From contig NZ_CP028923.1 of NCBI RefSeq assembly GCF_005166025.1, positions 372,001 through 436,000 of the forward strand: a DNA stretch of 64,000 bases, given 5' to 3'. The notes under the pieces were generated by a model. That model saw only the letters and a list, made by a program, of their open reading frames with translations. It was not told where the DNA came from and ran no database searches. Position numbers and translations under genes: made by a program. Origin of the DNA: Mangrovivirga cuniculi (lineage in GTDB: Bacteria; Bacteroidota; Bacteroidia; Cytophagales; Cyclobacteriaceae). This document shows positions 1 through 64,000 of the stretch, in pieces (the stretch's first letter is position 1; each line of letters begins with the position of its first letter).

Positions 1-186
1 TGTTCTACCTAATACACCCATCTCATCCCATTCTGCATAAAGCATATCTCTGAATTCTTCAGGATTTGAAATATGATGGTATTTGTAAAATGACAAAGTA
101 ACTCTTGTCGTTTTATCATCACTGTAAACACGAGATTTTAACTCTTCCCTGTTTACCCTGTTATAGAGATGCTTAACTTTTTTCAT
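1..186 (-). CDS. trhO: tRNA uridine(34) hydroxylase TrhO (rhodanese family), N-terminal part
   Basis: The first 62 residues of a gene that runs off the left edge. They match the opening of the TrhO/YceA (UPF0176) family: an N-terminal tail, then residues RVTLSFYKYHHI, NPEEFRDMLYAEW and GVLGRT, which form the acylphosphatase-like N-terminal domain before the rhodanese domain. Family members use a catalytic cysteine to make 5-hydroxyuridine at the tRNA wobble position; that domain lies outside the window. The ATG is at 184-186. A perfect TAnnTTTG promoter element lies only 5 bp upstream and overlaps a 16-bp palindrome, so the leader is very short or absent. The N-terminal match is distinctive. 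Confidence 0.85.
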   Translation of the reverse strand, partial: MKKVKHLYNRVNREELKSRVYSDDKTTRVTLSFYKYHHISNPEEFRDMLYAEWDEMGVLGRT

Positions 187-190
187 GGGG

Positions 191-198
191 CAAAATTA
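191..198 (-). promoter_or_regulatory. Bacteroidota -7 promoter element of trhO
   Basis: TAATTTTG on the minus strand matches the Bacteroidota -7 consensus TAnnTTTG exactly. It is so close to the trhO ATG that the mRNA would be nearly leaderless. No clear -33 TTG was assigned. Confidence 0.5.
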
Positions 199-208
199 GG
201 CCTAATTT
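193..208. promoter_or_regulatory. Perfect 16-bp palindrome overlapping the trhO promoter
   Basis: AAATTAGGCCTAATTT is a perfect palindrome that covers most of the -7 element of trhO. A dyad in this position is typical of a repressor operator. The TTAGG/CCTAA arms recall DtxR/MntR-type sites, but the centre spacing differs. No regulator gene is adjacent, so the binder is unknown. Confidence 0.4.
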
Positions 209-350
209 AAGACAGGAACAATAATGTAACTCAATCAATGCAAGCAAAGATCAATTTTTAACTTTATTTTTAATAAATTATTAATATGTAGCGTAATAAT
301 TTTTACGTTTATATAAAATCAATTAAATCTTAATTCTCAATTTTTATAAA

Positions 351-797
351 ATGAAAACCAAAATATTATCCTTTGTACTTCTCCTTTGTTTAGCTGTGAC
401 TTTTTCTTCGTGTGAAAAAGATGATGAAAACAGGTCAATAAACTACACCTTAATTTCCGGCACTAATTACAATACAGGAGGCACAGTGAATGTACAACAA
501 ATTAGTAATGGAGTCAAAATAACAATAAAGCTCGAGGGAGGTGTTGAAGGTATGGTTCACCCTGCACATTTACATTTTGGCACCTGGGATGGTGATGGAG
601 AAATGGCAGCTATGCTAACCCCAATCGATGGTACGACAGGAATTTCCGTAACTGAACTTCAAAATCTTACGGATGATTCCTCAATGAGCTATGATAGATT
701 CCTGACATTTGATGGAAGTATTAAAGTTCACCCAAACGACGGGGATCTGAGAAAAGAAATTTTGGCTTATACCAATATTGGAACAAACGCTCCTTAA
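351..797 (+). CDS. Lipoprotein with a CHRD-like domain
   Basis: A 148-residue protein with a lipoprotein signal peptide: a hydrophobic stretch at about residues 4-18 and a lipobox ending SSC at about residue 21. The mature part has a segment HPAHLHFGTWDGDGE near residues 70-84. This resembles the histidine-bearing turn of CHRD domains, a beta-rich fold seen in bacterial extracellular proteins and in chordin. It should sit lipid-anchored in the envelope; substrate and role are unknown. The gene is monocistronic and converges on the ABC operon to its right, the two stop codons overlapping by 4 bp. The histidines could bind metal, but that is inference. Confidence 0.6.
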   Translation: MKTKILSFVLLLCLAVTFSSCEKDDENRSINYTLISGTNYNTGGTVNVQQISNGVKITIKLEGGVEGMVHPAHLHFGTWDGDGEMAAMLTPIDGTTGISVTELQNLTDDSSMSYDRFLTFDGSIKVHPNDGDLRKEILAYTNIGTNAP

Positions 798-1225
798 TCA
801 ACTACATCAGCATCATCAAGGATATAGTTCAGGTGATAAATGTCAGATTTATTAAGCCTGAACTTTCCTTTAAATACTACATAATCATCGGTTTTGAATT
901 TTTTATGTCCGGGTTTTAGATTTAACTCCATCACAGTTTCAGGCCCTGCATTTCCACAAAAGAAACAATTTGCAAAAGGGTTTTTGGACAATACAAATTC
1001 TCCTTTTTCGACATCCATTGGGATAACATATCCTTCTATAATAATTTCTTTTCCGTCAATTGCTTTTACTTTTGGCCCAAAGGTAGGTTCAGTAAAATAT
1101 GTTTCTAATTGATTATCATAAGTTTGATTGAATTGAACATCAGCCAGAGTACTCCAATCAATTTTTGTCTGACCGAAAACCGGAATTATAGTTATTAAAA
1201 ATATGAGTATCTTATTTTTCATCAC
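794..1225 (-). CDS. Secreted DUF3299-like protein of the ABC operon
   Basis: A 143-residue protein with an N-terminal signal peptide (about residues 1-18). The core GYVIPMDVEKGEFVLSKNPF resembles the DUF3299 family, small OB-fold-like envelope proteins often encoded next to FtsX-type ABC permeases. A C-x-x-C pair (C87, C90) follows where many relatives have a proline-rich loop, so it may bind metal or form a disulfide. The start overlaps the permease stop by 14 bp, and a second in-frame ATG lies one codon later. It is the last gene of the five-gene operon. Family assignment is from motif memory and moderately sure; function is unknown. Confidence 0.6.
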   Translation of the reverse strand: MMKNKILIFLITIIPVFGQTKIDWSTLADVQFNQTYDNQLETYFTEPTFGPKVKAIDGKEIIIEGYVIPMDVEKGEFVLSKNPFANCFFCGNAGPETVMELNLKPGHKKFKTDDYVVFKGKFRLNKSDIYHLNYILDDADVVD

Positions 1226-2369
1226 TTAAAACTTGAGCTATATCTGTTTTATATAATTTGTAAGCAGGAATTAAAGCGGCTATTATTCCTAAAAGAATTA
1301 CTACCGGAAACAAAATTAGTTCACGAGTATCATACATACTACCAGTCAACCATTCACTTTCTTTAATATGGGATATAAAATAGATTATCATCCTGCTCAA
1401 TATTAAGCCAATCAAAATCCCTGCCAGACATAAGATGCATGACTCAATGATTACCTGGAACAAGACTCTTGCTTTAGAATAGCCTAAAACCCGCATTACC
1501 GATAGGTCATATTTTTTCTGATCAAGAGAAGTGAAAAGGGTTATGAAAACAGCAAACCCGGAAAGAGCCATAATACCATAGGCTAATATTTTCAGGGTAT
1601 CATATCCTGTACCCAGAAGAGTCATTAGCCGATCTATTTCAATAGAAGGTAAAGCTGCCTGCATGGATGTGTTATTATTAATCATCTTGCTAAGCATGAG
1701 TTGTCCCATAGGGTTTTTAAATTGTAAAAGATAGGCAGTAAAATCACCTTCTCCTTCAATGTCATGAACCTCCCATAAACTTTGATAGGGAGTGATGATC
1801 AACCGGTCAACAACAGTTCCTGTAGGCTTCAAAATACCTTTAACTATAAATGGATGTTGATGCTGCTCTGCCTCCATAGCCTGACCATGCTGAGACTTTA
1901 TCTTTAACCCAACAGTCAAATTATGCTTTTTGGCAGCCTGGGCACCCACGACTACTTCCATTGTTTCATCAAACACCTTTCCGTTAGCAAGTTCAACTTC
2001 ATATAAATTCAAATACGAAGTATCAGTACCCACTATCCTTGTTCCTTTATATGAATCTCCATAAGCAAGCGGTATCGATTTTTTTACCAATGGATGCCTG
2101 GTAAAAGGTTTGATTTCTGAAGCTTTAATATTTCCTGTGGGATTATCTGCCTGATATACTGCTGATAATATCAATTGTAAGGGACTGCCCTTAGCTCCTA
2201 CAACCATTTGAATACCTTTTATGTCTCCGTAAAACTTTTTTTGCAGATCGTTATCTATTAAAAAAAGTAATGATATAATCCCGGTACCAGTTGCTACCAA
2301 CAGGATGCTCATTAAACTGTACCAGGGTTTAGAAAGAACGCTTTTAAAACTTATATAAAAATCGTTCAT
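1212..2369 (-). CDS. FtsX/MacB-type ABC transporter permease
   Basis: A 385-residue permease with the FtsX/LolC/MacB layout: TM1 near residues 18-38, a large extracytoplasmic domain (about 40-255), then three TM helices near 260-280, 305-330 and 350-372. The extracytoplasmic domain carries a histidine-bearing stretch (H161, H170, H172) just before KGILKPTGTVVDR, a motif I associate with permeases that travel with DUF3299 proteins. Its start overlaps the ATPase stop by 4 bp (ATGA), so the two are translationally coupled. It probably moves or releases an envelope substrate using the neighbouring ATPase. A metal-related role is inferred from the histidines and neighbours, not proven. Confidence 0.8.
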   Translation of the reverse strand: MNDFYISFKSVLSKPWYSLMSILLVATGTGIISLLFLIDNDLQKKFYGDIKGIQMVVGAKGSPLQLILSAVYQADNPTGNIKASEIKPFTRHPLVKKSIPLAYGDSYKGTRIVGTDTSYLNLYEVELANGKVFDETMEVVVGAQAAKKHNLTVGLKIKSQHGQAMEAEQHQHPFIVKGILKPTGTVVDRLIITPYQSLWEVHDIEGEGDFTAYLLQFKNPMGQLMLSKMINNNTSMQAALPSIEIDRLMTLLGTGYDTLKILAYGIMALSGFAVFITLFTSLDQKKYDLSVMRVLGYSKARVLFQVIIESCILCLAGILIGLILSRMIIYFISHIKESEWLTGSMYDTRELILFPVVILLGIIAALIPAYKLYKTDIAQVLSDEK

Positions 2370-2989
2370 AGATCTATTTCATTTTTAAAATACTTCTTAA
2401 CTCTCTGGTCATGAGTAATACAAACCAATTGAGAATTATTAATTTCTGCCTCCTCAAGTAATAATTCCATTACTATACTTGCATTGTTATCGTCTAAACT
2501 GGCAGTTGGTTCATCAGCATATAATACCTGGGGTTTATTTACTATAGCCCTGGCAATTCCTAGTCTTTGCTTTTCTCCTAAACTCAGATTATTTGTTTTA
2601 TAGCTTGCTCTGTTTTCTATTCCAAGTCTCTTGACCAATTTATTTATGTGACTACTTTTGTTAGCAACACCTTTCTTTATTGCAATCTCAATATTTTCAA
2701 GAGCAGACAAGCCAGATACAAAATGAGGTTGCTGAAAAACAACTCCGATATTATTACCTCGAAAGGAATCCAACTCAGAAGGTTTTAGGTCATATAATGA
2801 GGTATCATTGATTTCAACCTTACCAGATACAGGCCTTCTGATTCCTGCAAGCAAATGAAGTAGAGTTGTTTTACCGACACCACTGTTTCCGGTTATCAGT
2901 AAGTTTTCTTTACTTGGAACCTTAATATCAGGAAAAGAAAATTCAGGACCGTCTTTATAAGTAAATTTTAGTTTATCAGTTTGAATCAT
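2366..2989 (-). CDS. ABC transporter ATP-binding protein (LolD/MacB type)
   Basis: A 207-residue ATPase with Walker A GNSGVGKTTLL, a Q-loop at VFQQP, signature LSLGEKQR and Walker B VLYADEPTASLD, all in the usual order for the LolD/MacB/FtsE branch that energises FtsX-type permeases. I chose the internal ATG giving MIQTDKL because the longer reading to 3019 would add ten unconserved residues and overlap the upstream gene by 44 bp; the chosen start overlaps it by 14 bp. It pairs with the permease directly downstream. Confidence 0.85.
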   Translation of the reverse strand: MIQTDKLKFTYKDGPEFSFPDIKVPSKENLLITGNSGVGKTTLLHLLAGIRRPVSGKVEINDTSLYDLKPSELDSFRGNNIGVVFQQPHFVSGLSALENIEIAIKKGVANKSSHINKLVKRLGIENRASYKTNNLSLGEKQRLGIARAIVNKPQVLYADEPTASLDDNNASIVMELLLEEAEINNSQLVCITHDQRVKKYFKNEIDL

Positions 2990-3779
2990 GTTGATAATAT
3001 TCAGAAAATGGCGTTTCACTTAGATTATTTGTAACCACAATATCTGTTATATTTCTGCTTCCTCTGTCTGAGGAAAGTAAAAGACCGTTATAATTTTGAT
3101 AATCATTCCAGGGAGTAACCATTCCCGGAACTGTATCAGTAGCATTTGAAAAGTACGACCATTTTCTAACAAGATTGTCCGAATGGTCAATAAAAACTTC
3201 ATATTTATTATCTGGAGTCACCCCTACGGAATTAAAAGTTAGTTGTAGCACATGAGCAGGCCCCTCTTTTGTTGTGTCTTCTCTGAGGTACTTTAAAGTT
3301 ACCCCTGAATCCTTAAGTTTATAAGGCATTAAAAGCCAGTAAGTGTCATTTACCCAGGCTTCATATCCATAGTTTGAATAATGCTTTACAGAATCCGGAT
3401 TTTGAAGTTGTTCTCCATCCTTCCATACAGAACCATTTTTGGTATCCAGATCCACGAGAATTTTTAGATCTTTTTTATTAAGTTTAATGATTGCTGAATC
3501 CGCAAACTTATCCCACCAAACCTTTCTGAATCCAAAAAAATCAAACCCAATAAATCGTGTATTATCATATGCCTTTCTGCCACCCATTGCCATCATTACG
3601 CTATCAGCAATAGATATGGCTTTTTCATCAGATTCAGCCATATTGAAACCCGGGGCAGGGGGATTATAGAAAGCACTATCGACACTATCACTTTTTGTCG
3701 AAGATTTTTTCTCCTTATTATCCTCACAAGAGGCAAATATTATAATAACAGCAATTAAAATGGAATACGGGGTTTTCAT
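2976..3779 (-). CDS. Lipoprotein of DUF6503-like family
   Basis: A 267-residue lipoprotein with lipobox IIFASC at about residue 18. The body resembles the DUF6503 family of Bacteroidota: a segment around MMAMGGRKAYDNTRFIGFDFFGFRKVWWDKF, split here across residues 60-92, followed by beta strands about a lipid or polymer-like ligand-binding shape such as LolA/LppX relatives. It lies 11 bp after the outer-membrane protein gene and overlaps the ATPase, so it is part of the transport operon and may be its periplasmic or outer-leaflet partner. Function is not established. Confidence 0.6.
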   Translation of the reverse strand: MKTPYSILIAVIIIFASCEDNKEKKSSTKSDSVDSAFYNPPAPGFNMAESDEKAISIADSVMMAMGGRKAYDNTRFIGFDFFGFRKVWWDKFADSAIIKLNKKDLKILVDLDTKNGSVWKDGEQLQNPDSVKHYSNYGYEAWVNDTYWLLMPYKLKDSGVTLKYLREDTTKEGPAHVLQLTFNSVGVTPDNKYEVFIDHSDNLVRKWSYFSNATDTVPGMVTPWNDYQNYNGLLLSSDRGSRNITDIVVTNNLSETPFSEYYQHDSN

Positions 3780-3790
3780 AAAGAGTCTTA

Positions 3791-4915
3791 TTAATTTTTA
3801 GTTATTGGATAGTTCAGGTTTAAATTAAAATACATTGCAAATGAATATTCTATCGATTCATTATTCAGATCATAAAACGGTTCTCCTCTTAAAGTTAAAT
3901 AACTGTTATTAGCTATTTTTAGATCATATCCATACCTTAAGAAAATAATGTTACGATCCTCAGTATATCCCGGTGTGCCATATTCAGTAGCTAAAGACTG
4001 ATATAATCTGCCTCCCTGGTAGGAATAAAATTTGTTTCCTTTCCAGTATGAAAGTAAGAATTGCCCAAAATTGTTTGATTTAAATGATGCATTTAAAAGT
4101 AGTCCTGAACCACTATTAAAAGGAAGTAATTCTGTGCCTGAGTTATCGTTAAATGTAGTGTAGTATACAGAGGTTTCAATTTCCTTAAAAACTGCAGCCT
4201 CAGAAATCAACCATTTTGTTTTTAGACCAAAGGCAATATTTGTCCTGGTAATTAATGATGCATTACTTATATCGATCTGACCTCCACGATGATAAACTTT
4301 AAATTGCAAAGGTATGCTCAATTGAAAGCGATTCCTGTTTATAAGTCTTCCATCAAAAACAAGTCCTCCGGCGATTTCTTCTTTAGCTGAATCTAACGGA
4401 TAGATCATATTCTGCCAGTCAACCCAAACATCAAGATCGTACCAATTTCCCTTTCGTAAATATTGAATCCCTAACTCGGAATCATTAGTCATAAAGTTTT
4501 CAAATTCATAGAGCGGTTCAATATAATCATGTGCTAACCAACCATTAATATTTCCAAAAATAACTCTGTTTTTTCCTGATTGATAATTAATCCTCAAATA
4601 TGGTAAAATAGTTCTGAATTCATCATTTCCAAAATCCCACCTAAAAAAGCCTCCTGCTTCGAAATTTAAGTTTTCATTAAAATGATATCCCCCTTTTAAA
4701 AATAAATTATAACCGAAGAGAGTATAACCTTCGGCTATATCATTAAAATATTCATTATTTTTAAAGTATCCTGTCGCATTAATTTCAAGGTAAGTTTTAC
4801 TAACAACCGAGTCCGGTTCATTTCTTAAAAAGGCATTGTTATCAATTTGGCAATACCCCTTTTGAAAGGCGAATACTAAAAAAAGTAGAAATATGAGAGA
4901 CTTGATATATTTCAT
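3791..4915 (-). CDS. Outer-membrane beta-barrel protein, first gene of the ABC operon
   Basis: A 374-residue protein starting MKYIKS at 4915, which begins directly with a good signal peptide ending FQKGYCQ; the longer reading to 4954 would run through a terminator hairpin and is rejected. The rest alternates polar and aromatic residues in short strands, typical of an outer-membrane barrel, and ends in an aromatic-rich strand. It is 11 bp upstream of the lipoprotein gene. The operon thus codes for an outer-membrane protein, a lipoprotein, an ATPase, a permease and a DUF3299-like protein, which could form an envelope-spanning transport route. No family name is recognised. Confidence 0.65.
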   Translation of the reverse strand: MKYIKSLIFLLFLVFAFQKGYCQIDNNAFLRNEPDSVVSKTYLEINATGYFKNNEYFNDIAEGYTLFGYNLFLKGGYHFNENLNFEAGGFFRWDFGNDEFRTILPYLRINYQSGKNRVIFGNINGWLAHDYIEPLYEFENFMTNDSELGIQYLRKGNWYDLDVWVDWQNMIYPLDSAKEEIAGGLVFDGRLINRNRFQLSIPLQFKVYHRGGQIDISNASLITRTNIAFGLKTKWLISEAAVFKEIETSVYYTTFNDNSGTELLPFNSGSGLLLNASFKSNNFGQFLLSYWKGNKFYSYQGGRLYQSLATEYGTPGYTEDRNIIFLRYGYDLKIANNSYLTLRGEPFYDLNNESIEYSFAMYFNLNLNYPITKN

Positions 4916-4934
4916 CCAGGTATAAATAAACAAA

Positions 4935-4960
4935 AAGGAAGTGTAAATATACACTTCCTT
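4935..4960 (-). terminator. Intrinsic terminator of the histidine kinase gene
   Basis: A perfect 11-bp stem (AAGGAAGTGTA with its complement) and a 4-nt loop, followed on the minus strand by a T-rich run. It lies 25 bp after the kinase stop and only 19 bp before the ATG of the outer-membrane protein gene. Confidence 0.85.
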
Positions 4961-4984
4961 CTTAATTTATTGAATGAATATCAA

Positions 4985-6391
4985 TTATGCAGACATGCTG
5001 AGATCTGTTGTCTGCGTTAATTTTCTGGGTATTTTCAGCTTAAATGTAGCTCCGGCTTTCTCCGAATTATTTGAAACTGAAATTTCAATGCTAAGATCAT
5101 CACATAATTTTTTTACTATTGATAAACCTAAACCAAAACTACTTTCCCCTCCAGTAGGTTTGGCACTCAGCTTTTTATATTTCTTGAACATATTCTTTTT
5201 GTCTTCTTCAGAAAAACCGGGCCCGCTATCTTTTATTTTAAGAATAAGATAATCTTTATCATCCTCCATAACGATATTAACAGAGGAACTCTTCGGAGAG
5301 TATTTAATAGCATTAGACAAAATATTATCAATGATTCTATTGATCATAACATTATCAGATTTAATAATGTTATTAGTCGAATCGTTCTGATAGTTTATAT
5401 CAATATTCTTCAATCTGGCCTGATAGGAAGTAGACGATATAAACTTAAGCATCATCTGGTTCGCATCTATGATCTCACTTTCAAGTCTTTTATCTTCATC
5501 AAGAGTAAGAACATCGTCTATTAAAACAGACGCTTCTTTAGAAACCTCCTCAAGAATAGAAAGGTATTCTTTGGTTTCTTCTTTATTATCTGATGTTTTT
5601 AGCAGGGAAAGTAATCCACCTATTCTTCCAATAGGAGACTTAAGATCATGAGCGACAACTTTTACAACATGATCTCTTTCATTTACAGCTTTAATAAGTT
5701 CTCCATTTCTTTTTTGAAGTTTATAATTCAGCTCGATAAATGCATCATTTTGAGATTGGATCATTTCAGAATAATCTTCCAGATCTTCACTTCTTTGCTC
5801 TAATTGGCTTATTAACTCACCGTTTTTTTCTTCATAATACCGGGTAGATTTTTGATAAAAGGTAGTTAAAAAGAAAACAAAAAGAGTAGAGCCAATAAAA
5901 GTAAGGACATTAGCTATCCATATCTCCATTGAAGAAAGGGTAAAAAATGGAAGATTATAACTTATATAGAAATATCCCAGAAGTAATACAGAGACAAAAT
6001 ATATATACGCTAATACCCTTTCAGAAAGAGATTCAAGAATAATTACAGGTATTAGTATTAAAAAGAAAAATATAAATTCCGCTGTTACCTGAGACCCGAA
6101 AAGAACAAATATTCCCAATGGAATGACCGGATACAAAATAATCGCTATCCATCGGCTCACGATTCTCATTCCCAGCCATGAAAAAAATAGAATTATAAAT
6201 GCCAGACCCATAATTAACATTATGGTAAATGACAATTCTTCAAACCCGGCTAACCACAGAAAACAAGAAACTGGCGTAAAAATAGCTATCGCCAACATTG
6301 ACACCTGGTTAAGAATGATTGTTTTTCTTTTGTTTTCTTTGGAAAGATCTGGTCTTAATCCAAACTTTGATATGTACTTCCAAATATTCAT
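4985..6391 (-). CDS. Membrane sensor histidine kinase
   Basis: A 468-residue kinase. Residues 28-180 hold about six hydrophobic helices with short loops, so the input domain is in the membrane and not a large periplasmic sensor. A coiled coil follows (185-240), then the HisKA H-box AHDLKSPIG with H248, an N-box (NRIIDNILSNAIKYSP, 351-366), G1 DSGPGF (388-393) and G2 GLGLS (420-424). It should autophosphorylate H248. No response regulator is adjacent, so it is an orphan kinase. It has its own promoter and a strong terminator, so it is monocistronic. Confidence 0.88.
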   Translation of the reverse strand: MNIWKYISKFGLRPDLSKENKRKTIILNQVSMLAIAIFTPVSCFLWLAGFEELSFTIMLIMGLAFIILFFSWLGMRIVSRWIAIILYPVIPLGIFVLFGSQVTAEFIFFFLILIPVIILESLSERVLAYIYFVSVLLLGYFYISYNLPFFTLSSMEIWIANVLTFIGSTLFVFFLTTFYQKSTRYYEEKNGELISQLEQRSEDLEDYSEMIQSQNDAFIELNYKLQKRNGELIKAVNERDHVVKVVAHDLKSPIGRIGGLLSLLKTSDNKEETKEYLSILEEVSKEASVLIDDVLTLDEDKRLESEIIDANQMMLKFISSTSYQARLKNIDINYQNDSTNNIIKSDNVMINRIIDNILSNAIKYSPKSSSVNIVMEDDKDYLILKIKDSGPGFSEEDKKNMFKKYKKLSAKPTGGESSFGLGLSIVKKLCDDLSIEISVSNNSEKAGATFKLKIPRKLTQTTDLSMSA

Positions 6392-6410
6392 TCACACACT
6401 AATCAACTCG

Positions 6411-6442
6411 CAAAAGTATCCAAATAATATTTGGCGTAACAA
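6411..6442 (-). promoter_or_regulatory. Promoter of the membrane histidine kinase
   Basis: On the minus strand TTG (6440-6442), a 21-bp spacer, then TACTTTTG (6411-6418), an exact TAnnTTTG. This is the Bacteroidota -33/-7 arrangement, about 20 bp before the kinase ATG. Confidence 0.6.
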
Positions 6443-6484
6443 CCAAAATCCAGGCACAACCTATCTGTGTAAGTTTTTTGATAT

Positions 6485-6928
6485 TTACTGACTAAATGAA
6501 TTAGTTTTGGAAGTTGCCATGAGGTTGGAGGTTGAATATGCAATAACCACATCATCGCGTTTAAGCTTACAAACACAATGGGTTATCTTTCTTCCATCTT
6601 TTATCACCTCTGTTTCAGCAACTATTTCATCATCAAGAAATGCTGGCTTTAAAAAGTCAATCGTCAGGTTTACAGATGTATAGAAATGCTCTTTATTTAA
6701 AGTAAATAGACATAACCCCATCATATCGTCTGCAATCAAACTTGCCATTCCGCCATGTAATACTCCTGCTGGGTTCATCATTTCTTTTCTTACTTTAAAA
6801 CTAACTGATATTTTCCCTAATTCTGCAGAAATCAGTTTACCTTTAAGCCAGTTTGAAACTTCACTTGGAGTATTTTCTATCGTATTTCCAATTTGGGTAT
6901 TTAAAAATTCAACTATTGGGTTTGCCAT
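6485..6928 (-). CDS. PaaI-type hotdog-fold thioesterase
   Basis: A 147-residue protein of the PaaI thioesterase family. The motif NPAGVLHGGMASLIADDMMG (about 52-71) is the conserved segment around the hotdog helix, in which the HGG histidine-glycine and the following acidic residues form the acyl-CoA thioester active site. Length is normal for the family. The acyl-CoA hydrolysed cannot be told from sequence. It is divergent from the DJ-1-like lipoprotein gene, with only 29 bp between starts. Confidence 0.82.
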   Translation of the reverse strand: MANPIVEFLNTQIGNTIENTPSEVSNWLKGKLISAELGKISVSFKVRKEMMNPAGVLHGGMASLIADDMMGLCLFTLNKEHFYTSVNLTIDFLKPAFLDDEIVAETEVIKDGRKITHCVCKLKRDDVVIAYSTSNLMATSKTNSFSQ

Positions 6929-6957
6929 AATTATAAAAAGAATTTAGATCAAAAGAT

Positions 6958-7701
6958 ATGAAAAATTTGGCATCGCTGCTTATTGCTTTAATATTATTTT
7001 CTTGTGGAAACAGCGACTCTTCTTCAGGCTCATCAAATAAGTTAGAATCTGCAGACATTTCAAAAGACACTTTATATGTTGAAATATTTTTATCTGATAA
7101 AACATTCAATACGGAGCTCATTGCCCCTATGGATATTTTTCAACATACAATTTATCATACTAACCCTGTGATGAAAGTAACGGTGGTCGGAGAAAAAGAA
7201 GGAACTTTGGAAACATTCGAAGGGTTGAAAATAATTCCGGATAAATATTTTGGAAATAATACAGATAAGCCAGATATATTGGTCATACCTTCTTCATCCA
7301 ATCACCTTAATGAAAATAGTGCCAGTAAAGAAGTTCTGAATTATCTCAAAAGACAATCTGAGTCAGCTGATTATACTTTAACTCTTTGTGATGGAGCATT
7401 TTTAGCTGCAGAGGCCGGTGTTTTGGATGGAAAAACAGTCACTACCTTTCCATCTGACATTAATCTATTTAGAAAAAGATACCCTTCAATTTCGTGTCTA
7501 GATAGCGTAAGTTTTGTTCATGATGGAAATCTGATTACTTCCGTCGGTGGAATTAAAAGCTATGAAGCGGCTCTTTATTTATGCGATATATTATATGGAA
7601 AAGAAAAAACCATGAATATAGCAGAAGGTCTTGTTATTAATTGGGATAAATCATCTATACCCTATGAGCGTGTAAAAGACACCGTGTCAGTTAGTAAGTA
7701 G
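6958..7701 (+). CDS. Lipoprotein with DJ-1/PfpI domain
   Basis: A 247-residue protein with a lipobox (LFSC, C16) and a serine-rich linker, then a class I glutamine amidotransferase-like DJ-1/PfpI domain from about residue 38. The nucleophile elbow is TLCDGAFLAAEAGVLDGK, with C144 as the presumed nucleophile. The usual histidine a little later in AraC-linked members (TTHW) is replaced by FPSD. Most DJ-1/PfpI proteins are cytosolic, so a lipid-anchored envelope form is notable. The 3' end overlaps the photolyase-like gene by 11 bp, convergently. Enzyme activity is unknown. Confidence 0.78.
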   Translation: MKNLASLLIALILFSCGNSDSSSGSSNKLESADISKDTLYVEIFLSDKTFNTELIAPMDIFQHTIYHTNPVMKVTVVGEKEGTLETFEGLKIIPDKYFGNNTDKPDILVIPSSSNHLNENSASKEVLNYLKRQSESADYTLTLCDGAFLAAEAGVLDGKTVTTFPSDINLFRKRYPSISCLDSVSFVHDGNLITSVGGIKSYEAALYLCDILYGKEKTMNIAEGLVINWDKSSIPYERVKDTVSVSK

Positions 7702-9187
7702 TATCTTTGATAAACTCCTCAGCTGCATTAAATAGTATCTTTTTATCCTGATCAGATTTCTTATCAAGCATAGAAACCATCATACTTAACCGCGGGTTTG
7801 AAGAAAAAAACTCTCTGTGTTTATCTATAAATCTCCAATACAATCCATCGACAGTTTTATTCCAATCGGCTTTCCCGTAGTCAGACATTTTTTTAATATA
7901 ATTTGAACCACTTATATAAGGTTTTGTTGCGAAAAGACCGCCATCAGCAAATTGACTCATACTGTAAACATTACCTGCCATAACCCAATCTGCCGAATCG
8001 ATAAACATTTCCATAAACCATCGATAGCATTCATCCGGATCTACCTCTGATAACAACATGATATTTCCCATGATCATCAATCTCTCAATGTGATGTAAAT
8101 AGGCGTGCTTATTAACCTTCTTAATACAATCATCGATCGGATCTATCCCTGTGGTTCCATCATACCAGCATTTTTTTAGTTTGCCCTTATGGCCCCAAAA
8201 GTTTTTATTCATTTCTTTATGCTGATACATTCCACGCATAAATTCGCGCCAGCCAATAATTTGTCTTACAAATCCTTCTATACTGGAAAATTTAGCGTCG
8301 TCCACTTTATCTAAAACAGCATCAAGTACTTCTTCGGGGGTTATTAGGCCACTATTCAAATATGGAGAAAGGGTAGAGTGAAATAAAAATGAATCGTCTG
8401 AAATAATTGCATCCTGATATGGCCCAAACTTATCGAGTTTTTCATCGACAAAGGTGTTCATAACCTTTAACGCTGACCTTCTGGTCACTGCCCATTTGAA
8501 TGCCTCTGTTTCTCCAGGATGTTTATTGAATATTCTTTCAATCAATTTCAGAACCTCATTTACATGCTTTGATTCCTCAAATCCCGTCCTCTCCGGAATT
8601 TCTAATCCTTTAGGTATTTTTTTTCTGTTTTCAGCATCAAAACTCCATTTATTTCCACGTGGGCTTCCTTCTTCAACCAGGATATTCAATTGCTTTCTTT
8701 TCTCTATATAATAGTTTTGCATTCGAATTGACTCATTATCATCAAGCCAATTCTTAAAGTCGTCTCTTGAAAATAAAAACTTAGGTGAAGGAACAGCCTC
8801 AAAATTGAGTTGTTTGCTATTACAATATCCTTTTATTGATTTTTCAAAAAACTTGTCTGATATCTCATATGAAACAATAGTTTCGATAGAAGGATGTTTT
8901 TCAATCGTCTCGGTTAATTTTTCGGTAAATGAAAGGCTTTGATTAGATTCATTTAATTCATAATAAACAATATCCTTGTGCTTAGATTTAAGCTCATCCC
9001 GGTGATTTCTCATTGCTGAGAGAAAGTAGATTATTTTTTGCTTATGATATTTAAAATGAGTGCAGAGATCATAATCCTCAGCCATGAAAAACAGGGTAGG
9101 ATCGTTTCCGGTAAGTATATCATAATCGTGGTCAAATAAACTATCTCCTGCAATAATCGCAAGACGCTTAAACTTTTTACTAGACAT
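7691..9187 (-). CDS. FeS-BCP-type photolyase homologue lacking most Fe-S ligands
   Basis: A 498-residue protein of the bacterial (6-4) photolyase/cryptochrome clade (PhrB, FeS-BCP; older name 'deoxyribodipyrimidine photolyase-related protein'). FAD-region motifs are clear: WREFMRGMY (about 313-321), HHIERLMIMGN (365-375), NVYSMSQFADGG (406-417) and KPYISGSNYIKKMSDY (422-437). In typical members, [4Fe-4S] ligands are one cysteine before the HHIER helix and a C-x-x-C plus C just after KMSDY. Here C354 is kept, but the later segment is GKADWNKTVDG, shorter and without cysteine. It is the last gene of the photolyase operon; its ATG overlaps the DUF429 stop by 8 bp. Confidence 0.85.
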   Translation of the reverse strand: MSSKKFKRLAIIAGDSLFDHDYDILTGNDPTLFFMAEDYDLCTHFKYHKQKIIYFLSAMRNHRDELKSKHKDIVYYELNESNQSLSFTEKLTETIEKHPSIETIVSYEISDKFFEKSIKGYCNSKQLNFEAVPSPKFLFSRDDFKNWLDDNESIRMQNYYIEKRKQLNILVEEGSPRGNKWSFDAENRKKIPKGLEIPERTGFEESKHVNEVLKLIERIFNKHPGETEAFKWAVTRRSALKVMNTFVDEKLDKFGPYQDAIISDDSFLFHSTLSPYLNSGLITPEEVLDAVLDKVDDAKFSSIEGFVRQIIGWREFMRGMYQHKEMNKNFWGHKGKLKKCWYDGTTGIDPIDDCIKKVNKHAYLHHIERLMIMGNIMLLSEVDPDECYRWFMEMFIDSADWVMAGNVYSMSQFADGGLFATKPYISGSNYIKKMSDYGKADWNKTVDGLYWRFIDKHREFFSSNPRLSMMVSMLDKKSDQDKKILFNAAEEFIKDTTY

Positions 9188-9779
9188 ATATTAATCCTTC
9201 CTTTATATCACCTATTGCTTTTGCATTACCTAAATAAATGTTGGCAGTAATTATCCATGCGATCATTGCATCAAAAGCATGGGAACTCTTTATATCATGA
9301 CTCTTTACATTTAAGGATTGTAAGTAATCTTTAAATTCTTCTTTTGTGTGATTTCTCTTTAAAACCGGAATATCATTATTCCTTAAATGCCCAGAGGGAT
9401 AAACTTCATAAATGCCATTAACTGTTTTTTCCAAGAGAGTCTTTAGTTTAATTGAACGTGCGGTTAGTCCTCCAATAAACATAGGAGACATTGCTTGTAG
9501 CTCCCTATCACATTTTCTATAAAAATAATCATCGAATTCATTATTGGTATAAACTCCCGGCAACGACAGTGGTGAATCAATACCTAAAACAGATGGTTTC
9601 TTTTCATTGATTAAATCATAGAGCCAAACATCCGTATTACGACCTTTAACGCTATAGTATAAGCTTAAATTATTGTTTTCATTTAGGCACATAACTGTAT
9701 TTCCCGAAAGATTACTACCGTAATCAACACCGGCGATCTTCGGTAAACTACCAAAATCAGGAATATTTAATTTAGCCAT
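9180..9779 (-). CDS. DUF429 family protein (RNase H-like fold)
   Basis: A 199-residue protein from the ATG at 9779 (MAKLNIPD); the longer reading would overlap the cryptochrome gene by more than 70 bp. Motifs IAGVDYGS near residue 16, VLGIDSPLSLP near 64-74, and HAFDAMIAW near 167-175 are those of the DUF429 family, predicted nuclease-like proteins with acidic residues arranged as in the RNase H fold. It is sandwiched between two photolyase genes with a 4-bp gap upstream and an 8-bp overlap downstream, so it is likely co-translated with them and may act in light-dependent repair. The biochemical role is unknown. Confidence 0.7.
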   Translation of the reverse strand: MAKLNIPDFGSLPKIAGVDYGSNLSGNTVMCLNENNNLSLYYSVKGRNTDVWLYDLINEKKPSVLGIDSPLSLPGVYTNNEFDDYFYRKCDRELQAMSPMFIGGLTARSIKLKTLLEKTVNGIYEVYPSGHLRNNDIPVLKRNHTKEEFKDYLQSLNVKSHDIKSSHAFDAMIAWIITANIYLGNAKAIGDIKEGLIYV

Positions 9780-9783
9780 AGCT

Positions 9784-11064
9784 TTACAAACTGACCCCCT
9801 CATCGTATTTTTCAGCCTGTAACTCAGGGTTGAACCTTCGGTCAGTAACTGAATCATTTCCTACTCCGGACACATACATCCAATTTCCATAATTAGAACA
9901 CGGATCATAATCAATCAGGCAATGCTCAAACCAATAAGCACCCCAACGCCAATCAATTTTATAATCATGAGCAAGCCAGGAAGCTACGTTTTGTCTACCA
10001 CGGTTACTCATAAACCCTGTTTCTTTTAACTCCACCATATTGGCATCGATAAAATCTACGCCTGTTCGCCCACTACGCCATCTATCGAATAGGTCTTTAT
10101 CGTACTGCCATTCTTTTTTTCTTTGTTTTATTCCTCCTTCTTTAAAAAAATCATCACCATACTTAAGTGCTTGATAATGAAAGAAGTCACGCCATAACAG
10201 CTCAAAAATCAACCAATAAGTGCTGTTATTACTCTTTACTTCATTTTCGAACTTTTTTACTTCCTGATATACCCTCCTGGCAGATAATGAGCCATTGGCT
10301 AACCATGGGGAGAATTTACTACTGTATTCTGTTCCCACGAGTCCATTTCGCGTTGATTTATAACTTAGTATTTGCTGATTGTTCCAAATATAGTTTTTCA
10401 TTCTCTCCAGAGCGGAACTCTCTCCTCCCTTGAAGGGAAAAGCTGTTTTTTCAGGAATATCGGGATCCACATTTTTTAAAATTAATTCTTCGGGCCATTT
10501 TTCAAACTCAAAAGAACTTATTACCGGAGGCAATTCCTTTACATCATCGTAAGAGTCTGCGACAGAATAAACTTTTTCAATTTTTTTTCGAAAGGAAGTA
10601 AATCCAAATGGTAATGAATCCAATTCAAAAGGTAAAGATTGAGGATTTGTCATCACCAGGGATTGATGAGTTTTTAAATTTTTATTTCCTATCAATTCTT
10701 CAAGCCTGATATTGTCATCGCGTTCTTCAGATGCATATTGAGCCTGGGTAAAAACCTGATCAATACTATGTTCATGAAATATATTTGAAATTATTTCAGC
10801 CGGATTCCCTTTTAGCACAGCGAGTTTCTGACCTAATTTCTTTAAAGACTGATCAAGGTCAACTAAAGTTTCATTCAAAAACTTCATTCTATATTTGCCA
10901 AACCTGTTGAAATCAAGTCCAAAAGGATTATTAAACCATTTATCAGGAATTATGTAAAGACATAAAAGCTCATCAAAAGATCGATTAAGATTGCTTAGCA
11001 CAGGCTGATCATGAATTCTCAGATCGGATTGGAACCAATAAATTGCTTTACGACTCATTTTCAT
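9784..11064 (-). CDS. Cryptochrome-DASH / photolyase family protein
   Basis: A 426-residue flavoprotein. It opens with the antenna-domain motif [15 protein letters not shown] (about 9-23). The C-terminal FAD domain has the DASH-type motifs [11 protein letters not shown] (288-298), [18 protein letters not shown] (352-369), [17 protein letters not shown] (373-389) and [16 protein letters not shown] (391-406). DASH proteins repair cyclobutane dimers in single-stranded DNA and may signal. The stop of the small DUF2256 gene overlaps this ATG in the form ATGA, so the two are translationally coupled. Confidence 0.9.
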
Positions 11065-11192
11065 TTATTTCTACGGCACTTTTTGCTACAATATCTAACG
11101 TTATCCCAGTTTTTTTCCCACTTTTTTCTCCATTTAAAAGGTCTTTTACAAACGGGGCAGATCTTTTCTTCGAGAAACACTTTTTTATGCAT
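11061..11192 (-). CDS. Small DUF2256 zinc-ribbon protein
   Basis: A 43-residue ORF on the minus strand. It has a CPVC pair at residues 12-15 and YCSKKC at 34-39, separated by a tryptophan-rich basic stretch [17 protein letters not shown], and ends CRRNK. This is the DUF2256 signature: a tiny predicted zinc-ribbon that is frequently encoded beside photolyases. Start ATG at 11190-11192; the TGA overlaps the cryptochrome ATG by two bases. It is the first gene of the photolyase operon. The basic and aromatic residues suggest nucleic-acid binding, by inference only. Confidence 0.85.
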
Positions 11193-11239
11193 AATTTAAT
11201 AAATGTAACAATCAGGCAATATCGATTGTTTTATATGCA

Positions 11240-12685
11240 ATGAAAATACTACTAACAGGATCAACAGGTTATATAGGAAGAAGATTGTTACCCGTCTTAA
11301 TTGAAGAAGGGCACCAAATAATTTGTCCGGTTCGAGATACTCGTCGATTTGATTATGAAGATTTTACTGAAAAGGAGCTTGAAAATATAGAAGTAATTGA
11401 AAGTGACTTGTCGGTCAAAGAAGATTACCAAAAACTACCTAAGGATTTTGATGTGGGATATTTCTTAATCCATGCAATGGCAAAAGGTTCGGGATTTGAA
11501 ACAGTCGAACAAAACATTGCTACTTTATTTAAGGAATTCGTTGACAAATCCTCTTGTAAACAATTAATATATCTTAGTGGAATAGTCAACGATGATAACC
11601 TATCTAATCACCTTAAGTCCAGGTTAGAAGTCGAAAAGATCCTTAAATCAAGTAAATGTCATGTAACTGTACTACGAGCGGCTATTATAATCGGATCAGG
11701 AAGCGCTTCATTCGAAATAATCAGAGATCTTGCTGAAAAGCTTCCTGTAATGGTGACCCCCAAGTGGTTGAACACCAAATGTCAGCCGATTGCAATTCGA
11801 AACGTAATTGAATATTTACTTAAATGTGCCAATAATAAGAAAGTATACGATCAGACCTTTGATATCGGTGGCCCTGAGATTTTAACATATAAAGAGATGC
11901 TTTTAGGCTACGCTGAAGTCAGAGGCTTAAAAAGATATATTTTTACCTTACCGGTAATGAGCCCCAGGCTTTCAAGCTACTGGTTATATTTTGTAACATC
12001 AACTAACTACAAGTTAGCTGTATCTCTTGTGGATTCAATGAAAAATGAGGTAACAGCAGAAGATAATCGAATTCAGGAAACGATATCTTCGGAGTTGCTC
12101 ACCTACCAAAATGCTGTTTCGCTAGCACTTGACAGAGTTGCTCAAAACAGGGTAATAAGTAGCTGGAAAGATACTATAGGGTATAAATATATACGTGAAG
12201 ATTTTCTTGACAGAATAAAGGTGCCTCAATATGGTGTTTTTGACGACATTAGAAAGTTTTCCTTCGACAGGCCCAAAAGGCAAGTAATTGAAAATGTCTT
12301 TAGCATTGGTGGTACTAAGGGCTGGTACTACGGTGATTTCTTATGGGAAATCAGGGGGTTACTTGATAAAATAGTTGGTGGTGTTGGGTTGAGAAGGGGT
12401 AGAAGAGATGCTAAAGACCTAAAGCCCGGGGACGCACTTGATTTTTGGAGAGTTCTGGTAGCAGACCGTGAAAAAGGAAGATTGTTACTATATGCTGAGA
12501 TGAAATTACCAGGAGAAGCCTGGCTGGAATTTAAAATTAAAGAAAAAAATAAGACCGAATCCTGCCTGGTACAAACTGCCACCTTCAGACCTAAAGGATT
12601 AGCAGGAAGACTTTACTGGTATTCGGTCTTACCATTCCATGCTTTTATTTTCAAGGGAATGGCCCGAGGTATTATAGATGCTTAA
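11240..12685 (+). CDS. SDR-family NAD(P)-binding protein with DUF2867 domain
   Basis: A 481-residue protein. Residues 1-230 are an atypical short-chain dehydrogenase with the Rossmann motif GSTGYIGRRL (7-16). Residues of about 320-480 match DUF2867, including GGTKGWYYGDFLWEIRG and DFWRV, a START-like domain often fused to such dehydrogenases. Substrate is unknown. It diverges from the photolyase operon with only 47 bp between the start codons, so the two are probably co-regulated. Its 3' end overlaps the TlpA-like gene by 4 bp, convergently. Confidence 0.8.
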   Translation: MKILLTGSTGYIGRRLLPVLIEEGHQIICPVRDTRRFDYEDFTEKELENIEVIESDLSVKEDYQKLPKDFDVGYFLIHAMAKGSGFETVEQNIATLFKEFVDKSSCKQLIYLSGIVNDDNLSNHLKSRLEVEKILKSSKCHVTVLRAAIIIGSGSASFEIIRDLAEKLPVMVTPKWLNTKCQPIAIRNVIEYLLKCANNKKVYDQTFDIGGPEILTYKEMLLGYAEVRGLKRYIFTLPVMSPRLSSYWLYFVTSTNYKLAVSLVDSMKNEVTAEDNRIQETISSELLTYQNAVSLALDRVAQNRVISSWKDTIGYKYIREDFLDRIKVPQYGVFDDIRKFSFDRPKRQVIENVFSIGGTKGWYYGDFLWEIRGLLDKIVGGVGLRRGRRDAKDLKPGDALDFWRVLVADREKGRLLLYAEMKLPGEAWLEFKIKEKNKTESCLVQTATFRPKGLAGRLYWYSVLPFHAFIFKGMARGIIDA

Positions 12686-14085
12686 TTTTGTGCTTTCTCG
12701 TAATTTTCCAAAAATTCTTCTATCCGGCCAGCGGGAAGTTTTTTGGCAATGATCTTTTTGTTCTCATCCAGAATATAAATAGTCGGAGTTGAATATGCAT
12801 CATATAAATTCTGATAATTGCCAACAAATGTTCTTGGTCCATTCACTGTTATGAAATTCATATTCATTTCACCAATATAGTCCTTCATTTTAGTCATACT
12901 AGTGTCAGTGCTGACAGCAAAGACCTCCACATCAAAATTCGTGTTGTTATAAAAGTCAACTAAAACCGGCGTTTCCTTTTTACAATGGCCACAATCAGGA
13001 TCGAAAAAATAAATTACCGTGTATTTTTTATCGATGTTATACAGTGACTTTTTATTCAGGTCAACATCCTGCATGATCAGGTTAGGACCTTTCATACCAA
13101 TCAAGCTCTTGCGTAATTTATCTGAATATTCTCCCAAATTCTTTTTAAGTGATGGACTTGCCCAGTAATCCATAGCACCCGACTGAAAGTATTTGTCATT
13201 TATGTGAACAAATACCTTATCAAGCCCCATGATTTTTGGGTTTTGGTATTTCAATACCATATTCCAGATGACAAACCTGTACATATCCTCATTTGAAGAA
13301 GCCATTTTAGCAACCCTGTCTATTTCATTAATCAATGTGTCAGGGTTTTGAGCTAATACTTTATCAAAGTATGTATCTAGCTTTTCTTTAACAATCTGAT
13401 TAGGCAATCGCAAATAGATAGGGTCTGATAAATCAATATTGTCGAAGAAATGATTTTTGTAATACTCATATGCCAGCTCCCGATCATCTTTCATACTTTC
13501 CGGCACATCAACTGGTTTGTTGGCGGCCATCATTTTACCTAACACTGAATTAGGATAATTTTCGATAACAGAATCCTGAAAATCGATAACCTCTTCATTT
13601 ATCTTATCAAATTCTTTTTGTGCCGCGCTTAATTGCTCTTTACTGGCAGTCGAATCTTTTAAAACAGCTAAATAAGGCTTTGCTTTTTGGTTTTGTTCAA
13701 AATTGAATCTCATATTCTTATAGAAAAGCTCATTTCCTGTTGAACCCTCTATCTTCATATCAACTATATAGTTTTGAGTTGGAGCGACCAGTTTAAAATG
13801 TTGGTCGTCACCGACAGTAAAATCAAATAACTTTTGTTTGTCTGCCATTAAAAAATAAACACCTTCCGGAAGAGCCTCTTCTCCTGAAAAAACCATGTGG
13901 CCTTCAGAATCTGCCTTGACGGTGTCTTTAGCGTATGTTTTTCCATCAAAATAATACCCAAGGAATACCTCTTTTTCCGGCATGTCAGCTACTGTAATAT
14001 CGAGCTCATAGCCATTTTGGGCTATCGAGGAAAAACTAATAATTGTTGAAACAAAAAAAATAAATAGAAAATCTTTTAATTGCAT
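12682..14085 (-). CDS. TlpA-like periplasmic thiol-disulfide protein
   Basis: A 467-residue secreted protein. A signal peptide ends near SIAQ (about 20-23). Residues 25-110 resemble DUF4369, a beta domain preceding thioredoxins in Bacteroidota; the middle (about 120-320) is helical and DUF5106-like. The C-terminus (about 320-467) is a TlpA/ResA thioredoxin fold with the redox pair C-G-H-C in DPDCGHCKKETP and a cis-proline segment STPTIYILD. It likely reduces or isomerises disulfides in the envelope. It is divergent from the M14 peptidase gene. Confidence 0.82.
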   Translation of the reverse strand: MQLKDFLFIFFVSTIISFSSIAQNGYELDITVADMPEKEVFLGYYFDGKTYAKDTVKADSEGHMVFSGEEALPEGVYFLMADKQKLFDFTVGDDQHFKLVAPTQNYIVDMKIEGSTGNELFYKNMRFNFEQNQKAKPYLAVLKDSTASKEQLSAAQKEFDKINEEVIDFQDSVIENYPNSVLGKMMAANKPVDVPESMKDDRELAYEYYKNHFFDNIDLSDPIYLRLPNQIVKEKLDTYFDKVLAQNPDTLINEIDRVAKMASSNEDMYRFVIWNMVLKYQNPKIMGLDKVFVHINDKYFQSGAMDYWASPSLKKNLGEYSDKLRKSLIGMKGPNLIMQDVDLNKKSLYNIDKKYTVIYFFDPDCGHCKKETPVLVDFYNNTNFDVEVFAVSTDTSMTKMKDYIGEMNMNFITVNGPRTFVGNYQNLYDAYSTPTIYILDENKKIIAKKLPAGRIEEFLENYEKAQN

Positions 14086-14165
14086 AACCAGTTGTCTGTA
14101 TGTCTAATAAACTAATTTAGATACGTTGATAACTCAATGATGTTTTCAATTTGAAAAACGAATTT

Positions 14166-16676
14166 ATGAAAAAATTATTTACACTATTTGTATTTGCCTT
14201 TTTTTCGGTACTTTCTTTCTCACAAACTAAGTCGCCATCTGAGTTTCTCGGATATGAATTAGGAGAGCAATTTACGTACCATCATCGTGTTGTTGATTAC
14301 TTTAGTCATATAGCAGAAGAAAATCCGGAAAAGATAAAACTTATAGAATATGGTCGTACTTACGAAAACCGGCCTTTACTTTATGCTATTATTACCTCTG
14401 AGGATAATCTTAAAAATATCGAAAAAATAAAGACCCGCAATATTGAAAGGGTGAATACAGGATCCACAAGTGCAAATAATTCGGATCCGGCAATCGTATG
14501 GTTGAGTTACAATGTTCATGGCAATGAAGCGAACAGTACGGAAGCTTCAATGAAAACTGCATATAAATTAGTTACGGGAGGGCCTGAAAGCACTGAACTC
14601 CTTGACAACACCGTAGTAATTATAGACCCATGCCTGAATCCTGACGGGCGTGACAGATATGTGCATTGGTACAAACAAGTAGCAAACAATAAACCGGATG
14701 TAGACCCGATTGGCAGAGAGCACCACGAACCATGGCCGGGAGGAAGACAGAACCATTATTTATTCGACCTGAATAGAGACTGGGCCTGGGTAACACAAAT
14801 CGAATCAAAGCAAAGATTAAAGGTTTATAATGAATGGATGCCTCAAATACATGTGGATTTCCACGAACAGAGTCATACTTCTCCCTATTATTTTGCTCCC
14901 GCTGCCGAACCGTTTCACGAATTAATCTCTGACTGGCAAAGGGAATTTCAAATTCAGATAGGAAAGAATAATGCAACCAGTTTTGATGAAAAAGGATGGT
15001 TGTATTTTACTAAAGAAAGATTTGATCTATTATACCCAAGTTATGGTGATACTTATCCAATGTTTAGTGGCAGCATAGGCATGACTTATGAGCAAGCTGG
15101 ACATTCATTCGCAGGGTTAGGAATAAAGTTGCCCGGAGGTGATACACTAACACTTAAAGATCGCCTTGAACATCATTTTACCAGTGGGATATCAACTATT
15201 CGTACAGCTGCTGAAAACCGACAGGATTTACTAAATAACTTCAGTGAGTACTTCAACTCTTCAAGAAAGAATCCTGGTAAATACCGTTCATTTGTTATTT
15301 CAAAAGACAATAATCCAAAAAAAGTTGAGGATATGTTAAAAATCCTCGACGCTCATAACATCATATATGGAAAAGCCGGAATAAATAAGTCTTTTAAAGG
15401 ATACGATTATTCCACAATCAATGAGCAAACAATTGAAGTAAATGAAGATGATATTGTTGTACCTGTAGACCAGCCTAAATCTGTATTAACCCGAGTGCTA
15501 CTCGAACCTAAAACGAAATTAGCTGATAGTATAACTTATGATATCACGTCCTGGTCACTATTTCATGCCTATGGTTTGCAGGCTTCTGCTGTAACAAGTT
15601 CTATTTCTATAAAAAATGAAAAATTGAACGATGAGTCACAATTACTTCCTGATGAGAATGCTTATTCATATGCGATCCCATTCCAGGGACTTAGAAGCCA
15701 CCGGTTTCTTGCACAATGCCTGACTCAAAACATTAAAGTCCATTTAGCAACAGAACCGTTTTCAACAAATGAAAATAAGTTTAAACGGGGAACCCTAATC
15801 ATTACAGGAAGTTTAAACCGTTCGACGGTTGTTGATTTTTATAACAAACTGATGGATATCACCAAAGAAACTGATGTTGATATCTATTCAATTTCATCTG
15901 GGTTTGCTTCTTCCGGTCCTGATTTTGGATCGGCATCATATCGATTAATAGAAAAACCAGAAATTGCACTATTATCCGGAAAAGACACTTCTCCTTTATC
16001 ATTTGGTGAAAACTGGTATTATTTTGAACAATTAGTCAGCTATCAGCCTCATGTTGTTCGTCCGAATTATTTTGATGAAGATTATATGAATGAAGTGAAT
16101 ACAATAATATTACCTCATGGAAGATACTCTGGTATTAGTGAAGAAAAAATCAAAAAATTAGAAGATTGGGTAAGATCTGGTGGAAAGTTAATATTAATTG
16201 GAGGCTCCATTGATAAACTTAATCCCGAAAAGACCGAATTGGCACTTGAAAAAACAAATTCAGGTAAAAAAGAAGAAGAAAACACTGAAACTTACAATTA
16301 TAAAACGAGAGTCAGATCTTATGGCAGATCTGAAAGAAACGCATTAAAAAACTATACTGCAGGGGCTATTTTAGATTATTCTCTCGATGATACACATCCC
16401 CTGGCTTTTGGACTTGGTTCTTCATACAGAGGTCTTAAAACAAATAACAACACATATAAACTATTAAAAAACGGATGGAATGTCGGATACCTGGAAAATA
16501 ATTCCGTGGTAGACGGATTCGTTGGAGTTAACCTGAAACAAGACCTTGAAGGATCTCTAGGGTTTGCTACAAAAAATCTGGGTGAGGGTAAAGTTATTTA
16601 TTTAATAGATAACCCTCTTTTAAGATGCTTTTGGTATGAAGGGTTAATATTATATGGTAACGCAGTTTTCTATTAA
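14166..16676 (+). CDS. Secreted M14 family zinc carboxypeptidase
   Basis: An 836-residue protein beginning with a signal peptide cleaved near SFSQ (17-20). I start at the ATG at 14166; a TTG five codons upstream is also open but gives no better signal. M14 zinc ligands are H118 and E121 (HGNE) and H233 (DFHEQSH); the catalytic glutamate is probably E309 in GMTYEQAG. Residues of about 395-836 form the C-terminal half found in the large Bacteroidota M14 proteins, with a glutamine-amidotransferase-like segment near 630-700. It likely digests peptides outside the inner membrane. A bidirectional terminator follows. Confidence 0.88.
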   Translation: MKKLFTLFVFAFFSVLSFSQTKSPSEFLGYELGEQFTYHHRVVDYFSHIAEENPEKIKLIEYGRTYENRPLLYAIITSEDNLKNIEKIKTRNIERVNTGSTSANNSDPAIVWLSYNVHGNEANSTEASMKTAYKLVTGGPESTELLDNTVVIIDPCLNPDGRDRYVHWYKQVANNKPDVDPIGREHHEPWPGGRQNHYLFDLNRDWAWVTQIESKQRLKVYNEWMPQIHVDFHEQSHTSPYYFAPAAEPFHELISDWQREFQIQIGKNNATSFDEKGWLYFTKERFDLLYPSYGDTYPMFSGSIGMTYEQAGHSFAGLGIKLPGGDTLTLKDRLEHHFTSGISTIRTAAENRQDLLNNFSEYFNSSRKNPGKYRSFVISKDNNPKKVEDMLKILDAHNIIYGKAGINKSFKGYDYSTINEQTIEVNEDDIVVPVDQPKSVLTRVLLEPKTKLADSITYDITSWSLFHAYGLQASAVTSSISIKNEKLNDESQLLPDENAYSYAIPFQGLRSHRFLAQCLTQNIKVHLATEPFSTNENKFKRGTLIITGSLNRSTVVDFYNKLMDITKETDVDIYSISSGFASSGPDFGSASYRLIEKPEIALLSGKDTSPLSFGENWYYFEQLVSYQPHVVRPNYFDEDYMNEVNTIILPHGRYSGISEEKIKKLEDWVRSGGKLILIGGSIDKLNPEKTELALEKTNSGKKEEENTETYNYKTRVRSYGRSERNALKNYTAGAILDYSLDDTHPLAFGLGSSYRGLKTNNNTYKLLKNGWNVGYLENNSVVDGFVGVNLKQDLEGSLGFATKNLGEGKVIYLIDNPLLRCFWYEGLILYGNAVFY

Positions 16677-16685
16677 AAAAATAAA

Positions 16686-16705
16686 GGCCGGAATATTTTC
16701 CGGCC
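16686..16705. terminator. Bidirectional terminator between convergent genes
   Basis: GGCCGGAA and TTCCGGCC arms around a 4-nt loop, with A-rich sequence on the left and TCTTTT on the right. It serves the M14 peptidase gene and the convergent protease-PDZ gene, whose stop is 5 bp further on. Confidence 0.85.
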
Positions 16706-16709
16706 TCTT

Positions 16710-17957
16710 TTATAATACTCTTTCCAATTCAATTTTCCTCTTGAATACTTCATCACCTCGCTGAAGGACAAGTTTGAGTTTTTTCCCTTCTCTTCTGCTA
16801 AACAGGTCTGAGATCTCCCAAAGCTCTATATTCTCCACTTTATTAGAATTTATTTTAAGTATTTTATCACCCGCAATGATGCCAGCTCGATCTGCCGGGG
16901 AATCCTTTCTAACATAGTGAATCGTTACCTGATCCAGGCGAGGTCCGTCAGCCATTATCTCTAACCCGGTCATATTCAATTCAAAAGGATCTTTAAAATA
17001 CTTATTCTTTTTGAGATAAAACTTATTGTTTTGGTAATCAAACACAACAGTGAACCTGTTTAATACTCCGCCACCGATGGTCCCATTTCTATCATCATTT
17101 TTTGTAGCTTCCAGGTAGGTATCCCCTTCAGGAAATGAGGCAATTACCTCCTCCAGATCATAGTCTTTTAACCTCAACTCAGCAATCCTGCCGAGGTTAC
17201 CGTTTATATAACCACCGAGCCCTCTTCCTATCACAGACTCAATGTTTTCTTCAGGAACAGAAATTTTTTCATGTGACTCAGTACTTAACATCAGGCTATG
17301 AGAGGCACCGGTATCCACCATTAGTTTACTTTTAACATTCGTTGAATCATCTAGGCTTAATGGAACATAGATGTATGGTTTGCCTTCAGTAATTTCCATA
17401 TCAAATTTTTCATAGCTTCTTCTTGGCTTAAAATATTCAGGGTCGTGTAAAATTATTTCCCTGTCATCATAATCAATTTGAACTACAAAATTTTTGAATA
17501 ATTCATAGCCAAGGATGCCATGTACATCTATCCCAATATTATTTTTAAGTTTCAGATAGTCGTTTTCAAGGACAAGTAAAGCCTGACTATGGCCTTTTAC
17601 ACCGGGTAAAGCTAATGTGTTATTACTTGCAACAAAGGCAGTAATAACATGAGTCCCTGAGGCGTCAGAAAGAAAGACCTGTCGATCATATTCCATTTGG
17701 ATCAGGTCGCATATTGTTTTTTCAGTTAAAATAGCATTTCTAACACCGGTGTCAAGTATGAATTTAAGAGGTATTTTTTCATTCAGGAGAACCGGCACTA
17801 TAATCAGGTTATTATATTTTTCGAAGGGTATAGTTATACGCCTGACATCGGAAGTCAGCTCAAAACCGATTTTCGTGCTTTGACTTTTTAATTCGAACAC
17901 TGATCCGGCTGAAAGAATAATTATAGTTAATATAATATTGCGTAAAATCTTTTTCAT
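16710..17957 (-). CDS. Retropepsin-like aspartyl protease with C-terminal PDZ domain
   Basis: A 415-residue secreted protein with an N-terminal signal peptide (about 1-25). It carries two retropepsin-like halves, each with the catalytic D-T-G: ILDTGVRNA near residue 67 and LMVDTGASHS near 213. A PDZ domain follows (about 330-410), with the ligand groove segment SPADRAGIIAGDKILKIN. The architecture is common in Bacteroidota, where such proteins act in the periplasm; substrates are unknown. Both aspartates are present, so it should be active. Confidence 0.85.
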   Translation of the reverse strand: MKKILRNIILTIIILSAGSVFELKSQSTKIGFELTSDVRRITIPFEKYNNLIIVPVLLNEKIPLKFILDTGVRNAILTEKTICDLIQMEYDRQVFLSDASGTHVITAFVASNNTLALPGVKGHSQALLVLENDYLKLKNNIGIDVHGILGYELFKNFVVQIDYDDREIILHDPEYFKPRRSYEKFDMEITEGKPYIYVPLSLDDSTNVKSKLMVDTGASHSLMLSTESHEKISVPEENIESVIGRGLGGYINGNLGRIAELRLKDYDLEEVIASFPEGDTYLEATKNDDRNGTIGGGVLNRFTVVFDYQNNKFYLKKNKYFKDPFELNMTGLEIMADGPRLDQVTIHYVRKDSPADRAGIIAGDKILKINSNKVENIELWEISDLFSRREGKKLKLVLQRGDEVFKRKIELERVL

Positions 17958-18078
17958 TATATCTCACTAAGGACAATTATATTAACGAAAAATATTGACA
18001 ATGGATTTATTTAGCGAATCAAATGCCTTTAAAATGCAAAAAAGCAATATGAAATTTTAAAAAATCACCCATTTAGGG

Positions 18079-18513
18079 TTACTGATGATAGTAGGATTTG
18101 TAAGACGGTTTTCTTCCATAGAACATTAACCACATAGCAGGAAAGATAATCAGGTCGATCAATTTAATTCCTGTAGAATACTTTACCCTATCAACAATAC
18201 ATGAGCTACTATTTCCAAAAACAACATGCCTGTGTTTCCATTTTTTCAATGGAAAAGGTAGTTTTTCTCCTGTATCGATAAAATAAAACCCCTTTGTAGA
18301 ACTTGCCGAATGAGTGTTATAGCTGATCCATTCTTGCTTAAAAAGCAAAAAATTAAGCTTAAGATGGGTAATTCCTCCCTTATTTATCCCATCAAACCTT
18401 AATACTGATAGTTTCGGGAATGGAGGGCTAAGGTGGTTGAATAGGTTTTTATTAAATCCTGATTCTACCTCTTTTACCGGCTTATTTATTTTTGTTTTTA
18501 TCGTAATTTCCAC
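18079..18513 (-). CDS. SRPBCC (START-like) family protein
   Basis: A 144-residue protein resembling the SRPBCC ligand-binding superfamily of Bacteroidota: N-terminal strand MEITIKTKINKPVKEVESGF, mid region PPFPKLSVLRFDG, and C-terminal hydrophobic helix IIFPAMWLMFYGRKP, which could also touch the membrane. The ligand is unknown. It follows pheA by 30 bp on the same strand, so it is likely in the same transcript. Confidence 0.65.
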   Translation of the reverse strand: MEITIKTKINKPVKEVESGFNKNLFNHLSPPFPKLSVLRFDGINKGGITHLKLNFLLFKQEWISYNTHSASSTKGFYFIDTGEKLPFPLKKWKHRHVVFGNSSSCIVDRVKYSTGIKLIDLIIFPAMWLMFYGRKPSYKSYYHQ

Positions 18514-18543
18514 AAAATGTAAACCGGTAAACTATCAAATAGT

Positions 18544-19608
18544 TTAGCAAAGCTTTACATATGAGCCCAGCCACTTTACATTTTTTATAAATGGAGCAAG
18601 TGCATCCTGAATTTTGGCATCCTGAAAATGTCCATCGCATTCAACGAAAAACCAGTATTTAAATTTCTTACCTTCTTTTGCCGGACGGCTTTCGACTTTC
18701 GAGAGGTTTATACCTGCAGTGTGAAATGCTTCAAGAAAACTAGCCAGACTACCTGGTGAATCGGGAAGTTTTGCCAGTAAACTAGTCTTATTTTGATGTG
18801 AAGGCTGATTGATCATATCTTTAGCAAGAATCCAAAATCGTGTGTGATTAGTATCAGAATCTTCAATGTTTTCAAAAAGAATCGGTAAGCCATATTCTTT
18901 AGCGGCAATATGAGAACAGATTGCTGCCGAATTAGGTTCATCTTTAGATATTTTGACGGCTGTAGATGTACTATTGACCGGAATTAACTCAACCTGGTCT
19001 CCAAAAAGATCATCTAAAAAATTACGGCATTGCCTGAACGCAATATCTTTTGAATAAATCTTCTTGATCCCTGATATCTTTTCCTGCATTGTAGCAAAGG
19101 AAAAATGAATAGGTAAAGGTATTTCTGCCACAATATGAAGATCATGCCTCCCAATCAAGTCTATAGTTTCCTGTACGATACCTTCCTGATTGTTTTCCAC
19201 AGGAACTACTCCAAACCTCGCTCTTCCGGCACTGATCGTCTCAAATACAGAAGAAATAGATTTTATAGACAGGTATTCACTATTAGCACCAAACCTACTT
19301 TCAGCTGCCTGATGCGTGAAACTTCCCTCAGGACCTAAGAAAGCGACTCTTTCCGGAAGCTCAAGATTTCTGCTAACTGCAAATATTTCAAGGAAAACAG
19401 CCTCTATAGACTTTTGCTTCATTAACCCTTTTGACCGACTGGTTAATCTGTCGATTATAGCCTTTTCCCTTTCAGGCCTGTAAATTATAGAATTAGAAGA
19501 TCTTTTTAATTGTCCAACGCTATTGACAATTTCCATTCGCTCATTAAGCAAGTCCAGAATTTGATCATCCAGATTATCAATCTTCTTTCTTAAGTCTTCT
19601 AATTTCAC
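18544..19608 (-). CDS. pheA: Bifunctional chorismate mutase / prephenate dehydratase
   Basis: A 354-residue enzyme converting chorismate to prephenate and on to phenylpyruvate for phenylalanine synthesis. Residues 1-85 are an AroQ-type chorismate mutase (LRKKIDNLDDQILDLLNERM; the active-site arginine and lysine side is in RPEREK). Residues of about 92-265 are the dehydratase, with AFLGPEGSFTHQAA, GVVPVENNQEGIV and the catalytic T-R-F in NHTRFWIL. An ACT domain (about 278-354) with SPGSLASFLEAF and SKVESRP should bind phenylalanine for feedback control. The start codon is GTG (19606-19608). Confidence 0.93.
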   Translation of the reverse strand: MKLEDLRKKIDNLDDQILDLLNERMEIVNSVGQLKRSSNSIIYRPEREKAIIDRLTSRSKGLMKQKSIEAVFLEIFAVSRNLELPERVAFLGPEGSFTHQAAESRFGANSEYLSIKSISSVFETISAGRARFGVVPVENNQEGIVQETIDLIGRHDLHIVAEIPLPIHFSFATMQEKISGIKKIYSKDIAFRQCRNFLDDLFGDQVELIPVNSTSTAVKISKDEPNSAAICSHIAAKEYGLPILFENIEDSDTNHTRFWILAKDMINQPSHQNKTSLLAKLPDSPGSLASFLEAFHTAGINLSKVESRPAKEGKKFKYWFFVECDGHFQDAKIQDALAPFIKNVKWLGSYVKLC

Positions 19609-19666
19609 TTTATATTGGTTTTTTGCTTATTAAACAAATATCGCACAAAAAGCCATAAACAAAAAA

Positions 19667-19687
19667 AGCGGGTAACAATAACCCGCT
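19667..19687 (-). terminator. Intrinsic terminator of the DUF2807 gene
   Basis: AGCGGGT/ACCCGCT stem with a 7-nt loop, followed on the minus strand by a run of seven T. It lies 27 bp after the DUF2807 lipoprotein gene and before pheA. Confidence 0.85.
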
Positions 19688-19713
19688 TATACTATAACTA
19701 TTTTGAAGATTTG

Positions 19714-20460
19714 TTAATAATCCTCGTCATTATCGTTGTCTTTATTATTTCCTTCGCTAATAGAACCTAATCCGTTAATATCTTCCCTGATCTCTTTTGG
19801 TTTGCAATAATACTGTACTCCACCAATACCTGATATTTCTGCATCTAAAACTTCTCTTACGCACACCTGGGCTCCGCCTACACCACTGATCTCCAAATCT
19901 GCATTACTAGCTACCAGGTTTTTGGCATCAAGTCCTCCGGCTCCACTCAGGCTAACCGCTAAAAATTCAGTGAAGCCTCTTAATTTAATTCCTCCTGCAC
20001 CTGAAACATCAATTATTGTTTCATCTGTTTCCAGGGTAAGATTTATAGCACCGGCACCTCCAAGATCCATATTTAATTTATCAAGGATTAAAGTACCTTC
20101 ATTTTTTAAATCCACTGCTCCTGAAACATTGATTTTTTCTATATCAGGAAAATATAAGTCAATACGAATGTCATCCGCATCATAAATATTCTCAGTAGTT
20201 TCGATTTCAAGTCTGCCGTTTGATTCATCGACTTCAATTAGTCTCATTAGATTATCATCTGCCTCGATCAGCAATTTATAATCATCGGCCTGGTGAAGGT
20301 GAACTTCAAAGTTTCCTTTAAATTCAACTTCAGAAAAAGGTGATAATCCTTCTTCACGATCAACTTTATTGCCAGATCCTCTTACTCCATCGGAATAATC
20401 GCAGGAAATCAAACAAGCAAAAAAGCTTAAAAAGAAAATGTTAAGAAAAATATTTTTCAT
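19714..20460 (-). CDS. Lipoprotein with DUF2807 (head GIN) domain
   Basis: A 248-residue lipoprotein. The start at 20460 is chosen because it opens directly with the signal peptide and lipobox CLISC (about 17-21); the longer reading adds 16 residues. DUF2807 begins at VDREEGLSPFSEVEFKGNFEV, and the rest is a right-handed repeat with many SGAGGI / SGVGGA / SGIGGV turns, as expected of the head-GIN parallel beta fold. The C-terminus is very acidic (NNKDNDNDEDY). It is envelope-located and of unknown function. Confidence 0.82.
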   Translation of the reverse strand: MKNIFLNIFFLSFFACLISCDYSDGVRGSGNKVDREEGLSPFSEVEFKGNFEVHLHQADDYKLLIEADDNLMRLIEVDESNGRLEIETTENIYDADDIRIDLYFPDIEKINVSGAVDLKNEGTLILDKLNMDLGGAGAINLTLETDETIIDVSGAGGIKLRGFTEFLAVSLSGAGGLDAKNLVASNADLEISGVGGAQVCVREVLDAEISGIGGVQYYCKPKEIREDINGLGSISEGNNKDNDNDEDY

Positions 20461-20578
20461 GATTACTAATTTTGAGGTTAATTTAGCAGCACCGAAGAAT
20501 AAATACATTAAAAACTCGCCATTCGGGGGTTTAAATTGATAAATGGTAAAAAGAGTAGTCTAATGGCACTCGTTTGTT

Positions 20579-20608
20579 TTGTAATACGGCATTCCCCAAT
20601 TAATTTTG
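20579..20608 (+). promoter_or_regulatory. Promoter of glyA
   Basis: TTG (20579-20581), a 19-bp spacer and TAATTTTG (20601-20608), an exact TAnnTTTG. It is 25 bp upstream of the glyA ATG. This is the clearest two-part Bacteroidota promoter in the window. Confidence 0.65.
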
Positions 20609-20633
20609 CAACTGATTTAACAATATCACAATC

Positions 20634-21905
20634 ATGTATAGAGACCAGAAAATTTTTGACTTAATCGCTCAGGAAAAGAGGCGTCAGGAGGAAGGAATAG
20701 AATTGATCGCTTCAGAAAATTTTACTTCTCCACAGGTAATGGAAGCTATGGGCAGTGTATTAACAAACAAATATGCTGAAGGCCTGCCAGGAAAACGTTA
20801 TTACGGGGGTTGTGAAGTAGTTGATGAAGTCGAAAATTTGGCAATCCAACGTGCTTGTGAATTATTTGGTGCAACGTGGGCAAATGTTCAGCCACACTCA
20901 GGGGCACAGGCGAACTCGGCTGTAATGCTGGCTTTATTAAATGCGGGAGATAAGATTCTGGGATTTGACTTATCTCACGGAGGTCACCTTACCCACGGTT
21001 CGACAGTGAATTTCAGCGGCAAACTATATCAGCCTTTCTTTTACGGAGTAGACAAAGAAACCGGCTTAATCGATTATGATCAGATGGAAGAAACTGCAAG
21101 AAAAGAAAAGCCAAAATTAATTATTTGCGGTGCCTCTGCATACAGCCGTGACTGGGATTATTCCAGATTCAGAACTGTTGCTGATGAAATAGGAGCAATT
21201 CTTCTCGCTGATATTTCACACCCTAGCGGCCTGATTGCTCGTGGACTATTAAATGACCCGCTTGAATTCTGTCATATTGTAACTACCACTACACATAAAA
21301 CTTTAAGAGGTCCTCGTGGTGGTATGATTTTAATGAGAGAAGATTTTGAGAATCCATTTGGAATAAAGACACCGAAAGGAACAACCAAAAAAATGACCCA
21401 GCTTCTTGATGGGGGAGTGTTCCCTGGTACACAGGGTGGTCCGTTAGAACATGTTATAGCTGCAAAAGCTGTAGCTTACGGAGAAGCTCTAACAGATGAA
21501 TATTTTAACTATATTGTCCAGGTGGAAAAAAATGCAAAAGCGATGGCTGATGCTTTTGTAGGAAAAGGTTATGATATTATTTCCGGTGGAACAGACAATC
21601 ATCTGATGCTAATCGACCTGAGATCAAAGGGTATTACTGGTAAAGAAGCGGAGAATGGATTAGTTAATGCTGATATAACTATCAATAAAAACATGGTTCC
21701 ATTTGATGATAAGTCACCTTTTGTCACTTCAGGTATGCGTGTTGGTACAGCAGCAGTTACGACCAGGGGAATGAAGGAAGATGATATGAAAAAAATCGTT
21801 GGTTTTATTGATGAAGTCCTAACAAATATTGAAAACGAAGAAAAGGTAGGCAAAATCAAAAAAGACATTAATGAATGGATGAGCGGATTTGAATTATATG
21901 TATAA
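20634..21905 (+). CDS. glyA: Serine hydroxymethyltransferase
   Basis: A 423-residue PLP enzyme interconverting serine and glycine with tetrahydrofolate, the main source of one-carbon units. The PLP lysine is K222 in [24 protein letters not shown] (23-32), [12 protein letters not shown] (49-60) and [11 protein letters not shown] (84-94) are signature blocks. Length is normal. It has its own promoter and a terminator directly after, so it is monocistronic. Confidence 0.97.
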
Positions 21906-21931
21906 TTTTGATCCATTTAAATAATCTTAAC

Positions 21932-21956
21932 AGCATAGGCTTTCATTAGCCTGTGC
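21932..21956 (+). terminator. Intrinsic terminator of glyA
   Basis: A 10-bp stem AGCATAGGCT/AGCCTGTGCT with one G-T wobble and a 5-nt loop, followed by a run of seven T. Confidence 0.85.
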
Positions 21957-21962
21957 TTTTTT

Positions 21963-21970
21963 TAATTTTG
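21963..21970 (+). promoter_or_regulatory. -7 promoter element of tatC
   Basis: TAATTTTG, an exact TAnnTTTG, lies between the glyA terminator and the tatC GTG start, 19 bp upstream of it. No TTG is at the usual distance. Confidence 0.45.
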
Positions 21971-21989
21971 CGCTTATAAAAAAACTACA

Positions 21990-22814
21990 GTGGCACAAGA
22001 ACAAAATGAAATGACCTTCCTTGAACACCTCGAAGAACTGAGGTGGCATATCATACGGTCGCTGGCTTCCATACTGGTGTTTGGAGTCCTTGCCTTCATT
22101 TTTAGTGAGTTTTTATTCGGTGAAGTAATTATGGGTCCCGGAAAGTCGGACTTTATTACTTTTAAGCTTTTTTGTAAGCTCGGAGAACAACTAAATATCC
22201 CGGCTTTATGTATTGACGATTTTAAAATCACTCTTTACAACAGGCAAATCGCCGGACAGTTTATGGCTGACATCAAGTATTCTATCATGCTCGGGTTTAT
22301 TTGCGCTTTTCCTTACGCCTTTTTTGAAATTTGGAGATTCATTAAGCCTGGCCTACACATGGAGGAAAAAAACGCTTCTCGCGGAGCTGTTTTCTTTGTA
22401 ACAGCATTATTTCTGTTAGGTGTTTGCTTTGGTTATTTCGTTATATCTCCTTTTTCCTTCAACTTCCTGTACCATTATTCTATTACTGCAGAGTTTGAAA
22501 ATGAAATTGACCTTGCTTCCTATGTTGGGTTCTTGGCTACCCTTGTTTTAGCTTGTGGTATAACCTTTCAGTTACCTGTTGTCGTTTACTTCCTTACAAA
22601 GGCAGGAATAGTAACGCCGAATTATTTAAAAACTTACAGAAGACACGCATTTATAATCATACTGTTTTTATCAGCAATGATCACACCACCTGATATCTTT
22701 ACACAGCTGTTGATTAGTATGCCACTGTTTCTCCTATATGAAATTAGTATTTTAGTTTCTAAGAGTTTATATAAAAGAATATCAAAAGACCTTGTAAAAC
22801 ATGAAGACGAATAA
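21990..22814 (+). CDS. tatC: Sec-independent protein translocase TatC
   Basis: A 274-residue inner-membrane protein with six predicted TM helices and the TatC N-terminal motif MTFLEHLEELRWHIIRSL, which forms the twin-arginine signal receptor site, and the conserved FAFPYAFFEIWRFIKPGLH-type segment near 105-122. It starts with GTG. Residues of about 45-80 carry a longer first periplasmic loop than in E. coli, common in Bacteroidota. tatA is not in the window. Its end overlaps rpiB by 14 bp. Confidence 0.93.
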   Translation: MAQEQNEMTFLEHLEELRWHIIRSLASILVFGVLAFIFSEFLFGEVIMGPGKSDFITFKLFCKLGEQLNIPALCIDDFKITLYNRQIAGQFMADIKYSIMLGFICAFPYAFFEIWRFIKPGLHMEEKNASRGAVFFVTALFLLGVCFGYFVISPFSFNFLYHYSITAEFENEIDLASYVGFLATLVLACGITFQLPVVVYFLTKAGIVTPNYLKTYRRHAFIIILFLSAMITPPDIFTQLLISMPLFLLYEISILVSKSLYKRISKDLVKHEDE

Positions 22815-23238
22815 ATTATTTATCGGCGGAGACCACGCAGGATTTGGGTTGAAACAAAAGTTTGTTGATTATCTAAAGGATAAAGGCTTTAATGTAACAG
22901 ACCATGGTACTCATTCTGAAGATTCAACTGATTATCCGGATTATGCTCACCCGGTAGCGGATGATGTTTCAAAAAATGATGATTCATTAGGCATTCTGAT
23001 CTGTGGTAGTGGAAATGGCGTATGTATGACAGCAAATAAGCATAAAGATATCAGAGCAGCTCTTTGCTGGAATGAAGAACTGGCTGCGCTTGCCCGTCAG
23101 CACAACAATGCCAATGTAATTTGTATCCCATCGCGTTTTGTGGAGGAGGATGTTGCATTCAAAATGTTGAGCACTTTCTTAAATACGGATTTTGAAGGAG
23201 GAAGACACGAAAGAAGAGTAGGGAAGATCTCTTGTTAA
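22801..23238 (+). CDS. rpiB: Ribose-5-phosphate isomerase B
   Basis: A 145-residue RpiB/LacAB-type isomerase interconverting ribose 5-phosphate and ribulose 5-phosphate. GGDHAGFGLK (9-18), SEDSTDYPDYA and the catalytic-loop ICGSGNGVCMTANK (about 62-75) are present, and the C-terminal GGRHERRVGKI is typical. It begins inside the 3' end of tatC (14-bp overlap), so they are co-transcribed although functionally unrelated. Confidence 0.92.
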   Translation: MKTNKLFIGGDHAGFGLKQKFVDYLKDKGFNVTDHGTHSEDSTDYPDYAHPVADDVSKNDDSLGILICGSGNGVCMTANKHKDIRAALCWNEELAALARQHNNANVICIPSRFVEEDVAFKMLSTFLNTDFEGGRHERRVGKISC

Positions 23239-23254
23239 TATACTTTTATTATAT

Positions 23255-23290
23255 GAAATAGTCTTTTTTATCTAAGAAGAAGACTATTTC
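23255..23290. terminator. Bidirectional terminator after rpiB
   Basis: GAAATAGTCTT and AAGACTATTTC arms with a 14-nt T/A-rich loop. It sits between rpiB and the convergent membrane-protein gene. GC content of the stem is low, so efficiency is uncertain. Confidence 0.6.
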
Positions 23291-23291
23291 A

Positions 23292-24704
23292 TTATTCTAC
23301 CAATCGATATATCACGCCATCATCCGATATGTACCTGTCTTCCAAAACAGGTAAATATTCTTTTATTTGGGGGATAACATTTTCTTTGTCAAGGATTACT
23401 TCGGGAGGGTCCTGAACAAAAGAATTATAAAGGTGTACGATTCTATTATACCGGTCTGTATTTTCGAAATATGGCCTGGATATTTCCCAATTAAAATATG
23501 GAGTCGCCAACCGGGCTTCCTTGTAATACTGTTTATCATTACCTACTACTAGTAATCTTTTGCCATTTACCTCTTCATAGTATTTATCTTCTGAAGGCAA
23601 AAACTTTATATTTTCAGTTACATCTACACCAAATAAGAAGGGTCTTTCGTAATACAATCCGTAATTCACAAATATTATACATCCTAAAAATGTAATCCAT
23701 TGTAATTCTGCCATCCATTTACGTCTGATAAGCAGGAAATAATGAGAAAGGAAAAATGCCAATGCAGGCACAAAAAGTAATAAATGATAAATTGAACGGT
23801 CTTTTGATACCAGCCACACCAATAAACTAATAATTAAAAATATCAGCATAACCTGTTGTAATCGTACCTGGTAATTAGTGTACCTGGCATATGCAAATGT
23901 TTTAAATACAGAAATAAACAAGAAAAACACAGGGACGGCTAAAATTAGCCAGAACATTACCCTTGAATATCTTTGGATCCAGTCTAATGAAAACCAACTA
24001 AAAACAAAGTTGTCCATAAAGATCAGGGAAGAGTCAAGGTATAAAAACAAAACAAAAACGATAGCAAAGGGTAAAGCAACTCCGTAAAAAAACAAAAGGT
24101 ATCTTCTTGCAACAGTTCCTGTAAATAAAACAAGGCTGAATAAACAAAAAACCACATAAAAACCCGAAGGTAAATAAGACATTGTTGCCATTGAAAGATA
24201 AAAACCCGTAATAAGAAAATCCCTGTCTTCCGTTTTTACCTCTATCCTTTTAAAAATGTTTTCTGTTGCTAATAATATAAATGTCAGGCTAATTAACACC
24301 GGAGACATTAGGTACATATCAGGAAACAAATTACTGCATACTGCATAAATCATTCCCGGAACATAGGTGTTTTCATTAAAAGCCTTATTTCTGAGAGCAA
24401 TTCTATTAAAGGTAATTGACTGGTATAAAGTTAGTAATACGCCACCGACTTGAAGCGGCCATTGAGTTCTGCCAAAAATGAAATTCAATCCGGCATAAAA
24501 ATAAGCACTTACCGGACCGATGTCATCAAAAAGATCCCTGTATAACACCTTTCCATTGACAAGTTCCTCCCCGATTAATAGCCATTCTACCTCAGGCAAC
24601 GAGAGCCATACGCCTGATATCCAATAGGGTAGCCGTATCAGAAGGATTAATAAAAAAACCGCTACAAAGCGATAAGGATCATTTATTCTAAAAAACTGTA
24701 ACAA
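23292..24704 (-). CDS. Polytopic membrane protein of unknown function
   Basis: A 470-residue protein with about ten hydrophobic helices from residue 12 to about 345, followed by a soluble C-terminal region of about 110 residues. An acidic loop after TM1 reads LPEVEWLLIGEELVNGKVLYRDLFDDIGP and is followed by aromatic residues; its place is like that of the catalytic loop of GT-C glycosyltransferases (PMT/ArnT type), which also have an acidic first loop. This is only a structural resemblance. The FFRINDP opening recurs in Bacteroidota membrane proteins of unknown role. It is divergent from rbfA. Confidence 0.6.
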   Translation of the reverse strand: MLQFFRINDPYRFVAVFLLILLIRLPYWISGVWLSLPEVEWLLIGEELVNGKVLYRDLFDDIGPVSAYFYAGLNFIFGRTQWPLQVGGVLLTLYQSITFNRIALRNKAFNENTYVPGMIYAVCSNLFPDMYLMSPVLISLTFILLATENIFKRIEVKTEDRDFLITGFYLSMATMSYLPSGFYVVFCLFSLVLFTGTVARRYLLFFYGVALPFAIVFVLFLYLDSSLIFMDNFVFSWFSLDWIQRYSRVMFWLILAVPVFFLFISVFKTFAYARYTNYQVRLQQVMLIFLIISLLVWLVSKDRSIYHLLLFVPALAFFLSHYFLLIRRKWMAELQWITFLGCIIFVNYGLYYERPFLFGVDVTENIKFLPSEDKYYEEVNGKRLLVVGNDKQYYKEARLATPYFNWEISRPYFENTDRYNRIVHLYNSFVQDPPEVILDKENVIPQIKEYLPVLEDRYISDDGVIYRLVE

Positions 24705-24787
24705 GGATACGCTGGTTAATCTTTAAAATGACTCCGAAAATAGCCGAAATTCAAGAAAAATAACAAAATTTGAGACATATTTGTAAT

Positions 24788-25171
24788 ATGAGCGTAAGTC
24801 AAAGACAATTAAAGTTTGCAAGGCTGATCCAGGAAGAACTCAGCCAGATTTTTCAAAGAGAAGGGAAAAATGTAATCGGGAACGCTTTTGTTACCGTTAC
24901 AAGAGTTGAAGTTTCTCCTGATTTGAAAGTTGCTAAGGCTTATCTCTCCCTTCTGGCTATAAAAGACAAAAATGAGTTTATCGAGAATGTTAATGAAAGA
25001 AAGTCAGAACTAAGAAAACATCTTGGAAACAGAATTGCTAAACAAGTCAGGGCTATTCCGGAGCTTATTTTTTATCTCGATGAAGGAGCAGAATATGCCG
25101 GACGCATAGATAATATCCTGAAAGACCTGGATATCCCACCGGAGGATGACCAGGAGGAAGACGAAGACTGA
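24788..25171 (+). CDS. rbfA: Ribosome-binding factor A
   Basis: A 127-residue protein starting MSVSQRQLKF; the ATG at 24788 is chosen over an upstream one because family members start just before this segment. It has the KH-like RbfA fold: VTRVEVSPDLKVAKAYLS (about 36-53), RKHLGNRIAKQVRAIPELIFYLDEGAEYAGRIDNIL (split over 77-112). It helps late maturation of the 30S subunit near the 16S 5' end. The acidic C-terminus is common in Bacteroidota. The stop overlaps the permease start as TGATG. Confidence 0.9.
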   Translation: MSVSQRQLKFARLIQEELSQIFQREGKNVIGNAFVTVTRVEVSPDLKVAKAYLSLLAIKDKNEFIENVNERKSELRKHLGNRIAKQVRAIPELIFYLDEGAEYAGRIDNILKDLDIPPEDDQEEDED

Positions 25172-26400
25172 TGATTAATCTCCCATATCTTTTTGCGAAA
25201 AAATATTTCTGGTCACGTAAAAAGAAAAACTTCATCCACGTGATCTCAATCGTATCAATGATAGCTATTTCAATAGCTACAGCCTCTTTGATTATTGTAT
25301 TGAGTGTTTTTAATGGATTAGAAGGTTTATTAACATCTTTGCTTAATGATTTTGACCCCCAGATCAAGATTTCTGCTAAGGTTGGAAAAACATTTCATAT
25401 TGATTCTGTCGAATCAAAATTAAACACCATCCCCTCTCTTGAAGTAATCACCCCGGTTATTGAAAATAACGCTTTGATTAAATACAATAAAGCTCAAACT
25501 CTGGTAACAATAAAAGGAGTAGATGACAACTTTAAAGAGCAGGGCAGAATTATCGGGTCGATTGTAAGAGGTGACTTTAATCTTAAAAATAAAGAAGTTA
25601 ACTACGCCGTAATGGGTTACGGTTTATTTGATGACTTACAAATATCATTAGAAAATGACTTTAAAGCCCTCCAGGTATTTTATCCAAAGGAGGTAAAACC
25701 TGGTCTAATTAACCCTGACCGTGCAGTCAAAAGAAAATCAATATTACCATCAGGAGCTTTTGCTATTGAAAAACATTATGATGAAAAATTCATGATTGTC
25801 CCTTTACGATTTGCTTCTGATCTATTCGAATACGAAGAAGGATTAGTTACGAGTATTGAGATCAAGACCTCCAAAGAAAGTGACTTAAATGATGTTAAAG
25901 AAGAAATACAATTGGCAATAGGCCCAGGTTTTACTGTATTGACAGACAGAGAACAACATGCAGATATCCTGAGAGCAGTTAAGCTTGAAAAACTCTTTGT
26001 CTTTATCATCTTATCTTTCATCCTGACAGTTGCCTCAATAAATATTTTCTTTTCCCTGAATATGTTAGCAGTAGACAAAAGGCGGGACATAAGTATACTA
26101 TTTGCCATGGGCAGCCCTGATAAATTGATTAGAAAAATCTTTCTTTACGAAGGGTTCATCATTTCACTTGGGGGAGCAGTTGCCGGCATTCTTATCGGGT
26201 TTACCCTTTGCTATCTACAGCAGGAGTTTGGTTTTATAAGCATGGGAATGCAAACGGCTGTTGTTGATTCATATCCTGTAAAAATGTACTGGGGAGATTT
26301 TGTTGCAACTGGGATTACTATCTGTGCGATCACTTTTATCATTTCATTTCTACCTGCAAGGTCTGCAGTGAAAGCCGCTGATTTAAAAGAACTTCAATAA
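25171..26400 (+). CDS. LolC/LolE-like ABC permease (lipoprotein-releasing type)
   Basis: A 409-residue permease with the LolC/E arrangement: an N-terminal motif AKKYFWSRKKKNFIHVISIVSM, one TM helix (about 22-45), a large periplasmic domain (50-265), then three TM helices near 272-295, 320-345 and 370-390. In proteobacteria, such proteins with LolD release lipoproteins from the inner membrane. The ATPase partner is not adjacent here. It is coupled to rbfA through a one-base stop/start overlap. Confidence 0.82.
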   Translation: MINLPYLFAKKYFWSRKKKNFIHVISIVSMIAISIATASLIIVLSVFNGLEGLLTSLLNDFDPQIKISAKVGKTFHIDSVESKLNTIPSLEVITPVIENNALIKYNKAQTLVTIKGVDDNFKEQGRIIGSIVRGDFNLKNKEVNYAVMGYGLFDDLQISLENDFKALQVFYPKEVKPGLINPDRAVKRKSILPSGAFAIEKHYDEKFMIVPLRFASDLFEYEEGLVTSIEIKTSKESDLNDVKEEIQLAIGPGFTVLTDREQHADILRAVKLEKLFVFIILSFILTVASINIFFSLNMLAVDKRRDISILFAMGSPDKLIRKIFLYEGFIISLGGAVAGILIGFTLCYLQQEFGFISMGMQTAVVDSYPVKMYWGDFVATGITICAITFIISFLPARSAVKAADLKELQ

Positions 26401-26427
26401 AATGTGATTTTTTTCATCAACCTTAAC

Positions 26428-26458
26428 TTGCAAGGGTACACAATTTCACCTAATTTGG
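26428..26458 (+). promoter_or_regulatory. Possible promoter of the SNF2 helicase gene
   Basis: TTG (26428-26430), a 20-bp spacer and TAATTTGG (26451-26458), one mismatch from TAnnTTTG. It is 30 bp before the chosen ATG. Confidence 0.35.
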
Positions 26459-26488
26459 TATTCATTGTTTGCCAAAAAATGTTGCATT

Positions 26489-29431
26489 ATGAAGGTTTCG
26501 AGCGCTCAGCCGTTCCAAATCATTTATTCAGTTTTTGAACATGAGTATCTCGGATATCTATTCGAATCCTACATTGTTCATCTCGATGATAACGGAGGTC
26601 TGACTTTTCAGCATCAAAATATTTCAATAAAGAACGCTGAAGAATTTAGTTCAGGTCTGGATGAAGTTGACTATGAGTTGATCGAGTTTATGGACAGTAT
26701 GCAGCAGGATGTTGTAGCCAGAAAGTTTTCAAAGAAACCTATGAAAACTGAGGACTTTTTCCTGAAAGTATTTGATAAGGAAAAAGGCAACAAACTTCTG
26801 CAGAAGGAAATTGAAAGGTATCTTGATTTAAGACGAGCTGAAATCCTAAAAAAGATTAAAGGTAAAAGACTTTTCGAGATGGGTTCCGATGGAGAACCTG
26901 CCTGGAAGGAGATCTTCTATCAGGATAAAGCTGCCACTATACTTTTTCATTTCCACCGCAATGAAGACAACACTCACTATTGGCCGACAATTAAGCATAA
27001 CGGTGCAAAAGTAGACTTTACTTATAAGGATTCTTATATATTGTGTAATGAGCCTGCATACATGGTAGTCGAAGGCAGGTTATACCACTTCGAAAAGAAT
27101 CCGGAAGGCAAAAAACTTATTCCTTTTCTCAGAAAGAAGTTTATTCTTATCCCCGGGAAAATAGAGGAAACGTACTATGAAAAATTCGTTTGCCCGCTAA
27201 TTGCAAATTTTGACGTTACCGCTAAAGGCTTTGATATTATTAATGAGGCCTATGGTGTTAATCCATACATTTATTTCTCTACACTCGCAGCAGCAGAAAC
27301 AACACAAGGCACTTTATTTGATGATAAAAAGCCAGGTGCTAATGTTGAAGACAGGGAAAAAATCTTATTTGAACTTAAGTTTAAATATGGTCCCTACGAA
27401 TTTAAAGGTGAAGCCAATCAGAAATCATCCGTTAGGATGGAAAAAACTGAGGATTCATTTTTATTCCATAAGGTAAGTCGTGATCCTGAAAAAGAAAGAC
27501 AAATCATCCAATACCTTAAAGAGATCGACCTTTTATTAAAGCACGGAAGGTTGACTCTATCTAAACAAGATGCTTTTGCCTGGCTAACCTTATATAAATT
27601 TAAACTGGAGGAAAAAGGATTTAAGCTCATTCAGAAAGATGTAGAAAACAAAAAGTACTTCCTGGGTAAGCCGAATATTAACCTTGAAGTCAATGAAAAA
27701 AATGACTGGTTTGATATTCATGCGGTAATTGAGTTTGGAGACTTTAAGATTCCTTTCAAAGATCTTCGAAAATATATAGTTAAAAAGAAAAGAGAATTTT
27801 CTCTTCCAAACGGTGAAATAGCTGTAATCCCTGAGGCCTGGTTCTCAAAATACGGTGAACTGTTTTCTTTTATGCAAGAAAACGGAGAGGACTCCAGCGA
27901 AAGAATGGCCCTCAACAAACACCATGTTGCCTTGGTTGACGAGCTGAAACACGGAAACCTGGCCAAGGTGAATATTTCCACCAAACTCGAGTCATTGAAA
28001 GATTTTAACAAGATCGATGACTATCCGATGCCGGAAAATTTTAGTGGAAAATTAAGACCTTATCAAAAGGCCGGGTTTAACTGGATGAAGTTTCTGAACA
28101 ATTATAATTTCGGTGGCTGCCTTGCAGATGACATGGGTTTAGGAAAAACAGTTCAGACCCTCGCGCTACTACAAGATGAAAAGGATCAGGGAATGGAAAA
28201 AGCTTCGCTTTTGATTATGCCAACCTCTCTTTTATACAACTGGCAAAAAGAAGCTGAAAAATTCACTCCTAACCTGAAAGTCTTTCTTTATACAGGTACA
28301 AACAGAGAAAAAGACGTTAACCAATTTGAAGGTTACGACATTATATTAACGAGTTACGGTATTGTAAGACTCGATGTGGATATTCTTAAAGATTACTTCT
28401 TTAATTATATAATACTGGATGAGTCTCAGGTTATTAAAAACCCGAATAGCAATATTGCAAAGGCGGTGAGAGACTTGCGCTCTAAATTCAGACTTATCCT
28501 TACCGGTACTCCTCTTGAAAATACTACGCTGGACCTTTGGTCTCAAATGTCTTTTGTTAATCCGGGATTACTCGGTTCGCAATCATTCTTTAAAAATGAA
28601 TTTCTGCAGCCGATTGAAAAAAACCAGGACGAATCAAAGATTAAAAAGCTTTACAATATTATTAAGCCCTTTATCCTGAGAAGGCATAAATCACAAGTAG
28701 CGAAAGACCTTCCTCCTAAAATAGAAAACATCATCTATACTACGATGTCCACGGAACAGGAAGAAAAATATGAGGAAGTAAAAAGCTTCTACCGAAATAA
28801 GATCATGGATGAGATCGAACTTCAGGGAATGAAAAAAAGCCGCATGATGGTATTACAGGGGTTAACCAAATTGCGACAGTTAGCAAACCACCCTAAAATG
28901 GTAGAAGAAGACTACAAAGGAGAAAGTGGAAAAATGGAAGATGTTATGATCAGATTAAATGACGCCATAAGTGATGATCATAAAGTACTTGTGTTTTCTC
29001 AGTTTGTAAAGCATTTGAATATTGTAAAAAAACATCTCGATAAAGAAAAAATAAAATACTGCTACCTCGACGGTTCTACAAAAGACAGGCAGGGTCAGGT
29101 TGAAAAGTTTCAGGATGACCAGTCGGTTAAGGTGTTTTTAATTTCTTTGAAAGCTGGAGGCTTGGGATTAAATCTAACAAAAGCAGATTATGTATTTCTG
29201 TTAGATCCATGGTGGAACCCGGCGATTGAAGCACAGGCAGTAGATAGAGCTCACAGGATAGGGCAGACTAACCAGGTATTTACTTATAAATTCATTATGA
29301 GAGATACCGTCGAAGAAAAAATACTGACCCTTCAGCAAAGCAAATTAAAATTAGCTGATGAGCTTATTAATACAGAAGAAAGCTTTATGAAGAGCCTTGA
29401 TAAAGCAGACATAGAAGCATTATTCACCTGA
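26489..29431 (+). CDS. SNF2-family DEAD/DEAH-box helicase
   Basis: A 980-residue protein; I use the ATG at 26489 over an upstream TTG. Residues 1-510 are a long N-terminal region without a recognised domain. The SNF2 ATPase follows: LRPYQKAGFNWMKFL, Walker A DDMGLGKTVQT near 548, motif II DESQ near 643 (in place of DEAH), LTGTPLENTTLDLWS, and in the second lobe VFSQFVKHL, LISLKAGGLGLNLTKADYV and DRAHRIGQTN. It is a double-stranded-DNA translocase, possibly a remodeller linked to transcription or repair. Its stop overlaps the radA start as TGATG, so both may serve DNA repair. Confidence 0.9.
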   Translation: MKVSSAQPFQIIYSVFEHEYLGYLFESYIVHLDDNGGLTFQHQNISIKNAEEFSSGLDEVDYELIEFMDSMQQDVVARKFSKKPMKTEDFFLKVFDKEKGNKLLQKEIERYLDLRRAEILKKIKGKRLFEMGSDGEPAWKEIFYQDKAATILFHFHRNEDNTHYWPTIKHNGAKVDFTYKDSYILCNEPAYMVVEGRLYHFEKNPEGKKLIPFLRKKFILIPGKIEETYYEKFVCPLIANFDVTAKGFDIINEAYGVNPYIYFSTLAAAETTQGTLFDDKKPGANVEDREKILFELKFKYGPYEFKGEANQKSSVRMEKTEDSFLFHKVSRDPEKERQIIQYLKEIDLLLKHGRLTLSKQDAFAWLTLYKFKLEEKGFKLIQKDVENKKYFLGKPNINLEVNEKNDWFDIHAVIEFGDFKIPFKDLRKYIVKKKREFSLPNGEIAVIPEAWFSKYGELFSFMQENGEDSSERMALNKHHVALVDELKHGNLAKVNISTKLESLKDFNKIDDYPMPENFSGKLRPYQKAGFNWMKFLNNYNFGGCLADDMGLGKTVQTLALLQDEKDQGMEKASLLIMPTSLLYNWQKEAEKFTPNLKVFLYTGTNREKDVNQFEGYDIILTSYGIVRLDVDILKDYFFNYIILDESQVIKNPNSNIAKAVRDLRSKFRLILTGTPLENTTLDLWSQMSFVNPGLLGSQSFFKNEFLQPIEKNQDESKIKKLYNIIKPFILRRHKSQVAKDLPPKIENIIYTTMSTEQEEKYEEVKSFYRNKIMDEIELQGMKKSRMMVLQGLTKLRQLANHPKMVEEDYKGESGKMEDVMIRLNDAISDDHKVLVFSQFVKHLNIVKKHLDKEKIKYCYLDGSTKDRQGQVEKFQDDQSVKVFLISLKAGGLGLNLTKADYVFLLDPWWNPAIEAQAVDRAHRIGQTNQVFTYKFIMRDTVEEKILTLQQSKLKLADELINTEESFMKSLDKADIEALFT

Positions 29432-30824
29432 TGGCTAAACAAAAAACTGCATACGTTTGTGATAATTGTGGCTATGATTCGCCAAAGTGGCTTGGAAAGT
29501 GCCCTTCCTGTTCTCAATGGAACACTTTTAAAGAAATAAAGCTGGGTTCCGGTAAAAAGAATGAACCTGAAACTTTATGGGAAGAGCCGGAAAACAAGTC
29601 AAATGGCTTACTAAAAAATAAGGCTTCAAGACTTTCTGAAGTAAGTACTGACGAACAGCCTCGTATAATCACTGAAGACCTGGAGTTTAACAGAGTGTTG
29701 GGCGGAGGAATCGTTCCCGGATCTCTGGTATTAATTGGTGGTGAGCCCGGAATAGGAAAGTCTACTTTAATGCTTCAGATTTCTCAATCATTAGGGAAGA
29801 ACAAAAAAGTATTATATATAAGCGGAGAAGAAAGTGCCCAGCAAATCAGTATGAGAGCAAAGCGAATGGGGCTTGAGGCTAGCGAAATCTATTTACTTAC
29901 CGAAACACAAGTTGACCATATATTCAACGAAATTAAAACGATCGACCCGGATCTTATTATCGTTGATTCTATCCAAACCACGGTTACTCCTCATAATGAT
30001 TCAATGGCAGGTAGCATTACCCAGATTAGAGATTGTACTGCAACCTTTATGAAGTTTGCCAAAAAAACCCAGACATCCGTTATCCTCATTGGTCATATCA
30101 CAAAAGATGGAAGTATAGCTGGCCCGAAGATATTAGAGCATATGGTTGATACGGTACTTCAGTTTGAAGGAGACAGACATATGAGCTACCGGATTCTTCG
30201 TACCACTAAAAACAGATTTGGAAGTACAGCAGAGCTTGGAATCTACGAAATGATTAAAGATGGTCTAAGACAAGTCAATAACCCATCAGAAATCTTACTT
30301 TCCCAAAGAGAAGAGCATGCGTCAGGAATTGCTATTGGAGCTACTTTGGAAGGAAACAGGCCCCTACTAGTAGAAATCCAGGCGCTAGTGAGCACAGCAG
30401 CTTATGGGACCCCCAAAGGACCTGCACAGGGTTTGACGTCAAAAGACTAAATATGCTTTTAGCCGTTCTTGAAAAACGAATGGGGTTTCGACTGGGCTCG
30501 TTTGATGTGTTTATCAATATTGCCGGAGGTATAAAAATTGAAGATCCTGCAATTGATTTGGCAGTTTGTGCAGCGGTAATCAGTAGCGCCAATGAGATTC
30601 CTGTGCCAAAAGACGCTTGTTTTGCTGGAGAGGTAGGACTAAGTGGTGAAATCAGAGCAGTCAACAGGATAGATAGTCGATTAGCAGAAGCAAGTAAACT
30701 TGGTCTTGATACTTTCTATCTCAGTAATATGCAGAAGAAATCTATTAGTAATGAATATAATAATCTGACTCTTGGTTGGTGCAACAAACTGGGGGATGCC
30801 CTTTCAGATTGGTTAGTCAGATAA
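29431..30824 (+). pseudogene. radA: radA, DNA repair protein, interrupted by a frameshift
   Basis: RadA is a RecA-like ATPase that drives branch migration in recombination. The first part (29431-30450, 339 residues) has the zinc finger C10, C13, C24, C27, Walker A GGEPGIGKST (103-112) and the RadA motif KNRFG (260-264). At YGTPKG (around 30414) it leaves the family reading and stops at 30448-30450. The other frame continues as GFDVKRLN and the Lon-like C-terminal domain, open to 30824. Adding one base to the C run at 30410-30414 restores YGTPQRTCTGFDVKRLN, close to the family consensus, and a 464-residue protein. Either a sequencing error or a real inactivating or slippage event. Confidence 0.88.
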
Positions 30825-31712
30825 CTTATTGTATCCTCGCCAGCCTTGTAACCCTCCGGTATGAACAAATAATATTTTGGTTCCTTTCTTAAAATACCCC
30901 TGACTTATTTTATCAAGCAATCCATAAAGGCCCTTACTGGTATATACCGGATCAGGAAGGATATTATACTCTTTTTGAAAATCCTTACAGAAGCTTCTGA
31001 GCTCATCCGGAAACTTTCCATATCCTCCAAAAGTATATTCCTGCCATGAGATCAACGGATCTATACCATATTTAACCAATCGGTCATTTACATTTAATAA
31101 TGTTTGCCTAAGATTAAGAGCTGGTACAGTAATAACTTTAGTCTCGCTATCTTTTACAGCTTTTGCTATTCCAATAGCAGTAGTTGAAGTTCCGGAGCAA
31201 ACTAAAATATAATTATATTGACTTATATTTTGAATGCGTCCAATCATATCAACAACTCCCTTTTCACCAGTATCACCAGCTCCTCCTTCCGGAATAATCA
31301 ACGAATTTGGATGTTTCTTCTTAATTGTATCTAAGAATTTAGTATCAAACCTCATTTTATAATCCTTTCGGCTTATAAAATCTAATTTCATACCGTATTG
31401 CTCGGCATCATATAAGGTAGGGTTTCTTTCTTTGGCAGCAAGTTCTTCACCTCTTATAATCCCAATTGTTTTAAAACCGAACTTTTTGCCTGTATAAGCA
31501 AGCGCATGGATATGATTACTATAAGCTCCTCCAAAACTGATAAGAGTGTTATAATTTTTTTCCTGGGCTTCTTTAATAAAATATTTAAGCTTCCAGTATT
31601 TATTTCCACTAATTTGTGGATGCAAAAGGTCTTCTCGAAGAATATCAACTTGAACTTTGTGTTCTTTCAAAAAGTCGCTAAACAAATGGTCAATTATAGC
31701 TGGCTTTTCCAT
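30813..31712 (-). CDS. PLP-dependent ACC deaminase / D-cysteine desulfhydrase family protein
   Basis: A 299-residue fold-type II PLP enzyme. LREDLLHPQISGNKYWKLKYFIKEA (split over 20-45) contains the PLP lysine in GNKYWK; the FGGAYSNHIHALAY block (about 60-73) and VCSGTSTTAIGI phosphate-binding loop (about 170-181) match the family. Members split 1-aminocyclopropane-1-carboxylate or D-cysteine into ammonia and a keto acid; from sequence alone the substrate cannot be fixed. The 3' end overlaps radA by 12 bp, convergently. Confidence 0.85.
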   Translation of the reverse strand: MEKPAIIDHLFSDFLKEHKVQVDILREDLLHPQISGNKYWKLKYFIKEAQEKNYNTLISFGGAYSNHIHALAYTGKKFGFKTIGIIRGEELAAKERNPTLYDAEQYGMKLDFISRKDYKMRFDTKFLDTIKKKHPNSLIIPEGGAGDTGEKGVVDMIGRIQNISQYNYILVCSGTSTTAIGIAKAVKDSETKVITVPALNLRQTLLNVNDRLVKYGIDPLISWQEYTFGGYGKFPDELRSFCKDFQKEYNILPDPVYTSKGLYGLLDKISQGYFKKGTKILFVHTGGLQGWRGYNKLSD

Positions 31713-31742
31713 AAATTAAAAATAGACTAACTTCGCAATTCA

Positions 31743-32768
31743 ATGCAAGATATAGAAGAGTATTCAGATAGCGATGAATTATACGAACACTATCGTATAA
31801 TCTGTGATCCTAAACAAACATTATTAAGGATCGATAAGTTTTTGATGGACCGATTGCCTAATGTAACCCGTTCAAAATTGCAAACAGCCATCAAAGATGG
31901 TTTCGTGAAGGTTAATAACAAAAATGTCAAACCTAATTACAAGGTTCACCCTGATGATGAAATTATTATTGCCTTACCAGAGCCTCCAAAAGAATCGGAG
32001 GTAATACCAGAGGACATTCCTCTGGACATAAAATATGAAGATGATCATTTATTGGTAGTCGAAAAGCCCGCAGGTATGGTGGTTCATCCGGCATATAATA
32101 ACTGGAGTGGAACTCTGGTTAACGCCCTGGCTTTCCATTTTGAACAACTGCCGGAAATGCCAGGTAATACAGGAAGGCCAGGTCTCGTCCACCGCATTGA
32201 CAAAGACACAAGTGGATTACTGGTTATTGCAAAGTCCGAATTAGCTATGACCGGATTAGCAAAGCAATTTTTTGACCACACCATTGATCGAACTTATATT
32301 GCTATGGTGTGGGGTATTCCAAAAGAAGAAAAAGCAACAATCAATTCTCCATTGGGAAGGCATCCAAAAGACCGAAGGGTAGTAACTGTGGTGGATGAAG
32401 AAAAGGGAGGAAAACACGCCATAACTCATTATAAAGTGCTCGAAGACTTGAGGTATGTATCTCTGGTGCAATGTAAACTAGAAACAGGAAGAACCCATCA
32501 AATAAGAGCACACCTGAAATCTATTGGACATCCATTATTTAATGACAGCACATATGGTGGAGATAAAATTTTAAAAGGGGCCCGTTTCTCTAAATATAAT
32601 AGTTTCGTGGAAAATTGTTTTAAGTTGATGCCAAGGCAGGCTTTACATGCGAAGTCTCTTGGCTTTATCCATCCAATTACCGAAGAAAAATTATATTTTG
32701 AATCTGAGCTACCAGATGATTTTAATTCCGTAATAGAAAAGTGGAGACATTACGTTCAATATAATTAA
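31743..32768 (+). CDS. RluA-family 23S rRNA pseudouridine synthase (RluD-like)
   Basis: A 341-residue enzyme. Residues of about 26-85 are an S4 RNA-binding domain (IDKFLMDRLPNVTRSKLQTAIKDGFVKVN, split), followed by the RluA catalytic core with VVEKPAGMVVHPA, LVHRIDKDTSGLLV (the catalytic aspartate is in RIDKDTSG) and ETGRTHQIRAHL. The S4 plus core architecture and length fit RluD, which modifies helix 69 of 23S rRNA. The ferrochelatase gene follows by 32 bp in the same direction. Confidence 0.9.
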   Translation: MQDIEEYSDSDELYEHYRIICDPKQTLLRIDKFLMDRLPNVTRSKLQTAIKDGFVKVNNKNVKPNYKVHPDDEIIIALPEPPKESEVIPEDIPLDIKYEDDHLLVVEKPAGMVVHPAYNNWSGTLVNALAFHFEQLPEMPGNTGRPGLVHRIDKDTSGLLVIAKSELAMTGLAKQFFDHTIDRTYIAMVWGIPKEEKATINSPLGRHPKDRRVVTVVDEEKGGKHAITHYKVLEDLRYVSLVQCKLETGRTHQIRAHLKSIGHPLFNDSTYGGDKILKGARFSKYNSFVENCFKLMPRQALHAKSLGFIHPITEEKLYFESELPDDFNSVIEKWRHYVQYN

Positions 32769-32800
32769 ACATATACTTTCTTTTAGTGTTTGATTCAAAT

Positions 32801-33823
32801 ATGAATATGAAAAATAAAAAAACCGGAGTTTTACTTATCAATCTAGGAACACCTGATAGTCCAAAAGTATCTGATGTCAGGTCTTATCTATTTCAATTTC
32901 TTAATGACCCAAGAGTCATTGACATTCCTGTCGTCTTAAGAAAAGTACTGGTTAATGGAATAATAGTTCCTTTTCGAGCTCCCAAATCAGCAGAGGAGTA
33001 TAAAAAATTGTGGACAGATAAAGGCTCTCCGCTTCTATACTATAGCGAACAAACTAAAGAAAAACTACAAGAGTCTTTAGGCAACGACATCACTGTGGAA
33101 CTGGCGATGAGATACAAGAACCCATCAATTCCTGATGTTCTTGAAAAAATGAGAAAAGAAAATTATGACAAAATAATTATCCTTCCTTTATTTCCACAAT
33201 ATGCATCAGCTACAAATGGATCAGCTATCGAAGAGGTTTTCAGAGTCATTAGTAAATGGTGGGTAATTCCTGAGCTTGAATTCGTAGGCCAGTTTTATGA
33301 CCATCCTCTTTACATACAAGCCTATGCTGAACTAGGGCGTCAATTTAAGATTGAAGATTACGACCATGTGATTTTTAGTTATCATGGACTACCAACAAGA
33401 CAGGTTGACAAAGTGTACGACAATGGTCTTTGCGAAGACAGAGATTGTGAAAAAGAGGTCAATGAAGAAAACAAGTTCTGCTACAAGGCCACCTCATATG
33501 CTACCACTCGAGCTATAGCTGAAGCGTTAAACATTCCTGAGGAAAAATATACAGTTGCTTTTCAGTCAAGGCTAGATAATAAATGGCTTGAACCTTTTGC
33601 TGATAAAACCATCATTGAACAAGCACAAAAAGGAGCAAAAAAATTGTTATTTTTTAGTCCTGCATTCACTGCAGACTGCCTGGAAACTATTATTGAGATA
33701 GGAGAAGGATATCAGGAACTATTTGAAGAACATGGAGGTGAAAAAGTTCAATTAGTACCAAGCCTAAATGATCATCCGACCTGGATAGAGTGTTTAAAAG
33801 ATATTGTAAAGAATAGAGTATAA
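32801..33823 (+). CDS. hemH: Ferrochelatase
   Basis: A 340-residue enzyme inserting iron into protoporphyrin to make haem (or into coproporphyrin in some phyla). GVLLINLGTPDSP opens the fold; FSYHGLPTRQVD carries the conserved active-site histidine, and SPAFTADCLETIIEIGEG is the C-terminal signature with the second metal-side residues. Cysteines near CEDRDCEKE are of interest as extra ligands. Start is uncertain between ATGs at 32801 and 32807; a GTG at 32786 is also open. It likely forms an operon with the pseudouridine synthase gene and is followed by a terminator. Confidence 0.93.
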   Translation: MNMKNKKTGVLLINLGTPDSPKVSDVRSYLFQFLNDPRVIDIPVVLRKVLVNGIIVPFRAPKSAEEYKKLWTDKGSPLLYYSEQTKEKLQESLGNDITVELAMRYKNPSIPDVLEKMRKENYDKIIILPLFPQYASATNGSAIEEVFRVISKWWVIPELEFVGQFYDHPLYIQAYAELGRQFKIEDYDHVIFSYHGLPTRQVDKVYDNGLCEDRDCEKEVNEENKFCYKATSYATTRAIAEALNIPEEKYTVAFQSRLDNKWLEPFADKTIIEQAQKGAKKLLFFSPAFTADCLETIIEIGEGYQELFEEHGGEKVQLVPSLNDHPTWIECLKDIVKNRV

Positions 33824-33828
33824 AAAAA

Positions 33829-33844
33829 GGCTGCAAATGCAGCC
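33829..33844. terminator. Bidirectional terminator between hemH and the DUF6263-like gene
   Basis: GGCTGC/GCAGCC stem with a 4-nt loop, seven A on the left and six T on the right, so it can terminate both convergent genes. Confidence 0.88.
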
Positions 33845-33852
33845 TTTTTTAT

Positions 33853-34788
33853 TTATTCCAAGTTTTGTACTTTGATCTGAGTTGTCAATTCCATTGGTAT
33901 TACCATTAATTGACCGCTGGTTGGTTCAGTGATTTTCACATCTCCTTTAGCTACTTGCATAAATAATGCTTTTTGAGGGATAGATTCAGAATCTAACAAT
34001 GCCTCTCCCTGGAGCTGTCCGGAAAGATTAATTTTAGCTGGCATTCCCATCAAATTCATGGTTGCACCTTCAGAAGTCTTCATATTTCCCTTGATATCAA
34101 CTTTAGCCATCTTATTTTCTGTAGAGGCATAATTAAAATCTTTTGTCGCCTTCATACTAAAGCTAGATACAGAAATTTCACTGGTCTTATTCCATGTATC
34201 GCCCTTAGAAGCTCCTCCGTCTTTAAGAGTAATGAAAATCTGATTAAACATTTCTGCAATCTGATCTTTTGACATAGATGCTTCCAATTGACTTTTTAAC
34301 ATCTCAACCTGTGCTGGAGGTAAGTTCTCCAGAGACCCTACTATTTTATTAACCAGCTCATCCGCTCCTTCGAGATCTGAAATATTCCCGTTGTTATCTA
34401 TTTTAAAAGAATATTTATGACCCTTTAAATTTTTATATATCATCCCGGTTTGACCTCCGGCTTTTTCCGGATCTTCTGAATCGTATTCGGATACATTTCC
34501 ATTCGCTGAGGATACATTCTTGAACGATGAAATTACAGCCTCCATGGTGTATGAGGATCCTGAGGCTTCTAATACATTAATATCAAATACATAAACTGAA
34601 GAGTTTTCAATTTCCTGTTTTTGACTCATGATGGTTTGCACCACTTTTGTATCTGAAGAATATGAATACTTGAATTTATCTCCCTCATTAAAATCATAGC
34701 TGATTTCATTTTTAATTATAGTGAAAGCAAAAGATATCGCCACACCAATGAAAATCAATACAGGTAATAGTTTTAGTTGTCTAGTCAT
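33853..34788 (-). CDS. DUF6263-like secreted protein
   Basis: A 311-residue protein starting MTRQLKLL at 34788, which gives a signal anchor at about residues 5-24; the longer reading adds ten residues. The mature part is beta-rich with strands such as YDFNEGDKFKYSYSSD near residue 33, a central helix (LENLPPAQVEMLKSQLEASMSKDQIAEMFNQ, split over 145-185), and GDTWNKTSEI. This matches the DUF6263 family of Bacteroidota, of unknown function. It should be periplasmic or surface-located. Confidence 0.65.
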   Translation of the reverse strand: MTRQLKLLPVLIFIGVAISFAFTIIKNEISYDFNEGDKFKYSYSSDTKVVQTIMSQKQEIENSSVYVFDINVLEASGSSYTMEAVISSFKNVSSANGNVSEYDSEDPEKAGGQTGMIYKNLKGHKYSFKIDNNGNISDLEGADELVNKIVGSLENLPPAQVEMLKSQLEASMSKDQIAEMFNQIFITLKDGGASKGDTWNKTSEISVSSFSMKATKDFNYASTENKMAKVDIKGNMKTSEGATMNLMGMPAKINLSGQLQGEALLDSESIPQKALFMQVAKGDVKITEPTSGQLMVIPMELTTQIKVQNLE

Positions 34789-34912
34789 TTTTCTTATTAT
34801 TTCTAATTGAATGATCATAAAGAAAAGCTAATTTAATAAACAATTTAGGATTAGATAAGATAAATTTTATATAATCATCTATAATTTGATAAATGGTAAA
34901 AACAATACATCT

Positions 34913-36211
34913 ATGAAGCGACATATTATCTCTTTTTTCTTTTTATTACCTGCAATAATCTGTGGTCAAAAGCTAAACGAAAAGGCAGGACAAAAAGCTG
35001 AAGAAATTGAACAAAAAGTTATTGAACTAAGAAGATATTTTCACCAAAACCCCGAACTGAGTAACCGTGAATTCAAAACAGCTGAAAAGATTGCAAATCA
35101 TCTGAGATCATTGGGTATTGAGGTTCAAACAGGAGTTGCAAAAACAGGAGTTGTTGGAATACTTAAAGGGGGAAAACCCGGCCCCGTTGTCGGCTTAAGA
35201 GCTGATATTGATGCCTTACCTGTGACTGAAAGAACTGATCTTGAATTCAAAAGTAAAGTAATTGCTGAATATAATGATCAGGAAACAGGTGTTATGCATG
35301 CCTGTGGGCATGATACACACATTGCTATTTTAATGGGAGTAGCAGAAGTACTTTCTTCCATGAAAGATGACTTAAAAGGAACTGTAAAGTTTATATTTCA
35401 ACCTGCAGAGGAAGGAGCTCCTCCCGGAGAGGAAGGTGGCGCTGAATTAATGGTCAAAGAAGGAGTGCTAAAAAACCCAGATGTAGATGCAATATTTGGC
35501 CTTCATATTAATGCAGGAACTCCTGTAGGACAAATAAAGATAAAAAAAGGAGGTATAATGGCTGCCTCAGATAGGTTTGTAATAAAAATAAAAGGAAGTC
35601 AGACTCATGGTTCTACTCCATGGGGCGGAACTGATCCCATTGCTATTTCAGGACAGATAATTAACGGTCTACAGCATATTATCAGCCGTCATACAGAATT
35701 GACTAAAGAAGCTGCTGTTATTAGTGTGGGAATGATAAAGTCCGGAGTTAGGTTTAATATCATTCCGGAAGAGGCTGAACTAACGGGAACGATCAGAACT
35801 CTGGATGGTGATATGCGAAAAGAAATACATCGGAGAATGAAACTGGTAGCTTCTAATATTGCGGAATCACATGGAGGTACAGCAGAAGTAGAAATCCAAA
35901 AAATGGTACCCGTAACCTACAATAATCATGAACTAACAGAAAAGGTAATGCCTTCTCTTAAAAAAGCAGCGTTAAATGGAGACTTAGTGGTTACACAAGC
36001 CATAACCGGAGGAGAAGATTTTGCTTATTTTCAGGAAAAAATTCCAGGCGTATATTTCTTTATCGGAGGAAAAGTCGAGAGCGATGACAAAAGAAAAGAA
36101 AAAATCACATCTCAACACCATACTCCCGATTTCATGATTGATGAGGCTGGTATGCTTACTGGCATGAAAGCCTTCCTTAATATTACCCTCGATTACATGA
36201 ATAGCAATTAA
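34913..36211 (+). CDS. Secreted M20 family amidohydrolase
   Basis: A 432-residue metallo-hydrolase with a signal peptide (MKRHIISFFFLLPAIICGQ; ATG at 34913 chosen over an upstream TTG). It carries metal-ligand motifs of the M20D subfamily: HACGHDTHIAILMG (about 130-143), FQPAEEGAPPGEEGGAELM, FGLHINAGTPVG, and the late histidine in TSQHHTPDF. Relatives are N-acyl-L-amino-acid or hippurate hydrolases; periplasmic location suggests scavenging of acylated amino acids. It is monocistronic and ends in a terminator. Confidence 0.88.
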   Translation: MKRHIISFFFLLPAIICGQKLNEKAGQKAEEIEQKVIELRRYFHQNPELSNREFKTAEKIANHLRSLGIEVQTGVAKTGVVGILKGGKPGPVVGLRADIDALPVTERTDLEFKSKVIAEYNDQETGVMHACGHDTHIAILMGVAEVLSSMKDDLKGTVKFIFQPAEEGAPPGEEGGAELMVKEGVLKNPDVDAIFGLHINAGTPVGQIKIKKGGIMAASDRFVIKIKGSQTHGSTPWGGTDPIAISGQIINGLQHIISRHTELTKEAAVISVGMIKSGVRFNIIPEEAELTGTIRTLDGDMRKEIHRRMKLVASNIAESHGGTAEVEIQKMVPVTYNNHELTEKVMPSLKKAALNGDLVVTQAITGGEDFAYFQEKIPGVYFFIGGKVESDDKRKEKITSQHHTPDFMIDEAGMLTGMKAFLNITLDYMNSN

Positions 36212-36218
36212 TAAAAAA

Positions 36219-36241
36219 AGCCCTTCAAATAATGAAGGGCT
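36219..36241. terminator. Bidirectional terminator between the M20 gene and the cysteine desulfurase gene
   Basis: AGCCCTTC/GAAGGGCT stem with a 7-nt loop, A run on the left and TTTT on the right. Confidence 0.88.
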
Positions 36242-36267
36242 TTTCTATAGTTCCTTAACTATTATAT

Positions 36268-37404
36268 TCAGGCATTTACCCTGTCAAATTCTTTGATTGT
36301 ATCAATAAGATAATCAGCCTCCTCTATAGTGTTAAACCTTCCAAAAGAAAACCTCACCGCAGCTTGATTTTCATCTCTATCTAATTCAGCCAACACATGA
36401 GAACCAGTTGCAGCACCGGAAGAACACGCCGATCCACCGGAGCAGGAAATACCCTTAAGATCTAGATTAAATAACAGCATATCTTTATCCATTCTTTCAG
36501 GAAAATTAACCGAAAGGACAGTATATAAACTATTATTTAAGTCTCCGCTCATACCATTAAAAGTAACACCTTCTACCTCTTCTTTCAATCTCTTAATCAG
36601 TCTGCTTTTAACTCTTTCAATCTTTGCTCTGTCTTCGTTCATTTCATTGTAGCTTAGCTCAAGTGCTTTAGCAAGCCCCACGATACCATATACATTTTCG
36701 GTGCCTCCTCGGAGCCCCCTTTCCTGAGCTCCTCCATGAATAAAGGCAGGAATCCTTTTATTTTTATTGACATAAATAAACCCGGCACCTTTTGGTCCGT
36801 GAAATTTATGAGCTGAAGCTGCCAAAGTATTCAGATCTAGCTTTTTAACATCATGTTCGAAATGCCCCATGGTTTGGACCGTATCGGTATGAAAAAACGC
36901 ATCATATTCTTTGCAGAGGTCAGAAACCTTTTGGATATCCGTTAGATTCCCAATCTCATTATTTGCATGCATTAAACTGACCATCGTTGACTTTTCTTCC
37001 TTCAGTAAGCTTTCAAGGTGTTCATAATTTACCACACCATCAGAATCTAATTCAACAAAGGATAGTTCTACCCCATGTTCGCCCAAATATTGTGAAGTAT
37101 GTAAAACAGCATGATGTTCAATCCTGGATGTGATTAACCTTTGATAGCCAAAAGTTTCCACAGCACATCTCAAAGCCATGTTATCTGCTTCAGTACCTCC
37201 GGAGGTAAAAAATATTTCAGAAGGTGTTGCATTGATAAGTTGTGCTACTTTTTTCCTGGCACTTTCGATTTCTGATCTGACAGCCCGCCCATGAGCATGG
37301 GTAGATGATGGATTTCCGTATCCATCTCTCATAAGTGGGATCATAACCTCCAGCACCCTTTCATCTATTGGAGTTGTCGCAGCGTTATCAAAGTAAAACC
37401 TCAT
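36268..37404 (-). CDS. Cysteine desulfurase (NifS/IscS family)
   Basis: A 378-residue class V PLP aminotransferase that takes sulfur from cysteine for Fe-S clusters and tRNA thiolation. YFDNAATTP opens the fold; the PLP lysine is K200 in SAHKFHGPKG; the persulfide cysteine is C327 in GGSACSSGAATGSHVL, with the longer loop of IscS/NifS proteins. Length is slightly short for IscS, so NifS-like is equally possible. No iscU or scaffold gene is adjacent. It has its own -7 element. Confidence 0.9.
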   Translation of the reverse strand: MRFYFDNAATTPIDERVLEVMIPLMRDGYGNPSSTHAHGRAVRSEIESARKKVAQLINATPSEIFFTSGGTEADNMALRCAVETFGYQRLITSRIEHHAVLHTSQYLGEHGVELSFVELDSDGVVNYEHLESLLKEEKSTMVSLMHANNEIGNLTDIQKVSDLCKEYDAFFHTDTVQTMGHFEHDVKKLDLNTLAASAHKFHGPKGAGFIYVNKNKRIPAFIHGGAQERGLRGGTENVYGIVGLAKALELSYNEMNEDRAKIERVKSRLIKRLKEEVEGVTFNGMSGDLNNSLYTVLSVNFPERMDKDMLLFNLDLKGISCSGGSACSSGAATGSHVLAELDRDENQAAVRFSFGRFNTIEEADYLIDTIKEFDRVNA

Positions 37405-37423
37405 TATTGAATTATTTTATTTA

Positions 37424-37431
37424 CAAAGATA
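37424..37431 (-). promoter_or_regulatory. -7 promoter element of the cysteine desulfurase gene
   Basis: TATCTTTG on the minus strand, an exact TAnnTTTG, 19 bp before the ATG. No TTG is at the expected distance. Confidence 0.5.
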
Positions 37432-37459
37432 CATAAAATTCATTTTGATTAAATAAAAA

Positions 37460-37484
37460 AGGGATTGGCTATTCACCAATCCCT
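37460..37484 (-). terminator. Intrinsic terminator of glmM
   Basis: AGGGATTGG/CCAATCCCT stem with a 7-nt loop, followed on the minus strand by a T run. It is 23 bp after the glmM stop. Confidence 0.88.
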
Positions 37485-37507
37485 TGAATTTTCTTACTTA
37501 GTTTATT

Positions 37508-38905
37508 CTATTCTCTATGGTGAATAATCTCTCTGATATCATCCATTATTTTATGGGCTAAATGCTCTGCTGTGGCCTCAGACTCAGATTCACTGTAAAT
37601 TCTGATAATTGGTTCAGTATTACTTTTTCTTAAGTGTACCCATTCCTTATCGAATTCGATCTTCACACCATCAACCGTGTTTACAGGTTGCTTTTGATAT
37701 TTCTTCTTTACTGAATCTAAGATTTCATCGACATCGATTCCCGGAGTTAATTCAATCTTATTTTTCGAAATGTGATAATTAGGATATTTTGATCTCAGCA
37801 TGCTCGATGATTTACCAAATTTTGCTAAATGAGTTAAGAACAAAGCTATCCCTACTAGCGCATCTCTGCCATAATGAAGTTCTGGATAAATAATTCCTCC
37901 GTTTCCTTCTCCGCCAATTACAGCATTTACCTCTTTCATTTTTTCAACAACATTTACCTCTCCTACTGCAGAAGCAGAATATTCACCGCCATGCTTTTCG
38001 GTTACATCGCGCAATGCTCGTGTAGAACTCAGGTTTGAAACAGTATTTCCTGAATTATTAGTCAAAATATAGTCTGAAACGGCTACCAGGGTATATTCTT
38101 CACCAAAAGGTGTTCCATCATCACAGATCAATGCTAATCTGTCAACATCGGGATCAACAACAATTCCAAGGTCAAAGCTTCCTTTTTCTATTGTTTTAAT
38201 TATATCTCCCAGATGTTCAGGCAAAGGTTCCGGATTATGGGCAAAGAGACCATCCGGTTCGCAATGTATTTTTTCTACAACGAGAACTCCAAGAGCCTCA
38301 AGCAATCTTGGAACAGCAATACCTCCGGAAGAATTAACAGCATCTACAGCTATTTTAAATTTCGCTTCTTCAATTGCCTTTTTATCAACTAATGGAAGTT
38401 CAAGAATCTTATTTATGTGTAGATCCAGGGCATCTGGCTTTTCTGAAATCGAACCGAGTTGCTTAACACCAGCGAAAGTCGTATTTCCCTCTTCGGCAAT
38501 TTCAAGGATTTTTTTTCCTTCATCACCGGAAATAAATTCCCCTTTATCATTAAGAAGCTTTAAGGCATTCCATTGGATAGGATTGTGAGAGGCTGTCAGA
38601 ATAATTCCGCCGTTGGCATTTTCCTCAACGACCATCATCTCAACTGTTGGAGTTGTAGATAAACCGAGATCAATAATATTAATTCCAAGTCCCTGCAGGG
38701 TTGAGCAGACCAGATTATTAATCATTTCCCCGGATGGGCGGGCATCTCTGCCGATAACAACTTTAGCCTTATTTCCATTATTCCTTTCGAGTAACCATTG
38801 ACCATATGCCGATGCGAATTTTACAGCATCGAGTGGGGTCAAAGCCTCACCTTGTTTTCCCCCGATTGTTCCTCTGATTCCGGAGATAGATTTAATTAAT
38901 GTCAC
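37508..38905 (-). CDS. glmM: Phosphoglucosamine mutase / phosphohexomutase
   Basis: A 465-residue alpha-D-phosphohexomutase. The phosphoserine is S106 in TASHNP (104-109), the metal loop is DPDVDR near 251-256, the sugar-recognition loop is GEGNGG near 330-335, and the phosphate-binding loop is in the C-terminal RKSNTEPIIRIYSES. Bacteroidota annotate this form as GlmM, which makes glucosamine 1-phosphate for peptidoglycan; a phosphomannomutase role is also possible. Monocistronic with its own -7 element and terminator. Confidence 0.88.
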   Translation of the reverse strand: MTLIKSISGIRGTIGGKQGEALTPLDAVKFASAYGQWLLERNNGNKAKVVIGRDARPSGEMINNLVCSTLQGLGINIIDLGLSTTPTVEMMVVEENANGGIILTASHNPIQWNALKLLNDKGEFISGDEGKKILEIAEEGNTTFAGVKQLGSISEKPDALDLHINKILELPLVDKKAIEEAKFKIAVDAVNSSGGIAVPRLLEALGVLVVEKIHCEPDGLFAHNPEPLPEHLGDIIKTIEKGSFDLGIVVDPDVDRLALICDDGTPFGEEYTLVAVSDYILTNNSGNTVSNLSSTRALRDVTEKHGGEYSASAVGEVNVVEKMKEVNAVIGGEGNGGIIYPELHYGRDALVGIALFLTHLAKFGKSSSMLRSKYPNYHISKNKIELTPGIDVDEILDSVKKKYQKQPVNTVDGVKIEFDKEWVHLRKSNTEPIIRIYSESESEATAEHLAHKIMDDIREIIHHRE

Positions 38906-38932
38906 TGATTAATAAGTTTTAATTCCTTCGGA

Positions 38933-38940
38933 CAAATCTA
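38933..38940 (-). promoter_or_regulatory. -7 promoter element of glmM
   Basis: TAGATTTG on the minus strand, an exact TAnnTTTG, 27 bp before the glmM ATG. Confidence 0.45.
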
Positions 38941-38987
38941 GTGAATCTGAAGGAACTATTTTATCGACCTGAAATTATAAATGAAAA

Positions 38988-39227
38988 TTATTTGAAGCGG
39001 GCCAACACTTTTTCGACCTCATTATTGCTCTCCTCTTCTTTCCCGCAGGTTTCACCGGCTTCCATTGTTTTCCCGCAATATCCACAAGTCGCTCCTTCTT
39101 TATTTAAAAAAGGACTCTGAGAAGCACATGTTCCTTTAAACTCTCCGTTTTTTAAAAAGAGCAATCTGACTGACATTAATGCAAAAAACAATGCAACAAA
39201 ACCTATTCCTAATAAAACTGTCCACAT
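38988..39227 (-). CDS. Small membrane protein with cysteine pairs (NqrM-like)
   Basis: A 79-residue protein with one N-terminal TM helix (about 3-24), then FKGTCASQSP, and a C-x-x-C (TCGYC) plus a further cysteine (ETCGKEE), ending in a charged helix. The helix followed by a GTC and clustered cysteines resembles NqrM/DUF539, a Na+-NQR maturation protein, but this form is the one usually called 'membrane or secreted protein' in Bacteroidota. It could bind a metal at the membrane face. No nqr genes are in the window, so the role is unproven. Confidence 0.65.
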   Translation of the reverse strand: MWTVLLGIGFVALFFALMSVRLLFLKNGEFKGTCASQSPFLNKEGATCGYCGKTMEAGETCGKEEESNNEVEKVLARFK

Positions 39228-39244
39228 GATTGTTTACTTTTATG

Positions 39245-39252
39245 CAAAGTTA
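39245..39252 (-). promoter_or_regulatory. -7 promoter element of the small membrane protein gene
   Basis: TAACTTTG on the minus strand, an exact TAnnTTTG, 17 bp before the ATG. Confidence 0.5.
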
Positions 39253-39314
39253 CCTCTGTTTGGTTAAACGACACTTATTCAGGAATGTTTTTTTAAGTAA
39301 AAGTAAATGTAAAC

Positions 39315-40136
39315 ATGCATCATAAACCACTGGCACCCAAAGACAATAACCGCGAAAAAAAGCTTGAGGCGTTCGATCGGCTACTCACTATTATGGATGA
39401 GTTACGCCTTAATTGTCCATGGGATAAAAAACAAACTATCGAAAGTTTAAGACACCTGACCATTGAAGAAACTTATGAGCTCTCTGATGCGATAATTGAA
39501 AATGATTTAAGCGAAATAAAAAAAGAGCTTGGTGATATTATGCTCCACATGGTGTTTTATTCCAGAATTGCTGATGAAAAAGGAGCCTTTGATATTTCTG
39601 ATGTTTTACATGGGGTTTGCGATAAGTTGGTTCATCGTCACCCCCATATTTACGGTGATGTAAAAGCAGATAATGAAGAAGCAGTAAAAGCAAATTGGGA
39701 AAAAATCAAGCTTAAAGAAAAAGGAGGAAATAAAACAGTATTGGGCGGCGTTCCTAAATCACTTCCTGCGTTGGTTAAGGCGATGCGTATCCAGGAAAAA
39801 GCTCGGGGAGCTGGTTTTGACTGGGAAGAACGTGGACAGGTTTGGGAAAAAGTCCAGGAGGAACTAAATGAATTTAAAGAGCAAGTAGATATAGAAAAAG
39901 GAGATATCACTAATACTGATGAGGCCACAGAAGAATTTGGAGATGTTATATTCAGCCTGATAAACTATGCCAGATTTGCAAATATAAACCCTGAAGAAGC
40001 TCTGGAAAAAACAAATAAGAAGTTCATCAAGAGGTTTAATTATATTGAAACAAGATCTAAAGAAATAGGAAAATCCTTAAGTGACATGTCACTCGCAGAA
40101 ATGGATGAACTTTGGGAGGAAGCAAAGAAAAAGTAA
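39315..40136 (+). CDS. mazG: Nucleoside triphosphate pyrophosphohydrolase MazG
   Basis: A 273-residue all-alpha NTP pyrophosphatase that hydrolyses NTPs, including damaged ones, to NMP and pyrophosphate. LRLNCPWDKKQTIESLRHLTIEETYELSDAI (split over 26-56) is the first MazG repeat with the metal-binding E-x-x-E, followed by KELGDIMLHMVFYS; the second repeat contains EFGDVIFSLINYARF. The double-repeat length is that of E. coli MazG. Convergent with the DUF4412 gene. Confidence 0.92.
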   Translation: MHHKPLAPKDNNREKKLEAFDRLLTIMDELRLNCPWDKKQTIESLRHLTIEETYELSDAIIENDLSEIKKELGDIMLHMVFYSRIADEKGAFDISDVLHGVCDKLVHRHPHIYGDVKADNEEAVKANWEKIKLKEKGGNKTVLGGVPKSLPALVKAMRIQEKARGAGFDWEERGQVWEKVQEELNEFKEQVDIEKGDITNTDEATEEFGDVIFSLINYARFANINPEEALEKTNKKFIKRFNYIETRSKEIGKSLSDMSLAEMDELWEEAKKK

Positions 40137-40158
40137 AAGGTGATTGTTCACCCTTTAC
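40133..40158. terminator. Hairpin made from the two convergent stop regions
   Basis: GTAAAAGGTGA and TCACCCTTTAC form an 11-bp stem with one mismatch and a 4-nt loop. The left arm holds the mazG stop codon and the right arm the stop of the convergent DUF4412 gene, so it may terminate both. T runs are short. Confidence 0.45.
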
Positions 40159-40862
40159 TTTCCAAAACTCATCATTGATTTATATCCTTCAGTACTGATC
40201 GTTACCGGAGTATCTGTATTTAATTCAGTAACAACCATTTTATATTTTTCGCCTTTTTTAGTTTCTCCTTCAGATTCCATCATTATACCTTCCGGATAAG
40301 CACCCATCAAAGGATTTTTATTTTTCCCTTTGTTTCCCATTCCAAGAAGGCCGGCTATTTGAGAAGCAGAAATATTAGCCTCCTCAGTGATCCAGCTTGT
40401 TCCTGATGCATCGTCAGACTCAAATCTGTATTCATGGCAAGTATATCCTAATATCTCTTTGGTTTTCCCTGTTTTTTCGAAAGTGAAATCTTCCGGTTCC
40501 ATGTTTTCAGAAGCTTTTTCAAGTTGCTTTGGATTAAAAGGCATTGCCATTGCAGTCTTTTCGCCCTCATTATCCATCAGCATGTGCATCTTTTTATCAG
40601 ACTTATTATAAATAATAATGGTCTCGCCGGTAGCCTTTTTATCATTCATGATCATTTTAACTCCGAACAACTCGTCTCCCTCATTGAAATATATAGTATA
40701 GGGAAAGTTCTGTTCACGACCTTTCTTATCAACATATGTCATATCATAAGTTATATGACCATCGAATTCAAATTCGTCTATTGCTGGAGCTCCTTCTTTT
40801 TCAGTAAATGATAACAGAGCTAATACTAGAAATGCTATTGGTACTAAGTTTTTTATTTTCAT
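40155..40862 (-). CDS. DUF4412 domain secreted protein
   Basis: A 235-residue protein starting MKIKNLVP at 40862, which opens with a signal peptide; the longer reading to 41027 adds 55 residues not like a coding start. Mature residues contain strands typical of DUF4412: FEFDGHITYDMTYV, IIIYNKSDKKMHMLMDNEGEKTAM (split) and ILGYTCHEYRFES, where a cysteine-histidine pair in a YxCxxY context is usual for the family. It is an envelope protein of unknown function, convergent with mazG. Confidence 0.72.
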   Translation of the reverse strand: MKIKNLVPIAFLVLALLSFTEKEGAPAIDEFEFDGHITYDMTYVDKKGREQNFPYTIYFNEGDELFGVKMIMNDKKATGETIIIYNKSDKKMHMLMDNEGEKTAMAMPFNPKQLEKASENMEPEDFTFEKTGKTKEILGYTCHEYRFESDDASGTSWITEEANISASQIAGLLGMGNKGKNKNPLMGAYPEGIMMESEGETKKGEKYKMVVTELNTDTPVTISTEGYKSMMSFGK

Positions 40863-41023
40863 GGTTAGGTTGTGTTTAAATGATAGACAACTTAGAATTA
40901 ACCAATTAAATAGAGGAAAGCAATATTTTAAAGCCTTTTTTTTAATCAGTGAATTATAAAAAGATAGGTTCTTGTTATTGAACTGAAGTAATTTTAAGGA
41001 CCGTAAACAAATTAACCTTTTGG

Positions 41024-43426
41024 TCAATTCTCTTTTTTTACTTCAATAGCTTTTATTTCGATCTCTTCATCCTCGTCTGCGAGATAAAACTCATCATATT
41101 GTTCAATCAGCGGATGAGAATCTTTTTCCCTTTTTCCTTTATCAAACACCATTAGTAAAGCTGGCAAAACAACCAGATTGGTAATCATGGCGACCAGTAG
41201 AGTCAGGGAAGTTAGGATACCCAGGGCTACAGTACCACCAAACTCAGAGAAGGCAAAAATCACAAACCCAAAGAATAAAACGATCGAAGTGTAAATCATT
41301 GACTGGCCTACTTCCTTCAAGCTTTTAGAAATAGCAATCGGAACAAAAAAGTTACTGTTAAAGAGAGCTTGTCTGTATTTGGCGAGAAAGTGAATTGAAT
41401 CATCTACGGAAATACCAAAAGCAATTGAGAAGATCAATGCGGTAGAGGGCTTAAGAGGAATTCCTGCATAACCCATAATACCAGCTGTGATGATCAATGG
41501 TATAAAGTTAGGAATCAAACTGATGATGATCATCCTGACGTTAGCAAAAAGAATTGCCATGATTATACTGATAATTATGAAAGCAAGAACCAGGCTTTGC
41601 CTCAGGTTTTCAATCAGATATTTATTTCCCTTTATAAATAATAAGGTGGTACCAGTCAGGCTTACATCTATATCCGACCCTTCAAAAATTTCATTTTTAG
41701 CTGGAACGATAACATTTTCTACCAGGCTATCCATTTTATTCGAGCCGATGTCAGCCATTTTTAATGATACCCTCATTTTTTGACCCGTTGAATCAATAAA
41801 AGACTCTACCAATTCATTACTAGATTCGGCATTTCGTAAATAGCTATAAATAAAAGCTTGTTCACGACCTGAAGGTAGTCTATACTGTGAAGGACTATTG
41901 TTGTAATATGCTGACCGAACTGCCTTTATAAAACTTACCATTGATACAGGACCCGAAAGGTCTTGAAGAGATGTTAATGTATCCTCGAATTGTTCAACTC
42001 TTCTTAAAACTGATAACGACCTGATTCCCTGCTCTTTTTTCGTATCAATATATACTTCCAAAGGCATTACCCCTGAGAAATTATTTTCGAAGAAGGCAAG
42101 GTCTTTCTTGATCTTACTATCTTCAGGGATATCATCAACCATGTAAGAGACACTTTCTACCTTTGTGGCTCCATAAATAAAAATTGCTAATAATGCGCCA
42201 GTCACTACAAAGACAGCATATCGATGTCTGTGAACTAACAGGTCTAAGATTTTTATTGACTTACCAACCAATTTAAAATCGAGATGCTTTAAGTGTCTGG
42301 ACTTTGGAGCCGGCAGGAACGAAAATACACTTGGAATTAATATAATACTGACGACATAAGTCATCATGATATTAATACCGGCAACAATTCCAAATTCTTT
42401 TAAAATGGTAATATCATTGAATGCAAGGACAACAAACCCCACTGCAGTTGTAAAATTAGTTACAAGCGCCACAAGGCCTATTTTTCTAATCATTCTTGAA
42501 AGGGCAAGGACCTGGTTTCCGTGATTTGCAACTTCCTGATGATACCTGTTGAGTAAATAGATACAATTAGGAACTCCTATGACGACTATAATCGGTGGAA
42601 GCAACCCTGTCAATAAGGTCATCTTGTATCCCAAAAGGTGTGTCGTACCCATAACCCAGATCACCATTACTCCAATAACGATCATAGGAAAGAATACAGC
42701 GGAAAATGACCTAAAAAAGAAAAACAGAATTAATGCTGTAACGACTCCTGAAAGAATAAGAAACTTATTTAATTCTTTCTGCACCTTGGCACTCATCACC
42801 GACCTGATAAAAGGAATGCCGGCATAATGTATGTCGATATCAGATACTTCAGAAAACTTTTCAGCGGCCAGCTCAATATCATTGATCAGTCTCAACCGCT
42901 TATCTGAATTAATTATTTCCGAATCTAAAGAAAGCAGCAATACTGTTGATCCATTTGATGGATTTATGATCTGGCCGGTATAAAACCGCTGGTCCGCAGC
43001 AACACTTAATAATGAATCGAGTTCTTCGTCTGTTTCAGGTACTGATTTAAAAATCGGTTTTGGATCAAATCTCCTTTCAGAAGTGTTTTTCTCCAGTATT
43101 TGCATACTTGCTAGAGACAAAACATTATTAACTCCTTCTAGATTTTCTAACTCATTAGTCAGATAATAGAGGTTTTGAAAGTTTTCCAGCTCATAAACCG
43201 AGCTATCTTTCATCCCCAGTACGAGGAGATTAGCATCTTCACCAAATTGTTTTTTAAATGCCTGATAATTGATCATCAAGCTATCAGAAGGGGGGACGAT
43301 TTTAGCAAAATCATAAGATACCTCCAGGTCTTTAGCTTTAAAAGCCATAAAACCCGTAATAACAGCTATAATAGCTATTAGAATAACTCGGAATTTAAGT
43401 ATTATATGTGATATGCTTGTCCACAT
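41024..43426 (-). CDS. RND/MMPL-family exporter
   Basis: An 800-residue membrane protein with the RND plan: TM1 near 12-30, a large periplasmic loop (32-215), a TM cluster (about 218-372), TM near 400-420, a second loop (425-610), and a final TM cluster (615-775). The proton-relay region FGISVDDSIHFLAKYRQ near 670-686 carries adjacent aspartates. This short single-protein type (MMPL/patched-like, sterol-sensing-like) often moves lipids. No membrane-fusion or TolC partner is next to it. It has its own -7 element with an AT-rich palindrome beside it. Confidence 0.88.
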   Translation of the reverse strand: MWTSISHIILKFRVILIAIIAVITGFMAFKAKDLEVSYDFAKIVPPSDSLMINYQAFKKQFGEDANLLVLGMKDSSVYELENFQNLYYLTNELENLEGVNNVLSLASMQILEKNTSERRFDPKPIFKSVPETDEELDSLLSVAADQRFYTGQIINPSNGSTVLLLSLDSEIINSDKRLRLINDIELAAEKFSEVSDIDIHYAGIPFIRSVMSAKVQKELNKFLILSGVVTALILFFFFRSFSAVFFPMIVIGVMVIWVMGTTHLLGYKMTLLTGLLPPIIVVIGVPNCIYLLNRYHQEVANHGNQVLALSRMIRKIGLVALVTNFTTAVGFVVLAFNDITILKEFGIVAGINIMMTYVVSIILIPSVFSFLPAPKSRHLKHLDFKLVGKSIKILDLLVHRHRYAVFVVTGALLAIFIYGATKVESVSYMVDDIPEDSKIKKDLAFFENNFSGVMPLEVYIDTKKEQGIRSLSVLRRVEQFEDTLTSLQDLSGPVSMVSFIKAVRSAYYNNSPSQYRLPSGREQAFIYSYLRNAESSNELVESFIDSTGQKMRVSLKMADIGSNKMDSLVENVIVPAKNEIFEGSDIDVSLTGTTLLFIKGNKYLIENLRQSLVLAFIIISIIMAILFANVRMIIISLIPNFIPLIITAGIMGYAGIPLKPSTALIFSIAFGISVDDSIHFLAKYRQALFNSNFFVPIAISKSLKEVGQSMIYTSIVLFFGFVIFAFSEFGGTVALGILTSLTLLVAMITNLVVLPALLMVFDKGKREKDSHPLIEQYDEFYLADEDEEIEIKAIEVKKEN

Positions 43427-43442
43427 GATCTCGGCAAAAGTG

Positions 43443-43450
43443 CAAAACTA
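43443..43450 (-). promoter_or_regulatory. -7 promoter element of the RND exporter gene
   Basis: TAGTTTTG on the minus strand, an exact TAnnTTTG, 16 bp before the ATG. Confidence 0.5.
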
Positions 43451-43452
43451 GG

Positions 43453-43472
43453 GAAATAAAATCTTTTATTTC
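43453..43472. repeat. AT-rich perfect inverted repeat at the RND promoter
   Basis: GAAATAAAA-TC-TTTTATTTC, 9-bp arms with a 2-nt centre, lies directly upstream of the RND -7 element and 41 bp after the dgt stop. It could be an operator or a weak terminator for dgt; low GC in the stem argues against a strong terminator. Confidence 0.4.
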
Positions 43473-43512
43473 AGTTCATTATTATATAATCACCCAATTA
43501 AAATTACATCTG

Positions 43513-44859
43513 TCAATTTCTCATACCAGGAATAGTTTGACCGGTAATCTTACGATAAATGCTTACTGCATGACTATCAGATAACCCGGAAACCATATCG
43601 ATGATTTCACGAATTAAACTGTAAACAGTCTTCGCCTCTAAAACATTTATTCTATTTAGCTCAGGAAGCATTTGAATGAGCCTTTTATCAGCACCAGAGC
43701 GATTTTCATTATCAAAAACCATTCTAAATCCTGCTTCGATAAATTTATTTAAAAGACCATCTACTACTTCAAAACCGGCAACTTCTGTTTCAACGACCTG
43801 GATATTCTGGTAAATTTCTTTAACCGAAACCTGTTGGATTTCATTTAAGACCTCTTTAGAAGGTAAAAGATTAAATATCGATTGATCGAATTCACCTGAA
43901 AGAATCTGTTTTTCGCTTTCAACGAATATTGAACCTGCCTGATCTACCAATTTGTTTATCGCTAAAGCTCTTAATATAGCCAGCTTTTCTTCTCTTGTAG
44001 ATAAACTATTGAACTTTTTCTCATTAAACTTATCTTTAATGATTTCAACAAGAAAATTTTTGGTTTGTTCGAAACTGATTATCTCAAGTCTACATGCGTC
44101 TTCAAGGTCGATAATATGGTAACATATATCATCAGCGGCTTCAACCAGAAATGCTAATGGATGCCTTTTCCAGGCCATGCCTTTATCCATATCGACTTTG
44201 ATCAGCCCCAGGTTACCTGCCAATTCCTGAAATTGCTTTTCTTCAGAAGAAAAATAACCATATTTCTTACGAGACTTAACACCCGCTTTTTTGTCCATTC
44301 CGAGAGCACTGCATGGATATTTAGTGAAAGCTCCTAAAACAGCATCGCTTAACATAATTCCAAGACTCTTGTTTTTTGCCAGCCTGAAGCCCTGAGCGTT
44401 TCCTTCAAAGGATATTAATTCCTGCCATTCTTCCTCCGAACAATGTGATTTAAACTTTTGTCCTCTACCGGTCTTAAAATATTCAGAAATAGCATCCTCT
44501 CCCGAGTGTCCGAATGGTGGGTTACCAATATCATGACAGAGTCCGGCAGCTGCTGTAACAGTACTAAAATCAAACGGGGTAAGCCCGGTTGATTTAATGT
44601 CATTACTTGCTTCGCAGAGCATCTCCCCGGCCTTTCGACCAAGGCTTCTGGCAACAGAGGAAACTTCAAGAGAATGAGTTAATCTTGTATGTACAAAATT
44701 ACTTTCAGGCAAAGGATGTACCTGTGTTTTATCCTGAAGACGTCTGAAAGGTTGAGAAAAGATAATTCTATCATAGTCACGTTCAAACCTGCTCCTAATG
44801 TTATATCCATTGGAGACAGTATTTTCATCTAAACCAAAAAGCTTAATCCAGTTTCCCAT
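43513..44859 (-). CDS. dgt: Deoxyguanosinetriphosphate triphosphohydrolase (dGTPase)
   Basis: A 448-residue HD-superfamily enzyme that cleaves dGTP to deoxyguanosine and triphosphate, affecting dNTP pools. RRLQDKTQVHPLPESNFVHTRLTHSLEV, split over 39-66, carries the first histidine; GLCHDIGNPPFGHSGE near 111-126 is the HD motif with the metal ligands; EAADDICYHIIDLEDA near 236-251 supplies the later aspartate. The length fits the short type found in Bacteroidota. It lies downstream of the stress-protein block by 56 bp, possibly read through from it. Confidence 0.92.
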   Translation of the reverse strand: MGNWIKLFGLDENTVSNGYNIRSRFERDYDRIIFSQPFRRLQDKTQVHPLPESNFVHTRLTHSLEVSSVARSLGRKAGEMLCEASNDIKSTGLTPFDFSTVTAAAGLCHDIGNPPFGHSGEDAISEYFKTGRGQKFKSHCSEEEWQELISFEGNAQGFRLAKNKSLGIMLSDAVLGAFTKYPCSALGMDKKAGVKSRKKYGYFSSEEKQFQELAGNLGLIKVDMDKGMAWKRHPLAFLVEAADDICYHIIDLEDACRLEIISFEQTKNFLVEIIKDKFNEKKFNSLSTREEKLAILRALAINKLVDQAGSIFVESEKQILSGEFDQSIFNLLPSKEVLNEIQQVSVKEIYQNIQVVETEVAGFEVVDGLLNKFIEAGFRMVFDNENRSGADKRLIQMLPELNRINVLEAKTVYSLIREIIDMVSGLSDSHAVSIYRKITGQTIPGMRN

Positions 44860-44915
44860 CAGTCAAATTTTGGCGCAAGATACATTATTTTAAAACTTAT
44901 TAAATAATGATCCGA

Positions 44916-45800
44916 TCATACCTTTAAAATCGCTTCAAAAAATGACAGGTTTTCCTTTCTGTTCTTAAGGATTAATAAGGGCACATATCTATTTATTTTC
45001 AGGATTTTTGCCGCGGTAGATCCCAGCACCAGTCCGGCCCATGAAGATCTGCCCTGAGAAGAAACCACTAATAGATCAGAGTCCAGAATTTTAGCCTGGT
45101 TCAAGACTTTATCTGCGGGGTTATCATCTTCATCAAGTAAAAAATTACAATGTATGTTACCGAGTTTATTCTTTTTAGTAAACCTCTTGAAGTCTTTTTC
45201 CGCATTAACTCTCATAATCTCAGAAAACTCTTCATAGGTTTTTCCACTTAAATGATAACCTGAAGGAACTGTATAAACATGAATAAGCTCTGATGTAGTT
45301 TTTTCAGGAAGATTATCTCTTACAAATTCGATACCTGCAAATGAATGATCTGAAAAATCTGTGGTAATGGCTACGCTATTAATGTGATCGTGAAAGTTTT
45401 CCGGCACAAAAAGCAAGGAACATGGAGCCATATTAGAAAGCTTAGTTCCCAAAACGTTGTGTCCTTTAAAAGAATCCTTATTTCCGATGAACATCAGATC
45501 GGCATGCTTAATCTTAACCCATTCCAATAGGTCCTTTGAAGGGTTTCCCTTTTTGACCTGTATCTTGTAATTCGTGTTCGCTTTAAAATGTTCGTTAACT
45601 AACGATTGAATATGTGATTCTATTTTTTCATCCAGGGGAGTGCCTTCTGAATCATCATATTCCATGTTTTTAATGATGTGAATAAAATCTACCTGCTCAA
45701 GATTTGCCACGTTGGAAAATAAGGATGCATATTTTACCAGGTTCACATCCATTTCTGTATTATCCAGAGCGACTATGGCGTGCTTAAACTGATTAACCAT
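44916..45800 (-). CDS. Universal stress protein, tandem Usp domains
   Basis: A 294-residue cytosolic protein with two Usp domains (about 1-150 and 150-285). Domain 1 has a weaker nucleotide motif (MFIGNKDSFKGHNVLGTKLS). Domain 2 has SSQGRSSWAGLVLGSTAAKIL, a G-x(2)-G-x(9)-G(S/T)-like ATP-binding pattern, so only the second half is likely to bind ATP. It diverges from the next stress-protein gene across a 132-bp region with an FNR-like palindrome at 45863-45876. Such proteins act in survival under starvation or oxygen limitation; partner unknown. Confidence 0.85.
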   Translation of the reverse strand: MVNQFKHAIVALDNTEMDVNLVKYASLFSNVANLEQVDFIHIIKNMEYDDSEGTPLDEKIESHIQSLVNEHFKANTNYKIQVKKGNPSKDLLEWVKIKHADLMFIGNKDSFKGHNVLGTKLSNMAPCSLLFVPENFHDHINSVAITTDFSDHSFAGIEFVRDNLPEKTTSELIHVYTVPSGYHLSGKTYEEFSEIMRVNAEKDFKRFTKKNKLGNIHCNFLLDEDDNPADKVLNQAKILDSDLLVVSSQGRSSWAGLVLGSTAAKILKINRYVPLLILKNRKENLSFFEAILKV

Positions 45801-45862
45801 TCTTTTTTTCTTAATTTAATCAATTATAAAGATTCGTAATTTGATGTCGGTCAGGAGATTAT

Positions 45863-45876
45863 ATGACCTATATCAT
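45863..45876. promoter_or_regulatory. FNR-like palindrome upstream of two divergent stress-protein genes
   Basis: ATGAC-CTAT-ATCAT, half-sites 4 bp apart as in FNR-type boxes (TTGAT-N4-ATCAA). Its centre is about 63 bp before the rightward ATG at 45933. The same element with a perfect outer 5-bp match occurs at 49212-49225, also about 64 bp before a rightward ATG. The likely binder is the CRP/FNR-type module of the regulator at 50857-51906. Confidence 0.55.
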
Positions 45877-45932
45877 TTAATAAAATGAAGTAATTTTTGT
45901 ATATTAAAAGTAATCTACAAAATAAAAATGAT

Positions 45933-46799
45933 ATGGCCGGAATCATGCACACCCATTCTGCTTCTAAACCTTTAAAATCGATTGCAAACACCCAAAGTGC
46001 AATCAATAAAATACTCGTAGCAACCGAGGCGTGCTCTACTTGTGTTCCGATATTAAATTATGGTGCAGGCCTGGCTGATACGCTCGGTGCTGAACTGGTG
46101 ATTTTACATATTGTTAAAACTGATCCAAGCAAAGGTGATTATATAAATGACTATAAAATTAACAAAGGGCGTCAAAACCTTATTCAGGCCCTTAACAGAA
46201 TGAATATTAAACCGGATAATGTCATTCTTTTAGTGCGTACCGGAGATCCTGAAGATATCATAAACAAGACAATCCTGACTCACAATGTTAGTCTTTGTGT
46301 AATGGGAAAGTCAAAAAGTCGAAGTGACAAAGAAAGAGTGGGTAAACTGACCAGTAAAATTGTAGATAACCCTCCTTGCCCGCTAACTATTATAAATCCT
46401 CAACACCGAACCAAGCTTCCTAAAAAAGTTCTAATTACATGGGGCAACTACGACCTGGACATTCTGGAACACCAAAAAAATTTCTTTGATAGCTTTATGA
46501 AAAAACTTCAGGCAGATGATATTCTTTTTCATGTAACTCATGATTATGAGTCTTTTCATCCTGATGAAGTTGAAGAAGCTTTTAAAGGTATATTACATCA
46601 TAAAGTTAATTTAGAAACATCTCATAGTGATAATGCCTACCTGGCAATCAAGAATAAGCTTTCTTCCGAGGATTTTGACATGGTTGTTTTATTCCATAAA
46701 GTGAATAAAACGACTGATGATAAATTTAAAGGTAGTATTAGTAAAAAATTATCCTTTTCCGCCAACACTGCAGTAATGATAATCCCTGTATTTAATTAA
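45933..46799 (+). CDS. Universal stress protein, tandem Usp domains
   Basis: A 288-residue protein from the ATG at 45933; an upstream TTG is also open. Domain 1 (about 20-150) has KILVATEACSTCVPILNYGAGLA and MGKSKSRSDKERVGKLTSKIVDNPPCPLTII, an ATP-motif-like segment without the classic glycines. Domain 2 (about 160-288) is more divergent and ends in SKKLSFSANTAVMIIPVF. Both domains look less able to bind ATP than the two leftward stress proteins near 47430-49140. It is divergent from the 44916 gene and 68 bp upstream of the TetR gene. Confidence 0.78.
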   Translation: MAGIMHTHSASKPLKSIANTQSAINKILVATEACSTCVPILNYGAGLADTLGAELVILHIVKTDPSKGDYINDYKINKGRQNLIQALNRMNIKPDNVILLVRTGDPEDIINKTILTHNVSLCVMGKSKSRSDKERVGKLTSKIVDNPPCPLTIINPQHRTKLPKKVLITWGNYDLDILEHQKNFFDSFMKKLQADDILFHVTHDYESFHPDEVEEAFKGILHHKVNLETSHSDNAYLAIKNKLSSEDFDMVVLFHKVNKTTDDKFKGSISKKLSFSANTAVMIIPVFN

Positions 46800-46839
46800 T
46801 ACACAAAGATTTGTAATATAAAAATTATATAATTTTTAC

Positions 46840-46847
46840 TATATTTG
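46840..46847 (+). promoter_or_regulatory. -7 promoter element of the TetR-family gene
   Basis: TATATTTG, an exact TAnnTTTG, 20 bp before the ATG. It overlaps the dyad at 46844-46865, so a bound repressor would block it. Confidence 0.6.
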
Positions 46848-46865
46848 ACCGAACAATCAGTCAAA
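46844..46865. promoter_or_regulatory. Inverted-repeat operator of the TetR-family gene
   Basis: TTTGAC-x-GA and TC-x-GTCAAA form a 22-bp dyad (8 of the outer 9 base pairs on each side match). It overlaps the -7 element and ends 2 bp before the ATG. The form resembles known TetR/AcrR operators with TGAC/GTCA arms, so self-repression is likely. Confidence 0.65.
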
Positions 46866-46867
46866 CT

Positions 46868-47437
46868 ATGGAAACTGCAACCCGAGAAAAAGACTTCAAA
46901 ATTCAAAAAAGAAAAAGAATCTTATTTTCTGCTTTGGAGCTATTTGCCACTCAAGGTTACGATGGCACTTCGGTAAGTCAGATCGCCAAAGCTGCCGGAA
47001 TATCCAAAGGCCTTACCTATGTCTATTTTGAAAGCAAAGAAGATTTATTGCTTCAAATAATAAATTATTTTAAAGCTGAAGAAGAAATACGGCTTGCTTC
47101 ATTATATGACGATGATCCGAATATTTTTTTAAAAAGGCTTATTCATGATTTTTTTAACAGGATTAGGGAACGTCCAGAACATATTAAGCTCGTCACTTCG
47201 TTGATGCTACAGGTGAGTAAATACAAGTTCATTCAGGAAATGGCTATTGATAAATATCTGACCTATTTTCAGCTAATGCAGGAACTACTGGATAAAGTTG
47301 GATTTCCGGATTCCCGAAGAGAAGCTAAATTATTAACGGCTATGCTGGATGGTGTGGCAATACAATTTAATGTAGTAGGAGAGGATTATCCATTAACTGA
47401 AACTGAAAAGTACATTTTAACAAAGTACGTCAGTTAA
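46868..47437 (+). CDS. TetR/AcrR-family transcriptional regulator
   Basis: A 189-residue repressor-type protein. The N-terminal helix-turn-helix runs about 18-63: ILFSALELFATQGYDGTSVSQIAKAAGISKG with the recognition helix near GISKGLTYVYFESKEDLL. The C-terminal helical domain (70-189) is the ligand-binding and dimerisation part; its inducer is unknown. It sits inside a cluster of stress proteins and overlaps the convergent 47430 gene by 8 bp. It carries its own operator, so it probably represses itself and perhaps neighbours. Confidence 0.88.
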   Translation: METATREKDFKIQKRKRILFSALELFATQGYDGTSVSQIAKAAGISKGLTYVYFESKEDLLLQIINYFKAEEEIRLASLYDDDPNIFLKRLIHDFFNRIRERPEHIKLVTSLMLQVSKYKFIQEMAIDKYLTYFQLMQELLDKVGFPDSRREAKLLTAMLDGVAIQFNVVGEDYPLTETEKYILTKYVS

Positions 47438-48275
47438 TAACAAGCATCGGAATACTCTTATTATTCACTAGGCTTTTTGAGACTGATTCTGAAAATAAGC
47501 CATTATAAAAGTGCTTTCCGGGAAAAACCACAATTAAATCTCCTTTGATTTCAAGAACTTTTTTTAATATCGTTTTAGAGATGAATTCATTACTCTTTTG
47601 AGGAACCAGACAAGTCTGAATATCAGGCAGGGTCATTCTAAGAGTCTTCATAACTTTTTCCTTTTCATCACTAAACTTTTGTTTAAGAGACTCTTGTGTA
47701 ACTGATAGCAAAACCTGGTTTGATGATAAAACACTTAATAATTGAGCTGAATTGATCAGATCTTTTTTCTTATTCTTTTTGCTATAATCACAGCTAATGC
47801 ATGCGTTTTTAAAAGGAAAATGACCTTCAAATTGTTCAGGTACAATAATTGAAGGGCATCCAATACTATTTAATATTCTAACAATATTAATTTTAAGGAA
47901 AGACATAAATCCAGAAGGGTTTTTCTTTCCCAGAACAATCAGGTCAACTTTCTCTTGCTCGACAAAGGCTGACAAACGTGTTTCAAGATAACCGAGCTTA
48001 AACTTCAATTCATAGGCAATACCACTGTTAGAAAGATATTCCTCCTCGAGCTTTTTGAATTTTTTTGCAATACTAGATGAAAATACAGCCGGATCGTTTT
48101 CTTCCTCTACATATAAAGGAAGGCCACCAACCGGCTGAGGAATATTAAAAACATGAAGAACAGTCAGCTTCGCGTTGAGCTGCCGTGCAATATCAATTGC
48201 ATATTTAAGACCGGTATAACTGGCATTACTAAAATTTACCGGCACTAAAATGTGGCTGACTACTAGGTTACTCAT
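47430..48275 (-). CDS. Universal stress protein, tandem Usp domains
   Basis: A 281-residue protein. Domain 1 (about 1-145) has ILVPVNFSNASYTGLKYAIDIARQL and a motif VLGKKNPSGFMSFLKINIVRILNSIGCPSIIV (split) near 112-143 in which the usual GS before the helix is replaced. Domain 2 is degenerate, with FPGKHFYNGLFSESVSKSLVNNKSIPMLVI. It follows the frameshifted stress-protein gene by 20 bp and is probably in the same operon, driven from the region at 49141-49282. Confidence 0.8.
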   Translation of the reverse strand: MSNLVVSHILVPVNFSNASYTGLKYAIDIARQLNAKLTVLHVFNIPQPVGGLPLYVEEENDPAVFSSSIAKKFKKLEEEYLSNSGIAYELKFKLGYLETRLSAFVEQEKVDLIVLGKKNPSGFMSFLKINIVRILNSIGCPSIIVPEQFEGHFPFKNACISCDYSKKNKKKDLINSAQLLSVLSSNQVLLSVTQESLKQKFSDEKEKVMKTLRMTLPDIQTCLVPQKSNEFISKTILKKVLEIKGDLIVVFPGKHFYNGLFSESVSKSLVNNKSIPMLVIN

Positions 48276-48295
48276 TAAACTAATCCCGTCGATTA

Positions 48296-49140
48296 CTATT
48301 TAATATGACAAGTCCAAACTGGTTTATTAGTATGATTAACAAGGTCCTCCGCTATGCTTCCGGAAATTGTATGCATCAACCCTTTTCTTCCATGAGTTCC
48401 GATAGCAATAAGATCTATATCATTATCTTCCGCAAAAGCAGAGATGCCGGCATCTTCCTTATATGCATCATAAGTACTTACATTGACATTCACCAGGTGA
48501 TTCTTTTTAGCAAATTCTCTTAAATTATTCTCCGCCCCCGGGTTGGAATAAAATTGTAAGGGGTATTTACTCGCACCAGGTAAAGCTCTGCATCCATTAC
48601 TTCAAGCAACCTGTCAAAATGATTTAGCAAATTTTCTTGAGTCTCTGTATAATCAGTAGCAAAAGCGATTGATTTAATTTGCTCTAACCTGATTGGATCT
48701 TTAACAGTAATCACAGGATGCTTGGAGTATCTGACTACTCGTTCAGCATTTGAACCAATCATAACCTCATCCATACCGTGTGCACCTTTACTTCCCATAA
48801 TTACCAGGTCAGCATTTAGAGCTGCTATCTTTTTGGTAATGTTTTGGTATGGGTTACCTATTTTAACAATCGTTTCAACATCAAGGCCATCAAACATTTC
48901 TTTGGTTCGAAGTTCTTCAAATTGCTTTTCAACCTTTTCAATCATCTGAGCAGTAAACGCATTAGCAGGCATTCCGCTTTCCGGGGCAGGCCCCATAGTA
49001 GTAAAACTAGCAGTTGGATAATATTCTATAACATGTATAATTGATAACTTTGCACCTGTCTTTTTTGCGAAATCCACCGCAAGTTGAAGTGCGTATCCTG
49101 CTTCTTTCGAAAAGTCTGTGGGTACTAATATATTCTTCAT
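48296..49140 (-). pseudogene. Universal stress protein, frameshifted
   Basis: A tandem Usp gene in two frames. The first (49140 to 48520, 206 residues) has domain 1 with MGSKGAHGMDEVMIGSNAERV, a good ATP-binding pattern (about 115-134), and enters domain 2 before leaving the frame at NFIPTR (about residue 201). The second frame continues as AENNLREFAKKNHLVN and GTHGRKGLMHTISGSIAEDLV to 48296. Adding one G on the minus strand (C run at 48535-48539) gives a 281-residue protein, the same length as its neighbour. Either an error in the sequence or a real loss of the second domain. Confidence 0.85.
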
Positions 49141-49211
49141 GGCTTTCGTTGTTTTTTAACAAATAAGACATTTATTTATTGATACCACCTTGCATCTTGT
49201 CAGCAGGTCGT

Positions 49212-49225
49212 ATGATTAATATCAT
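49212..49225. promoter_or_regulatory. FNR-like palindrome between the stress-protein operon and the kinase-regulator operon
   Basis: ATGAT-TAAT-ATCAT with perfect 5-bp half-sites and N4 spacing. It lies about 64 bp before the kinase ATG at 49283 and about 78 bp before the leftward stress-protein ATG at 49140. It matches the element at 45863-45876 and would allow feedback by the regulator at 50857. Confidence 0.6.
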
Positions 49226-49282
49226 TAAGTCAAAAATATTATTATCTTGAGTGTCGAATAAAGCGGAAAACGATGGTTGCTA

Positions 49283-50845
49283 ATGGAAAATGAACAAAAA
49301 TTATTTCAATCTATATTTGAAAGTGCAGTTGAAGGGCTAATAATTTGTAACAGGGAAGGGGAAATAGAATTAGCCAATAAAAGAGCTGAAAGTCTTTTTG
49401 GTTATGATAAGGATGAACTCACTGGAAAAAAAATTGAATTATTGGTTCCTGATGATTTAAAGGCTATACATAGAGGTCACAGAAGAAAGTATTCACAAAA
49501 ACCCTCCAAAAGAATGATGGGGGCAAACCTGGAATTGTATGGTAAAAGAAAAGATGGCAGCGAGTTTCCTTTAGAAATATCTTTAAACCATACTACTGTC
49601 GAAGACAAAACATTGATAGTTGCCTTCATCATTGATATTACTTCCAGAAAAAAAATGGAAAAAGACCTGGAAAAAAACCGAAACAGGCTGGAAAAATATT
49701 CTGTTGAGCTAGAGCAAAGAGTAAAACAAAGAACATTAGAACTTGAAAAGTCCAATATCAACCTGATTGCCTCACAAAAGCTATTCAGAACAATTTCAAA
49801 AAACTTCCCAAACGGCACGATCAATGTAATCGATAAAAACTTTAATTACATTTTTGTAGAAGGGCGTGAACTTCAATCCCAGGGAATTAATAGTAAAGAT
49901 TTGATTGGGAAAAAATATGTTCATTATCAACCCGGTTCTGAATTAGAAGAAAAGTTAAAAAATGCACTGATCGGGCAAAACAGCACCCATGAAATTAGAA
50001 ATGGCGACGAATATTATATTATGTATATCGTCCCACTTTCTTCCGGACATGAAGGATTAATTGAGCGTATTCTGATTGTAGAGAAAAACATTACTCAACA
50101 GAAAAACGCTGAAGACAATATCCGTACATCACTGAAAAAGGAACGAGAGCTTAATGAACTGAAAAGCCGATTCGTTTCCATGGCCTCCCATGAGTTTCGA
50201 ACACCGTTGAGTACTATTCTGAGTTCTGCTTCCTTGCTGGATAAATATTTTGATCTGGGCAATAAAGAAAAGAAAGATAAACACATCACCAAAATTAAAT
50301 CATCGGTCAACAACCTGATTAATCTGCTCAATGACTTTCTTTCTCTTGACAAAATTGAAGAAGGTGTAATAACGCCAAGTTTCCATCAATTTAATCTTAA
50401 AAAATTAATTGAAGACATACTGGATGAACTACAAGAATCATTAAAACCGGGTCAGGAAATAAACTTTAAATATAAAATTGAAGAGCATGTTATATTAGAT
50501 AAACAGTTAGTAAAAAATATTTTTATAAATTTAATTTCTAATGCAGTTAAATACTCCCCGGTTGATAAACCGATTCTCGTTTCGGTTTATAAGGAAAATG
50601 GATTAATTATTTTTGAAATATCTGATCAGGGAATCGGAATCCCGGAGGAAGATATGAAACATTTATTTCAGCGTTTTTTTAGAGCACATAATGCCAGTAA
50701 TATTGAGGGAACCGGTCTTGGTTTAAATATTGTAAAAAAATATGTTGAAATGATGGGGGGTAATATTAGTTGCGTAAGTGAGGAAGGGTTTGGTACTACA
50801 TTTAAAATCTTTCTGGAAGAAAAAGTCGTTGAAAAATCTGAGTAA
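49283..50845 (+). CDS. Cytosolic PAS sensor histidine kinase
   Basis: A 520-residue soluble kinase. Residues 5-125 are a PAS domain (FQSIFESAVEGLIICNREGEIELANKRAESLFGY, split) with a PAC end DITSRKKMEKDLE; 125-160 is a coiled coil; 165-275 is a second PAS-like domain. HisKA has H303 in ASHEFRTPLS, the N-box is NIFINLISNAVKYSP (412-426), G1 is DQGIGI (448-453), and G2 is GTGLGLN (476-482). The PAS domain could sense redox, oxygen or a ligand; no haem histidine can be assigned with certainty. ATG at 49283 chosen over a TTG two codons upstream. The partner regulator follows after 11 bp. Confidence 0.9.
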   Translation: MENEQKLFQSIFESAVEGLIICNREGEIELANKRAESLFGYDKDELTGKKIELLVPDDLKAIHRGHRRKYSQKPSKRMMGANLELYGKRKDGSEFPLEISLNHTTVEDKTLIVAFIIDITSRKKMEKDLEKNRNRLEKYSVELEQRVKQRTLELEKSNINLIASQKLFRTISKNFPNGTINVIDKNFNYIFVEGRELQSQGINSKDLIGKKYVHYQPGSELEEKLKNALIGQNSTHEIRNGDEYYIMYIVPLSSGHEGLIERILIVEKNITQQKNAEDNIRTSLKKERELNELKSRFVSMASHEFRTPLSTILSSASLLDKYFDLGNKEKKDKHITKIKSSVNNLINLLNDFLSLDKIEEGVITPSFHQFNLKKLIEDILDELQESLKPGQEINFKYKIEEHVILDKQLVKNIFINLISNAVKYSPVDKPILVSVYKENGLIIFEISDQGIGIPEEDMKHLFQRFFRAHNASNIEGTGLGLNIVKKYVEMMGGNISCVSEEGFGTTFKIFLEEKVVEKSE

Positions 50846-50856
50846 TTTAAATATCT

Positions 50857-51906
50857 ATGAAAACAATCCTGGTAATCGAAGATAATGAAGGGGTAAGAGA
50901 AAATATTTCTGAAATTCTCGAGCTATCAAATTATTATGTAAAACAGGCTCCAAATGGAATCGAAGGGGTTAAAATAGCTAAAAACAGTAAGGTAGATTTA
51001 ATTTTATGTGACATCATGATGCCAGAGCTCGATGGGTATGGCGTTCTTCACATGTTAAATAAAGACCCAAAAACTTCTGCAATTCCATTTATATTTCTTA
51101 CCGCAAAAACTGAAAAAGGCGATATAAGAAAGGGTATGAATTTGGGAGCAGACGACTACCTGACAAAACCATTTGATGATACTGAATTACTTGAAGCGGT
51201 TGAAATTAGATTAAAAAAGGCGGAAGCGATAGGAAAAGTTCAGGATGGGGGGAAACCAGGAATTGAAAAGCTTCTTGAGAAAGCGGAATTAAGCGGAATG
51301 CTTAAAGACCTGAGCAGCAATTTTAAAACCAGGCATTATCGCAAAGGTGACCGGATTTTTACGGAAGGTGATCTTTTAAATTACTTGTTCCTCATTCAAT
51401 CCGGAAAGGTAAAAACCACAATGATCAATGATGATGGAAAAGAATATATTGTGGATATTCACAATGAAGGTGATCTCCTCGGGATTGAAAGTATAATTGA
51501 CAATATAGAAAGCAAAACTAGTGCTGAAATACTGGACGAAGCAGACATTTATCTTATCCCAAGAGCAGATTTTAATGAAATTCTTGCTTCGAATCGTGAA
51601 TTAGCAAACAAATTCATCAAAGTCCTTTCACATAATATAATCGAAAAGGAAGAAAAGTTATTAAAATTAGCTTATGATACTGTTCGCAAGCGCGTTGCGG
51701 ATGCTTTAATCGTTTTCAAAGAGAAAAACGAAGATGCAGAACTACTCAAAGTTTCAAGAGAAGATATCGCTAACGCAGTAGGAACGAGTACTGAATCAGT
51801 AATTAGAACATTGTCAGAATTCAAAAAAGACGGATACATAGAAATCGACAAAAAAGGAGTGATCAAGTTTTTACATCCTGAAAAAATTAAAGAAATTAGG
51901 TTTTAA
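50857..51906 (+). CDS. Response regulator fused to a CRP/FNR-type DNA-binding module
   Basis: A 349-residue regulator. Residues 1-120 are a receiver with D9, phospho-acceptor D52, T82 and K104. Residues of about 150-265 are a cyclic-nucleotide-binding-like beta-roll with a long helix (257-285). Residues 296-325 are a CRP-type helix-turn-helix; the recognition helix STESVIRTL aligns E313 and R317 with the base-contacting glutamate and arginine of FNR and CRP, and has no arginine at the extra CRP position. This predicts a TGA-centred half-site, matching the ATGAY-N4-ATCAT boxes nearby. The roll lacks the cAMP phosphate-binding RS motif I would expect. It is paired with the preceding kinase. Confidence 0.88.
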   Translation: MKTILVIEDNEGVRENISEILELSNYYVKQAPNGIEGVKIAKNSKVDLILCDIMMPELDGYGVLHMLNKDPKTSAIPFIFLTAKTEKGDIRKGMNLGADDYLTKPFDDTELLEAVEIRLKKAEAIGKVQDGGKPGIEKLLEKAELSGMLKDLSSNFKTRHYRKGDRIFTEGDLLNYLFLIQSGKVKTTMINDDGKEYIVDIHNEGDLLGIESIIDNIESKTSAEILDEADIYLIPRADFNEILASNRELANKFIKVLSHNIIEKEEKLLKLAYDTVRKRVADALIVFKEKNEDAELLKVSREDIANAVGTSTESVIRTLSEFKKDGYIEIDKKGVIKFLHPEKIKEIRF

Positions 51907-51913
51907 ATAAAAA

Positions 51914-51933
51914 AGCCGGCTGAACAGCCGGCT
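51914..51933. terminator. Bidirectional terminator between the hybrid regulator and glyS
   Basis: AGCCGGCT/AGCCGGCT 8-bp GC-rich stem with a 4-nt loop, A run on the left, TTTTGTTTT on the right. Confidence 0.9.
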
Positions 51934-51939
51934 TTTGTT

Positions 51940-53490
51940 TTATAGAAGTTTCTTCAGTAATGAGTTTATCGATACTCTTTCATTAATCTCTCCTTGAATT
52001 TTATCAATTGGTATTCTTATTTGTTCTAAAGAATCTCTTTCTCTTATTGTCACCATATTATCTTCAAGACTCTCGTAGTCTACAGTAATACAATATGGTG
52101 TACCGATGGCATCCTGTCTTCTATATCTTTTTCCGATAGCATCTTTAACATCGACCTGAATATTATGATCCAGTTTTAGAAGGTTGGCTATTTCCATTGC
52201 CTTTTCTGGTAAGCCATCTTTATTTACTAATGGCAAAACAGCTACTTTGTATGGTGCAAGTGGAGCAGGTATTTTCATTACAGTTCTTGAACTTCCGTCT
52301 TCAAGTGTCTCTTCAGTATATGCATGGGCTAAAACACTTAATACCATTCTATCCAGTCCGATAGATGTTTCAATCACATAAGGAACATAACTTTCGTTAT
52401 CTTTTGGATCGAAAAATTGCAGTTTCTTTCCGGAAAACTCTTCGTGAGCTTTAAGGTCAAAGTCTGTTCTTGAATGAATTCCTTCAAGTTCTTTAAAGCC
52501 CATTGGAAAGTCAAACTCAATATCGCTGGCAGCATTGGCATAGTGGGCAAGTTTTATATGATCATGGAAACGGTAATTTTCTTCACCCATGCCTAAAGCC
52601 AAATGCCACTTCATTCTGAATTCTTTCCACTGACCATAGTATTTCATCTCCTCACCAGGCTTGACAAAATATTGCATTTCCATTTGCTCAAATTCCCTCA
52701 TTCTGAAAATAAACTGTCGGGCAATGATCTCATTTCTGAATGCTTTTCCAATCTGTGCTATTCCAAAAGGCAACTTCAGGCGACCCGTCTTTTGAACATT
52801 TAAAAAGTTTACAAATATTCCCTGAGCAGTTTCTGGCCTTAAATATATTTTATTTGCTCCTTCAGATAACGAACCAATCTCCGTATCAAACATTAGGTTG
52901 AATTGTCTTACATCAGTCCAATTTTTACTTCCTGATACAGGACAGGCAATCGCAAGATCTTCTATTAATTTCTTAAGATCTTCCAGGTCTCCTTCCAGCC
53001 CCTTTTTTAATCGGGCTTTTATAGTTTCAATCTCACCGAGATATCGCTGCACTCGCGGATTGGTTTCCATGAACATTTTACGATCAAAATCATCAAATCG
53101 CTTAGACGCTTTGGTTACTTCTTTTTCTATCTTCCCTTCAATTTTGGCAATGTGATCTTCAACCAAAACATCGGCTCTATATCTCTTTTTAGAGTCTTTA
53201 TTGTCTATCAGCGGATCATTAAATGCGTCGACGTGGCCCGAAGCTTTCCAGGTTGTCGGATGCATAAAGATTGCTGAGTCTATACCAACAATATTCTCAT
53301 GCAACTGAACCATTGATTTCCACCAATAACTCTTAATGTTATTTTTCAATTCTGAACCTAGCTGGCCATAATCATATACTGCACTAAGTCCATCATAAAT
53401 TTCACTCGACTGAAAAATAAACCCGTATTCTTTTGCATGAGAAGCAACCTTCTTAAGGAGTTCTCCTTTTTGATTGTTTTGATTTGCCAT
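51940..53490 (-). CDS. glyS: Glycine-tRNA ligase, class II, single-chain type
   Basis: A 516-residue class II synthetase of the eukaryote/archaeal-like alpha2 type. Residues 20-70 hold motif 1 (GFIFQSSEIYDGLSAVYDYGQLG, split), motif 2 is GKAFRNEIIARQFIFRMREFEQME (split, about 245-270), motif 3 is YVIETSIGLDRMVLSVL (about 385-401), and the C-terminal anticodon domain follows from about 415. The gene symbol for this chain varies between glyS and glyQS. It has an exact -7 element adjacent to its ATG. Confidence 0.95.
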   Translation of the reverse strand: MANQNNQKGELLKKVASHAKEYGFIFQSSEIYDGLSAVYDYGQLGSELKNNIKSYWWKSMVQLHENIVGIDSAIFMHPTTWKASGHVDAFNDPLIDNKDSKKRYRADVLVEDHIAKIEGKIEKEVTKASKRFDDFDRKMFMETNPRVQRYLGEIETIKARLKKGLEGDLEDLKKLIEDLAIACPVSGSKNWTDVRQFNLMFDTEIGSLSEGANKIYLRPETAQGIFVNFLNVQKTGRLKLPFGIAQIGKAFRNEIIARQFIFRMREFEQMEMQYFVKPGEEMKYYGQWKEFRMKWHLALGMGEENYRFHDHIKLAHYANAASDIEFDFPMGFKELEGIHSRTDFDLKAHEEFSGKKLQFFDPKDNESYVPYVIETSIGLDRMVLSVLAHAYTEETLEDGSSRTVMKIPAPLAPYKVAVLPLVNKDGLPEKAMEIANLLKLDHNIQVDVKDAIGKRYRRQDAIGTPYCITVDYESLEDNMVTIRERDSLEQIRIPIDKIQGEINERVSINSLLKKLL

Positions 53491-53495
53491 AGTCG

Positions 53496-53503
53496 CAAAG
53501 ATA
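53496..53503 (-). promoter_or_regulatory. -7 promoter element of glyS
   Basis: TATCTTTG on the minus strand, an exact TAnnTTTG, only 5 bp before the ATG, so transcription would start at or near the start codon. Confidence 0.5.
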
Positions 53504-53590
53504 GAAAGGCAGAGTATTTTCTACTACCTATGTGAATAAAAAGTAGTCCTTATTTAAATTTTGGTAAAAATCTTAACAGTTTTTAAATCC

Positions 53591-56011
53591 TTAAAGGGTA
53601 AGGCCAGCTGTTATAGACATGTTAAAACCATCTGCAGGAATAATTCCAGGACCAGGATAAGCAACAGCTCTTCTTGTGAAATAATAATTGTTTGTCAAAT
53701 TATTAATTCCCAGAGTGAAATCCCATTTTTTAATATTATAAGTAGTTGTAAAGTCTAAGGTATAATATGCAGGGATTTCTCCAACTACAGCTTCAGGGGT
53801 CTGAGTTGCATTAGAAGCATCTGAGTATTGCTGCCCGACATAATTAATCTGAATTGTAGATTTGAGATTTCTAAAGGCAAGATTAAAGCCTCCTCTGAAT
53901 ATCATTTCAGGAACAAACTCCACTTGCTTTCCTTCATATGTTTTGTTTTCTTCGCTTTGGTATCGCGCTCTTAGTAAAGTCAGATTAGAAAATAAACTTA
54001 AGCCATCATTGATTGAAGGATCAGTTCCAAAGCTTAAAAGTTTATATTCAAAATATGATTCAACACCGACATGAATAGCGTCTGCAATATTTGTTCTTTC
54101 GCGATAAACTCTGAAGTTTTCCGTATCAACACGCTGTACAGAACCAATTTTATTGTTATAGGATAAAAAGAACGCTGTTACTTCTCCGGAAAACCGCTCG
54201 TCTACTGCGTATCTAATTCCCAGGTCAAGATTATAGCCGGTTTCATCCTGCATATTTGGATCTATGCGTACACTTGGATTGTCAATTCTTAGGTCACTAA
54301 ATCTTACAGGCCGGTAATTTTGAGCATAATTGGCATATAGCTCTAAATTGTCTTTAAATTTATAACTCAATCCTAATCCGGCAAGCCACAGGCTTCGCTC
54401 GTATATTTTCTCTTCCTCCCTGATTATCGGCTCTAAAATATTGGTTGATTCATCAGTGTAAGTTCCTTCAGAAATTGTTTGAATATGTTCAAAGCGAAGA
54501 CCTGGTGTTACACTAAACTTATCAGTGATGTTTAATACGTTTTCAGCAAAAAAGGAATAATTTTTTCCCGGGTGATCAAAGTCTGAACTTAGAGAATCCG
54601 GGTTAATAAAAGTGAAGTCAGGATCACTTGACTTACTTGCTTCTCCTTGTTGCTGATAAGTAGTTCCTTTATAGAAACGTCCTCCGATTAATAAAACTGA
54701 TTTACTTCCAAAAGCATTATAGTGTTGCAAAACTCTTGCTTCACCACCAATATTTCTAAATTCTCCATTTATAAGACTTCGTGGTTCATCAGGATTATCA
54801 GGCCTGTCTATTCTTTGTAAATTACCCAGGGCTTTTCTGGAAGAAATCAAACCAAATGACCGAATGTTCAGTTTCGTCTGAGGCCCGATTCTCGTATCTA
54901 GTTTTACAGAAAATAAATTCCAGTTAACTTTAAACCAGTTCCGTTCACGGTTAGATTGTTTCGGGTCATTCAAAAATTGCCTGTCTGTTAATCCCCCTGG
55001 TTGTTGTGACAGGTAACTCATATTAGTGTAATCAAACTTCAGCTGGGTATCAGAAGAAAACTTATAACCTAGAGTGACATAAGTATTACTGCTTTCAAAA
55101 TCAGAATTACAGCGCCAGCAGTCACCGACAGTATATCGGTTATAAACATAATAATTAAGCTTATTGTCTAGTATGGTTCCTCCTACGCTATTGAAACTAT
55201 TATAATATCCTAATGTATTGTAGGTTTGCTGTGTCTTAAACTCAACTTCTTTATCTTCCGGGCCATCTTTCATTACAAAATTTACAAGCCCACCAAATTG
55301 AGGACCGTATTGTAATCCGGCTGCACCCCGAACAATTTCAATACGCTCTACACCTTGCAAAGCCGGAGAATAATAAGTTTCAGGATACCCCAGGGCATCG
55401 GCGGCTATATCATATCCATTTTGTCTTGTGTTGAAGTTTGCTGTTCTGTCAGGACTAAGACCTCTTCCACCAACACCAATCTGCAAGCCGGCGCAGTCAC
55501 TCTCCCAAATATTAATTCCGGTAATACTTCTAAAAATCTGTCTTGCATTATTGGATGCCTTGTCTGCAACAACATTTTCAAGAACTATTACCTCATTCTT
55601 TTTAGCCTCATAAATCCCGAAATTATCCACGGCTTCCAAACGGGTCAACGCCTTGTCGCTATTTCTCTTTCCGGAAACGACAACCTCTTCAAGAGATTCA
55701 TCAAGGTTTTTTAATTTAATCTTTAGACCTGCAAGATTTTTATCAATTAAGACTTCCGTTTTGAATGTTTTATATCCCGGTAAAAAAGCAGCCAGAGTAT
55801 ATTTTCCAGCAGGAATGTTAACTATTCTAAACTTACCATTGGTATCAGTACTAGTACTATATGAAGTGTTTTCCAGAAAAACCTGTACGGATATTGCTTC
55901 GCTATTCTCCTCCTCAAGTAGAACCTTTCCGGTAATTCGAAACTTTTCCTGACCATTAACAGTCAAAAAACATATAAAACAAAGGAATAAAAATAAATTA
56001 GCTTTTTTCAT
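53591..56011 (-). CDS. TonB-dependent outer-membrane receptor (siderophore / ferric type)
   Basis: An 806-residue receptor. Start at 56011 (MKKANLF) gives a signal peptide cleaved near VNGQ; the longer reading adds 21 residues. Residues of about 24-105 are a carboxypeptidase-regulatory-like domain (FRITGKVLLEEENS). The plug is about 110-230 with the conserved GVGGRGLSPDRTANFNTRQNGYDI (split) and IEIVRGAAGLQYGPQFGGLVNFV blocks; the rest is a 22-strand barrel ending MSITAGLTL. The layout fits the FecA-like ferric citrate or siderophore branch; substrate is not assignable. Its start overlaps the HTTM stop by 14 bp. Confidence 0.9.
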   Translation of the reverse strand: MKKANLFLFLCFICFLTVNGQEKFRITGKVLLEEENSEAISVQVFLENTSYSTSTDTNGKFRIVNIPAGKYTLAAFLPGYKTFKTEVLIDKNLAGLKIKLKNLDESLEEVVVSGKRNSDKALTRLEAVDNFGIYEAKKNEVIVLENVVADKASNNARQIFRSITGINIWESDCAGLQIGVGGRGLSPDRTANFNTRQNGYDIAADALGYPETYYSPALQGVERIEIVRGAAGLQYGPQFGGLVNFVMKDGPEDKEVEFKTQQTYNTLGYYNSFNSVGGTILDNKLNYYVYNRYTVGDCWRCNSDFESSNTYVTLGYKFSSDTQLKFDYTNMSYLSQQPGGLTDRQFLNDPKQSNRERNWFKVNWNLFSVKLDTRIGPQTKLNIRSFGLISSRKALGNLQRIDRPDNPDEPRSLINGEFRNIGGEARVLQHYNAFGSKSVLLIGGRFYKGTTYQQQGEASKSSDPDFTFINPDSLSSDFDHPGKNYSFFAENVLNITDKFSVTPGLRFEHIQTISEGTYTDESTNILEPIIREEEKIYERSLWLAGLGLSYKFKDNLELYANYAQNYRPVRFSDLRIDNPSVRIDPNMQDETGYNLDLGIRYAVDERFSGEVTAFFLSYNNKIGSVQRVDTENFRVYRERTNIADAIHVGVESYFEYKLLSFGTDPSINDGLSLFSNLTLLRARYQSEENKTYEGKQVEFVPEMIFRGGFNLAFRNLKSTIQINYVGQQYSDASNATQTPEAVVGEIPAYYTLDFTTTYNIKKWDFTLGINNLTNNYYFTRRAVAYPGPGIIPADGFNMSITAGLTL

Positions 56012-57362
56012 CAACACTGTTATTATTGTATGGCAAAATCCATTTCTTTGGTTTCCAACTATCTTCCAAATCACTTAAATCGACTGATGGGTCAATAAAC
56101 AGTTTAGATCTTCGTCCATTTAATGTGACATACACATCTGCTGTAACACGGAGATCGTTTTTATTATATTTCTTCTTGTAAACCTCTTCTAAATAATCAG
56201 CATATTGTATTATAAAGTCAGGTTGAGTAGCCATCATTTTTTCCTGAAAGGGTGTAAGAAATTGACTATTATCAACTACGGTATATTTCCCTGTTTCTTT
56301 GTTATGAATATAAAAAGTAGCATAACCAGCCTTTTCCATCAACATAACTCTCCAGGAGAACCGATAACCTTGTTCAGTCCAAAAAAGCTTACCATCGTAT
56401 AAGGAATATCTGAATGGAAAAACAATCTGAAATACAAAATATAATGATAAAGCGATTACAGAAAGTTTAGGTATTTTAAAATCATTAGTTTTTGAACTGA
56501 TATTAGGCAAGTTGCTTCTCCAAAAAATAACCCTTTCATGATATTTTGAAGGAAAAAATATCAAGGTTAGCATGATCATTATATAGGGAAACATCCCAAT
56601 TTGAAATAGTGCGGCAGTTGTAACGTGAAATACAACTACTGCAAAATAAGCGGCTACTCGAGTTCTCTTGTAGCTTAATGCAAATGGAACCAGCAAATCA
56701 TAAACAGCTCCAAACCAGCTGAAAACATAAGCGACTGAAGTATATTTTAAAAAATCTCCTATAACAGGCAAATTAGATTTGGCCGGTAACCATATTTTTA
56801 AGGGCATTGCATTGACCAACCAGTCATAATTTAATTTAGCTACTCCGGCCATAAAATATACAATACCAAGTTGCATTTGTATCACTAATATTGGCCACCT
56901 GGAGATTTGCTTAGTTTTTATTTTTGGCCATATAAATGCATCAACTGAAAGATACCGATTTGCCGGAAACCAAATCATTAAAAAAGCCATTAGGCTTATA
57001 AAATAATAATGGTTTAAATAATAAGTTGCGTCTAAAAGTTCGAAATATGTAAAAAGAATAAAAAATGCTGCTGATGAAAATCGATAAAACAGCCCTAAAG
57101 TAATTCCAATGGCTGAAAGTAATAGGAGAGAATATAAACTATATAATACTAAGGCTGAGGAGGGTTCCTGTATCCAATAGAAACCAAAAAACTTAAAGTG
57201 AAAATCAGGGTCAATATAAAACTCATCAACCCAACCATTCAGATAAAACCGTATAATACTAAAAACCATTACTGCTCCAAACAAAACCCGGAAGGTAATG
57301 AGTGGAGCAATACTGGAAGGCTGTTCAAGCCAGCTCTTTATATTTTTAAACCGGTTAATCAT
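55998..57362 (-). CDS. HTTM domain protein (vitamin-K-carboxylase-like membrane protein)
   Basis: A 454-residue membrane protein with about seven to eight TM helices. It begins with the HTTM-type segment IAPLITFRVLFGAVMVFSIIRFYLNGWV (split over 18-45), includes LMIWFPANRYLSVDAF, and has a soluble C-terminal part (from about 310) with YRFSWRVMLMEKAGYATFYI. HTTM proteins resemble the gamma-glutamyl carboxylase fold. In Bacteroidota they are often found next to imelysin and TonB-receptor genes, as here. Whether it carboxylates or modifies anything is unknown. It follows the imelysin gene by 5 bp. Confidence 0.85.
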   Translation of the reverse strand: MINRFKNIKSWLEQPSSIAPLITFRVLFGAVMVFSIIRFYLNGWVDEFYIDPDFHFKFFGFYWIQEPSSALVLYSLYSLLLLSAIGITLGLFYRFSSAAFFILFTYFELLDATYYLNHYYFISLMAFLMIWFPANRYLSVDAFIWPKIKTKQISRWPILVIQMQLGIVYFMAGVAKLNYDWLVNAMPLKIWLPAKSNLPVIGDFLKYTSVAYVFSWFGAVYDLLVPFALSYKRTRVAAYFAVVVFHVTTAALFQIGMFPYIMIMLTLIFFPSKYHERVIFWRSNLPNISSKTNDFKIPKLSVIALSLYFVFQIVFPFRYSLYDGKLFWTEQGYRFSWRVMLMEKAGYATFYIHNKETGKYTVVDNSQFLTPFQEKMMATQPDFIIQYADYLEEVYKKKYNKNDLRVTADVYVTLNGRRSKLFIDPSVDLSDLEDSWKPKKWILPYNNNSVDEKS

Positions 57363-57367
57363 AAAGG

Positions 57368-58483
57368 TTAATCGCCATCATTATCTGCATAGGATATACT
57401 AATTCCCATAACACTTGGCATATCACTTTTCATGAATATTATTTGTTTTTGAAGCAATAGGTATAATTGGTCGCAATCATCAAAATTTGTTTCAACTTTC
57501 GACTTTAGTGGATCTCCCACAATCTGGGCCTGATCGATCGCATCCTGGAAAACTGTCGACATCACCTCAGCAAGGTCATTATTATCCAATACATCTGTTG
57601 CGCCTAATTCCTTTAAGTAATTACTCAATGATAACTGACCAGCAATGCCTTCTTTATTCCTTCCTTCGAATAAATATTTATAGGCCTTAACATTTTCAGA
57701 AAGCAATTCAGTAGAATAGCCAACATAATATGCTTCTGTTCTATCCGGCAATAACGTTCCAAGACTTCTTTTACCTAAAGGAATACCTAGCTTTTTATCT
57801 CGTGTTGTGGTTTCCCAATATTTATTAATTTCGTTAATCAATATTGATAATGATGACCCGGCATCAGTTCCGGCTTTGGACTCTGACGCATATTGATCTA
57901 AATAAGTACTCCAGTTATCAATAGTCGCTTTAGCCTTTATAGAAATGAGGTCCGAAATTGCTTTTAAATATTGACCCCTGGCTTGTGAATTAATAAATGA
58001 GTTTACCACCTCTTCATCAGAAAGGTTGTTTCCATATAAAAGGTATCCCATTGCTTTGAACCCTCTGGCATTAGCCTTGGAAAGAGATTCTAATTGATAG
58101 TCCTCATTAGAAATATTTCTTTCAATATCTGCCTCAATAATTACGTATTCATTTACTACAGAAAGTAGCCCCTGATTCAATGATGGTCCAAAATTATACA
58201 TTGAGCACCATTGCCAGTTCAACCGGGAATTTTTCAAGTTGGCTCTTAGAGTAGTTAATCCTTCGAGTGAAGGATTATCTGTAAAAGAACTAACCGATTG
58301 GTCAAGCAAAGAAGTAGATGTCGAAAAATCTTGAAAAGATGGGATTATGATTTGTTCGGCAGTATAAAAATTTAAACCCTGCCTGTCATATGTATCCACA
58401 TTACTTTCACTATCGCTGCAGGAAAATAGTCCTGCAGCAATAATGAAGTATATAAGTATATTTACTCTTCGCAAAAAACTCAT
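57368..58483 (-). CDS. Imelysin-family lipoprotein with degenerate GxHxxE motif
   Basis: A 371-residue lipoprotein (lipobox LFSC, about residue 22) of the imelysin/IrpA family, all-helical envelope proteins linked to iron uptake. Domain one runs about 40-190 and domain two about 200-360. WQWCSMYNFGP near 90-100 and the helix ARGFKAMGYLLYG (139-151) match the family, but the conserved GxHxxE is G141-F-K143-A-M-G146, losing both the histidine and the glutamate. It lies 9 bp after the DUF4856 gene. It may bind rather than cleave a ligand. Confidence 0.85.
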   Translation of the reverse strand: MSFLRRVNILIYFIIAAGLFSCSDSESNVDTYDRQGLNFYTAEQIIIPSFQDFSTSTSLLDQSVSSFTDNPSLEGLTTLRANLKNSRLNWQWCSMYNFGPSLNQGLLSVVNEYVIIEADIERNISNEDYQLESLSKANARGFKAMGYLLYGNNLSDEEVVNSFINSQARGQYLKAISDLISIKAKATIDNWSTYLDQYASESKAGTDAGSSLSILINEINKYWETTTRDKKLGIPLGKRSLGTLLPDRTEAYYVGYSTELLSENVKAYKYLFEGRNKEGIAGQLSLSNYLKELGATDVLDNNDLAEVMSTVFQDAIDQAQIVGDPLKSKVETNFDDCDQLYLLLQKQIIFMKSDMPSVMGISISYADNDGD

Positions 58484-58492
58484 AATAGATTG

Positions 58493-59629
58493 TTAAATTT
58501 CGTCACTAACGATTTTTAGGTTAGGATAGCTTTCAATTAACATTGATTTTGCTGAATTAAGTCCTTCAGTAGTAACTGTCCAGAAATCTCCGTCTTGACC
58601 TAAGTGTGTATTTAAAATTTCATTTATTCCTTCAACCGTCAGATATGGCTGAGGAAGATACTTTAATGCTTCAATAAACATATATGCTTCAGAAAGGGCA
58701 TGAAATTTTTCTCCTGTTGGAGCAGACTGGTTTTGTAAAACACTGTTGATGTAGTGAAGAGCAGTACCTGCAATCACTAATTCCATGTTATTTAATATAA
58801 TCTCCCTTTGAGCATCCCTTGCTATATAATCTTTTGCCACGATAGCTGCTCTACCTGTCCTGAATGCTACGGAAAGAGGAGATGCTACTGGTAAATGTTC
58901 ATCTACACCTTGTGTGTACTTAGCCCAAAATCTGTTATACTCAGTTGGCAGAGTACTTACCGGGTAATCAACAGGAACACCCCAATAACCAAAGGCTTCA
59001 TCCCAGTAGTGTTCCATCTTTGTGTAGTTTTTACCGTCTACTAAGCTTTCATTATCTACATTAATCTTATTTCCAAGATATCCATTTTCAAGATTAAGCA
59101 TTTGATAAATGAAAACAGATCCCATTAGACCTTTTTCGATAAACTGAACATGTTCCCAGCCTTTTCCATTAACGATAATCGGTTTCGTATCATCCGCATT
59201 TCTGTATAAAATTCCCGACTTCCCTTCAGAAGCCATGGTATTATTAGCTGCAACGTCAGCACTGATTGTCGCCAGCTCTTCCATGATTGCAAGCATTTCA
59301 GTGTCTTCACCTATAGCAGTTTTGTTTTTTAATTGCTTACCAGATGTATTCAGACTTTCATCCTGAAAAGGACTTTCAAGATTTGAATACATGTTTCTAA
59401 GCTTAGTGTAATCAACTGCTTCAAGGTTGTGTGCTGTCGCTGCATATGCCTTTATTTCAGAAAGCATATTTAATCTCGCTGTTTGCCCACTGTATGATAC
59501 AGAAGACTGCCCGTTTCTTTCAAATGTGTAGGTTGAAGGGACCTCTAAGTTGTTAACTGGCTCAACCGGGTCTTCTGAGCATCCGAAAATCACTGCCGCG
59601 AAGGCTAGTGGTAAAAATAATTTTCTCAT
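58493..59629 (-). CDS. DUF4856 lipoprotein, first gene of the iron-type operon
   Basis: A 378-residue lipoprotein with lipobox AVIFGC (about residue 17). Motifs YTFERNGQSSVSYSGQTARLNML, YTKLRNMYSN, KGWEHVQFIEKGLMGSVFIYQML (split) and HYWDEAFGYWGVP match the DUF4856 family, seen in Bacteroidota next to imelysin genes. Structure may be helical and imelysin-like. It starts the operon DUF4856, imelysin, HTTM, TonB receptor, all spaced by less than 10 bp or overlapping. A promoter and a Fur-like repeat lie directly upstream. Function is unproven, but context points to iron or haem acquisition. Confidence 0.82.
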   Translation of the reverse strand: MRKLFLPLAFAAVIFGCSEDPVEPVNNLEVPSTYTFERNGQSSVSYSGQTARLNMLSEIKAYAATAHNLEAVDYTKLRNMYSNLESPFQDESLNTSGKQLKNKTAIGEDTEMLAIMEELATISADVAANNTMASEGKSGILYRNADDTKPIIVNGKGWEHVQFIEKGLMGSVFIYQMLNLENGYLGNKINVDNESLVDGKNYTKMEHYWDEAFGYWGVPVDYPVSTLPTEYNRFWAKYTQGVDEHLPVASPLSVAFRTGRAAIVAKDYIARDAQREIILNNMELVIAGTALHYINSVLQNQSAPTGEKFHALSEAYMFIEALKYLPQPYLTVEGINEILNTHLGQDGDFWTVTTEGLNSAKSMLIESYPNLKIVSDEI

Positions 59630-59647
59630 TAGCTATTAGTATTTTTA

Positions 59648-59664
59648 TTTAGACTTTTTCTAAA
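59648..59664. promoter_or_regulatory. Fur-like inverted repeat before the iron-type operon
   Basis: TTTAGA-N5-TCTAAA lies between the -7 element and the first ATG. Read as a 7-1-7 site it is TTAGACT-T-TTTCTAA, similar in form to Fur/PerR boxes. Confidence 0.45.
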
Positions 59665-59665
59665 G

Positions 59666-59687
59666 ACAAGGCAAAACTACGCCTTGT
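59666..59687. repeat. Inverted repeat flanking the operon -7 element
   Basis: ACAAGGC-N8-GCCTTGT encloses the -7 element at 59672-59679. It could be an operator; it is too far from any gene end to be a terminator. Confidence 0.45.
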
Positions 59688-59702
59688 TTAGAATTAATCC
59701 AA
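59672..59702 (-). promoter_or_regulatory. Promoter of the DUF4856-imelysin-HTTM-TonB operon
   Basis: On the minus strand TTG (59700-59702), a 20-bp spacer, then TAGTTTTG (59672-59679), exact TAnnTTTG. The leader would be about 35 bases. Confidence 0.6.
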
Positions 59703-59711
59703 ATAAGAACA

Positions 59712-61640
59712 CTAATCTTTTTCGAATCTTAAACTGACTTCTTCCAGGCTATCTTTATCACCCACTAAAGTTACCAGATCTCCTTTTCTAAGACGGGTAT
59801 AACCATGTGATATGATCAAATGCCCTCGTCTCTTAATTGATAAAACAATCACATCTGCCGGCAGGGAAATATCTCTTAATGCCATTCCATGAAGTTCATC
59901 ACTAACCAATTCCAGTTCGATGGTGTCCTGATGCTCCTGCATACCCAAAAGCAGGCTTGTTGCCTCCGGCGAACGAACGTAGTGATCCAAAAGAGACAAA
60001 ATAGCGGTCCCAGGCTCGATGATTTTTGCTCCCAACTCATGAAATTTATTGAAAAAATAGCGGTCGTTGAGTTTGACTACGATCCGGTCTATTCCAAACT
60101 TTTCATATACCTCTTCACATATTTGCAGGTTTTCTTCATCATTCCTCATCAGCACTATTGACTCTACTTTTTCCATTTCCAATGCGTCAAAATAGGTCTT
60201 GTTAAATTTTGGAATAATAACCTGGTCAAAGCCTTCTGTAATTCCATCAAGACTTTCATTTTCCAGCGTTACTATTTTAGCATTCCATTTATTCTCTTTA
60301 AGAACCTGGGATAAACTAATTGCTTGTCGATCATTGCCAAAAATCAAAACATCTCGTGATCCTTCAAATCCTTTTAGTGCACCTTTAGTATGTGCTTCTC
60401 CCGCTTTTTGGATATAATACTTATACAATGGAGGCCCGACAAACTGATTAATTACGATTAGGGCAATCATTGTTGTCGAAAATATTTGCTGCCATTCCCC
60501 AAAAACCACAAATGACTCAGTAGTCAATGATAATGCGACTCCTGCCTGTGTAATGTAAGGCATCCAGCTCCTCATTGTATTAGGCCAATTAAATCGGCTA
60601 AGGCGACCAACTGATACAGACCCGACAAAAAGTGCTATTATCCTAATAACAAAAAGGCCCAGTGCAATCGGCCAAACTTTCAACAAAACATCAACTGATA
60701 CAGATGCACCAGTCAGTGTAAAAAATATTAAATATATATATGGACCCAGGTCGTGAATTATTTTTGAGAAGGCTAATCTTTGACGACTGTAATTTGTAAC
60801 CTGGAAACTGGCAACTATACAGATTAATAGAGGTTCCAGGTAAACTTCTATATGAAAGAAATAATCGAAGACGTGTTTTACAAAATCAGTAAACCTGAAA
60901 ATCCCGAATCCAAAGAATAAAATTAAAGCTCCACTAGCTTTAAAGTTCAGGTTAAACCTTAACACTTTGTCTATCAATGCACCTAAAAAGTATCCAATTG
61001 TTATAGTTACGATTAGGTTTGCACATAATAAAAGAACAAACCAGCCACTAAATTCCTGACCGAGTAATAAAGATTGAACGATAGAAAAGCAGACTGCAAA
61101 AACCATTATAACCAGCACATCTTTTATCACAATCACACCCATAGAGATTCTGGTCAGAGGTCCATGTGCCCTCAATTCATTAACAACTGCTATGGCTGCT
61201 TCCGGGCTCCTGGTAATAAAAATGGTTGCAGCTAAGAGGCTAACGCCAAACTTAATCTCAGAAGATACTTCAGATAATACTTCCAGGTTATTTACCAACC
61301 AGTAAATCAGTGCGAAAGAAACCAGAAAAGTCACAACCATTTGGCCTAAGGTTTGCCAAAAAATAGCCTTCCCGGAAGACCGAAGCTCTTTTATCTTTAA
61401 TTCATTTCCTGCAGCAAAAGCGATAAATGCCAGGCACAGATCAAATAAATATTCGAGCCGGATAATTGAATGAGAAGGAATAAGATTAAAAATAAACGGT
61501 CCTGCAATTAAACCGGAAATCAAAAGGCCTGTAATCCGTGGAAGTCCTAATCGGCTCTGAATAAATTCAGCAATCTTCCAGGCAGCAATTGCCACAATCG
61601 CAAAACCCCCAAGTGCTACCCAAAAATTTAAATCAAACAT
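59712..61640 (-). CDS. CPA2-type cation:proton antiporter with TrkA domains
   Basis: A 642-residue protein. Residues 1-400 form about 12 TM helices of the KefB/CPA2 type, with LDLCLAFIAFAAGNE near 69-81 and SPEAAIAVVNEL near the ion pathway (about 145-156). Residues of about 430-550 are a TrkA-N (RCK) domain, and 565-640 a TrkA-C domain ending in KGDLVTLVGDKDSLEEV. The nucleotide loop reads IFGNDRQAIS in place of the usual GxGxxG, so NAD(H) control may be altered. It probably exports K+ or Na+ in exchange for protons. Monocistronic; 75 bp downstream of the Lrp gene. Confidence 0.85.
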   Translation of the reverse strand: MFDLNFWVALGGFAIVAIAAWKIAEFIQSRLGLPRITGLLISGLIAGPFIFNLIPSHSIIRLEYLFDLCLAFIAFAAGNELKIKELRSSGKAIFWQTLGQMVVTFLVSFALIYWLVNNLEVLSEVSSEIKFGVSLLAATIFITRSPEAAIAVVNELRAHGPLTRISMGVIVIKDVLVIMVFAVCFSIVQSLLLGQEFSGWFVLLLCANLIVTITIGYFLGALIDKVLRFNLNFKASGALILFFGFGIFRFTDFVKHVFDYFFHIEVYLEPLLICIVASFQVTNYSRQRLAFSKIIHDLGPYIYLIFFTLTGASVSVDVLLKVWPIALGLFVIRIIALFVGSVSVGRLSRFNWPNTMRSWMPYITQAGVALSLTTESFVVFGEWQQIFSTTMIALIVINQFVGPPLYKYYIQKAGEAHTKGALKGFEGSRDVLIFGNDRQAISLSQVLKENKWNAKIVTLENESLDGITEGFDQVIIPKFNKTYFDALEMEKVESIVLMRNDEENLQICEEVYEKFGIDRIVVKLNDRYFFNKFHELGAKIIEPGTAILSLLDHYVRSPEATSLLLGMQEHQDTIELELVSDELHGMALRDISLPADVIVLSIKRRGHLIISHGYTRLRKGDLVTLVGDKDSLEEVSLRFEKD

Positions 61641-61669
61641 ATTGCTGGCCTAAAAATTTTTTAAAAATA

Positions 61670-61697
61670 AAATCCCAGTCTAATATAAAAGGGATTT
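61670..61697 (-). terminator. Possible terminator of the Lrp/AsnC gene
   Basis: AAATCCC and GGGATTT arms with a 14-nt loop and a T-rich run on the minus strand. The loop is long, so strength is uncertain. Confidence 0.4.
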
Positions 61698-61715
61698 GAA
61701 TAAATTAAAATTGAA

Positions 61716-62186
61716 TTAATCAGGAATATGTATTGGGACTGCAGTATCAGTTTTAATATCATCCAAAATAAACCAACTATGGACCTGGGCAATATTTTCC
61801 ATTACAGCGAGCTTATTTACCACAAATTTTTGATAAGCATCCATATCATCTACACAAACCTTTAGTAAATAATCCATTACTCCAGCCATATGATAACACT
61901 CCATCACCTCTTTTAAAGGTAAAACCTCCTTCTCGAATTGCTCAATCATTGGTCTTTGATGGGAGGTTAGAGTCACTGACGCAAAAGCAAGTATTTCCTT
62001 TCCAATCTTTTTCCTGTCAACCAATGCCACATACTTCTTGATATATTTTTGCTTTTCAAGATACTTTATCCTTTCATAAACAGGAGTAATGCTTAAACCC
62101 ATTGAGGCAGCAAGTTCTTTCATAGTCAGTTTACCATTTTGCTGAAGGGCGTTAAGAATCCGGAGGTCTGTTAGATCTAATTTCAT
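61716..62186 (-). CDS. Lrp/AsnC-family transcriptional regulator
   Basis: A 156-residue regulator. Residues 1-60 are the winged helix-turn-helix (LDLTDLRILNALQQNGKLTMKELAASMGLSITPVYERIKYLE, split over 3-44). Residues of about 65-150 are the RAM domain, with GVMDYLLKVCVDDMDAYQKFVVNKL, which binds amino acids and forms dimers and octamers. It is divergent from the PLP sulfur-amino-acid gene, with an Lrp-type box between them, so local control is likely and self-control possible. Confidence 0.9.
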   Translation of the reverse strand: MKLDLTDLRILNALQQNGKLTMKELAASMGLSITPVYERIKYLEKQKYIKKYVALVDRKKIGKEILAFASVTLTSHQRPMIEQFEKEVLPLKEVMECYHMAGVMDYLLKVCVDDMDAYQKFVVNKLAVMENIAQVHSWFILDDIKTDTAVPIHIPD

Positions 62187-62237
62187 AAGATGGTCATAAA
62201 TATTTTTCTATAGGACAACCTAATCAGCTTTCAATAA

Positions 62238-62250
62238 AGAAAAATTTTCT
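62238..62250. promoter_or_regulatory. Lrp-type binding site
   Basis: AGAAAAATTTTCT matches 12 of the 13 core positions of the E. coli Lrp consensus YAGHAWATTWTDCTR (13 of 15 including flanks). It is 51 bp upstream of the lrp ATG and 95 bp upstream of the divergent PLP enzyme start. Confidence 0.55.
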
Positions 62251-62271
62251 ATTAAATGTAAAAAGAAATAA

Positions 62272-62286
62272 ACCTTTTCTAAAGGT
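62272..62286. promoter_or_regulatory. Perfect inverted repeat in the Lrp / PLP-enzyme intergenic region
   Basis: ACCTTT-TCT-AAAGGT, 6-bp arms with a 3-nt centre, 59 bp before the PLP-enzyme ATG. It may be a second operator; its sequence is not of the Lrp type. Confidence 0.4.
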
Positions 62287-62345
62287 AATGCATTTCTCCA
62301 TAATTATTTTCATACTGCGATAAGAACAACCCAAATAAGACATAT

Positions 62346-63587
62346 ATGAAGCCAGAAAGCTTAATGGTGAGTTACGGTTATAAGCCGGAATTATCTGAGG
62401 GAGCACTCAAGTGTCCGATTTTTTTAACGTCAACATTTGTTTTTAAAAATGCTGAGGAAGGTAAAGCTTTTTTTGAAGTAGCCTATGGACTCAGAGAGAA
62501 AGAAGAAAATGAGGAATTGGGATTAATCTACTCTCGTTTAAATAATCCGGATTTAGAAATTTTGGAAAACCGGTTAACCCTTTGGGATAACGCTGATGAT
62601 GCAGCTGTTTTTGAAAGTGGAATGTCAGCTATTAGTACTTCAATGCTGACTTTTTTAAACCCGGGAGATACTTTATTGTATTCAAATCCTCTTTACGGTG
62701 GCTCACATCACTTTATCAATCATGTATTAACCCGATTTGGTATTAATATCATTGATTTTAATGCAACCGATTCTAAAGCTGATATCCAGAAAAAACTGGA
62801 AGATAAAGGGCTTACTGATTCGGTTAAAATGATCTATGTCGAGACGCCGGGAAACCCAACCAACTCCTTGATTGACATCAATATGTGTTCTGAGCTTTCT
62901 AAGGAATTAAGCACTGAGGAATCAAAAACTTTATTTGTAGTAGACAACACCTATCTTGGACCGGTATGGCAGAACCCTTTGAACCTGGGTGCGGATCTCA
63001 TTGTATATTCTGCAACAAAATATATCGGAGGTCATAGTGATGTTATCGCTGGAGCAGTCTTGGGCAGTAGCGAATTGATGGCAGAAATAAAAGGGATGAG
63101 AACATTCCTCGGAAATATGGCCGGGCCTTGGACTGGCTGGTTATTAATGAGGAGCCTTGAAACTCTGAAAATGAGAATGGAAACTCAGGCAGTAAATGCT
63201 GCAAAAGTTGCTGAATTTTTAAACTCTCATCCAAAAGTTGAAAAGGTTTATTACCTCGGAAATTTATCTGCTGAAGAGAATCCAAAAGAATTTGAGATTT
63301 ATAAAAATCAATGTAAAGGACCGGGAGCAATGATCAGCTTTGATATTAGAGGTGGTGAAAAAGAGGCTTTCAAGTTTCTAAATAGCCTAAATCTAATAAC
63401 ACTAGCCGTATCGTTAGGAAGTACTGAAAGTTTAGCTGAACATCCGTTCAGTATGACTCATGCTGATGTTTCAACTGATATAAAAGAATCTGTATCGATT
63501 ACAGAAAAGCTTGTGCGATTAAGTATCGGTGTGGAAAATCCGGAGGATATAATTTCAGACATTAAGCAAGCACTGGATAGAATTTAA
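62346..63587 (+). CDS. Cys/Met metabolism PLP enzyme (cystathionine gamma-synthase / methionine gamma-lyase-like)
   Basis: A 413-residue fold-type I PLP enzyme of the gamma-family. The PLP lysine is K225 in YSATKYIGGHSDV. Other signature residues are FESGMSAIST (89-98), YVETPGNPTNSLIDI (164-178) and SLGSTESLAEHPFSMTHA near the C-terminus. It may make cystathionine or split methionine or cystathionine; sequence alone does not decide. The adjacent Lrp-family gene and Lrp box suggest amino-acid-responsive control. A bidirectional terminator follows. Confidence 0.88.
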   Translation: MKPESLMVSYGYKPELSEGALKCPIFLTSTFVFKNAEEGKAFFEVAYGLREKEENEELGLIYSRLNNPDLEILENRLTLWDNADDAAVFESGMSAISTSMLTFLNPGDTLLYSNPLYGGSHHFINHVLTRFGINIIDFNATDSKADIQKKLEDKGLTDSVKMIYVETPGNPTNSLIDINMCSELSKELSTEESKTLFVVDNTYLGPVWQNPLNLGADLIVYSATKYIGGHSDVIAGAVLGSSELMAEIKGMRTFLGNMAGPWTGWLLMRSLETLKMRMETQAVNAAKVAEFLNSHPKVEKVYYLGNLSAEENPKEFEIYKNQCKGPGAMISFDIRGGEKEAFKFLNSLNLITLAVSLGSTESLAEHPFSMTHADVSTDIKESVSITEKLVRLSIGVENPEDIISDIKQALDRI

Positions 63588-63609
63588 TACCCTTCTTCAA
63601 TAAACAACA

Positions 63610-63633
63610 AAAGGCTGTCGAATGACAGCCTTT
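63610..63633. terminator. Bidirectional terminator after the PLP enzyme
   Basis: AAAGGCTGTC/GACAGCCTTT stem with a 4-nt loop and a run of T on the right; a shorter T run exists on the minus strand for the convergent racemase gene. Confidence 0.88.
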
Positions 63634-63655
63634 TTTTATGCTTAAGTAATTTATG

Positions 63656-64000
63656 TTAATCTACAACCTTCTTTTCTATGTAGTTAGAATTTAAAATACT
63701 GAGGGCTCCCATATATTTTAAATTGAAAGCAACCAGATCACCAACTTTCATATCCCGATCGGTTTCTCCGAGATCAATAATCAGCATATCCGAACTAGCT
63801 CCGGAAATGGAAAGGTCATCATCTTCTGGAATTAAATAATCCGGATCGATATCAAGCAACCCAATATCAATAATGGCACGGTAACTACTCTGCCCATAGT
63901 CCTCTTCGTTTATTTTAAATGTTTCACCACTTGGGTTTTCATCTAAAACACCAATTGGGACTTTAGGCTTTTCAGTTATCTCAATTATCTCAGTATATAA
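63656..64000 (-). CDS. Alanine/ornithine racemase-family PLP protein, C-terminal part
   Basis: The last 114 residues of a gene entering from the right edge. Blocks GQSSYRAIIDIGLLDID, LIPEDDDLSISGASSDMLIIDLGETD and KVGDLVAFNLKYMGALSILNSNYIEK match the C-terminus of the alanine racemase-N family subgroup that includes clostridial ornithine racemase (Orr), where ILGASSDHLILD and VGDEIEF-like segments recur. The PLP lysine lies outside the window. Substrate is unassigned. A terminator shared with the convergent gene follows. Confidence 0.75.
   Translation of the reverse strand, partial: LYTEIIEITEKPKVPIGVLDENPSGETFKINEEDYGQSSYRAIIDIGLLDIDPDYLIPEDDDLSISGASSDMLIIDLGETDRDMKVGDLVAFNLKYMGALSILNSNYIEKKVVD

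Follow-up and report, generated by a model that had tools for sequence, protein, structure and literature searches.

Paired CRP/FNR-type boxes beside universal stress protein genes of Mangrovivirga cuniculi: probable activator sites of a low-oxygen regulon

The FNR protein carries an oxygen-labile 4Fe-4S cluster held by four cysteines and recognizes the box TTGAT-N4-ATCAA. CRP/FNR activators such as E. coli CRP and FNR act from boxes centred at -41.5 (class II) or about -61.5 (class I) relative to the start site. FixL, a heme oxygen sensor, has a PAS domain with a proximal heme histidine and a distal arginine. The FixK/FnrN consensus is TTGANCNNGATCAANG (PMC4999443), and the HcpR2 box, including that of Bacteroides, is GTAAC-N4-GTTAC, with a regulon that in most Bacteroides consists of hcp only (PMC1274295). 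Promoters of Bacteroidota have a -7 element at -12 to -5 (PMC9723704). In the open-access literature searched, we found no description of a box code such as the following for aerobic Bacteroidota.

Two box sites in the window and their promoters

The window, a 64-kb stretch of a 4.66-Mb single-contig genome, encodes universal stress proteins (USPs), a PAS sensor histidine kinase and a response regulator with a CRP-type output, here termed REC-CRP (Table 1). Site 1 lies between the divergent genes USP1 and USP2, and site 2 between USP4 and the kinase gene, which is followed by the gene for REC-CRP. A TetR-type regulator is encoded amid the USP genes, downstream of USP2 (46868-47437). The USP4 region (48276-49140, minus strand) holds an ORF of 206 aa, compared with 281 aa in both congeners (L172 and L173), so that USP4 looks frameshifted, in this genome or in the assembly.

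Table 1. Coordinates of the boxes, candidate promoter elements and genes in the window; G001 and G002 are the two congeners.
Feature	Position	Strand	Remarks
USP1, universal stress protein, 294 aa	44916..45800	-	Pfam Usp 2.9e-15
USP1 -7 element candidate TAAATTAA	45811..45818	-	4/6, canonical +51
USP1 alternative -7 element TATAATTG	45821-45828		5/6, off-register; TAATTTTG in G001
Site 1 box B TTGATGTCGGTCAG	45841..45854	.	8/8 to NTGAY-N4-RTCAN; centre-to-centre distance to box A exactly 22 bp
Site 1 box A ATGACCTATATCAT	45863..45876	.	Perfect ATGAY-N4-RTCAT palindrome; conserved in G001 and G002
USP2 -7 element candidate TATATTAA	45900..45907	+	4/6, at +30, leader 21 nt; TAT[AC]TTAA in G001 and G002
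USP2, universal stress protein	45933..46799	+	Start taken at ATG 45933; Pfam Usp 3.2e-16
USP3, universal stress protein	47430..48275	-	Pfam Usp 1.1e-17
USP4, universal stress protein	48520..49140	-	Pfam Usp 3.3e-32; likely target of site 2
USP4 -7 element candidate CTTATTTG	49160..49167	-	TTTG exact, canonical +51 from box A; same in three species
Site 2 partner box CTGACAAGATGCAA (minus strand)	49190..49203	-	Degenerate, 6/8; 22 bp from box A
Site 2 box A ATGATTAATATCAT	49212..49225	.	Conserved in G001 and G002
PAS sensor histidine kinase, HisKA/HATPase	49283..50845	+	PAS alignable to the heme-binding PAS domains of FixL and DosP
REC-cNMP-HTH_Crp response regulator, 349 aa	50857..51906	+	Recognition helix STESVIRTL

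The initial annotation had described the two box A sites as sharing a pattern and as lying 63 and 64 bp ahead of the rightward start codons. Both exist as described, their centres being 63.5 and 64.5 bp from the ATGs of USP2 and the kinase gene, respectively. Within the 64 kb, ATGAYNNNNRTCAT matches only these two sites (0.58 matches expected from shuffles), as does TATGAYNNNNATCATT when perfect matches are required. At least two ATGAYNNNNRTCAT matches arose in 12 of 100 shuffles of the window, which makes the window alone a weak case.

The matched spacing to the rightward genes, which the annotation considered hard to explain by chance, is correct but uninformative, as site 2 shows. Toward the kinase gene, no -7 element in register was present in any of the three species compared, and a rightward kinase promoter was rejected on this ground. 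Toward USP4, a CTGAC half-box and CTTATTTG at +51 are kept in all three, and the 5' leader predicted from this element is 15 nt. Site 2 therefore most likely serves USP4. At site 1, the element facing USP2 is the weaker TAT[AC]TTAA at +30, conserved and one base off the canonical +29. Toward USP1 the element is ambiguous: TAAATTAA is uncertain because it would leave a leader of only ~6 nt, and the alternative TATAATTG is out of register. Site 1 most likely serves USP2, USP1 or both, as judged from these elements; at the canonical place, the USP promoters of the window reach only 4/6 of the -7 consensus.

Box A of both sites has been preserved in G001 and G002 despite divergence of the flanks; the regulator of these congeners is 99% and 88% identical to the window copy, respectively. 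In G002, the more distant congener, the site 1 tandem reads CTGATGATTATCAA and ATGACAGAAATCAT, with free positions in and between the boxes changed and specified positions kept. The site 1 partner box has one mismatch in G001.

Motif, tandem spacing and target genes

The motif was sought in 80 loci encoding relatives of the regulator, together with the window, by comparing all 1024 half-sites with an N4 spacer in intergenic and genic DNA. ATGAC-N4-GTCAT ranked first and ATGAT-N4-ATCAT second in intergenic DNA, and ATGAY-N4-RTCAT occurred 49 times in intergenic and 15 times in genic sequence (4.05 versus 0.12 per 10 kb). The outer base is A, with C or G as alternatives and T rare. In the same sample, the FNR motif TTGAY-N4-RTCAA was not enriched (2 intergenic, 11 genic) and enrichment disappeared with spacers of 3, 5 or 6; FNR or CRP motifs and other spacings were thus rejected as the box. 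Of the earlier label "FNR-like", what stands is a CRP/FNR-family palindrome before stress-protein genes; its sequence is ATGAY, not the TTGAT of FNR. At the regulator-relative loci, a perfect box is present in 17 of 43 USP promoters versus 53 of 799 others (p = 5e-9). REC-CRP genes have a perfect single box upstream in 3/29 cases, no higher a rate than elsewhere (p = 0.31), which led us to reject autoregulation as a general rule; composite sites (defined below) do precede several REC-CRP genes.

A second box (at least 6/8) lies exactly 22 bp away in 41 of 65 intergenic boxes, with 18 partners at +22 and 23 at -22, compared with about 1.1 at each other position. In 86 box-gene pairs searched for the Bacteroidota -7 element TAnnTTTG (5/6 or better), two start positions relative to the box centre stand out, +29 with 25 pairs and +51 with 16, other positions having 0.83 each. 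The partner box at exactly 22 bp accounts for these two registers, themselves 22 bp apart, and it occupies the -41.5 place in 13 of the 16 promoters with the +51 spacing. With the element at -12 to -5 (PMC9723704), the spacings place the boxes at about -41.5 and -63.5, which would correspond approximately to the class II and class I activator positions. The partner counts identify the regulatory unit as a tandem, mostly of one strong and one weak box.

A composite pattern of tandem plus -7 element, allowing up to two mismatches, gave 231 matches in 59 genomes of the order, whereas its reversed counterpart gave 2; the five genomes that lack HTH_Crp_2 proteins had no match. Sites of the M. cuniculi genome were judged on separate stretches, and their genes were named by visual inspection of the sequences. 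Only the site 1 pair (45842-45875) forms a zero-mismatch tandem in this genome; the site 2 pair matches with two mismatches. Five further pairs have one mismatch and precede ccoI, ccoNO (followed by ccoQPGHS), a CRP gene adjoining rhodanese and metallo-beta-lactamase-fold genes, a gene for a 148-aa protein (2790423-2790869) and an operon with ABC-transporter genes; the cco promoters have a -7 element. USP genes are preceded by sites with an odds ratio of 9. The expectation that hits would gather before stress and respiration genes was thus borne out, by the USP, ccoI and ccoNO genes here and by the USPs among relatives.

Among 114 proteins encoded downstream of composites, 28 were Usp, 17 D-2-hydroxyacid dehydrogenases, about 10 REC-CRP, 6 kinases, 3 Hsp20 and 2 COX1, a tally that includes near-identical species and shows what the sites precede rather than an unbiased regulon, because its loci were partly chosen for proximity to the regulator. 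OsmC and YceI families were also found, and PFOR, Dps, phosphoketolase and molybdopterin oxidoreductase were recognized by eye. As annotated, this gene make-up is what would be expected of an oxygen-limitation response.

Two further arrangements were observed. At many loci (L060, L072, L075, L084, L093, L104, L110, L112, L114, L116, L117, L119, L123 and L126), a lactate dehydrogenase-like (D-2-hydroxyacid) gene with a tandem composite promoter lies just downstream of the REC-CRP gene, which suggests fermentation as a further part of this regulon. In M. cuniculi, a tandem at G000:C1:2537873-2537937 (L163:7874-7938), with the proximal box GTGAT-N4-ATCAC and TAATTTTG exactly in place, precedes the gene for a 220-aa CRP protein (helix REVVSR), followed by the rhodanese and metallo-beta-lactamase-fold genes. 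Possibly, these form an autoregulated sulfur-stress unit.

Candidate regulator, sensor kinase and alternative readings

The window regulator contains PF00072 (6.4e-29), PF00027 (7.4e-19) and PF13545 (3.4e-14). Its cNMP_binding fold and HTH_Crp domain place it in the CRP/FNR superfamily, and its receiver, together with the kinase gene directly upstream, identifies it as a response regulator. Its translation has a single cysteine, located in the receiver (LILCDIM), in place of the four that hold the FNR cluster, and the window boxes are ATGAY, with only partner box B starting TTGAT. An FNR regulon was rejected for both box and Fe-S cluster, and an HcpR regulon because its box, GTAAC-N4-GTTAC, differs.

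Of 94 REC-CRP genes, 74 have a kinase gene no more than two genes away, and 62 have one directly upstream. PAS kinases beside REC-CRP genes fall into two subtypes, one nearly FixL-like; the window kinase belongs to the less FixL-like one. Its His63 aligns with the heme histidine of FixL and DosP, a position kept in 58 of 64 such kinases, whereas the distal arginine of FixL, present in many relatives, is absent here (GANL versus GIGR). Given the PAS alignment and the conserved histidine, a role as a heme oxygen sensor is plausible for the window kinase.

Whereas the box, spacings, target classes and conservation were computed, activation, the identity of the binding protein and its phosphorylation are inferred, as are the heme and the oxygen signal. 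Our main reading, to which we assign a probability of roughly 0.6, is that the boxes are CRP/FNR activator sites of a Bacteroidota low-oxygen regulon, likeliest read by the neighbouring, kinase-activated REC-CRP. A CRP/FNR-family dimer would bind NTGAY-N4-RTCAN, and a typical promoter would present two boxes on the same DNA face, with centres 22 bp or two helix turns apart: one at -41.5, in class II position relative to the sigma-A -7 element TAnnTTTG, and one at -63.5, in class I position. As a rule, one of the two is perfect and the other degenerate. Low oxygen, or a redox or gas cue related to it, would free the PAS kinase to phosphorylate the receiver and so activate the CRP module; the activated protein would then turn on the USP genes and the cbb3 oxidase. 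Kinase and regulator would represent the FixL-FixJ-FixK chain shortened to two proteins.

The initial annotation had named the adjacent regulator as the binder of both sites, and sequence features make this probable: its E..IR helix is suitable, although boxes also occur in genomes without REC-CRP and a second E..IR protein is encoded. Of the four HTH_Crp_2 proteins of the genome, two carry the E..IR helix, namely the window REC-CRP and a 206-aa protein of a nos cluster; the other two have RQTVTT and REVVSR. Across relatives, the box excess was not associated with REC-CRP presence (p = 0.26); the underlying genome-wide count of single boxes against the reversed pattern was set aside as too noisy, owing to matches in coding DNA. 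Tandem counts with and without REC-CRP differ over the order (median 6 versus 1, p = 1.5e-4) and are close within the family (6 versus 5.5, p = 0.12). As neither the box excess nor the family tandem counts follow REC-CRP, the box code is common to several CRP/FNR proteins of this group.

REC-CRP and standalone CRP/FNR proteins may accordingly compete for the same boxes, joining the two-component input with another signal such as NO or redox. This arrangement, which overlaps with the main reading, is a real possibility, well short of even odds. It fits the presence of several HTH_Crp_2 proteins in most genomes scanned, the near-perfect tandem before the 220-aa CRP gene at 2537935, where TAATTTTG is exactly in place, and the occurrence of the ATGAY box near REC-CRP genes of all helix classes (E..IR, E..SR and E..NR); two of the four helices in the genome itself are, however, unlike E..IR. 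A separate box for each recognition helix was rejected, since ATGAY occurs in all classes, with only side preferences. Beside ATGAY, GTGAY-N4-RTCAC is enriched with helix E..SR (L093-L126, mostly Mucilaginibacter; 13 intergenic, 2 genic), and CTGAY weakly with E..IR (10 intergenic, 9 genic), possibly reflecting a specificity shift at the outer base.

An unlikely reading keeps the boxes as genuine activator sites but assigns them, in this genome, to a different CRP/FNR protein, above all the 206-aa nos-cluster regulator (G000:C1:3854002-3854619), with REC-CRP regulating other genes or merely overlapping. By eye, the cluster (L155, G000:C1:3846311-3864298) is of the denitrification type and contains nosZ, nosL, nosD/F/Y, a cytochrome c and a Ric-like protein, as well as an NnrS-like protein, a vitamin B12-type ribonucleotide reductase, the 206-aa regulator and three single ATGAY boxes. 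The E..IR helix shared with REC-CRP, the perfect boxes around its own nos/RNR/NnrS cluster, and the boxes and tandems in genomes without REC-CRP all speak for this protein. Yet its three boxes are single, with a best 22-bp partner of 4/8, unlike the window and cco sites, which favours REC-CRP as the reader of the tandem sites here, and the window boxes flank the REC-CRP operon.

That the boxes are repressor operators is improbable: with the alternative USP1 element, TATAATTG (5/6) or its G001 form TAATTTTG, the partner box would cover the -33 region, but the dominant spacings are those of class II and class I activators with almost no signal elsewhere, and an operator needs no single fixed register. 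Chance likeness of two AT-rich palindromes, which the shuffles giving two matches in 12 of 100 cases might suggest, is refuted as the main explanation by intergenic enrichment, the 22-bp partner and the fixed -7 spacing across relatives, together with the USP promoters, composite counts and conservation.

Significance and comparison with described systems

The specificity of the composite (231 matches versus 2 for the control) makes low-oxygen regulons predictable in these genomes and supplies a condition under which many hypothetical genes and USPs can be tested. The system also offers a direct way to ask how a CRP/FNR protein contacts the unusual Bacteroidota sigma factor and promoter. Tentatively, and at slightly less than even odds, these features may amount to a Bacteroidota-specific anaerobic activation code, a one-step counterpart of the rhizobial oxygen cascade in which a fused FixJ-FixK-like protein, controlled by a FixL-like kinase, reads a 22-bp tandem phased to TAnnTTTG, with USPs as the core regulon.

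HcpR and HcpR2 of Bacteroides and Porphyromonas likewise belong to the CRP/FNR family in Bacteroidota, but their box differs and the HcpR family as described has no receiver domain (PMC1274295). DNR/NnrR systems resemble the 206-aa E..IR protein in its nos/NnrS/Ric cluster with single ATGAY boxes; that protein is not the window regulator and has no receiver, and its box differs from TTGAT-N4-ATCAA. With the boxes of FNR, FixK and FnrN, the box system described here shares the 14-bp two-fold geometry, the TGA...TCA core, the predicted class I/II positions and the cbb3 oxidase (ccoNOQP/GHIS) as the putative main respiratory target. It differs in the outer base A (C/G alternatives, rarely T), in the usual pairing of boxes 22 bp apart, in having the Bacteroidota -7 element as promoter partner, and in its most frequent targets in this sample, USPs and D-lactate dehydrogenase-like genes. 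The oxygen-responsive rhizobial FixL-FixJ-FixK system (also hFixL-FxkR-FixK) places a heme-type PAS kinase, a receiver and a CRP/FNR output before the cbb3 oxidase, an arrangement that the present system would share. Here, by contrast, the receiver and CRP/FNR module reside in one protein and the kinase and regulator genes are adjacent, so that the two-step oxygen cascade would become a single step, a natural case in which it appears fused into one protein.
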